Shown here one piece after another: positions 1 to 34,266 of a stretch of DNA of 34,266 nt. The stretch comes from Singulisphaera sp. (lineage in GTDB: Bacteria; Planctomycetota; Planctomycetia; Isosphaerales; Isosphaeraceae), in assembly GCA_027451445.1 (NCBI GenBank), contig DAIDJG010000620.1:1-34266 (forward strand). The letters run 5' to 3'. A program made the position numbers and the translations under genes. Within the stretch, counting starts at the first letter, position 1. Every line of letters begins with the position of its first letter. The notes under the pieces were generated by a model. It had not been told where the DNA came from and searched no databases. It saw only the letters and a list, made by a program, of their open reading frames with translations.

Positions 1-93
1 GTAACCAGCCTTTGGACCGTAGCCAAACCAAGTAAGGCTGTCAATCGAAACGCCAGGCGTCCCGACTCTGTGCATCGGATTGATCTGACCGCG

Positions 94-1212
94 TCAGCCG
101 GCAACCGGTTCGGTCAACTCGCTGGGTAGCGTTGTCGACGCCGACCCGGAGTCCACCCCGGCCAAATCGAGCACTGGCGACGGCGAACTCAATGGCGTCC
201 TTTTGGGGCCGGACTTTGCGGTTTCGCCGGGCTCGATCGGTTCCAGGGCCCGACGTGGGGCGTAATTCCCGAGAAACGCCGAAATGCGCTCAACGTACAT
301 AGTCGGTTGCACTTCAAGGCACCGGTTGTGTTTCGCGCCGGGAACGATCCACATCTCCTTCGGTTCGGCGGCGCGCGCGAAAAGACGCTCGGCAATCTCC
401 GGACCGATGTACGCGTCCTTCGCACCATGAATCATCAGCCAGGGGCGAGGGCCAATCTTCGCAACGGCAGACTCGATGGTGGGAAACCGACAGTTCAGTC
501 GCTTCTCCGAAGGGATCCGAGCGGTCCACGCGATGAAATGAAACACCCAGTGCGGCATGTGCTTCCAAAGCTTCTCATTCGAGACGTAAATCTCTGCCCA
601 GCGGAGAATGTACGCGAACATCGTCCCGTGGGTGGGGAACGCACCGTCGGTGATGACGCCCCACACGTCAGCCTCATTGGCGGCAGCAACGAGCGCCGTG
701 CCACCACCTCGGCTGATCCCAAACAGGCCAAAGCCCGCCATATCATGGTCAGGGCGAGTACGCAAGCACCGGAGCGCGGCTTCCAGGTCGCGGACTTCGT
801 GATCCGTGACCCACTGGAGCGGTCGGTACGACGGGTCGCTGCCACTATCACCATGATTGCGGAAGTCAAACGTGAAAATGTCGAACCCAGCGTCGCGCAA
901 TGACTCGGTATAGGGCCGGTAACTCCATCGGTTGCTCAGATACTCGTGACAGAACACCAGCACACCGGTTCTCGTCGCGGTCCGCGAGCGAAGATACGTT
1001 CCCGCAAGCTCGAGGCCGTCTTCAGTCGTAAAGCGCACTTCCTCGCCTTCCGTCGGCGCCAGGCGGAGCGGCAAGAACAGCGGCTTCTCCTCGAAAATTC
1101 GCCCTACGATCGGCGAGTACTTGACGAAGACGTGGACGAGGAACGCCCCCACGAGGGTGAGCGCAACCCCGACGCAGATCAGCAAGGGGACGAGGAACGG
1201 CGCACTGGACAC
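94..1212 (-). CDS. Membrane-anchored alpha/beta hydrolase
   Basis: An alpha/beta-hydrolase-fold enzyme of 372 residues. A hydrophobic segment at about residues 5-30 should anchor it in the membrane, with the catalytic domain following from about residue 55. The nucleophile elbow reads GISRG (Ser167 from this start), a later HGAKDAY supplies the likely acid and PGAKHN the likely histidine, so the triad looks complete. The oxyanion-region motif FCHEY and the FDFRNHGDSG segment also fit the family. The GTG at 1212 is chosen because GGAGAAC lies six to seven bases upstream; an in-frame TTG at 1260 would add 16 basic residues. The last 40 residues are low-complexity. It is last in the ketosynthase/ACP block, 134 bases after the ketosynthase, so an acyl-thioesterase or acyl-transfer role on the product is possible but inferred. 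The substrate cannot be read from sequence. Confidence 0.85.
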   Translation of the reverse strand: MSSAPFLVPLLICVGVALTLVGAFLVHVFVKYSPIVGRIFEEKPLFLPLRLAPTEGEEVRFTTEDGLELAGTYLRSRTATRTGVLVFCHEYLSNRWSYRPYTESLRDAGFDIFTFDFRNHGDSGSDPSYRPLQWVTDHEVRDLEAALRCLRTRPDHDMAGFGLFGISRGGGTALVAAANEADVWGVITDGAFPTHGTMFAYILRWAEIYVSNEKLWKHMPHWVFHFIAWTARIPSEKRLNCRFPTIESAVAKIGPRPWLMIHGAKDAYIGPEIAERLFARAAEPKEMWIVPGAKHNRCLEVQPTMYVERISAFLGNYAPRRALEPIEPGETAKSGPKRTPLSSPSPVLDLAGVDSGSASTTLPSELTEPVAG

Positions 1213-1346
1213 GAGTGTTCTCCGTTGGCGTCGCTTGAGCGCAGCCTGGGTGTGAAGCAAGACGCGATCGGGCGCTGTGAAGGACCGACTCGACTGATTC
1301 CAAACCGAACGAACAGCGGGGGAGAACGGAATCGCAAACGCAGGGA

Positions 1347-2630
1347 TCAGCCGGCGTACCGGCGAAGGATCAATGCGATGTTCTGGCCACCGAACCCGAA
1401 ACTGTTTGAGAGTGCGACGTCGACCACCTGCCGGCGAGCCGTATGAGGGATGTAGTCGAGGTCACACTCGGGATCAGCATTGTCCAGGTTCACAGTGGGA
1501 GGAAGAACGCCATCACGAATCGTCAGGAGACAAACGATCGCCTCGACACTTCCCGCCGCCGCGATCAGATGCCCCATCATGCTTTTGGTGCTGGAGATCG
1601 GCACTTTGTATGCCGAATCGCCGAAAGTTCGTTTGATCGCGAGGGTTTCTATGGAATCGTTGACCGCCGTGCTCGTTCCGTGTGCGTTGACGTAGTCAAC
1701 GTCCTCCGGATCGAGCCGGGCGTCGGCGAGTGCTTCCCGGATGCAGGCGATGGCGCCTCGGCCTTCATCATGGCTGTCGGTGATTCGAAACGCGTCCGCC
1801 GTGGAACCGTACCCCACGACTTCGCCGTGAATCTTCGCCCCTCGCCGCCGAGCATGCTCGAGCTCCTCCAGGATAAGCATACCTGCACCTTCGCCCAGAA
1901 TAAAGCCGTCGCGATCACGGTCGAACGGACGACTCGCGCGGGTCGGTTCATCGTTACGTTGGGAAAGTGCGGTGAGAAGATTGAATCCAGTCACGCCGAA
2001 CGGATGGATCATGCTGTGTGTGCCTCCTGAAAGCATCACATCGGCATCCCCTCGACGGATGATCTCCACCGCCTCACCGATGGCCTGAGAGCTCGCCGCG
2101 CACGCGGTTAGGCAATTGGCATTTGGCCCCTGGGCGCCGTGGAGGCTGGCCAAGTGACCCGCTGGAGTCCCGGGTTCTTGCTCAGCTTCCTTGATCGGGT
2201 GAAGCTGCCCGATTCCCAGGCGCGTGAAGTCGCTCGTGTCGACCTTCCCCTCCTTCGTGGCCTGGTTGAGCAGTTTGACGAAGCGGGTAAAGTCCTGTTG
2301 CCCCTCACCCGACCCGAGGTAGACACCGAACCGCGTACGATCGAGGTCTTTCATCGTCTCCAGGCCGGAGTCTTCCATCGCCATTTCGGCCGCTGCGATC
2401 GCAAACTGCGTGTTGCGACAGTATTCCTCCCACCGATCGGCGTCTTCGATGTAATCGGCGAGCCGGAATCCTCGCGCCTCGGCGGCAATCCGTGTCGGAA
2501 ATGTCCGGGCATCGAACAGTGAGATGGGACCCACACCGCTCCGGCCTTCCTGGAGCGCCTGCCACGTTGATTCCAGGTCGCGCCCGAGGGGTGTGACCAT
2601 GCCCATTCCCGTCACGACGACACGACGCAT
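1347..2630 (-). CDS. Beta-ketoacyl-ACP synthase, FabF type (active KS-alpha subunit)
   Basis: A 427-residue condensing enzyme of the KAS II/FabF family, which extends an ACP-bound acyl chain with malonyl-ACP. All three catalytic residues are visible: Cys177 in TACAASS, His317 in NAHGTST and His354 in GHLIAAAGS. The terminal FGFGGQN motif is intact. An insertion of roughly 40 residues near positions 108-155 separates it from E. coli FabF. The ATG start has AAAGGAAAG about eight bases upstream. It lies 53 bases downstream of a sister gene with a degenerate active site, so it is probably the catalytic half of a heterodimer like the KS-alpha/KS-beta pairs of type II polyketide synthases and aryl polyene clusters. 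It could instead be an ordinary housekeeping FabF; the neighbours argue for a dedicated pathway. Confidence 0.93.
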   Translation of the reverse strand: MRRVVVTGMGMVTPLGRDLESTWQALQEGRSGVGPISLFDARTFPTRIAAEARGFRLADYIEDADRWEEYCRNTQFAIAAAEMAMEDSGLETMKDLDRTRFGVYLGSGEGQQDFTRFVKLLNQATKEGKVDTSDFTRLGIGQLHPIKEAEQEPGTPAGHLASLHGAQGPNANCLTACAASSQAIGEAVEIIRRGDADVMLSGGTHSMIHPFGVTGFNLLTALSQRNDEPTRASRPFDRDRDGFILGEGAGMLILEELEHARRRGAKIHGEVVGYGSTADAFRITDSHDEGRGAIACIREALADARLDPEDVDYVNAHGTSTAVNDSIETLAIKRTFGDSAYKVPISSTKSMMGHLIAAAGSVEAIVCLLTIRDGVLPPTVNLDNADPECDLDYIPHTARRQVVDVALSNSFGFGGQNIALILRRYAG

Positions 2631-2683
2631 GGGGAAACTTTCCTTTGATCCGAGAAGTCGGCGCGCTGCGCCTGGAGTTTTAA

Positions 2684-4009
2684 TCAGCCGGTGGGAAGCT
2701 GACCCTTCACGACCAGGGCGGCCGCCTGACCGTGCCGGGTATGATTTGTTTTGATAAAGATCGGATTGGTGGTCGGGCGCGGAGCACCGAGAACCAGGTC
2801 AAGATTGCACTCGGAGTCCGGTTCTTCACAGTTCAATACCGCAGGGATCAGACCGTGACCGACTCCCAGGAGACTGCCGACTAACTCCACCGCACCACAG
2901 CCTGAGACGAGATTGCCCAGGTACCCCTTTAGTGCGGTTACGGGAACAGCACCGCCAGGGCCGAAAACCCGGTGGATGGCCCGCGCTTCGGCGAGATCGG
3001 CCACTCGCGTGGCGCCTCCGTGTGCGTTGACATGGCCAATGTCGACTGCCGACAGACCGGCATCCCGGAGGGCCGCTTTCAGCGCGACTTCGGTCCCGGT
3101 GCCTTCAGGATCGAGCCCGCCACCACGCGCCGCGTCACAACCCGAGCCAAAACCGAGGATTTCACCATAAATCCTCGCCCCGCGCTGAAGGGCGTGCTCG
3201 CGTTCTTCCAGGATGATGATCCCCGCTCCTTCGCCAGGCACCGTTCCGTCTCGGTGGACGTCAAACGGCCGGCACGCGCGTGCCGGATCCCCTTTCCAAT
3301 GCGTCATCTGCTCGAGCAGGCTCATTCGGATCAGGCTCAGAGGATGGATCTTCGAGTCCGCCCCCCCGGAAATCATGACGTCGGCCCGCCCTCTGGCGAT
3401 GATTCGCGCCGCTTCGCCCAGCGCCGTGCTCGAGGCTGCCTCGGCCTCGGTGATGGTATTGCTCGGTCCCTGGCAATCGATCATGATCGAGATGTGGCAC
3501 GCCAGCATGTTCGGCAAATACTTCAGCAGCCACAGTGGATTGATCTGCTGAATCCCTTCGCTGCCGTACACGTTGTAGTTGAAGCCGCTGGATGCCTGTG
3601 ATGCATGACTAATCGCGGGCGCCAGTTCGTCGAGTTCCGAAGAGATCAGTCCCGCACCGAGATCCACCCCTAGGCGCGTCGGCTCGACGCCCCCGTCGGC
3701 CAAGCCCGCGTCGGCGATCGCGAGCTGAGCGGCCGAAACCGCCAGCAGGATATCGCGCGCCATGTACTTGAGGCTCTTGGTCAAGACCTTGCGGTATTTG
3801 GGTAGTGCCATCGCCTTCGCCGCCTTCTCGTTGAAGTCGAGGACTTCGGCGGCGAGATCGTTGGGAAGACCTTCCACGGGAAACGCAGCGATCCGGCGGA
3901 CTCCGCTTCGCCCTTCGGCAAGCGCAGACCAGAACGCCTCCGGCCCCGTTGCTATCGGGGTGATAAGACCTAATCCGGTGATCACCACACGGCGTTCGGA
4001 GCCTAGCAT
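2684..4009 (-). CDS. Ketosynthase homologue with substituted active site (KS-beta / chain-length-factor-like)
   Basis: A 441-residue KAS-fold protein. The start MLGSERRVVITGLG, the GEGAG motif and the NAHG motif place it clearly in the FabF family. Aligned by the GPxxxxxTxCxxSS block of its neighbour, the nucleophile cysteine is Glu190 (TEAEAASS). The first histidine is kept (His330), but the second is Asn366 (GNLVSG instead of GHLxAA). It should therefore not catalyse normal condensation. In type II polyketide systems the partner subunit KS-beta/CLF likewise lacks the cysteine, usually replaced by Gln, and sets chain length or primes by decarboxylation. The same role is inferred here. The reading frame is full length and clean, so this is not a decaying pseudogene. 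The ATG at 4009 has GAGGAGA about 15 bases upstream, rather far for a strong site. Confidence 0.9.
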   Translation of the reverse strand: MLGSERRVVITGLGLITPIATGPEAFWSALAEGRSGVRRIAAFPVEGLPNDLAAEVLDFNEKAAKAMALPKYRKVLTKSLKYMARDILLAVSAAQLAIADAGLADGGVEPTRLGVDLGAGLISSELDELAPAISHASQASSGFNYNVYGSEGIQQINPLWLLKYLPNMLACHISIMIDCQGPSNTITEAEAASSTALGEAARIIARGRADVMISGGADSKIHPLSLIRMSLLEQMTHWKGDPARACRPFDVHRDGTVPGEGAGIIILEEREHALQRGARIYGEILGFGSGCDAARGGGLDPEGTGTEVALKAALRDAGLSAVDIGHVNAHGGATRVADLAEARAIHRVFGPGGAVPVTALKGYLGNLVSGCGAVELVGSLLGVGHGLIPAVLNCEEPDSECNLDLVLGAPRPTTNPIFIKTNHTRHGQAAALVVKGQLPTG

Positions 4010-4168
4010 GAGAAACCCGTCAATCTCCTCAGTTGCAACGGCGGTCCACCCACAGGGTTGTCAGCACCGATTGCGGCGCCGTGAAGAACCGCATTCGGAA
4101 GGGCCTGACGGCTCGAACCCAGGAGCGTCAGAGACTTGCCTTCAGTCTCTGGACGGGCGGTCCTTCGC

Positions 4169-4693
4169 TCAAGATTCGCAGGGCTGTCCGTTCGTCGAAG
4201 CGGTATTGGAAAGCGCCTTGGCACGACTCTGGGCTTTGGCCAAGTCCAAAACTCCCAGCAATTGCTGCGTAAAAACGAAGTTCTTTGGTCCGAAAATCTG
4301 GTTAGCGCGCGAGTTATCGAGATGCGCAAAGACAATCTCGGCGTCGGCGAGCAATTGCCCCTCGAGGAACGCTTTTGCGGAAACGACAGCGCCTTCGCTG
4401 CGCAGGTCGGTCAGCGTGACCTCGTAGATGAGCTGATCGCCCGCACATGCCACCCCAAAGAATTCCGCGCGCGGGATCTTCGCGAGGACGACTTTCTCGG
4501 CAAATCCACCGGCCTCGCCGACCAGGATACCCCCGGTTTGAGCCAAGCCTTCGATGATGAGCGAAGCCGGCATTACGGGGTAGCCTGGAAAATGATCGTG
4601 GAGGTGTTCCTCTGCAAGCGTCAGGTTCTTGATGGCGCGAGCAAACTGCCCGCTTTGGAATTCCAAAAACTTATCGATCCAGATCCATCGCAT
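4169..4693 (-). CDS. Hot-dog fold 3-hydroxyacyl-ACP dehydratase (FabZ-like), copy B
   Basis: A FabZ-type dehydratase of 174 residues that would remove water from a 3-hydroxyacyl-ACP to give the 2-enoyl-ACP. The catalytic pair is His34 in DHFPGYPVMP and Glu48 in LIIEGLAQTGG, as in FabZ. The frame is open upstream as far as 4951, but the ATG at 4693 is chosen because similarity begins at once (MRWIWIDKFLEFQSG) and because copy A aligns with it residue for residue from its own ATG. No clear Shine-Dalgarno site is seen. It lies between the acyl carrier protein and the KS-beta-like gene. It is 20-30 residues longer than E. coli FabZ at the C-terminus. It could also act as a thioesterase, since hot-dog enzymes vary, but the His/Glu pair favours dehydration. 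Confidence 0.87.
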   Translation of the reverse strand: MRWIWIDKFLEFQSGQFARAIKNLTLAEEHLHDHFPGYPVMPASLIIEGLAQTGGILVGEAGGFAEKVVLAKIPRAEFFGVACAGDQLIYEVTLTDLRSEGAVVSAKAFLEGQLLADAEIVFAHLDNSRANQIFGPKNFVFTQQLLGVLDLAKAQSRAKALSNTASTNGQPCES

Positions 4694-4907
4694 TCGGGAA
4701 CACCCGCCAATCCGGCAAAAAGCAGCCAATTCGCTTCGAGGACGCCTGAAGGTATCGAACGTCCCACCCGAGCGAAAGGAACCGCGAGTCTCTGGCCGAG
4801 GCCAGAAGTCAAAGTGCACACTCGAAAGACTGCGAAGGCACAACCTCTGACTCGGATCGAGTTCGTTGGGACGAGCCTTCGCGTTTCGAGTTCCGGTCCG
4901 TGACCAC

Positions 4908-5294
4908 TCAGGCGCCGAGTTTGCCCTGTACGTAGTGTACGAGCATGTCAACCGTGTAGAGATCGCCGATCCGATCGACTTCCGGATTTGCCGCGAATCC
5001 GGAGAGATCGGCGTAGGGCATGCGCAACTTCAATTCCTCGAGGCCCTTCGCGGTGAATTTGCCGTCGTCGATCATCTCGGGGTCCGAGACGACGTTCTCA
5101 GGAAAGAGTTCGCCACGGGGAATCTTGATCCCGAAGTTCCGCTCGAGGCGGAAGACGATGTCCAGAAAGTCGATAGACTCCGCCCCAAGGTCTCCCTGAA
5201 GGGTCGCCTCTCGCGTCACGTCGTCCTCGTCCACGCCGAGGGCATCAACCAACGTGGCTTGGACTTTCTCGTAGATCTCGTCGTAAGTCGGCAT
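4908..5294 (-). CDS. Extended acyl carrier protein
   Basis: An ACP-type carrier that would hold the growing chain as a thioester on 4'-phosphopantetheine. The attachment serine is Ser40 in GAESIDFLDIVF, and the preceding helix I (DEIYEKVQATLVDALG) is typical. At 128 residues it is about 50 longer than a normal ACP. The extra sequence lies after helix II, roughly residues 60-105, and contains LFPENVVSDPEMIDDG and a charged helix-like stretch. The end, LYTVDMLVHYVQGKL, matches the usual last ACP helix. The ATG at 5294 has TTGAGGATGAC just before it. It sits between two dehydratases and upstream of the two ketosynthase genes, so it is probably the dedicated carrier of this block and not the housekeeping AcpP. 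Confidence 0.9.
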   Translation of the reverse strand: MPTYDEIYEKVQATLVDALGVDEDDVTREATLQGDLGAESIDFLDIVFRLERNFGIKIPRGELFPENVVSDPEMIDDGKFTAKGLEELKLRMPYADLSGFAANPEVDRIGDLYTVDMLVHYVQGKLGA

Positions 5295-5632
5295 GTCATC
5301 CTCAAGAAAAAGGGGGCGCCCGTCTCATCCCACCACGGGGACCATCCAAACCGCCGCCGAAGATCGGTGCTACTCCCTATTTCGTCGGCGAAACACTCAC
5401 AACAACTTCAACCGCGCTCGATCCTCTTGCGCTTCGACTCGAAAGAAATTCCCGCCGTACGGCTTATCCCGGCCTAAGGAGCGAAAGCGCCCCCTATCTT
5501 GCTGATTTTCCGGAATCCTTGCAACATCATCAGGTAGGTCAATCGGGAGAGGAGTCACGTCGATCGCGTGCGCTCCCTGCGGAACCGGCGGGTACTAGCT
5601 CATTCGCGGGGCTTTGAATCGGTCGCGGTGAT
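5295..5632. other. Intergenic region between dehydratase A and the acyl carrier protein gene
   Basis: A stretch of 338 bases with no convincing gene on either strand. It separates the first dehydratase from the carrier gene, unusually long if all six genes share one transcript. It contains one weak promoter-like pair reading towards the carrier gene, listed separately. Nothing else was recognised. Confidence 0.5.
5496..5524 (-). promoter_or_regulatory. Possible sigma-70-like promoter for the ACP-KS genes
   Basis: On the minus strand TTGCAA (5519-5524) and CAAGAT (5496-5501) are separated by exactly 17 bases. They match the -35 consensus at four of six positions and the -10 at three of six. 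The position, about 200 bases before the ACP start, would give a long leader. The match is weak and planctomycete promoters are poorly known, so this is only a candidate. Confidence 0.2.
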
Positions 5633-6181
5633 TCAACGTCCGGCTTGGCTGGCGATCACTGCAGGCGTCGCATCGGCACAGCTATCACGGACCATGGCCC
5701 GAGCACCGACCGAACCTTTTCGCAATGTGGCGAACAGGTCGCGAAGCATCGCTACGATTTGCGCGTCTGTGGTGTGAAGCGCCGGGTCGCGTTCGCGCAA
5801 GTTGTAGCGCATCAAGGTAAACCGACCCTTGACCATCTCTTGCCCGTCGATGGTCCCCACTCCCTTGAACGTCGATTCACGTTCCTCATGAGAAATGAGC
5901 TCGACGTGCAACTTCAACTGGCGACCCGGTTCGACGAAGCTGCCGTACTTGATCGTCTTCGCTTTCTTCAAAATCACAATGCTGTGCGCGAAATCCTCCT
6001 TCTCGCGGATCAACCATGCACCCGCCTGAGTCAAGGCTTCGAGCATCAAGACTCCCGGCATCACTGGAAAACCGGGAAAGTGGTCGGCCAGATACTCTTC
6101 AGCCAGCGAGAGATTCTTGATCCCAACAAGAGAATGCCCGGACTGGAGCTCAGTGATCCGATCGATCAGGACAAATCGCAT
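5633..6181 (-). CDS. Hot-dog fold 3-hydroxyacyl-ACP dehydratase (FabZ-like), copy A
   Basis: A FabZ-type dehydratase of 182 residues and the first gene of the minus-strand lipid block. His34 in DHFPGFPVMP and Glu48 in LMLEALTQAGA form the expected catalytic pair. The first 48 residues run parallel to copy B without gaps (MRFVLIDRITELQSG versus MRWIWIDKFLEFQSG), so the two are paralogues. The ATG at 6181 is chosen on that alignment; an in-frame ATG at 6226 would add 15 residues, and a GGGAGGAG sequence lies between the two, too far from 6181 to decide the matter. After the core there is a C-terminal tail of some 40 residues (IVAMLRDLFATLRKG and beyond) that is absent from ordinary FabZ. Two different dehydratases may act on different chain lengths or may form a heteromer. 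Confidence 0.87.
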   Translation of the reverse strand: MRFVLIDRITELQSGHSLVGIKNLSLAEEYLADHFPGFPVMPGVLMLEALTQAGAWLIREKEDFAHSIVILKKAKTIKYGSFVEPGRQLKLHVELISHEERESTFKGVGTIDGQEMVKGRFTLMRYNLRERDPALHTTDAQIVAMLRDLFATLRKGSVGARAMVRDSCADATPAVIASQAGR

Positions 6182-6823
6182 GGAAGGCCCCGAAGAAGGC
6201 GAATCTCCTCCCAGCAGGAGGATCATAAAAACGTGGTCGATGCGATGTCGTCGCGCGCGTGTTTGCAGCCCACGTCAAGGGGAAGAGTGTAACCGCACAG
6301 GGGACGCAATACAAGATAACCTGCATTCTTGCTTGAGGCGAAAAGCGAGCCGACAATCCCTAATTCCCTTGCCGGTAGCAGGTTGCAATCGAAACCCGCG
6401 CCGTCAAATTGATTATCCCCTTACGCATTAGTACGAAGCATACAATTGACATTCTCGACGCTGATAAGAAATTCCAAAAAGCCTTCTGAAACTCACAATC
6501 CTGTCCAACCGGCACAGATTGTGAACGTTCTGCTTGCACGGCTCTCGACCACTCCGATGGGCCGAGGCGCAACGGAGAACGAGGGTTTCTCGGACGCGTG
6601 CGGGGATGTTTTGTGAATTGTCGGTAAGGAGCCGAGCGCATACACAGCTTGCGTTGATCGAACGCCGGGGAGTGGGTCGAGATGAAGAATCTGGCCCAGG
6701 GTATGCAGCGGATTGCCAGGTTTTTATACTGGGAAGAGGTGACACACGATCGACTCACGTGGGGATTTGGTGACCGATCGAGGCGGCTCTTGAGAGCGCC
6801 GACAACGAACAAAGGTCCGGTCT
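6182..6823. other. Divergent intergenic region, presumed to hold promoters for both directions
   Basis: About 640 bases separate the first gene of the lipid block (leftward) from the beta-propeller gene (rightward). The middle part, roughly 6400-6480, is clearly richer in A+T than its surroundings. A perfect TTGACA occurs on the plus strand at 6446-6451, but no good -10 hexamer follows at 16-18 bases. Open frames across the region show no signal peptide, motif or protein-like composition. I see no RNA gene. Confidence 0.45.
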
Positions 6824-8785
6824 ATGATGCTGGGATTGATAGGTGCGCTGAGTCTGGTCGCCCTCGCGATCAACAGCCCTACGGCGTCGCCGCTCGCCTG
6901 GTCGCCGGATGGGCGCTGGATCGCCTACACCGTGGCAGTGCCTACTGAAGCCGTGCCTCTGGCGCCGGGGTGGCTTTTTGAGACCAGCCGGCCGATCGCG
7001 CCCGCAGATGATAATAATACGGGCGCGGAGCGGGCGGCGTATCGGCTGTGGGCGACACAAATTGAAGGGGGAGAGTCCGTCTTACTGGAAGAGACGGAAG
7101 GCGTACTCTCTGCGCCGTGCTGGGGTCCGGACGGCAAGTCACTCGCGTTCGCCCGACTCGTCGCGCGGCGCGGTTGTCCCTGGCGCTTTGAGATCGTCGT
7201 GCAGGACGCGCCCGAGCGTCGGCGCGTCGTTTTGGCGCGCGTCCTGGAAGATGGGAGCGCACTCCGGACAAGGCTTCCTGCGATCACTCTCGCCTGGAGC
7301 CCGGACGGCCGTTACCTGGCGGTGCCGCTGCCTGAGCACGAGAACGATCTGGCGGTTATCCGGGCCGACAACGGGCGAGTGCTCAAAACTTTGGAGGACG
7401 CTTGCCTGCCGGCGTGGTCTCCCGACCGCGGAAAGCTTGCGCTCGCGTTCGTTCGCGGCAAGATCGATCCATCGCTTCAAAGTATCGACAGCTCCTTCGG
7501 TGCTCCCAAGCACCTGGCAGATGTGGGCCAGGTTACGCAGGCGCCGTTTTGGATGGATGGCAACTCGATCGCGTACGTTGTGTCGAGCAAGTCCACAAAG
7601 AACGGACACGCCACGCAAAAGCTCGAACTGTTTCGTATTAGCATCGATTCCGGGCAGGCCCAGCGCATTCACACCCTAACCTCGGAGCCGGTCGAGCGTG
7701 CGAATTCGATCCGCGGCATTTCGTTCAGCCTGGATCATGAGCGTGAGAACCTCTTTTTCACGGTTGGGATTAGGGGCCAGCCTTCGGAAACCGTGTGGTT
7801 CCGGCCGCCCGAAGAAACGCGTGACCGTTTTCCAGCGGTTGACTTCGAGGTGTGGTCGAGCGACCTGAGTGTTTCGCCCTCCAACCTTCTTCTCGCGTTC
7901 CGCGCCCACGCGTCCGAGGTCTACGCTCCTCCAGGCATGATGGACATGTCGACCCGTAGGCGCACCGTGTTGGTGCCGGACGATGCGACACGAGTCCAGT
8001 GGGTTGTAACCCTTGTCAACGCCGGCCGGAAGCTGCTCCGGGGGCTTCCGGCTCCCAAGTCGCAGGGCCGGGTCGTCGAACGCGCGTCCATCCTTCCCGT
8101 TCCCGGTGAACTTCCCGCGAACACCGAGTTGGCGAGCCGCCTCCGCCATCTTGCAAAGCTGGGCCGCCCACTCTGCGACCGTCCTGTGAGTGTGGGCGCC
8201 GCCGAACCCAGTGTCCAGGCTTTGTTGGATGAAGCCAGACTTTTCTTTGACTACCTTATTCTAGATTACCCTGAAGCACTCGCGTCTCTTGATCGGTTCG
8301 AATCACGCGCCACGAACCCCGACCAGCGGCTTTGCCTCCTCATGATTCGTTCGCAGATCTATCTGGGACAGCGCCGCGTCGGCCAGGCAAAGGAAACGAT
8401 CGGCTACCTCCAAGAGCAGACCCGAGGCGCAGTAGCAAGTTTCGAGGAGACGCCCCTCGGCCCCACAGTCGGCTCGATCCTCGACCCTCGTCGTGGTTGG
8501 CTCAGGTATCTCGACGAAAAGGCCGACGAATTGACGCGCCAGGTTGGTGCCGAAACAGCGCTCGATCCGCCGGGTCACCGAGGGTTCGAGGCACCCGATC
8601 GCGAGATGCTGGAAGAGTTCGTGGGAAATGCGCGAGCGCCCCGTTTCCCCTTCGCGCCTCCCGCGGACGACCCGCGTCTCGAAGCCGCCCCTGATGTCGT
8701 CCGTCCACCAGGAGGCGAGCCGCCCGTTGCCCCGAAACCTCCCCCAGCGGGACAAGTCGCACCCGCCGGGATCCCTCGCCTCTAA
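6824..8785 (+). CDS. Exported TolB/PD40-type beta-propeller protein with proline-rich tail
   Basis: A 653-residue secreted or periplasmic protein. A short signal sequence (MMLGLIGALSLVALAI) is followed at once by PD40-type propeller motifs: LAWSPDGRWIAYT near residue 24, PCWGPDGKSLAFARL near 98, LAWSPDGRYLAVPLP near 161 and PAWSPDRGKLALAF near 195. Further degenerate blades run to about residue 390. The part from about 430 to 600 looks helical and may hold TPR-like helices; the last 45 residues are proline-rich and probably disordered. The ATG has AAAGG eight bases upstream. Such propellers usually bind proteins or peptidoglycan-associated partners (TolB) and have no catalytic role; the partner here is unknown. 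Little can be said about its function beyond export and the fold. Confidence 0.8.
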   Translation: MMLGLIGALSLVALAINSPTASPLAWSPDGRWIAYTVAVPTEAVPLAPGWLFETSRPIAPADDNNTGAERAAYRLWATQIEGGESVLLEETEGVLSAPCWGPDGKSLAFARLVARRGCPWRFEIVVQDAPERRRVVLARVLEDGSALRTRLPAITLAWSPDGRYLAVPLPEHENDLAVIRADNGRVLKTLEDACLPAWSPDRGKLALAFVRGKIDPSLQSIDSSFGAPKHLADVGQVTQAPFWMDGNSIAYVVSSKSTKNGHATQKLELFRISIDSGQAQRIHTLTSEPVERANSIRGISFSLDHERENLFFTVGIRGQPSETVWFRPPEETRDRFPAVDFEVWSSDLSVSPSNLLLAFRAHASEVYAPPGMMDMSTRRRTVLVPDDATRVQWVVTLVNAGRKLLRGLPAPKSQGRVVERASILPVPGELPANTELASRLRHLAKLGRPLCDRPVSVGAAEPSVQALLDEARLFFDYLILDYPEALASLDRFESRATNPDQRLCLLMIRSQIYLGQRRVGQAKETIGYLQEQTRGAVASFEETPLGPTVGSILDPRRGWLRYLDEKADELTRQVGAETALDPPGHRGFEAPDREMLEEFVGNARAPRFPFAPPADDPRLEAAPDVVRPPGGEPPVAPKPPPAGQVAPAGIPRL

Positions 8786-9126
8786 CCCATTCGGCGAAAG
8801 AGGTTTAGCCGCAGGAGCCCTCACCGCGCAGTCTGCACACCGCGCGCCGAGTCGGCACGCGCCATCTTTAGAAATCCGCATATATTTATTCGAGAGAGCC
8901 GCCGAAAACAGCACGGAGAATTGGTGTTCGGTCCGAAGTTGGACTACCCTTATCTCAAAGGCTCTTCACGATCCCGTTCCGTCTCATCCAACGGACTTGG
9001 GGACCGACGACGGCTCAGAGCATTCGTGGAATCGCCGTGCCGACCGAGACTTGCTCGTTTCGATCTCACCACGTGACAGCGTTTCAAGTTTGCCCATACG
9101 GGCGAAAACCCTTTGGGGAAACGGAC
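8786..9126. other. Intergenic region upstream of the secreted protein at 9127
   Basis: A stretch of 341 bases without a convincing gene. An A+T-rich patch, CATATATTTATTC near 8879, stands out from the GC-rich surroundings and could be part of a promoter for the downstream gene. No hairpin with a T-tract and no RNA gene was recognised. The downstream frame is open back to 9037, but that extension has no protein-like character. Confidence 0.4.
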
Positions 9127-10428
9127 ATGGAGACGCGTATCAGACTCGTCCGACTGTTGGCAGAGGCGAAAGGATTGAAACGGCGTCCAATCGGTTTTGC
9201 CGCGATCACGCTCGGAATGATTCTGTCTGGACCAGCCGCGCAGGCCGATGACTTTGCCCAGGGGGCAACAGTAAGTCGTACCGGTGGCGCGATCGCAAAG
9301 GATCCAGTCATTTCCGAAATGTCAAGGAAGAGCTTCGAGAGTACACGAGCCAAGAGTACCCGGTCCACGGAATCGAGACATCATACCGACCGCAAGGGCG
9401 AGCCACTTTTCTATCACTTCAGGCGCGGCGACACGCTGGCTTACCGCATCGAGATCGAAGTGAGCGAGGAAGGCTCTCAGCGCGTCGACCAATACAGTGG
9501 TACACCGTATCTGGCTGTCAAGAACGTCGAGCCGAATGAGGAGGCAGAGATCTTCGTCATCGGGAAGCTCGTGCATTCGGTGCGCTCAGGAGACGGCCAG
9601 ACGACCGTTAACCCCAAGGGCGCAATCTGGCTCGGGTCCAGGGTGGTGATCACGCCTTCCGGCGCACTTGGTCGCAGCAAGAAAGACGTGAACGCGGAAG
9701 GACTTCCGCCCATTCTTCACCTGCTTCAGATCGAGCCGAAGCGCTTGATTTTCCCGCCGCTTCCGAGTTCCGTTCCGGGCGTTCGCTCGAATACGAGTAA
9801 TGGCATGTTATTTACATCGGTCAACGCGCCCGGGTCGTTTGTAGGAGGAAGCACAACCCTCAGCGGCCGCCATCACACAGAGCTGAGCGCCGAGATGCTT
9901 TCGGCGGGGCTGGTCCGGGTCGAGGATTCGCGAAAGTTCGAGACCGACGCGCAGGACGGCAGTCGCGTCAATCTGACCTATCAAACGGTCGGGCGCTTCG
10001 ACCGCACACGCGGCGTTCCCCTCGATCTCCACACCACGTTTCGCGAGGAACGCGCGGGGAATCGCCCGATCGCCGGTACGGTCGTCGTGCGCCGTCTCGA
10101 CGGGAATGAGCTCAAGCAGGCCTACGAGAAAGCGATGGAAGACTGGCCGTCCCGTCCGGCAGACCTGGAGCCCATCGAGTTTTTGCGAGTGCGCGTCGCG
10201 GTGACGGGGCAGACCGAGTTCTTCAAGACGACGGCTGACGTACGGCCGGGCATGGCTGTCGTCCACCTTCGTGGATCAAACACGATTATTGACGGCGACA
10301 ATCACTATTACCTGGCCGACGTTGTCGCGGCCGATTCCCAACCGAACGGCCAGGTCAGAATCCGCTATCGAGGGAGCGACGAGATCCTCGCCGTCCCACC
10401 TGCGACGATCGCCCCAGCGCCGAAGTGA
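9127..10428 (+). CDS. Secreted protein of unknown function
   Basis: A 433-residue protein I do not recognise. The ATG at 9127 follows GGGGAAACGGAC, and the N-terminus then shows a signal peptide with a long basic n-region (KGLKRRP), a hydrophobic core (IGFAAITLGMIL) and a probable cleavage after SGPAAQA. An in-frame ATG at 9037 would bury this signal behind 30 residues and is rejected. The mature part starts with a Ser/Thr/Arg-rich stretch; the remainder looks beta-rich (YFRRGDTLAYRIEIEVSEEG; VLKQ-poor strands alternating with polar turns). No catalytic motif or metal site was spotted. It is co-directional with the beta-propeller gene but separated by 341 bases, so joint transcription is uncertain. 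It ends 43 bases from the convergent metallophosphoesterase gene. Confidence 0.8.
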   Translation: METRIRLVRLLAEAKGLKRRPIGFAAITLGMILSGPAAQADDFAQGATVSRTGGAIAKDPVISEMSRKSFESTRAKSTRSTESRHHTDRKGEPLFYHFRRGDTLAYRIEIEVSEEGSQRVDQYSGTPYLAVKNVEPNEEAEIFVIGKLVHSVRSGDGQTTVNPKGAIWLGSRVVITPSGALGRSKKDVNAEGLPPILHLLQIEPKRLIFPPLPSSVPGVRSNTSNGMLFTSVNAPGSFVGGSTTLSGRHHTELSAEMLSAGLVRVEDSRKFETDAQDGSRVNLTYQTVGRFDRTRGVPLDLHTTFREERAGNRPIAGTVVVRRLDGNELKQAYEKAMEDWPSRPADLEPIEFLRVRVAVTGQTEFFKTTADVRPGMAVVHLRGSNTIIDGDNHYYLADVVAADSQPNGQVRIRYRGSDEILAVPPATIAPAPK

Positions 10429-10471
10429 TGCTCACAACGGCGCACGTTCGCGGTGCAGAGCAGATGAATAA

Positions 10472-11296
10472 CTATGGTTCGGCGCGCGCGCCGGCGACAA
10501 CCGACGTTTCTTCGGTCTCCGATTCTCGCTCGGGCTCTGACCCGCGATCGACTTCCGGGAGGGGCCAGTACTCGAGGCGGATCTGACTTCCCTGAACGGC
10601 CACGAACGGACAGGGGGGATGCTCGGTCCAGGTGCCACTGTTGAGATACTTCACGCCGTCCACCAAAGACGTCATGGCCAGGTGCGTGTGTCCGCAGGTG
10701 ACATGGCGAATGCCGCGGCTCCGCGCGTAGTCCGTCGCGCGGTGCTCAATGAGCTGACTGTTGCGCTGAAATCGCTTCGAGACGCGGCGAATCCAGCGTG
10801 ATGCCCGGTGTGGCATCCACTTCTGGATGTAGTAGAAGAGACCGCAGCCGATGGCAGTCAACCACCTGTAGTCGGTGATGATGGTGTCAAACTGATCGCC
10901 ATGCAGGATGAGCAGGTCGATATCCCCGTTCGAGTAAACGTACTCGTCAAGGATGTCGACACCGACGATGTGGCTCACGATCTCGGCAGGCCCGTCGTGG
11001 TTGCCCCGCACCCAGGTCAGGCGGAAGTCATCGCGGTCGGAGTTCCGGCGAATGACCTTGAGGCAGGCAAAGTGCCGCTTCGTCAAGCGCTTGAAGTTGA
11101 GGTCGTCGAAGATGTCGCCGTTAATGACCATTTCGCGCGTGTGGGTGGCCGCCCATTCGAGGAACCCCTCTAGCAACTTCGCCTGACAGACGTCGCTGCC
11201 CAGGTGCAAGTCGCTGATGACGATGCAGTCGTATGAGGGTTCCCGGCTGCGAGTCACGGGCTCCGGCAAGTGGTCCGGATCGGACGCGTCGATCAT
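10472..11296 (-). CDS. LpxH-like calcineurin-type metallophosphoesterase
   Basis: A 274-residue two-metal phosphoesterase of the UDP-2,3-diacylglucosamine diphosphatase-like group. The metal-binding blocks occur in the usual order: SDLHLGSD (Asp29, His31), NGDIFDD, RGNHDGP, LHGDQFD and CGHTH. The middle carries a basic helical insert (YYIQKWMPHRASRWIRRVSKRF), which in LpxH-like enzymes lies near the lipid substrate. The ATG at 11296 is preferred because GGAG lies eight bases upstream; a GTG at 11305 would add three residues. LpxH removes UMP in lipid A synthesis and planctomycetes are known to carry lipid A genes, but more distant members of this group act on other phosphates, so the substrate is not certain. 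It starts 38 bases after the helicase gene and is probably in its transcript. The proline-poor, Glu-rich C-terminal tail is unconserved in appearance. Confidence 0.85.
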   Translation of the reverse strand: MIDASDPDHLPEPVTRSREPSYDCIVISDLHLGSDVCQAKLLEGFLEWAATHTREMVINGDIFDDLNFKRLTKRHFACLKVIRRNSDRDDFRLTWVRGNHDGPAEIVSHIVGVDILDEYVYSNGDIDLLILHGDQFDTIITDYRWLTAIGCGLFYYIQKWMPHRASRWIRRVSKRFQRNSQLIEHRATDYARSRGIRHVTCGHTHLAMTSLVDGVKYLNSGTWTEHPPCPFVAVQGSQIRLEYWPLPEVDRGSEPERESETEETSVVAGARAEP

Positions 11297-11334
11297 TCGA
11301 AGCACTCCAAGGGGTGCAAATCATAGTGGGCTCC

Positions 11335-14300
11335 TTACCACCCGGCGTAGTAGGCCATTCCCGGGTGATCGCGGACAAAGCCCACCTCAGCTAACCAGGG
11401 GGCGGCGGGACTCGCAAGCGTGGCGGCGGTGTTGTAGGTCTCCACCTTGAGCACGCGCCGAGCTGTTCCGGCGAGGCTTGGCAAGAGCGCAAGAGCCTTC
11501 TTCAACTCGTTTTCCGACGCCGACGCCAGGCCGGTCAGGCGCTTGCCGTTACCCTCAATGATCAACACGGGACGCCCCGCACACAAGACCAGATAGTTCC
11601 CGGCCGAACGCGGTAATCGTGCCGTTCCTCCCTCCAGCAGGGACACGTCAAACGGAGCCCCCGCGCCGTAGAGATTGGCCGGATCGAGTGTGGAAATCAA
11701 GACCGGCTCCGACGCCGGCTGCCAACGCGAAAGTTCCTCGGCCATCTCCGAAGTCGCGTACTGCACGCCCGAGAGCCCCTCCACAAAGTACCCTCGGCGC
11801 AAATCTCCGCGCAGCTCAGCACGCGCGAGACAAGGAGCCAGGTCACGCCAAGGCGGGGCCCACGCGTCCAGCGCTGCTGTCTCGCGAGTGAGCACACCAT
11901 AACGATCAAGCAGAACCGCGATCCAGGCAACGATCGATTCCTCAGTGTTCGGCTCCGCTGTCGCACACAGCGACCAACGTCCTTCTGGCGATTGCGAGGC
12001 CAAACGGCGCGAGGAGGGCCGGCCGAATCGGGAACGTCGCGATTGAGCGGCCGTCGCCAGTGCCTCCGACATCGCCCGGGCTGATGGGCGCAACGGGTCA
12101 AATCGATCATTGGTCACCACGCCGCGGCGCAACAGCGAATCCAGTGCGCCGCGAATCTTCGACGGCTCGATCCCGGATTGCCGCGCGAGGTCAGTTGCAA
12201 AACTGGCCCCATGCGTGCGCAGCAGCTCGATAAGGTGGGCCTCACGCTCCGAGATCGGATCTTCGGCTTCCGGCGCGGGCCAATGTCCCGAGAAATCGCG
12301 CGCGACGAGCGCCACACGCGGCTCGCCTCGTGCCTCTCCTTGTGCGCGCCAGCACCATGCACCAGTCGAAAGCGCGGCATCGAGTGCTGAGGCGCGAAAG
12401 CAGGCGACTCGGCGCGGCAGTAACTCCGACTCCCACACGTCCGCCGGTACAGCAAAGCCCTGAAGCTGTTCGAGCACGCACTCAACCGCAGCCGCGCCCT
12501 CGAGCCGAGTCGATGTATGAATGTGTTGCCGTCGGAGCAACAAGTCGGCGAAGGTCTCGGGAGGAACGGCAATGCTTTCGCGACGTCGTAACGCGAGCGA
12601 GATTCGGTTGACTTCCGCGAGATTCCGTCGGTCCGCCCAGCGCGGCGATTCGGAACCGTCGGAGTCGATCCTCACGAATTCCCCCGAGTCGGTCCAGTGC
12701 TCCAACAACTCGGTCGCCAGGGCGGCACTCATCGGATAGCGCGCGAGCAGCTCGTCCAGGCCGATCAACGCGTGCGTCTGGAGAAAACGGCGAACGACCT
12801 GGGATAGTGACGGGTCCTCGCGGTCTTCCCGGCACGCGTCGACGGCAGCGCGATAGAGCGGTTCCTCCTCAGCGCTGATCCACCTCTCCGGTTCCGCCGC
12901 GCCAAGAACCTCGATCGTCCGCGCCCGTCCTTGCGCCTCGAGCTCGACGAGGAAGCCGTTCATCGGGCCCGCGAGCTCGCTTGGCGTCAGATCGCCGAGC
13001 CGTCTCAACGTCTCTGCCATCTCGTCCGCGGATCGTGGCGGTTGGCCGACGTTCTTCAGACGATTTTCCACGCGAGCGACCGCCGACGGATCGATCCAAC
13101 GCGCGCGGGCCGCTGGATCAAGAAGCACATCGAGCAGTGAGTCGTTGACCGCTGATCCTGTGTTCGGCCGGTCGGGACGACGCGGCTCGTCCCACTCGTA
13201 GAGGTACTGAAGCGTGAATCGAAGTAGCAATTCCGAAAGGAATGGTGAGGGAATCTCGCCGCGGCGGCTTACCACGTTTATGGTTCCGGCCTTGATGCCA
13301 TCAAGGAAGCGTCGGAGGCGCGGCAGGTCGAGATCGTCGTTCAGACACTCCCGGTACGTCTCCACGAAAATCGGATGGTCGGGAAACTTGCGTATCACCT
13401 GAAGCAAGTCCTTCGCCCTGAGCCGCTGGAGCCAGAGCGGTGTGCGCTTGGTCGGATCAGGGCGCGGCATCAACAGCGCACGGCCAGCATTCTGGCGGAA
13501 CCGCAAGCCGAACAAGGCGCTCTCGCCCACCTCGGCGCGAAGCAGTTCGTCGGCGCTCTCGCTCGATAATCCTCGAAACAGGTCGAGCGGCGGCTCTTCG
13601 GTTTGCGGGAGTCGAAGAACGACTCCCTCATCGCCGTGCATCCCTGCGACCGCAATCCCCAGCCGTTCGCGAAGGCGCGACTGGAGCACGATCTTCAGGC
13701 CCTGATGCAGCTTCCCGCCGAACGGCGTCAGAACGGCCAACCCAACCTCGCCCGAAGGATCGTGGAACGACTCGATGAGGACGGTCCTGTCATCCGGAAC
13801 ACAGCCAGCGACCCGCTTCTGACGCGCAATGAAATCCCGAAGGCTCTGCGCAGCCACCGGGTCGAGCCGACACTCCTCCGCAAGCCATGTTTCAAGGGTG
13901 GGATCGTTCAGCCTCTCCGCAATTTCGCGCGACAGCAGGCCTACCTCCTCACCTAACTCCGGAGTCCTTGCAGCCATCTCGCCACGCCAGAATGGAGCCT
14001 GGGCCGATTGGCCTTCGGCACGAGAGACGATCACGCGATGGGGATCGATCGTCTCGATTCGCCAGCTCGACGTGCCCAGAGTGAACGTTTCACCAACCCG
14101 GCGTTCGAGTACGAACTCCTCGTCGAGCTCGCCGAGCCGAGGGCCTCCCTCCCCCAAATAGACAGGGAAGTGTCCTGACTCCGGAATCGTTCCGCCCCCG
14201 ACCAGGGCGAGCCGCGCCGTGCCAGGGAGCGGGTGGAGACGATTGTGCAGACGGTCCCATTCGATTCGCGCGCGTAAATCACGGAACGCGCCGGTGGCAA

Positions 14301-15747
14301 AGCGGCCGGAAATCATGGCCAAGACGCTCTCGAACGCGTCTGGGGTGAGATCACGATACGGATAAGCACACCGCACGAGGTCGAAGAGACTGGTCACGTC
14401 CCAGCGGTCCATCGCGACGCAGGCAACAACTTGTTGGGCAAGTACGTCCAGACAGCCTGTTGGCACGTGCAGCGGCTCGACCGCGCCGCGAGGCATCATG
14501 CGACAAAGCGCGGCGGATTCCAGCAAGTCGCTCGATGTCTTCGCAATCAGCCGGCCCTTGCTGGTGCGGCCAACGATGTGTCCCGCGCGGCCGACGCGTT
14601 GCAGCCCTCGGGCCACGCTCCCCGGTGATTCCACCTGACAGACGAGGTCGACGGCTCCCATGTCAATCCCGAGCTCGAGTGTCGCGGTCGCCACGACCGC
14701 GGCGAGTTCGCCGTTCTTGAGAGCCTCTTCCGTCCCCCGGCGCTCCTCGAGGCTGAGGCTGCCGTGGTGGGCACGCGTCACCAGAGGCGTCTCGTCCAGT
14801 TCCGCCCTCTCGTTCAGGTGAGCGGTCAGTCGCTCGGCCACTCTCTTGTTGTTGGTGAAGACGATTGTCGACCTATGCTCGCGAATGAGCTTCTGCAGCT
14901 TCGACTCGATCGCGGGCCAGACCGTGCCCGCCGGATACGGACCGGGACGGTCGAATGGCGTCATAACTTCGAGGTCGAGTTGTTTGCGCTGGCCCGCGTC
15001 GACGATTGTGACTGGCCGAGGCTCGAACACGTTCGTGCCGGACGCCTTGCGGCAGCCACCGAGATAGCGGGCGACTTCGTCCAGCGGGCGCTGGGTCGCC
15101 GAGAGTCCGATTCGTACAAATCCCTTGGGATTGACCGCTTCGAGACGCTCCAGCAGGAGTGCGAGGAACACTCCACGCTTGTTGGGACAAAGCGCATGGA
15201 TCTCGTCGACGATCACGTGGGAGATACTGCGGAGCGTGTCCCGCGCCCGGCTCGTCAAAAGAAGGTGCAGTGATTCGGGCGTCGTAATGAGGATGTCGGG
15301 CGGCTTGCGCACCATGCGCTGGCGTTCCGACGCCGGAGTGTCGCCGCTACGGACCGCCACCTCAAGCGACGGTAACGCGACTCCAGCGTTCGTTGCCTCC
15401 CGTAGGATCCCCTCCAGCGGTGGCCGCAGGTTACGCTCGATGTCCTGATTCAGGGCCTTCAGCGGCGAGACATACAGGACCCGAACCCCGCGCTCCTGGC
15501 GAGGAACGCGCCACAGGTGGTCGAGGCACGCCAGGAACGCCGCGAGTGTCTTCCCCGAGCCCGTCGGCGCGAAGAGCAACGTGTTTTCGCCCGAAGCGAT
15601 CGCTGGCCAGCCAAGTCGTTGCGGGGGGGTGGGAACGCCAAACGTCGCGCGAAACCACGACCCGACCACGGGCAACAGCACGTCGAGCCCTTCGCGAGTC
15701 ACGGCCATTTGCGCGACGAATCCCCTTGCTGTTCCGCTGAACGACAT
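11335..15747 (-). CDS. lhr: Lhr-type ATP-dependent DNA helicase (Lhr-Core plus long C-terminal region)
   Basis: A superfamily 2 helicase of 1470 residues, matching the length of full-size bacterial Lhr (about 1500). The order of motifs is Q-motif-like PTPPQRLGWPAI, Walker A APTGSGKT near residues 60-67, TPESLHLLL, VDEIHAL (the DEIH box), GLSATQRP, and QRVGRAGH (motif VI). The winged-helix and Lhr-specific core follow, then a long C-terminal part with several winged-helix-like segments. Family members translocate 3' to 5' on single-stranded DNA and act in DNA repair; some C-terminal regions carry uracil-glycosylase-like activity. The ATG at 15747 is chosen because GGAGCAGG directly precedes it; the frame stays open to a TTG at 15789. 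The metallophosphoesterase follows 38 bases downstream. Confidence 0.94.
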   Translation of the reverse strand: MSFSGTARGFVAQMAVTREGLDVLLPVVGSWFRATFGVPTPPQRLGWPAIASGENTLLFAPTGSGKTLAAFLACLDHLWRVPRQERGVRVLYVSPLKALNQDIERNLRPPLEGILREATNAGVALPSLEVAVRSGDTPASERQRMVRKPPDILITTPESLHLLLTSRARDTLRSISHVIVDEIHALCPNKRGVFLALLLERLEAVNPKGFVRIGLSATQRPLDEVARYLGGCRKASGTNVFEPRPVTIVDAGQRKQLDLEVMTPFDRPGPYPAGTVWPAIESKLQKLIREHRSTIVFTNNKRVAERLTAHLNERAELDETPLVTRAHHGSLSLEERRGTEEALKNGELAAVVATATLELGIDMGAVDLVCQVESPGSVARGLQRVGRAGHIVGRTSKGRLIAKTSSDLLESAALCRMMPRGAVEPLHVPTGCLDVLAQQVVACVAMDRWDVTSLFDLVRCAYPYRDLTPDAFESVLAMISGRFATGAFRDLRARIEWDRLHNRLHPLPGTARLALVGGGTIPESGHFPVYLGEGGPRLGELDEEFVLERRVGETFTLGTSSWRIETIDPHRVIVSRAEGQSAQAPFWRGEMAARTPELGEEVGLLSREIAERLNDPTLETWLAEECRLDPVAAQSLRDFIARQKRVAGCVPDDRTVLIESFHDPSGEVGLAVLTPFGGKLHQGLKIVLQSRLRERLGIAVAGMHGDEGVVLRLPQTEEPPLDLFRGLSSESADELLRAEVGESALFGLRFRQNAGRALLMPRPDPTKRTPLWLQRLRAKDLLQVIRKFPDHPIFVETYRECLNDDLDLPRLRRFLDGIKAGTINVVSRRGEIPSPFLSELLLRFTLQYLYEWDEPRRPDRPNTGSAVNDSLLDVLLDPAARARWIDPSAVARVENRLKNVGQPPRSADEMAETLRRLGDLTPSELAGPMNGFLVELEAQGRARTIEVLGAAEPERWISAEEEPLYRAAVDACREDREDPSLSQVVRRFLQTHALIGLDELLARYPMSAALATELLEHWTDSGEFVRIDSDGSESPRWADRRNLAEVNRISLALRRRESIAVPPETFADLLLRRQHIHTSTRLEGAAAVECVLEQLQGFAVPADVWESELLPRRVACFRASALDAALSTGAWCWRAQGEARGEPRVALVARDFSGHWPAPEAEDPISEREAHLIELLRTHGASFATDLARQSGIEPSKIRGALDSLLRRGVVTNDRFDPLRPSARAMSEALATAAQSRRSRFGRPSSRRLASQSPEGRWSLCATAEPNTEESIVAWIAVLLDRYGVLTRETAALDAWAPPWRDLAPCLARAELRGDLRRGYFVEGLSGVQYATSEMAEELSRWQPASEPVLISTLDPANLYGAGAPFDVSLLEGGTARLPRSAGNYLVLCAGRPVLIIEGNGKRLTGLASASENELKKALALLPSLAGTARRVLKVETYNTAATLASPAAPWLAEVGFVRDHPGMAYYAGW

Positions 15748-15891
15748 CCTGCTCCATGGATTGTCGCCGCAATCAGCCGGCTTCCGCAAGAGGATTCTAG
15801 ACAGATGTACCCTGTTGAGAAGGTTGCGAAACCCCCGAGCGCACCGGCAGTGCGGGGCAACGTACCGTCCAAAACTGTCCGCATTGACGGG

Positions 15892-16113
15892 CTAATTTGT
15901 AAGAACGGGAGAGGCGCCTTCGATTTTGGATTCGTCGGCGAGAAGCCGGTCGATCATGGTACGAAGCAGTTGCGCGACGGATTGTTCCCGCCGCTTCGAA
16001 AGCTCGACCAGCGCCTGGGCGCGAGAAACCGGGAGCAGGAGGCCGATTTCGACAATGTCACTGGACGGAGTCATGCCGGGTTTTGATGCACCTGGGCCTT
16101 GAAAGGAGGACAT
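15892..16113 (-). CDS. Small hypothetical protein, possibly ribbon-helix-helix-like
   Basis: A 73-residue protein with a strand-then-two-helices pattern: DIVEIGLLLPVSRAQALVELSKRREQSVAQLLRTMIDRLL. This resembles small ribbon-helix-helix DNA-binding proteins, in which a beta strand is followed by an amphipathic helix, a turn and a second helix. The short polar tail after this is probably flexible. The ATG at 16113 has GGAGAGGAA about ten bases upstream; an ATG at 16074 would give a tighter 60-residue protein, and a TTG at 16146 also lies in frame. It lies 144 bases upstream of the helicase. The fold is an inference from pattern only; a regulatory role for the helicase genes is possible but unproven. 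Confidence 0.6.
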   Translation of the reverse strand: MSSFQGPGASKPGMTPSSDIVEIGLLLPVSRAQALVELSKRREQSVAQLLRTMIDRLLADESKIEGASPVLTN

Positions 16114-16306
16114 GAGGTTAGGGTTCCTCTCCAGAAAACCGTGCAAACTGAAGGGTTTGCGAGGCAGGTGTAGTCACGTCATGCAAGTTGCGGACCGTCG
16201 GCACAAAACCGCTAATCGGCCTACTCGTCGCATTCGCCGCTGAATCGCTGAAAACCATCCGACGTTGATGGGATGCCAATCCGGTTTGAAGCGAGAGTTG
16301 ATCGCC

Positions 16307-17686
16307 TCACCAGATCAGCTTGATTGCGATGATTGCGAGTATACCCAGTGCAATGACGATGGCCACAAAGTGGAACAACCACCGATCATCACCTCTGCGC
16401 TCACCCCGGCGCGGGGGCATGGGCCGAGCCTGGCTGCGCTCACTTTCGCCGGGGAGAAGCACCAGGGCGCGAAGAGCGCCGCGGGCCGGTTTATGAGCGG
16501 GCGCAGCCGAGGGTTCGGCGTTTTGGAGATCGCGGAGCGACAGGCCGTACTGGCTCGACCCATCCTCGTCCGAAAGGAGCCGGAGGTCGTCTTCTTCGAG
16601 TTCCGCGAGGGGAAGCGGAAACGCCCGGGCATGGTCCGTCTCATCACCAACGATCGCGTGGACTCGCTCCGGATCCGTCCAGCGGGCAAGATCGGCGCGA
16701 AGTTCGCCGCAGGTCTGGTAGCGTTCGTCAGGCTTCTTGGCCATCAGCTTGCGGACGATCGCCGCGAAGGACGCGGGCACTCCCCGCGCAACCCGCTCGA
16801 GCGGTTCAGGGTCGTCCATCCGCTGCTTGAAGATCTTATTCACCACGTCACCCCCTTCGAACGGGGGGCGTCCGGCAAGCGTGAAATAAAGGGTGCAGCC
16901 GACGCTGTAAAGATCGCTGCGTCGATCGGCCTTCGCCGCGTTGCCGAGTTGTTCCGGAGATGCGTAGTCGAGGGTTCCGATCACGACGTTGGGACGCGTG
17001 AGCGGACTTTCCTCCCCCATGGCGCGGGCGAGACCGAGGTCAAGGACCTTGGGCTCTCCCTCCGGCGTAACCATGATGTTCGACGGCTTGATGTCCCGGT
17101 GAACCAACCCGGCCTGGTGCGCGGCATCGAGCCCGTCGAGGACCTTGATAAAGAAGCGCGCTGTGTCGGTCACACGGAGCGGCCCGCCGTTCTTTCCTTT
17201 GACGATCTGGTAGAGACTCTCGCCGGGGATGTACTCCATGATCATGAAGTGAACATCGCCCTCATTCCCCACGTCCAGGGTGCGCGCTAGGTTCGGGTGC
17301 TGGACGCGCTGGGAGAGATCCATCTCACGCCGGAATCGTTCGAGCGCGTTCGACTGTTCCACGGCGCGCTTGGGCGGGAGCACCTTGATCGCGACCTTTT
17401 TGCCGCCTTGTTCGTGGGCGGCGAGGAAGACCTTGCCCATTCCACCCTCGCCCAGCGGGCGAAGGATGCGGTACCCACCGAGAAAGAAACCGCGAGTGGC
17501 CCCCGCAAGGAGCTTTCGCGCCTGGTAGCTCGTCAGCAAATCTTTCTGAATCAGCAGCCGTGCACAGCGCACGGCCGCATCCGCCTCGGGCTCGGCCGGG
17601 AGTTCTGCCCGAGCACGGTCGAGATCGCTCGCGGTGATCAGGCCGCTCTTGGCGACGTTCGACAGGAAGTCGTCAAGTTTCGGCAT
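16307..17686 (-). CDS. Transmembrane serine/threonine protein kinase
   Basis: A Hanks-type kinase of 459 residues. An N-terminal segment of about 70 residues (LITASDLDRARAEL and LTSYQARKLLAG) precedes the catalytic domain, a layout common in planctomycete kinases. The domain shows the glycine loop GEGGMGKVF, Lys101 in VAIKVLPP, HRDIKPSN, DLGLAR in place of the DFG box, and GTLDYASPEQ, so it should be active. After about residue 330 comes a low-complexity charged linker, then a C-terminal membrane helix (FVAIVIALGILAIIAIKLIW), putting the kinase domain in the cytoplasm with almost nothing outside. There is thus no extracellular sensor domain. The ATG at 17686 abuts a GGGGGGGAGG run; an upstream TTG is less likely. 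A PP2C phosphatase gene ends 69 bases upstream on the same strand and is the likely antagonist. Confidence 0.92.
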   Translation of the reverse strand: MPKLDDFLSNVAKSGLITASDLDRARAELPAEPEADAAVRCARLLIQKDLLTSYQARKLLAGATRGFFLGGYRILRPLGEGGMGKVFLAAHEQGGKKVAIKVLPPKRAVEQSNALERFRREMDLSQRVQHPNLARTLDVGNEGDVHFMIMEYIPGESLYQIVKGKNGGPLRVTDTARFFIKVLDGLDAAHQAGLVHRDIKPSNIMVTPEGEPKVLDLGLARAMGEESPLTRPNVVIGTLDYASPEQLGNAAKADRRSDLYSVGCTLYFTLAGRPPFEGGDVVNKIFKQRMDDPEPLERVARGVPASFAAIVRKLMAKKPDERYQTCGELRADLARWTDPERVHAIVGDETDHARAFPLPLAELEEDDLRLLSDEDGSSQYGLSLRDLQNAEPSAAPAHKPARGALRALVLLPGESERSQARPMPPRRGERRGDDRWLFHFVAIVIALGILAIIAIKLIW

Positions 17687-17755
17687 CCTCCCCCCCTCGG
17701 GTGGAACGGCTGGCCTCAAGAGCCAACGATGCTCTCGAACACGGCACGCCGCGAC

Positions 17756-18718
17756 TCACAGTGCGCCGGAGGGTGCGCGACTCTGATCGCTGACCACGTG
17801 AATGACCAGGGCGGTGACGTTGTCCTTTGATTCGTTCTTCAGGGCCAATTCCACAAGCACCTGTGCGGCCTTCTGGGGGTCTTCCACCGATTCGATAATG
17901 CGTGCCAGGTCCTGGTCGCGCACGACGCCCGTCAGGCCGTCGCTGGCGAGTAGGAACCGGTCCCCAAGTTTCACATCAAGCACGCGCACGTCTTCCGGCC
18001 CACTCCGTGCGTCCTTGCACCCCAGATAGAGATACAACACATTTTTGTATTTGTGGTTGGCAAGCTCTTCCTCAGTGATGGTACCCGCATCGACGAGAGC
18101 GTCGGCCAGCGAATGGTCCTTCGTGAGCCGTTCCAGCTTGCCGCCACGCCAGCGATACGCACGGGAATCGCCAATACCGGCGATATACGCCGAGTTCTGA
18201 CGAAAAACGACAGCGACGGCCGTGGTCCCCATGTTGGCGTACTCGGAGACGGCACCCGAGCAGCCGAGGATCTCCTGGTTAGCCTCGGCGAATGACTCGC
18301 GAAGCGCCCCCTGGATCGTCTTCGTCTCAGCCTCTTCCGCGGTGAGTCGCCGCTTCATCGCACTCGGAATGATCTGAACCGCCATGGAGGAGGCATGCTC
18401 GCCCGCAAGCTGCCCCCCCATGCCGTCGGCCACCATGAAGATCGGCAAACTCTCGGGGTTCTCCGGATCGATCGTCGAAGAGCGGTATTCACCGCTAGGC
18501 GGATCTTGCGCGGCGTCCGCTCGGACCGATCGCCGGCCCGGAACGTAAAAGTTGTCTTCGTTATGCTCGCGCACATTGCCGACCGTCGACACGACACCAA
18601 CCCTGAGCACCAGGGCGCCCGACACAAACGTTTGCGAGGGCGTCGTGGCCAGCTCCTCCGTCGGCGCTTGATCCGGGGGAACAGCCGACTCCCCGTTCGG
18701 GCCGAGGATGGTTCGCAT
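17756..18718 (-). CDS. PP2C-family protein phosphatase
   Basis: A 320-residue metal-dependent Ser/Thr phosphatase. The family motifs occur in order: RxHNEDNFY near residue 50, VADGMGG (Asp98), GTTAVAVVF, GIGDSRAYR, TKDHSLADALV and LLASDGLTGVV. An insert of about 30 residues rich in Asp, Pro and Ser (near 60-90) lengthens the loop between the first two motifs. The first 35 residues are proline-rich and probably disordered. No membrane segment is visible, so it is cytoplasmic. The ATG at 18718 has AAGGA five bases upstream; a GTG ten codons earlier has only a weaker GGCGG upstream. The kinase gene follows 69 bases downstream, the usual pairing for reversible phosphorylation. The kinase or its targets are the expected substrates. 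Confidence 0.92.
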   Translation of the reverse strand: MRTILGPNGESAVPPDQAPTEELATTPSQTFVSGALVLRVGVVSTVGNVREHNEDNFYVPGRRSVRADAAQDPPSGEYRSSTIDPENPESLPIFMVADGMGGQLAGEHASSMAVQIIPSAMKRRLTAEEAETKTIQGALRESFAEANQEILGCSGAVSEYANMGTTAVAVVFRQNSAYIAGIGDSRAYRWRGGKLERLTKDHSLADALVDAGTITEEELANHKYKNVLYLYLGCKDARSGPEDVRVLDVKLGDRFLLASDGLTGVVRDQDLARIIESVEDPQKAAQVLVELALKNESKDNVTALVIHVVSDQSRAPSGAL

Positions 18719-19068
18719 CAGATTCCTTAAACGCAAAAACCAGGTCACCTCAACCGCCTTTGCTCGCTGGTTCGCAGCCCCGGACGTCCTCGCTCATTGA
18801 TCCGTACAGCCATTCGGCTACGGTCTGGCGGAATTCAACCACGAGTTCGAGTATACGTCAAACCTTTCTTCATTTTACCAGGGACCGGACCCGAGAGGAG
18901 TACACTGCTTCGTGAGAATCCCGAGAAATCCGTTTCCCTCTCGCGCTGTCCATCGATTGGGAACGCACGGACTCTCCTGGCGTCGACAATGACACCACCG
19001 GAACCGGGCTGCCTTTCAACCTTAAGAAACAAGTCCGGGCATCAAAGACCCGCGGTTTTTCGCGGCAT
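18719..19068. other. Intergenic region upstream of the phosphatase-kinase pair
   Basis: About 350 bases between the end of the deacetylase gene and the start of the phosphatase gene, both on the minus strand. It should hold the promoter of the signalling pair. No convincing gene, RNA or strong inverted repeat was seen. Short frames crossing it lack ribosome-binding sites and protein-like composition. Confidence 0.4.
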
Positions 19069-19806
19069 TCACGTTTTCGCGTGTTGCGGCGCCGCCCAGC
19101 GCATCAGGTCGTCGACTCCGACCGAACGGTACGTCATGAACAATTCCCCGGCTTCGAAACCGGCCGTGAGTCCATGATACCGGTTCATCGTCTCGACCGC
19201 CTTGAAGATTCCCGCCTTGTGAGGAGGGAACTGCGACGCATAGCACCGGATGGCCTCGATCTTCACGTTCAGGGTCGAACCGATGTCGGCGATGAAGTAG
19301 CCGGACGCCTCCGGCATCTCCATACCATGCAGCGCGATCGTAAAGCTGAGCTGGTTCGTGACGGTGTGCACATGCAGTCCGTCGAAGTATTCGTCCCACT
19401 TGCTCAGCCGGCTGTAGAAGACAGCCGCGTCGGTGATCAGCATCGCCTGATGATGGTCGGGAGACGCGAGCACCGTCTTTCCCCCAAAACCAAGTACGAC
19501 CTTGGGCCGGTGACGGCGAAATACCTTCGCCAGGGCAACGCGTGCCTCGAAGGTGTCGAACAAGCGCCGATTCGGCAGGTTCAGGTTGAGGCGGAGCGCA
19601 ACACCAAGAATCTCGGCCGCCTTCTGGGCCTCCGCCAACCGAGCGTCGGGACCGGGCGAATGTGGCGTCGGCTCTCCGTCAGTAAGGTCGACGATACCAA
19701 CCTTGTAGCCCTTATTCGTCAGCCGTGCGAGCGTCCCGCCACACGCGATCTCGACGTCGTCGGGGTGAGCGCCCACTGCGATCAAATCCAACTCGATGTC
19801 GCTCAC
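19069..19806 (-). CDS. LmbE/PIG-L family N-acetylglucosamine deacetylase, BshB1-like
   Basis: A zinc-dependent deacetylase of 245 residues. The signature AHPDDVEI (His14, Asp16, Asp17) and the second metal region SPDHHQA (His118/119) are both present, as is the RRLFDT region typical of the BshB1 group. BshB1 deacetylates GlcNAc-malate in bacillithiol synthesis. Length (BshB1 is about 235-240) and the GxxNLxLPNR-like segment fit this, but related enzymes act on mycothiol precursors or other GlcNAc compounds. No bshA or bshC is in the window. The GTG at 19806 is chosen because AGGAGG lies ten bases upstream and the conserved strand begins five codons later; the open frame continues to 19941 without meaning. 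The gene is alone between regions of 350 and 205 bases. Confidence 0.8.
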
Positions 19807-20011
19807 CTCGGGCGTGCCTCCTGACCCCCCATCCTGACTCCTCCCCTCGTGCCGCCAACCGCAGGATCGTTGGAACACTATACTCGGGGCGTCAAGCTCA
19901 CGGCAACCTACGCACGTCGCCGGTGAACCGTACGGTCGCAATTAAGTTTTCATATCTTGTAATGCCCGAGAGCATTGACGATTGCCGCGGCCAGCAACCT
20001 CAGGCCGTCGA

Positions 20012-21277
20012 TCAATCGCCGGGCTCTGTCGTCTTGCTCACGGCGAGCAGAAACGTGGGATTGATGGACTCGAACCGCATTCGATCCATTTGCTCAATGC
20101 CTCGGCTGATCGCAACGTTCCAGACCTGGACCGAGCCCGCGAGCCTGCGCAGCGTCTCCAGCGCCGTGGCGAGGCCATCGATCGTCGCGACGTTCACGGC
20201 CAGGCGGCCTCCTTCGGCGAGACGGTCGTATGCCACGCTCAGCACCTGGGTCACCTGACGACCCGTTCCGCCGACGAAGATGGCGTCGGGATCGGGCAGA
20301 CTTGCGAGCACCTCGGGCGCTCGGCCCGCGACAGGGCGAATATTGGGGACACCAAAGGACTCGGCATTGGCCTGGATCAGCGCGATATCGGCCGGCTCCG
20401 GTTCAATCGCGTACACCATTCCCTGCGACGCGAGCTGCGCAGCCTCGATTGCCACGGAGCCCGAACCCGCCCCGATGTCCCACACCACGCTTTCGGGGCG
20501 AATGTCGAGCTGTGCCAACGCGATCGAGCGAACCTCGGCCTGCGTAATCAGCCCCCGTTTGGGCTGTGTCTGCGCAAAGGCGTCGTCGGCGTTACCAAAG
20601 AGTCGGTAGCGGCTGGCCCGGCTGGCCCGATCTGGGCGATTCGGCTTGCGCACCAGGATCAACACGTTGAGCGGGTCGAACTCCATACCGATCAAGTCCG
20701 ACAGCTCGGCTTGAGTCACGCGTTCGTCGGGTGAACCAAGGTTCTCACACACGAAGGCCCGGAAATAGTCGATTCCCCGGTCGAGGAGCGCCTTGGCGAG
20801 CCGCGCGGGCGGATGTTCGTCGCTCGAGAACAGGCCGACTTTCTCGGCGGTCCGGATGCGGTCGATTACCGCTTCGAGGGGACGGCCAGCCAGGTTCGTT
20901 AAGTACGCGTCCTCCCAGCTCTCCTTCACTCGGGCGAAGGCCAACTGCATGCTGCTGACGTGCGGAACCACCTCGAACAGTTCTTTACCCAGCCGGTCGC
21001 AGAGATAGCGTGCCACACCGTAGAACAACGGGTCGCCGCTGCTGACCAGTACGGGCTTACCAGACCTGAGGGCCTCGCGAACCTGCCGCAATGCGGCGGG
21101 CATGTCGGGGTCGAGCTCGACTTTTTTCCCCGGCAGCGACTCGAGCAGTCGAAGCGTCGCGGGTGCGCCCAGGATGAGGTCAGACTCGGAGACCAGCCGG
21201 CGTGCGGACTCCGTCATGCCGGCTAGCCCGTCGTCGCCGATGCCTACGATGACGAGCTTCGAGCGTGGTTCAGACAA
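20012..21277 (-). CDS. cobL: Fused precorrin-6Y C5,15-methyltransferase / decarboxylase (CbiE-CbiT)
   Basis: A 421-residue bifunctional enzyme of cobalamin synthesis that methylates the corrin ring at C5 and C15 and removes the acetate on ring C. Residues 1 to about 200 form the CbiE tetrapyrrole methylase (VIVGIGDDGLAG at the start; SSGDPLFYGVARYL). The rest is the CbiT domain, with the SAM-binding WDIGAGSGSVAIEAA and FVGGTGRQV. A TTG start is implied because no ATG or GTG precedes the essential first strand; AGAGGAA lies eight bases upstream of it. The gene follows the hydrolase by 111 bases. No other cobalamin gene and no recognisable cobalamin riboswitch lies in the window, so the pathway must be encoded elsewhere. 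Confidence 0.92.
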   Translation of the reverse strand: MSEPRSKLVIVGIGDDGLAGMTESARRLVSESDLILGAPATLRLLESLPGKKVELDPDMPAALRQVREALRSGKPVLVSSGDPLFYGVARYLCDRLGKELFEVVPHVSSMQLAFARVKESWEDAYLTNLAGRPLEAVIDRIRTAEKVGLFSSDEHPPARLAKALLDRGIDYFRAFVCENLGSPDERVTQAELSDLIGMEFDPLNVLILVRKPNRPDRASRASRYRLFGNADDAFAQTQPKRGLITQAEVRSIALAQLDIRPESVVWDIGAGSGSVAIEAAQLASQGMVYAIEPEPADIALIQANAESFGVPNIRPVAGRAPEVLASLPDPDAIFVGGTGRQVTQVLSVAYDRLAEGGRLAVNVATIDGLATALETLRRLAGSVQVWNVAISRGIEQMDRMRFESINPTFLLAVSKTTEPGD

Positions 21278-21388
21278 CGTGGGATTCCTCTCAACGCGTT
21301 CGGTCTCGACCCCGGCGCATCACCCGCTGCAAGCGGTGCGGCGGTGCACTTGCTTCGGATCTCAGCACACCACGTTCCCGCGACGAAT

Positions 21389-22351
21389 TCAAGCGCTCTC
21401 CGGGCGGTCGCTCTCCGGCCTGGGTTCGTTCGGACAGCCTCCGGGAGCACAAGGGAGAAGCCAATCGTTGATCACACTCGCGAGCGCCTCGGCGTGTGTA
21501 AAGTGTGGCTGGTGCCCAACGAGCGGCATGATCACACCCTCCGCCCTGGGCAGCGCCTGGGATAACTCGTCGAAATGGCGGCGATGGACAATCCGATCCT
21601 CGTTGCCCTGGAGGAGGAGCACTTCGTTAGGAATCTCCGACAGACTCGGCCTCAGATCGAGCTGCGCGAGCAAGTCGAGGCGATGCGCCAATGCGGCGAT
21701 GGGTGTCAACGCATTCTGCTCAACGTAATATGTCCAGCGGTCTTCGATGACCGCGGGGAATTGGCTCTGATTGTTGTAGCTCAAGATCGTGTGGTGAAGC
21801 GGCAATCGGCCGACTGTCCCCGGCACGAGCCGGCCCAGCGTCAACGCGATCCGCTCGGCAGCCGTAAAACGCCTGCGTGCAAACGCTCCCTGGACGACCG
21901 CCTTGGGAAACCGACGGGGCTCCCGATGCAAGGCGCGAAAGGTGATCGTTGATCCAAAGGACAAGCCCACGAGGAAGACACGACCGAAGTTCAGGTGCTC
22001 GATCAGTCCGAACAGGTCATCCACCAGGTGTTCGTGACTGATCCGGCGCAGTTGGGCGCGGTCATCGGCGTGCTCGCCCGGGTAGTCGTAGAGAACGGTT
22101 CGGAAACGGCTCGCCAGGCGATTCAGGACGATCGAATAACCGCGGTAGGTCGACGCAATCCCTGGGATCAAAATCAGCGGCGGCCCTTCGCCCAGCACGC
22201 GATACGACATGCGGTAGCGCGGCCCTTCCCAGATACCGGTGAGTGCGGATTGATCGTACGCGGCGACCTCCGCGCGCATGTTCGCCGGAGCGGGGCAGGG
22301 GGGACGGGGCGGGACTTCAGCGGTGAGGGAGGGCGTCTCGATCTCAGACAC
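21389..22351 (-). CDS. Alpha/beta hydrolase coupled to the AmmB-like gene
   Basis: A soluble alpha/beta-hydrolase of 320 residues. The nucleophile elbow is GLSFGS (Ser131), the acid is probably Asp252 in QGNEDRIV, and the histidine is His280 in LVGHQPHF; the oxyanion region is LIPGIAST. About 40 residues of proline-rich sequence precede the domain and some 20 follow it. The GTG start overlaps the last 8 bases of the upstream gene (GTGTCTGA), so translation is probably coupled and the two proteins are likely to act together. The substrate is unknown. The pattern fits the general family of esterases, haloperoxidase-like enzymes and C-C hydrolases, with no feature that picks one of them. A lid region with RxxPGTVGRLPLHH lies between residues 175 and 187. 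Confidence 0.87.
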   Translation of the reverse strand: MSEIETPSLTAEVPPRPPCPAPANMRAEVAAYDQSALTGIWEGPRYRMSYRVLGEGPPLILIPGIASTYRGYSIVLNRLASRFRTVLYDYPGEHADDRAQLRRISHEHLVDDLFGLIEHLNFGRVFLVGLSFGSTITFRALHREPRRFPKAVVQGAFARRRFTAAERIALTLGRLVPGTVGRLPLHHTILSYNNQSQFPAVIEDRWTYYVEQNALTPIAALAHRLDLLAQLDLRPSLSEIPNEVLLLQGNEDRIVHRRHFDELSQALPRAEGVIMPLVGHQPHFTHAEALASVINDWLLPCAPGGCPNEPRPESDRPESA

Positions 22352-23609
22352 GGGAGCTTACCTCGAGGTCGTCAGTGGCATCAAAAGCGAGGCTGGCGAA
22401 GGTCACGCAACACGTGCGCGCCGGATTGACCGCCTGATCGTAGCGCAGGATCCGGCCCTGCGTGGGTCCCATTGCATGAAGCATCGTGTAGGTGGCCGAC
22501 AGTCCGCAAACTCGCCAACGGTCCTCGACGCGAGCGACCGTCTCAAACCAGCCTTTCGGGTCGCTCTCGACCGCGCGGTCCAGCAGCGTCCCATCGAATG
22601 AACGAACGCGCTCCAACGTACCACGATCCACGGGTTCAGGGTCGCCGAACTCGGGCCCGACGTGACAGAGGTCGATGCCGCCGACGTAGGCAACCTTCTT
22701 CCCGCTGGCTTCCTCAGTGAGGCGCAGAGCCTCCACAAACCGACGCACTTCCGGCGCCTCGATCGGGTCAACGCCTTGCCTCATCAGGTCGTGATAGGAC
22801 CCGACGAGCAGCGGAACGATCGAGAACCGCCTGCGGTTTCCAAAGAGGTACTGGAGGAATACGACCTGAAACTCGACGGAATGCTCCGCGCGGTGAACGA
22901 GCTCGTCGTCGAACAGCTCCTCGCCCGCGAGGGACGCGAGGCGATCGACGTAGTCGCGATCCGTTGGGACGACGCCAAGCGGGGTCGCAAAGTCCTTTCG
23001 AGTCAGCACGAACCGCCTACGGCAGCGTTGATGGGCGACGCCGAGGATGACAAAGGTGTCGGCGTCAGACGACTCGACGAGCGCGCGGTAAGCCCACGTG
23101 TAGACGGGTCCTCCCCGCTCGTAGTCAATATGCGGACTGAGCACGCCGCGGAGCCGGCCCCCAGAGTCGATCTTAGGTGGTCCTGGCCGCCCCGCGCCGC
23201 GTTCATGTGCGAACAGCCGATCGAGCTGCGCGCGGAGGCCGTGCTCCGCGCCTCGATACGACAGGCCCGCGAAGGCCGGGGGCCGGACGAGTTCCCGTTG
23301 ATAACGCTCGTAAAACGCGCTAAACGTGGGGCCCTCGAGTACCATCGACTGATCGAGCTCAGCCACGATTCGCTGCAACTCCACAACATCGATGAGCGTC
23401 CCAGTCTCGCGCTGATGGCGGTCGCGGATGTCTTCGAGAGTGTGCTTGCCGTTGAAATGGCGGATTACGTGATTGTAAAGCGCAGAGGGAAGCAAAACCG
23501 GCTCGGCGAGCACGCGCGACGGATCGTGCAAAAGCACGTACGTCCGCCCGTCGTGATGCAGGGACTGGTCGGTGAGGGGACGCAATTTGGGCCGATCGAG
23601 GGAGGCCAT
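22344..23609 (-). CDS. amrB: AmmB/Memo-family protein with N-terminal PqqD-like domain
   Basis: A 421-residue protein in two parts. Residues of about 10-100 resemble a PqqD-like winged helix: DGRTYVLLHDPSRVLAEPV, then FNGKHTLEDIRDRH and a helix ending in LDQSMVLEGP. PqqD-type domains bind peptide substrates of radical-SAM and related enzymes. From about 110 the Memo domain runs to the end: FAGLSYRG, LSPHIDYERGG, ILGVAHQ, HSVEFQVVFLQYL, GGIDLCHVG. Memo proteins are related to non-haem-iron dioxygenases and in bacteria belong to the AmmeMemoRadiSam group, whose biochemical role is unsettled. Neither the AMMECR1 nor the radical-SAM partner is in this window. The ATG at 23609 is used; GTG codons two codons upstream are possible. 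The downstream hydrolase overlaps its stop. Confidence 0.85.
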   Translation of the reverse strand: MASLDRPKLRPLTDQSLHHDGRTYVLLHDPSRVLAEPVLLPSALYNHVIRHFNGKHTLEDIRDRHQRETGTLIDVVELQRIVAELDQSMVLEGPTFSAFYERYQRELVRPPAFAGLSYRGAEHGLRAQLDRLFAHERGAGRPGPPKIDSGGRLRGVLSPHIDYERGGPVYTWAYRALVESSDADTFVILGVAHQRCRRRFVLTRKDFATPLGVVPTDRDYVDRLASLAGEELFDDELVHRAEHSVEFQVVFLQYLFGNRRRFSIVPLLVGSYHDLMRQGVDPIEAPEVRRFVEALRLTEEASGKKVAYVGGIDLCHVGPEFGDPEPVDRGTLERVRSFDGTLLDRAVESDPKGWFETVARVEDRWRVCGLSATYTMLHAMGPTQGRILRYDQAVNPARTCCVTFASLAFDATDDLEVSSRV

Positions 23610-24271
23610 GACCACGACTCTTGGCTCTGTGGCGGGGTCGAACCTTCACGAAAACTTGCGTGCAGCGGCGGTAGGCCGCTTCTTCGTGATTGTCCGGCAA
23701 GAGCCGAAGAGGGTCAAGCGCTGGCGCGCGGTCCGCGGGGGGGCATTCCAATCAGCGGCAGGGGCCAGACGGGAGGAGGCGCTTCCTGCACAGGTCCGGG
23801 TTGCATGATAGATTCTCCCTAGAGTGGATCGAGAAATCAGCAGATTACCGACTCATGCCCGCTCACGAGGATTCTATGCAAAGATCGTTCCGCGACAAGG
23901 AGGGGTGTCCCGGCAGACGACTCAAACGGGCCCTTCTTCGACCCGGACGCTTCGCCGTATCATGTTGGCGAATCATGGTTAGCTGCTTCGTGAGAAAGCA
24001 TCGCGAGGTTTGCGGATTGAGGTGGTTTGCGAGCGGGGTGATGGCATGGGTCTCGGGGCTGTCTGCCGTCCAGGCGACCTGTGCTCAATATATGGGCGAT
24101 CGGGCTCGTGAGCGGCAAAACCGTGAGCCTTGGATTCACTCATTGCTGATCTGGCCCGTTGAACGACTCTCTGGTATTCTCCGCCCCGCTGGTCGGGTCG
24201 CTCCGGTCTGGCTCCCCATTGAGCAGGGGGACCGGAGGCGCCTGGGCACAGGGCATGGAGGACGTTAGCCC
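23610..24271. other. Divergent intergenic region with one doubtful open frame
   Basis: About 660 bases between the AmmB-like gene (leftward) and the LolA-like gene (rightward). A plus-strand frame is open from 23690 to 24268 and from an ATG at 23853 would encode 138 residues, including a hydrophobic stretch (WFASGVMAWVSGLSAVQA). Its use of AGA, AGG and TGT codons and high Arg/Trp content differ from the neighbouring genes, and no ribosome-binding site precedes the ATG. I regard it as probably non-coding. No RNA gene was recognised. Confidence 0.4.
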
Positions 24272-25189
24272 ATGCGTCGGTACATCGGAAAGACCCGTTC
24301 CTGGACGGCCGAGACGCTTCTCATCGCGGCGCTCGCCGGCACCCTTCTCGATTCGACGTCGCAAGCGCAAGCGCCCCCGCGTCAAAACCCTGGGGTCGGA
24401 AACGCCCCGGCTGTGGTCCAGCGGCCCAAAAAAGAGATGGGCGCTCTTCTCGCGGACTGGGAGCGGCAAAGCGCGCTGCTCAAGACGCTCGACGTCAAGA
24501 TCGTGCGAATTGACAAGTCGGAGAAATGGGGCGTCGATGAAACGTTCGAGGGCCGTGCCATTTTGAAAGCCCCGAACCTTGCCATGCTCCACTTCGACTC
24601 AGTCGTCCAGCAACCTGGACAGCCCAAGAAGCTGGTGCCTCACGAGCAGATCCGATGCACTGGCAATGAAGTGTGGCAGTTCAATTTCGGTGCGGAAATC
24701 GTTGCCGTTTTCCCGCTCGACAAGGACGAACGCAAGCGAGCACTCGAAGAGGGGCCGCTGCCTTTCCTGTTCAATATGAAGAAGGCCGAAGCGCTGGCGC
24801 GCTATGAGATGGTCCTGGTGAAAGAGAGTCCTGAGCAGAAGAGCTATATCATTTCGGTCACACCGAAGCAGACGATCGACCAGGAAAGCTTCAGCAAGGC
24901 ATTCGTGGTGCTCGACATGGAGTTCCTGCTACCGAAACGAATCTTTCTGATCTCTCCCAACGGTAAGGACAGCAAGGACTACCAACTCAACGACATCAAG
25001 CCGAACATCAAGGTCAGCGACGCGAACTTCCAACCGGTTGTGCCGATGAAGGCGGCAAAAGTGGATGGGAAGGTCCAACCGTGGAAGGTCGACCGCAATC
25101 CTGGCGGCGACGTCCGGCCGGCGGGACCGAACAACGGACCGGCGGTGCAGCCCGCCCTGCGACCGGGCACCCGTCCAGCTCCACGCTGA
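24272..25189 (+). CDS. Exported LolA-like protein (planctomycete family)
   Basis: A 305-residue exported protein. A signal peptide with core TLLIAALAGTLL is followed by cleavage near SQAQA. The body from about residue 55 to 255 alternates strands in the manner of LolA/LppX-type lipoprotein carriers: FEGRAILKAPNLAMLHFDS, NEVWQFNFGAEIVAVFPL, AEALARYEMVLVKES, FLLPKRIFLISPNGKDSKDYQLND. The pattern agrees with an uncharacterised domain common in planctomycetes. The last 50 residues are proline/arginine-rich and likely disordered. The ATG has GGAGGA nine bases upstream. If the fold is right it could bind a hydrophobic ligand between membranes, but the fold is inferred from pattern, not shown. It lies 269 bases upstream of the NfeD-flotillin genes on the same strand. 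Confidence 0.8.
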   Translation: MRRYIGKTRSWTAETLLIAALAGTLLDSTSQAQAPPRQNPGVGNAPAVVQRPKKEMGALLADWERQSALLKTLDVKIVRIDKSEKWGVDETFEGRAILKAPNLAMLHFDSVVQQPGQPKKLVPHEQIRCTGNEVWQFNFGAEIVAVFPLDKDERKRALEEGPLPFLFNMKKAEALARYEMVLVKESPEQKSYIISVTPKQTIDQESFSKAFVVLDMEFLLPKRIFLISPNGKDSKDYQLNDIKPNIKVSDANFQPVVPMKAAKVDGKVQPWKVDRNPGGDVRPAGPNNGPAVQPALRPGTRPAPR

Positions 25190-25458
25190 GCAAATTCGGT
25201 CTCAGATTTGCAGTTGACGTGGGGATCGCCAATAAGAGCCGTGTTGCGCAGGATGCTGTTTCCTCGCGCAGCGCGGCTTGCCGCGATTTGACGGGCATTT
25301 TGGCGAGGCTTATAATCGACCGGGTGGAAAGTTCCTCCGGACAGTTCCGGCACGACGGTGCTCATGGGAAATCGCGCCGGAACGCGGCCGACCTGGGTCT
25401 CCCACCTCTCTCTGGATGCTTCCGGGCATGTTGCGGTCCGGTCGTTCCTGGAGGAAGG

Positions 25459-27726
25459 ATGCATCGGCTGATTCTCGGATGGAGTCCGCTTGCAATGGTT
25501 CGCCTGCTTCTGACGCGCTTCATGCACGCTCGGTCGGCGCTCCTGGTTCTGTTTGGTCTATTGGTGATTTCCGGCCCCCTTCATGCTGAGCCCAAAACGC
25601 CGGCGCTCCCCAAGCAGGCCCCTGAGAAGAACCCCGGCCATTTCTTTCAGATCACCGAGCCCATCACCCACGAGACGCTCGAGCAGCTCAGTGCGGCCAC
25701 CCGCCAGGTCATCGACCGAACCACCGGTCAAAAAGACGCCGAGCGGCCGATTCTAATCCTCGAGTTTCACCCTGGCGAGAAAGCCCCGGGGTCCAGCACC
25801 TTCGGCGCATCCCACGACTTGGCGGAGTTCATCTCGACCAAGCTCCAGGGCGCCAAGCTCACCGTGGCCTACATCCCCGAACCCCTCCACGGATATGCTG
25901 TGCTCCCCGCCCTGGCGTGCACGGAGGTGGTGATGGGGCCCGACGCCGCACTCGGCCCAATCACGCCGGAAGGCTCGGCCGTCAACCCGGCTTACCGGGA
26001 GTTGATCCGCCAACTGGCCATCCGTAAGACGCGACCGGTCGACCTCTACCTCGGTCTGCTCGACCGCGATGCGGATCTCCGTGCGCTGCGCACCGCGAAC
26101 AAGCAGGTCCATTACGTGCTTCCGGAGAACCTTGCCGAGTTCCAAAAGAACCACCAAGTGGTCGACGATCAGCCTGCATGGGAAGGTGGGCGTCGCGGGG
26201 TCTTGACGGCTCAGCTTGCGCGGGAACGCGGCTTCTCGCAATTGACGGCGAAGAGCGCGATCGAAGTGGCTCGGGCTTACAAACTTTCCGGCCAATCCGC
26301 GTCGAACGATCCCACACTGGGCCAGACCTTACAGCCGGTCTGGATCAAGATCGACGGACCCATTGATACGGTCAAGAAGTCGTACCTGGGCCGGCGCATC
26401 GAGCAAGCGCGCCAGGACAAGGCGAATCTGATTTTCTTCCAATTCAACAGCGGCGGAGGAACTCCGGAGGCCGCCGACGGCATCGCCGATATCATCGTCA
26501 ACATCAAAGACATGAAGACCGTCGCCTACATCGACGACCGGGCCGAGGGACTCGCAGCGCTCCCGGCACTGGCGTGTCACGACATTGTTTTTCACACCTC
26601 CGGGCGGATGGGCGACGTCAGCAAGATCGTTAGTGGCCACGGTCATGATATCGAGGCGATTCCCGATGCCCAGGTCGAAGGCATCACGCGCCGCGCAGCG
26701 GACATCGCGGAGCGCAGGGGACATCCGGCCGCGGTTGCACGGGCGATGGTCGACCCCAAGGCCGAAGTGGTCGAGGTAAACGATGCGCACACGGGCGCGT
26801 CGTGCCTCGTTTTGAAGACTCAGGTCGACGCTGAACCGACCCGATACCTCAACCCGATCCCGAAGAAGGATGCTGGCTCCATTCTCACCGTGGACAGCGA
26901 GAAAGCGGAGTTGTTTGGCCTTGGTTCGGTCGTCAACGACGCTGAGCAATTGAAGTCGATCTACGGCCTTCGCGGCAAGTCGATTCGAGTCGACGGGCCG
27001 ACGTGGGTTGATTCACTGGTGACGGTGTTGACGACCCCGGTGGTGAGCTGGCTGCTGTTGTTCGTCGGCCTGTTCATGCTGGTTTTGGAACTCAAGCTGC
27101 CGGGAATCGGGCTGCCGGCGATCACGTCGGCTCTGGCTTTTCTGCTCTTCTTCTGGAGCCACTGGCTGAGCGGCACAGCGGACCAACTCGAGATCATCCT
27201 GTTCCTGGTGGGGATGATCTGCATCGCGCTCGAACTGTTCGTCTTCCCGGGGTTCGGCGTCTTCGGGATGAGCGGCGTTTTGCTCGTTCTCCTCAGCATT
27301 ATCATGGCCAGTCATACGTTCATTTGGCCGACTCAGGAATATGAATATCGTGAGCTCGGCTACACGTTGCTCCAGGTCACGATCGCCATGGCTGCGGTCG
27401 GAGGCGGTGCGGTGGTCCTGGCGCGCTACTTCCCGTCGCTGCCTCTCTTCAATCGGCTGATCTTGAAGTCCGAGCCATGGACCGGGGTTAATGCCGAGGG
27501 CGACGATCCGACGGCCAAGCCGCCCGTCGAGGGCTACGAATCGCTGGTGTTCCTCATCGGTGAGACTGGTCGCACGACCACGATGCTCCGCCCAACCGGC
27601 AAGGCTCGCTTCGGCGAGCTCTTGGTGGACGTCACGGCCGAAGGCTTCTTCATCGAGCCCGACCGGCTTGTCGAAGTGACCGACGTGCAAGGCCAGCGCG
27701 TAATTGTCAAACGCGTCGGGTCATGA
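25459..27726 (+). CDS. Long NfeD-family membrane protein with two serine-less ClpP-like domains
   Basis: A 755-residue NfeD (NfeD1b-type) protein. A signal/anchor segment (ALLVLFGLLVISG) is followed by two ClpP-like domains, residues of about 60-250 and 280-470. Several membrane helices lie at about 515-655 (SWLLLFVGLFMLVLEL, LEIILFLVGMICIALELFVF, VLLVLLSIIM), and a C-terminal OB-fold NfeD domain ends near FFIEPDRLVEVTDVQG. In peptidases of this type a Ser sits in the AAS-A/G element; here both copies have Gly instead (Gly145 and Gly364), each followed by a matching LPALAC. It should therefore be non-proteolytic. The ATG at 25459 has GGAGGAAGG four bases upstream; another ATG at 25495 with GGAG upstream would give a more standard signal peptide. 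In other bacteria NfeD partners flotillin, whose gene follows here. Confidence 0.9.
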   Translation: MHRLILGWSPLAMVRLLLTRFMHARSALLVLFGLLVISGPLHAEPKTPALPKQAPEKNPGHFFQITEPITHETLEQLSAATRQVIDRTTGQKDAERPILILEFHPGEKAPGSSTFGASHDLAEFISTKLQGAKLTVAYIPEPLHGYAVLPALACTEVVMGPDAALGPITPEGSAVNPAYRELIRQLAIRKTRPVDLYLGLLDRDADLRALRTANKQVHYVLPENLAEFQKNHQVVDDQPAWEGGRRGVLTAQLARERGFSQLTAKSAIEVARAYKLSGQSASNDPTLGQTLQPVWIKIDGPIDTVKKSYLGRRIEQARQDKANLIFFQFNSGGGTPEAADGIADIIVNIKDMKTVAYIDDRAEGLAALPALACHDIVFHTSGRMGDVSKIVSGHGHDIEAIPDAQVEGITRRAADIAERRGHPAAVARAMVDPKAEVVEVNDAHTGASCLVLKTQVDAEPTRYLNPIPKKDAGSILTVDSEKAELFGLGSVVNDAEQLKSIYGLRGKSIRVDGPTWVDSLVTVLTTPVVSWLLLFVGLFMLVLELKLPGIGLPAITSALAFLLFFWSHWLSGTADQLEIILFLVGMICIALELFVFPGFGVFGMSGVLLVLLSIIMASHTFIWPTQEYEYRELGYTLLQVTIAMAAVGGGAVVLARYFPSLPLFNRLILKSEPWTGVNAEGDDPTAKPPVEGYESLVFLIGETGRTTTMLRPTGKARFGELLVDVTAEGFFIEPDRLVEVTDVQGQRVIVKRVGS

Positions 27727-27958
27727 AACATCGCGATCGCATTCCGGGCGATCCCGCTACGCCGATTTCTCGACTTGGCGCGGCTCCCACCTGCGCCGGC
27801 GAGAAAAAAACGAGGTGTCCGAGGGAAGAAGATTGGCTTTACGCGCTCGGGTTGCCTTAAACTGATGGCCGATACGCTGCGACTTGGTCGCCGGCGCAGA
27901 TCCGCTGGTGGATCGCCTCACGAGAGCCTTGCGGCTTGGCGAACGCGTGGTCGGAGTT

Positions 27959-28483
27959 ATGAGTACGCTAGCTTGGCCAATCCTGCTTTTAGCTTTAGCC
28001 GTGATCTTGTTGCTCGCCGAGGTGTTCGTCCCCTCGGGGGGTTTGATCGGCCTACTCGCCCTCGGCTGCGCGGGGCTGAGTCTCTGGCACGCGTTTCGGC
28101 AGTCGACCACGCTGGGAATCAGCTTTTTGGCAGTCGACTGTGTACTCTTGCCTCTCGTGTTCATGCTCGCCATGTATATCTGGCCCAAGACTCCGCTGGC
28201 GCGGCGCATCTTCTTGCGGCCTCCGGGGCCGGAGGAGATCGAAGTCGCGCACGCCCCTCAACGACTCGACCTTCTGCTCGGCCAGTACGGCCGGGCTTTG
28301 ACACCGCTGCGCCCCTCAGGGCTCGTCGAATTCGAGGGACGGCGTCTCGACGCACTCTCGGAAGATGGACTCATCCCCAGCGGATCGCTGGTTCAAGCCG
28401 TACGCGTTCGCGCAGGCCAGATCATCGTGCGAACCGCTGCGGACTTGACCTTCCGCGATACGGATACCCCCGTCAGAATCTGA
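27959..28483 (+). CDS. Short NfeD-like membrane protein
   Basis: A 174-residue protein with a hydrophobic N-terminal half (TLAWPILLLALAVILLLAEVFVPSGGLIGLLALG, then a second pair of helices near 50-80) and a C-terminal OB-like domain ending LIPSGSLVQAVRVRAGQIIVRTA. This is the layout of short NfeD proteins (NfeD1a/YqfB-type), which support flotillin-rich membrane patches; the soluble C-terminal domain is the likely partner-binding part. The LAEVFVPSGGLIG segment is typical of the family. The ATG at 27959 has CGGAG only two bases upstream, which is too close, so a GTG slightly upstream is possible; the frame is open from 27884. It sits between the long NfeD gene (232 bases) and floA (130 bases) on one strand. 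Confidence 0.85.
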   Translation: MSTLAWPILLLALAVILLLAEVFVPSGGLIGLLALGCAGLSLWHAFRQSTTLGISFLAVDCVLLPLVFMLAMYIWPKTPLARRIFLRPPGPEEIEVAHAPQRLDLLLGQYGRALTPLRPSGLVEFEGRRLDALSEDGLIPSGSLVQAVRVRAGQIIVRTAADLTFRDTDTPVRI

Positions 28484-28613
28484 CTCACCCAACCCGAACG
28501 GAACGGAGTGGCGCGACATTTGTATCCGTGTACCCGATCCCCGCCGCAGCTAACCGCGGGGAGTTCGGCGGCCGGACCCGAAACGAGCCACTCGATCAAG
28601 AGGTTTTTACTCG

Positions 28614-29678
28614 ATGAACGCCATCCTCTTCGCCCAAAACAACGCACCGCCGACCGGGCAGTTTTACATCATTATCTTCTTCATTGCCATCGCCTTTTTC
28701 ATGCTGATGGCGTTTATCTTCTTCGCCAAGTACTTCAACCTTTGGATTCAGGCGAAGATGACCGACGCGAACGTGGGAATCTTCGAGCTCGTCGGGATGT
28801 CGTTTCGAAAGGTGAACCCGAACATCATCGTCCGCTCCAAGATCATGGCGATCCAGTCGGGCCTGGGAGAAAAGGACGGTGTCACGACCAAGAGCCTCGA
28901 AGCGCACTACCTCGCGGGCGGCAGCGTTCCCAACGTGGTTCGCGCCCTGATCGCGGCGAACCGGGCCGATATCCCCTTGTCGTACAAACGCGCCGCGGCG
29001 ATCGATCTGGCCGGGCGGAACATTTACGAGGCCGTGCAGACGAGCGTCAATCCGAAGGTCATCCAGTGTCCCGATCCGTCCCAGGGACGTCTGACGATTG
29101 ACGGCGTGGCGAAGAACGGCATTCAGCTCAAGGTGAAGGCGAAGGTCACCGTCCGAACTAACATCGACCGACTCGTGGGTGGTGCGACCGACGAGACAAT
29201 CATCGCCCGCGTCGGCGAGGGGATCGTGAACGCGATCGGGTCAACCGACACCCACAGTGAGGTTCTCGCGGCGCCGGAATTGATTTCAAAACGCGTGCTC
29301 GAGAAAGGTCTCGACGCCGGCACGGCTTACGAGATCCTTTCGATCGACATCGCCGACATCGACGTTGGCGACAACATCGGCGCGAACCTTCAGGCCCTCC
29401 AGGCCGAGGCGGACATGCGCGTCGCCCGGGCCAAGGCCGAAGAGCGCAGAGCGTTTGCGGTCGCCAAGGAGCAAGAGATGATCGCCGAGGTGCAGGAGAA
29501 CCGCGCCAAGGTCGTCGAATCAGAAGCCGAAGTGCCCCGCGCCATCGCCGACGCGTTCCGCAAGGGGAACCTCGGAATCAGCGACTACTATCACCTCCGC
29601 AACATCCAGGCAGACACCGAGATGCGGACGACGATCGCCGGCACCAGCAACTCCCGCCGCGAGATCGCCGGAAGCTAA
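28614..29678 (+). CDS. floA: Flotillin-like protein FloA (SPFH family)
   Basis: A 354-residue flotillin-like protein that forms oligomers in functional membrane microdomains. The hydrophobic segment [25 protein letters not shown] (about residues 17-41) anchors it, followed by [25 protein letters not shown], the FloA signature region, and the SPFH core [33 protein letters not shown]. The C-terminal part ([26 protein letters not shown]) is a charged helix expected to form a coiled coil, as in other flotillins. It is about 20 residues longer than the B. subtilis protein. The ATG is preceded by AGAGG at a longish distance. Together with the two NfeD genes upstream it makes the order NfeD long, NfeD short, FloA; B. 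subtilis yqeZ-floA-yqfB holds similar genes in a different order. Confidence 0.95.
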
Positions 29679-29727
29679 CCGGGCTGGCTGCGCAAACACA
29701 TAAGCACCTGGCTTCGAAGCGGTACAA

Positions 29728-29790
29728 ATGGAAGACGCGGGGGTAAACGCGGTCCAGCAGATCGTCAATGCAGCGCGGGGGCGGGCATGA
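29728..29790 (+). other. Possible 20-codon leader peptide overlapping the next start
   Basis: A 20-codon frame (MEDAGVNAVQQIVNAARGRA) lies between floA and the tethered protein and ends in ATGA, so its stop overlaps the downstream ATG. The sequence is helix-forming and amphipathic. No Shine-Dalgarno site precedes its ATG. The overlap could serve translational coupling or be chance. Confidence 0.25.
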
Positions 29791-30464
29791 ATAACGTCTG
29801 GCAGTTCATCATCCCGTTGGGATTTCTGGCGATTTGGGCCCTGACGTCCCTCTTCAACCGGGAGGAACAGCCATTGCCGCCGCGCGCAGGCCGGCCGCAA
29901 GGGGGAGATGGCCCGAGGCCCTTGCCCAATCCGGCGGGTCGACCACTCGAGCGTCGGCCCGATCCGATCGCAGCGCGGGAACCCCCGATGCGCTGGGCGC
30001 CCCAGGGGGGAACCGCAACCGCGCGCCCGGCGCCGGTCCGGTTGGACGATGACATCGTTATCCTCGATTCTGAAGCGAGACGCCCCCCTGCTGCCAGCCG
30101 CCCTGCGCGTCCGGTTACTCAGAAACGAGACGGGAGACAGCGTGGTTCGAGTTCTCAGCCTGCCAAGAAAGCCGAACCTACTCCTCCACGGCTGCTCGCG
30201 GCGCCGCTTTCCACGTCCATGGCGCCGCTCCAGTCCCGACCCTTCGAGATGGCTCCTCTCGAGCTTCCGAAAGAGTCGCTCTGGACTGCCGACTCGATGA
30301 AGAAAGCCACCGCGCCGGTCAGTCCGACCAAAGGGGAAGCGACAGGGTCGAAGACGATCGACGAGCTACTGGCAACCGTCAAGTCGCCCGAAAAGATGCG
30401 CCAAAGCTTGATTCTGGCAGAACTGCTCCAGCCCCCACTCGCTCTGCGAGGACGACGACGTTAA
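29787..30464 (+). CDS. Membrane-tethered proline-rich protein of the flotillin cluster
   Basis: A 225-residue protein of unknown function. A single membrane helix (FIIPLGFLAIWALTSLF) at residues 7-23 is followed by a long Pro/Arg/Ala-rich, apparently disordered linker of about 120 residues, then a more ordered C-terminal part ending in a helix (SPEKMRQSLILAELLQPPLALR). The last motif, an amphipathic helix followed by PPLALR, looks like a conserved docking or interaction element, whereas the linker looks free to vary. The ATG lies in GGGCATGA, with a G-rich run (GGGGGCGGG) upstream. It is the last gene of the NfeD-FloA run, 109 bases after floA, so it may bind flotillin-associated proteins at the membrane. 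This role is inferred from position only. Confidence 0.75.
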   Translation: MNNVWQFIIPLGFLAIWALTSLFNREEQPLPPRAGRPQGGDGPRPLPNPAGRPLERRPDPIAAREPPMRWAPQGGTATARPAPVRLDDDIVILDSEARRPPAASRPARPVTQKRDGRQRGSSSQPAKKAEPTPPRLLAAPLSTSMAPLQSRPFEMAPLELPKESLWTADSMKKATAPVSPTKGEATGSKTIDELLATVKSPEKMRQSLILAELLQPPLALRGRRR

Positions 30465-30467
30465 GCA

Positions 30468-30486
30468 GCGGACCACGAGTGTCCGC
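30468..30486 (+). terminator. Weak stem-loop just after the tethered-protein gene
   Basis: GCGGAC and GTCCGC form a perfect six-base stem around a seven-base loop, four bases after the stop codon at 30462-30464. No T-tract follows, so it is at best a weak or factor-assisted terminator. Confidence 0.3.
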
Positions 30487-30751
30487 GCCTCGTTCAAGTC
30501 GACCCCGTCGTTATTGACGGCACGGGCTCCGCCACTCGTAAGCACGAGGCGACGAATTCGTGAAGTCCTCATCATCGACAACCGATGAAAGGGGCGGGTT
30601 TTCCTCCCGAACCCGGTTCCCCGCCAATGGTTTGGCCCGCTCGCCCAATAAGGGTGGCATCTCCAAGGACGGAGCGCGTTGCTTCGACTGACGCGGCTTT
30701 CTGTCCGACACAATCTCGCAAATCTCCGCGCCTGATTGATGGAGTTGCCCG

Positions 30752-31723
30752 ATGTCTCGAGAAATCACCCGCCTGCTTCGGGGCGGTGCATTGTCGTGCC
30801 TGACATTCTTAATGCTCGCTGTGACGGTCCGAGCCGGTGAAGGGACCGCGATCCCGTGGCGTGACGACTACGGCCGCGCGTTGGCGGAAGCGCGTGCACA
30901 AAACCGTGCGCTCTGGATTCAATTCACTGGCCCGTGGTGCCCCTGGTGCGTGCGGATGGAGCGCGACACCTTCTCACACCCCAAGGTCGCTACGCTCGCC
31001 CGCGACGCACTCGTGCCCGTTCTGCTGCGTTCCGATGTCCATGAGCAGCTCGCACTTCAGTGTGAATTGAGCGGTTTGCCGGCCACGGTCCTTATCAATC
31101 CGAAGGGCGAGATCATCGCCAAGCACGAGGGCTACCTCGATCCTGCGGCGTTCCACGCCTACGTGGTCGAGTGTCTCACGCGCTTCAGCCTCATTCCTGC
31201 TCGCGAGGAGCCGAAGGTCGTCAGAACGGTGGTGCCCCCGGTTGGGCTCGACGGTTACTGCACGGTGAACCTCGTGGCGTTCCGCCGGCTCGTCGAGGGC
31301 AAGAAAGAGTTCTCCCTGACGCATGAAGGCCGCGTCTACCGCTTTGAGAACGCCGAGATGCGCACGATGTTCCAGAAGGAGCCCGAACGTTACATCCCGG
31401 TCAATGGAGGACGCTGCCCGGTCAGCCAGGTCGATCAGGCCGAAGCACGAGCGGGCATCGCGCAATACGGAGTGCTCTACGAGGGCCATCTGTTCGTCTG
31501 CTCGGATGACGCCAACCGCCAACTCTTCCTCAAGAACCCTCAGCGCTATGCACGCGTCGACGTCGTCGACCGTGGGTTCTGCCCCCATTGCTGGACTCGC
31601 GACGCGCTGGTCGTGCGCGGTCGCCCCGAACACTCGCTCACAAGATCGGGGCAACGATTCTTCTTCCCTGATTCCAGTCATCGCGAAGCATTCCGCATCG
31701 CAACAGACTCAATTCGACGCTGA
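30752..31723 (+). CDS. Exported thioredoxin-fold protein with three YHS-like C-terminal modules
   Basis: A 323-residue exported protein. A signal peptide (GGALSCLTFLMLAVTVRAG) is followed by a thioredoxin-like domain at about residues 38-148 with the redox motif CPWC (Cys63, Cys66) after FTGPW, and the cis-proline segment GLPATVLINPKG. This is the DUF255/DsbD-gamma-like layout. Three modules then resemble YHS metal-binding domains: GYCTVNLV to KEPERYIP (from residue 168), RCPVSQVD to LFLKNPQRY with YEGHLFVCSDD (from 221), and FCPHCW to FFFPDSSHREAF (from 276). YHS domains bind metals through Cys residues; modules 1 and 3 lack the second Cys. A role in periplasmic thiol or metal handling is inferred. 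The ATG has GGAG eight bases upstream. Confidence 0.85.
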   Translation: MSREITRLLRGGALSCLTFLMLAVTVRAGEGTAIPWRDDYGRALAEARAQNRALWIQFTGPWCPWCVRMERDTFSHPKVATLARDALVPVLLRSDVHEQLALQCELSGLPATVLINPKGEIIAKHEGYLDPAAFHAYVVECLTRFSLIPAREEPKVVRTVVPPVGLDGYCTVNLVAFRRLVEGKKEFSLTHEGRVYRFENAEMRTMFQKEPERYIPVNGGRCPVSQVDQAEARAGIAQYGVLYEGHLFVCSDDANRQLFLKNPQRYARVDVVDRGFCPHCWTRDALVVRGRPEHSLTRSGQRFFFPDSSHREAFRIATDSIRR

Positions 31724-31741
31724 TACAACGCCCGCCTCTTA

Positions 31742-31780
31742 CGGGTGGGTCGACGGTCGCCTCGATCCTCGACCCACCTG
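31742..31780 (+). terminator. Long stem-loop after the thioredoxin-YHS gene
   Basis: CGGGTGGGTCGA (31742-31753) pairs with TCGACCCACCTG (31769-31780): twelve pairs including one G-T, with a 15-base loop. It starts 18 bases after the stop codon. No T-tract follows, so it is a candidate terminator or 3'-end stabilising hairpin of a type not relying on U-rich sequence. The 10-base core is perfect. Confidence 0.5.
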
Positions 31781-31953
31781 CGCAATTCGCCCCCCCCGCT
31801 CGATCACTCCCTCCCAGCGTTGATCGCCCTCGGCAACACGCGCCACAAGCCACCCACGCCGGGTTTTTTTTCATCGTTTGTCGCGGGGTTTGTAGGGTTT
31901 TCGAAAAACGAACTAGGCACGCTGTACTACTTCGTCTCGAATAGAGTCTGAGG

Positions 31954-31971
31954 GACCGAAAGTTTTCGGTC
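31954..31971. repeat. Short perfect inverted repeat
   Basis: GACCGAAA and TTTCGGTC flank a two-base centre, giving an 18-base palindrome. It lies in non-coding sequence about 365 bases upstream of the TPR gene. It could be an operator for a dimeric regulator or a small hairpin; no T-tract follows it. Confidence 0.4.
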
Positions 31972-32335
31972 GGGGACCGCCAGGCAGGGCACGAGCGAAT
32001 CGTTTTGGTAATTCGTTCAGCCTCAATGGGTTCCGCCTTCGGTTCGAGATCGTCGAGTCGTCCGTAGGCAGTGCGGATGGGCAACGGAGTGCGACCTCAA
32101 CGCCTCGAGGTAAACGGGCCACGAGTCGGCCTATTCTCCCTCCTGGAATCACGTTCCGGCGTTGAGCCGCCCCCGGGCCATGCGTAACGTGTGAAAGTGA
32201 CGCCCCAAGAAACTGCGCCGACCTAGATTTCCAACATCGCGTGGCGTTTGCCCGCCGCTGACCGGGATGGCTAGCGTCCGGGAACTGTGATCAACCCACG
32301 CGGTCCGGTTTGACGAGCCCAAGGAGACGAGCCCG

Positions 32336-34266
32336 ATGACCGTTCGCTGGAAGCCTCTACTCATTCTTTCGGGACTGTTCCTGATCATCGCGGTGATCGG
32401 GGTCGTGGCGATTATCACGACGATGGTTCCGAAGGGTGCGGCCGACATTCTGCCTTTGGCACGAGCGAAGCGCAAGGCCGGCAAATTTGAAGAGGCGCAG
32501 GTCTACTATAAACAGGCCCTCCAGCAAGACGGCCGTAATGCCTCGATCCACGAGGAGTTTGCCGCCTTCTACGCCGATTGGGCGGCCCAGGCACCCGCCG
32601 ATCGCAAGGAGAGCCTCCGCCTCGATCAGCTCGGGGAGCTCATTGAGACGACGAAATACAACAAGAAGCGGGTCGAACCGCGTAAGCTGCTGCTCGCCGA
32701 CGCCATGCGGCACGAGGTTTCGAGCGACGCGGTTCACTGGGCCAAGGACCTGCTCGAACTGGATGCAGCCGATCTCGACGCCCACTACGCGCTGGCTCTT
32801 GAAGGACTCGAAGAACACGTCCCGAACACGGCGGAGGCCAACCGGCATCTCGTTGTCCTCGAAAAGAAGAAGGCGCCCAAGATCCGCATCGACTGGATCA
32901 AGGCAAGGCTGGCCGAGCTGAACGGGGATCGCGGTGGACTGGAAACGATCCTCAAGGAGAACCGCACACTCAACCTGCCTGACGACGCCACACCGGTCGA
33001 TCGCATGGCCCTCGTCCGGTTGCGGGCGCTCGATGTGACGCGCGGGCTGGATCTCGGCTCGGCGACAGTGGTGAGCGCTTCGCTGTCGCACGAGGCCACG
33101 CCCGAGGAATTGGCGCAGCGAGTGGAGGCCCTCCAGGCTGAGACTCGCCGGATGGTCGCAACGCCGCCGCTGTCACCACACCGGATCGTTCGCCTGAGCC
33201 TTCTTCTCGAACGGGTTCAGAAGGGCCTCAGCCAGCGAGCCCAGGCGGGCGACCCGAAGAATCGGCCGGCGATCACGGCGCTGCTCGAAGCGATCGAAGG
33301 GGACGTGGAGACGCTCTTTCAGAAAGCGCTCGACCCCTCGTCCAAACCGGAGATCTCGCTGTTCTTGACCTACGCAGACCACCTGCGTTTCGCCCAAAAG
33401 CGCGATAAGTGCCTCGAGACGGTAGCGCATGCGCTCCAAACGCCCCATGCGAAGAAGCCCGCCTACAGCGACGTTGTGATGGCATTGCACGCCGTTGCCA
33501 TTGAATCGGCTCTTGCCGATACGAAAGACGTCGCCCGAGTCGAGAAAACAGCACCCCACATCAAGGAACTACTGGCTTCATCCAACCAGCGCTACCAGGG
33601 TCTCGGCCACCTCTTTCAGGGAGCCATCGATCTCGAGGCTTCCGGCGTGGCGGCATTCGCCAATCAGGAAGTCGAGAACAACCCCGTTGCGCCCAAGGTC
33701 CAGCCCAAGCTTCGAGCGAGCGCACTCAACCACTTGAAGATCGCCGCAACGCAGCTCCCCGACGTGGCCGAAGCCCAGGCGCGCTACGGCGTGGCCCAGG
33801 TGCTTGCAGGAGAGCCGGGTCTTGGCCGCCAGTACCTCCAAAGAGCCGTCGGCATCGGCGGCCTCGGAGCGCAGTATCAAATCTGGGCCGCGTGGTCGCT
33901 CGTTCAGGCCGGTTACCCCGAGGAGGCTGCGCCCATCGTCACGGGCCTGCTGAACGAGATCGCCGCGGGCCGACAGCCCAAGGACGCCGAAGGTACGCTC
34001 CACCTGCTCAACGCCGAGATCCATCAGGCCCGTCGCAATAACAAGGACCTGAGAATCGCGCTTGCGGAATACGAGCGATCCGTCGCCACCGGCCAGCGCG
34101 TTACCGCGGCAATTCATCTTCGGCTCGCCCAGATCGAGGTGCAGCTCGGACAGCCGGATCGGGCCATGAGCCGGATCGAGAAGCTGCGCGAATCGAAGCT
34201 GGACAATCCCTCGGTCGAGCACCTCGCCGTCCTGATTTACTATGAGCAAGGCAAGAAGGACGAAGC
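32336..34266 (+). CDS. Large TPR-type membrane-anchored protein (3' end beyond window)
   Basis: At least 643 residues, open to the last base of the window with no stop. An N-terminal membrane helix (LLILSGLFLIIAVIGVVAIITTM) is followed by helical repeats. Clear TPR-like pairs are ADILPLARAKRKAGKFEEAQVYYKQALQQDG near residues 37-67, LRFAQKRDKCLETVAHAL near 350, and IHLRLAQIEVQLGQPDRAMSRIEKLRE near 600-625. The protein should face the periplasm or cytoplasm as a scaffold with no enzyme motif. Such large TPR proteins are frequent in planctomycetes and in exopolysaccharide systems, but no sorting signal or polysaccharide gene is visible here. The ATG at 32336 has AAGGAG nine bases upstream. It is separated from the upstream gene by 610 bases and so is probably transcribed alone. 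Confidence 0.85.
   Translation, partial: MTVRWKPLLILSGLFLIIAVIGVVAIITTMVPKGAADILPLARAKRKAGKFEEAQVYYKQALQQDGRNASIHEEFAAFYADWAAQAPADRKESLRLDQLGELIETTKYNKKRVEPRKLLLADAMRHEVSSDAVHWAKDLLELDAADLDAHYALALEGLEEHVPNTAEANRHLVVLEKKKAPKIRIDWIKARLAELNGDRGGLETILKENRTLNLPDDATPVDRMALVRLRALDVTRGLDLGSATVVSASLSHEATPEELAQRVEALQAETRRMVATPPLSPHRIVRLSLLLERVQKGLSQRAQAGDPKNRPAITALLEAIEGDVETLFQKALDPSSKPEISLFLTYADHLRFAQKRDKCLETVAHALQTPHAKKPAYSDVVMALHAVAIESALADTKDVARVEKTAPHIKELLASSNQRYQGLGHLFQGAIDLEASGVAAFANQEVENNPVAPKVQPKLRASALNHLKIAATQLPDVAEAQARYGVAQVLAGEPGLGRQYLQRAVGIGGLGAQYQIWAAWSLVQAGYPEEAAPIVTGLLNEIAAGRQPKDAEGTLHLLNAEIHQARRNNKDLRIALAEYERSVATGQRVTAAIHLRLAQIEVQLGQPDRAMSRIEKLRESKLDNPSVEHLAVLIYYEQGKKDE

Follow-up and report, generated by a model that had tools for sequence, protein, structure and literature searches.

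A short peptide and a PqqD-fold domain stand beside a modifying enzyme in PQQ synthesis (PqqA/PqqD/PqqE), and in the cyanobactin heterocyclases LynD and TruD an RRE that binds the leader peptide shares one chain with the modifying enzyme. The gene described here likewise joins a PqqD/RRE-like domain to an enzyme domain and adjoins a gene for a short peptide. It differs from the PQQ system in lacking a radical-SAM partner, in the fusion of its domain to a Memo domain, and in a peptide without the Glu/Tyr core of PqqA. LynD and TruD, its best structural matches, have a YcaO ATP-dependent cyclodehydratase in place of Memo and act with longer precursor peptides. The closest sequence relative found for the N-terminal domain is the wHTH at the N terminus of planctomycete M50/HlyD proteins (contig C515 of the same genome), which have a membrane protease/HlyD-type module where the fusion has Memo.

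The Memo domain is shared with AmmB (TIGR04336) and human MEMO1, which have the same three metal ligands as the fusion. Canonical AmmB and MEMO1 lack the N-terminal domain, and the fusion gene has no linkage to the AmmeMemoRadiSam triad of its own genome, to which it is paralogous. MEMO1 binds iron in the manner of extradiol dioxygenases, showed no dioxygenase activity on the substrates tried, and has a molecular function that is unknown even in humans (PMC11081632). RRE-Memo fusions receive one sentence in the description of the updated RRE-Finder, where they are called "unprecedented" in RiPPs (Bregman et al. 2025, PMC12710340). Those fusions likewise join an RRE domain to PF01875, but the main text names neither an organism nor a substrate for them, and describes no partner peptide and no analysis of the metal site (PMC12710340). 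The fusion class is already known as a prediction; what is new is its paralogy with the triad and a conserved peptide gene in Isosphaeraceae. Neither the peptide gene, nor the triad paralogy, nor any work on the fusion protein turned up in the literature searched, outside which most subscription journals lie.

The window is the whole 34,266-nucleotide stretch of DNA that was analysed (Table 1). The original prediction gave the correct coordinates for the fusion gene, whose coding sequence lies on the minus strand, with an ATG at 23609 and a stop codon ending at 22344; an in-frame GTG is also present at 23615. The N-terminal domain is found in all 19 full-length homologues (45-64% identity, mostly Isosphaeraceae), and no homologues of the fusion protein were found among plasmids. 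Downstream, positions 17756-22351 encode the hydrolase, a CbiE/CbiT-type methyltransferase, a PIG-L deacetylase (BshB1-like) and a PP2C phosphatase. This synteny is kept in Isosphaeraceae, several of which appear to have lost the hydrolase.

Table 1. Features of the fusion locus, with positions in the window.
Feature	Position	Strand	Remarks
Alpha/beta hydrolase gene	21389..22351	-	8-nt overlap with fusion gene; not found in several homologous loci
PqqD/RRE-like + Memo-domain fusion protein, 421 aa	22344..23609	-	Homologues 45-64% identical, mostly Isosphaeraceae
Memo (LigB-like fold) domain, residues 109-406	22392..23285	-	PF01875, TIGR04336; Foldseek to MEMO1 7kq8 E=7e-17
Cys368 codon	22506..22508	-	Equivalent of MEMO1 metal ligand C244
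His193 codon	23031..23033	-	Equivalent of MEMO1 metal ligand H81
His160 codon	23130..23132	-	Equivalent of MEMO1 metal ligand H49
N-terminal PqqD/RRE-like domain, residues 1-108	23286..23609	-	
Promoter-like TTGACC-N17-GACAAT for fusion gene	23689..23717	-	Overlaps peptide stop codon
Conserved 30-aa peptide gene	23714..23806	-	MQPGPVQEAPPPVWPLPLIGMPPRGPRASA; candidate substrate
Shine-Dalgarno-like AGGGAGA of peptide gene	23814..23820	-	SD-like site in 18/19 loci vs 13% background
Conserved neighbour, divergent from peptide gene	24272..25189	+	Without Pfam match

Single-sequence scans return little for the N-terminal domain. When the fusion protein is scanned by itself against Pfam and NCBIfam, residues 1-108 give no PqqD match and do not reach PF05402 or TIGR03859 above the curated cut-off; one of 20 close homologues reaches PqqD in the profile scan, with E=0.0013 to 0.0024. 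Run against PDB sequences, the N-terminal profile gave nothing relevant. When alignments are compared by hhalign, 68 N-terminal domains match 28 planctomycete PqqD sequences with a score of 44.3 (probability 93%, pairwise E=3e-7). The highest score among 100 column-shuffled PqqD alignments was 25.5, the reversed alignment scored 16.3, and unrelated natural families scored no more than 18.8; on these controls, a chance resemblance to PqqD was rejected. The N-terminal domains match the wHTH of planctomycete M50/HlyD proteins (~750 aa) with a probability of 98.8%, and the wHTH domains of these proteins in turn match PqqD at 97.3%. M50 protease/HlyD-like membrane proteins with this N-terminal wHTH include the one at L115:2011-4221 and its ~750-aa relatives.

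The structural evidence points the same way. The N-terminal domain has strands at residues 13-19, 22-28 and 38-41, followed by helices at 42-47, 58-69 and 75-87, which is the order of elements by which Bregman et al. define RREs (PMC12710340). Its five best PDB matches in Foldseek are LynD/TruD heterocyclases with probabilities of 0.97-1.00, with E values of only 0.015 to 0.05, a TMq of ~0.5 and the matched target region not displayed. On this evidence we place the domain in the PqqD/RRE superfamily, and it may bind a peptide. The original prediction that the first ~100 residues are PqqD-like is borne out by the hhalign scores above controls and by the LynD/TruD matches; a fold unrelated to PqqD, which it had named as its refutation, is not what was found. 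An apparent case of the N-terminal domain without Memo, in genome G034, was set aside, as the remainder of that gene reads as N.

Residues 109-406 match PF01875 (E=1.7e-38) and TIGR04336 (E=1.9e-32), and human MEMO1 is the best Foldseek match, with LigB-type extradiol dioxygenases next. The iron or copper of MEMO1 is held by H49, H81 and C244 (PMC11081632), and 57 of the 65 fused homologues keep the equivalent His, His and Cys. In three others (L081, L098, L100) Asp replaces the Cys, so that the ligands are His-His-Asp as in classical 2-His-1-carboxylate dioxygenases, and five have otherwise lost or altered ligands. All three ligands are gone from L106 and L107 (genomes G259 and G155, of one planctomycete family), which suggests a non-metal role for the fused Memo domain in that family.

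A search for conserved short open reading frames identified a gene of 30 codons (23806 to 23714) on the same strand, 104 nt upstream of the fusion ATG. The peptide is present in 19 of 22 Isosphaeraceae and related loci with sufficient upstream sequence and has the consensus MxPxPIREIAPPAWPLPLIAxxPRGPRR, in which the PP, LPLI (FPFI in L033) and Arg are invariant and the Trp, missing in L020, is nearly so. Across a 22-codon core, pN/pS is 0.37 in frame and 1.27 and 1.86 in the shifted frames, and minority-base fractions at codon positions 1-3 are 0.20, 0.13 and 0.45, a third-position excess that none of 20,000 column permutations matched (p<5e-5). These two measures reject a noncoding short frame. 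The frame behaves as a translated gene under codon-level purifying selection. A RiPP-type pathway would have a short precursor gene next to its RRE-containing enzyme; the gene found here is mostly adjacent to the fusion, and its peptide is a candidate substrate. The original prediction was right that a small peptide gene exists, but had expected it near the radical-SAM partner; instead it adjoins the fusion gene upstream.

The best explanation, advanced tentatively, is that the fusion is a stand-alone, RRE-guided Memo metalloenzyme that modifies a peptide without radical SAM, with the upstream 30-mer as its likeliest substrate in Isosphaeraceae. In the scheme that we infer for substrate, chemistry and choice of metal, the N-terminal PqqD-like domain would capture a short peptide and present it to the mononuclear Fe/Cu site of Memo (His160, His193, Cys368). 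The proline-rich hydrophobic segment of the peptide would probably pair with strand 38-41, and the Memo site would probably oxidise the peptide, or modify it by redox chemistry or otherwise, with no radical-SAM partner. The likeliest peptide in Isosphaeraceae would be the 30-residue product of the gene directly upstream, whose conserved Trp, the residue that L020 lacks, is an obvious candidate modification site. Against the scheme, the surroundings of the fusion gene showed neither a protease nor an exporter of the kinds usual in RiPP clusters.

Memo, a substrate-recognition fold and one short conserved peptide together make the question of Memo function directly testable; if the peptide is the substrate, it would be the first testable one for this enigmatic family. 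An extension of this scheme, which we regard as doubtful, is that Memo domains act as metalloenzymes that oxidatively modify peptides or proteins, with RRE-Memo and its PPxWPLPLI peptide forming a new radical-SAM-independent RiPP-like class. If that were true, the Memo family, whose conservation extends from archaea to humans, would gain in this peptide its first natural substrate.

The alternative that survives best, unlikely but a serious contender, is that the PqqD-like domain is structural or serves dimerisation or protein docking, that Memo handles a metal or small molecule, and that the peptide is an unrelated small protein sharing the neighbourhood. The closest relatives found for the domain belong to M50/HlyD membrane proteins and are not proven RREs, which favours this account; its best structural matches, on the other hand, are heterocyclases that contain an RRE. 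The distribution of the peptide also cuts both ways. Among 45 Isosphaeraceae genomes, 28 have peptide and fusion, two the fusion only, two the peptide only and 13 neither. The peptide is found at E<0.001, in single copy, in 29 of these genomes, and a divergent copy found by local search in G303 raises the count to 30; the fusion is likewise present in 30. Expressed against the alternative, the peptide occurs in 28 of 30 fusion genomes and is absent from 13 of 15 without the fusion. The corresponding Fisher values (p=1.3e-7 by genome, 0.0017 by genus) are inflated by shared ancestry and are not true probabilities, and the two counts are not independent, since the 22 loci are mostly from species that are also represented among the 45 genomes.

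The two genes are adjacent in 26 of the 28 genomes that have both. The other two, G294 and G295, keep the peptide beside the divergent neighbour and the fusion elsewhere on the genome, and this retention of both genes apart from each other also speaks against a merely shared neighbourhood. At L019, L027 and L028 no hydrolase was found, and at L025 no divergent neighbour, yet the peptide stays with the fusion at all four loci. For the alternative, the peptide persists without the fusion in two genomes: in G298 it remains with the divergent upstream neighbour, and in G301 it directly precedes the hydrolase gene. In G314 and G316 the fusion is present and the peptide is not detectable.

Outside Isosphaeraceae, the absence of a conserved peptide next to the fusion is a further point for the structural account. 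In the sample of the planctomycete phylum, the only convincing peptide match was in the genome of the window itself; the weak profile matches in other planctomycetes, among those read, looked like pieces of unrelated frames, with strings resembling RTAPSPIRNCAPPAW recurring among them. In other planctomycetes, 78 fusion loci yielded no conserved short peptide next to the fusion, and the candidates there looked like shadow ORFs. Because an adjacent peptide is lacking there, the substrate of an RRE-guided Memo enzyme in these bacteria may be encoded elsewhere or be a larger protein, or the role of the domain may differ.

It is improbable that the short frame is instead a regulatory leader or ribosome-arrest peptide controlling the downstream fusion gene, although it is short, proline-rich and directly upstream, with its own ribosome-binding site. 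A TTGAC motif overlaps the peptide stop codon in 15 of 19 loci and lies at most 20 nt after it in the other four, and a promoter-like element at this place would start the fusion transcript downstream of the frame. The same element precedes the fusion in L026 and L030, which have no peptide upstream. The fusion gene is thus probably transcribed from a promoter of its own, which is evidence against the idea that the frame is only a leader of the fusion mRNA. Retention of the frame where the fusion is absent or elsewhere is also at odds with a leader, as is the lack of any Rfam family around the fusion gene. A promoter upstream of the peptide gene is present in the window and in only 3 of 18 loci, and is not conserved.

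Evidence that the fusion stands apart from AmmeMemoRadiSam comes from its own genome and from its relatives. Apart from the fusion, the genome (10.9 Mb, 622 contigs) has one copy each of the AmmeMemoSam radical SAM, AMMECR1 and Memo, and contig C401 carries the three joined in one protein of 1052 aa (L037:503-3661), which is not near the fusion gene; no linkage of the fusion gene to radical SAM or AMMECR1 was found. In a sample of 294 planctomycete genomes, 80 have the fused N-terminal domain (M50 proteins excluded). Radical SAM and AMMECR1 are both present in 47 of these, one partner in 11 and neither in 22, and at least two Memo genes occur in 46 of the 47. The 22 partnerless genomes include near-complete ones (96-100%; G002, G095, G172, G251, G270, G278), and those sampled have altered metal sites (L101 from G002, L105 from G251). 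Others, at 90-93% completeness, at which sequence may be missing, have an intact H/H/C set (e.g. G109, G162, G203, G249). In a FastTree phylogeny of Memo domains, all 65 fused proteins group in a single clade that excludes the 21 canonical Memos (support 0.805). Given the partnerless genomes, the extra Memo and the separate clade, the fusion is a further paralogue, one whose function need not involve a radical-SAM enzyme.

The original prediction, that the protein is AmmB of AmmeMemoRadiSam and acts on a peptide together with radical SAM and AMMECR1, is therefore very improbable: TIGR04336 does call the domain AmmB and most fusion genomes have both partners, but the triad carries its own fused Memo, nearly all partner-bearing genomes have more than one Memo, 22 of 80 lack both partners, and the fusion is unlinked to them. 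"AmmeMemoRadiSam system protein B" is a misleading annotation for this paralogue. The 1052-aa protein itself consists of radical SAM, AMMECR1, a stretch of ~200 residues that matches nothing in Pfam, and a canonical Memo; further genomes of the class (G048, G069, G181, G227, G238) have open frames of comparable length.
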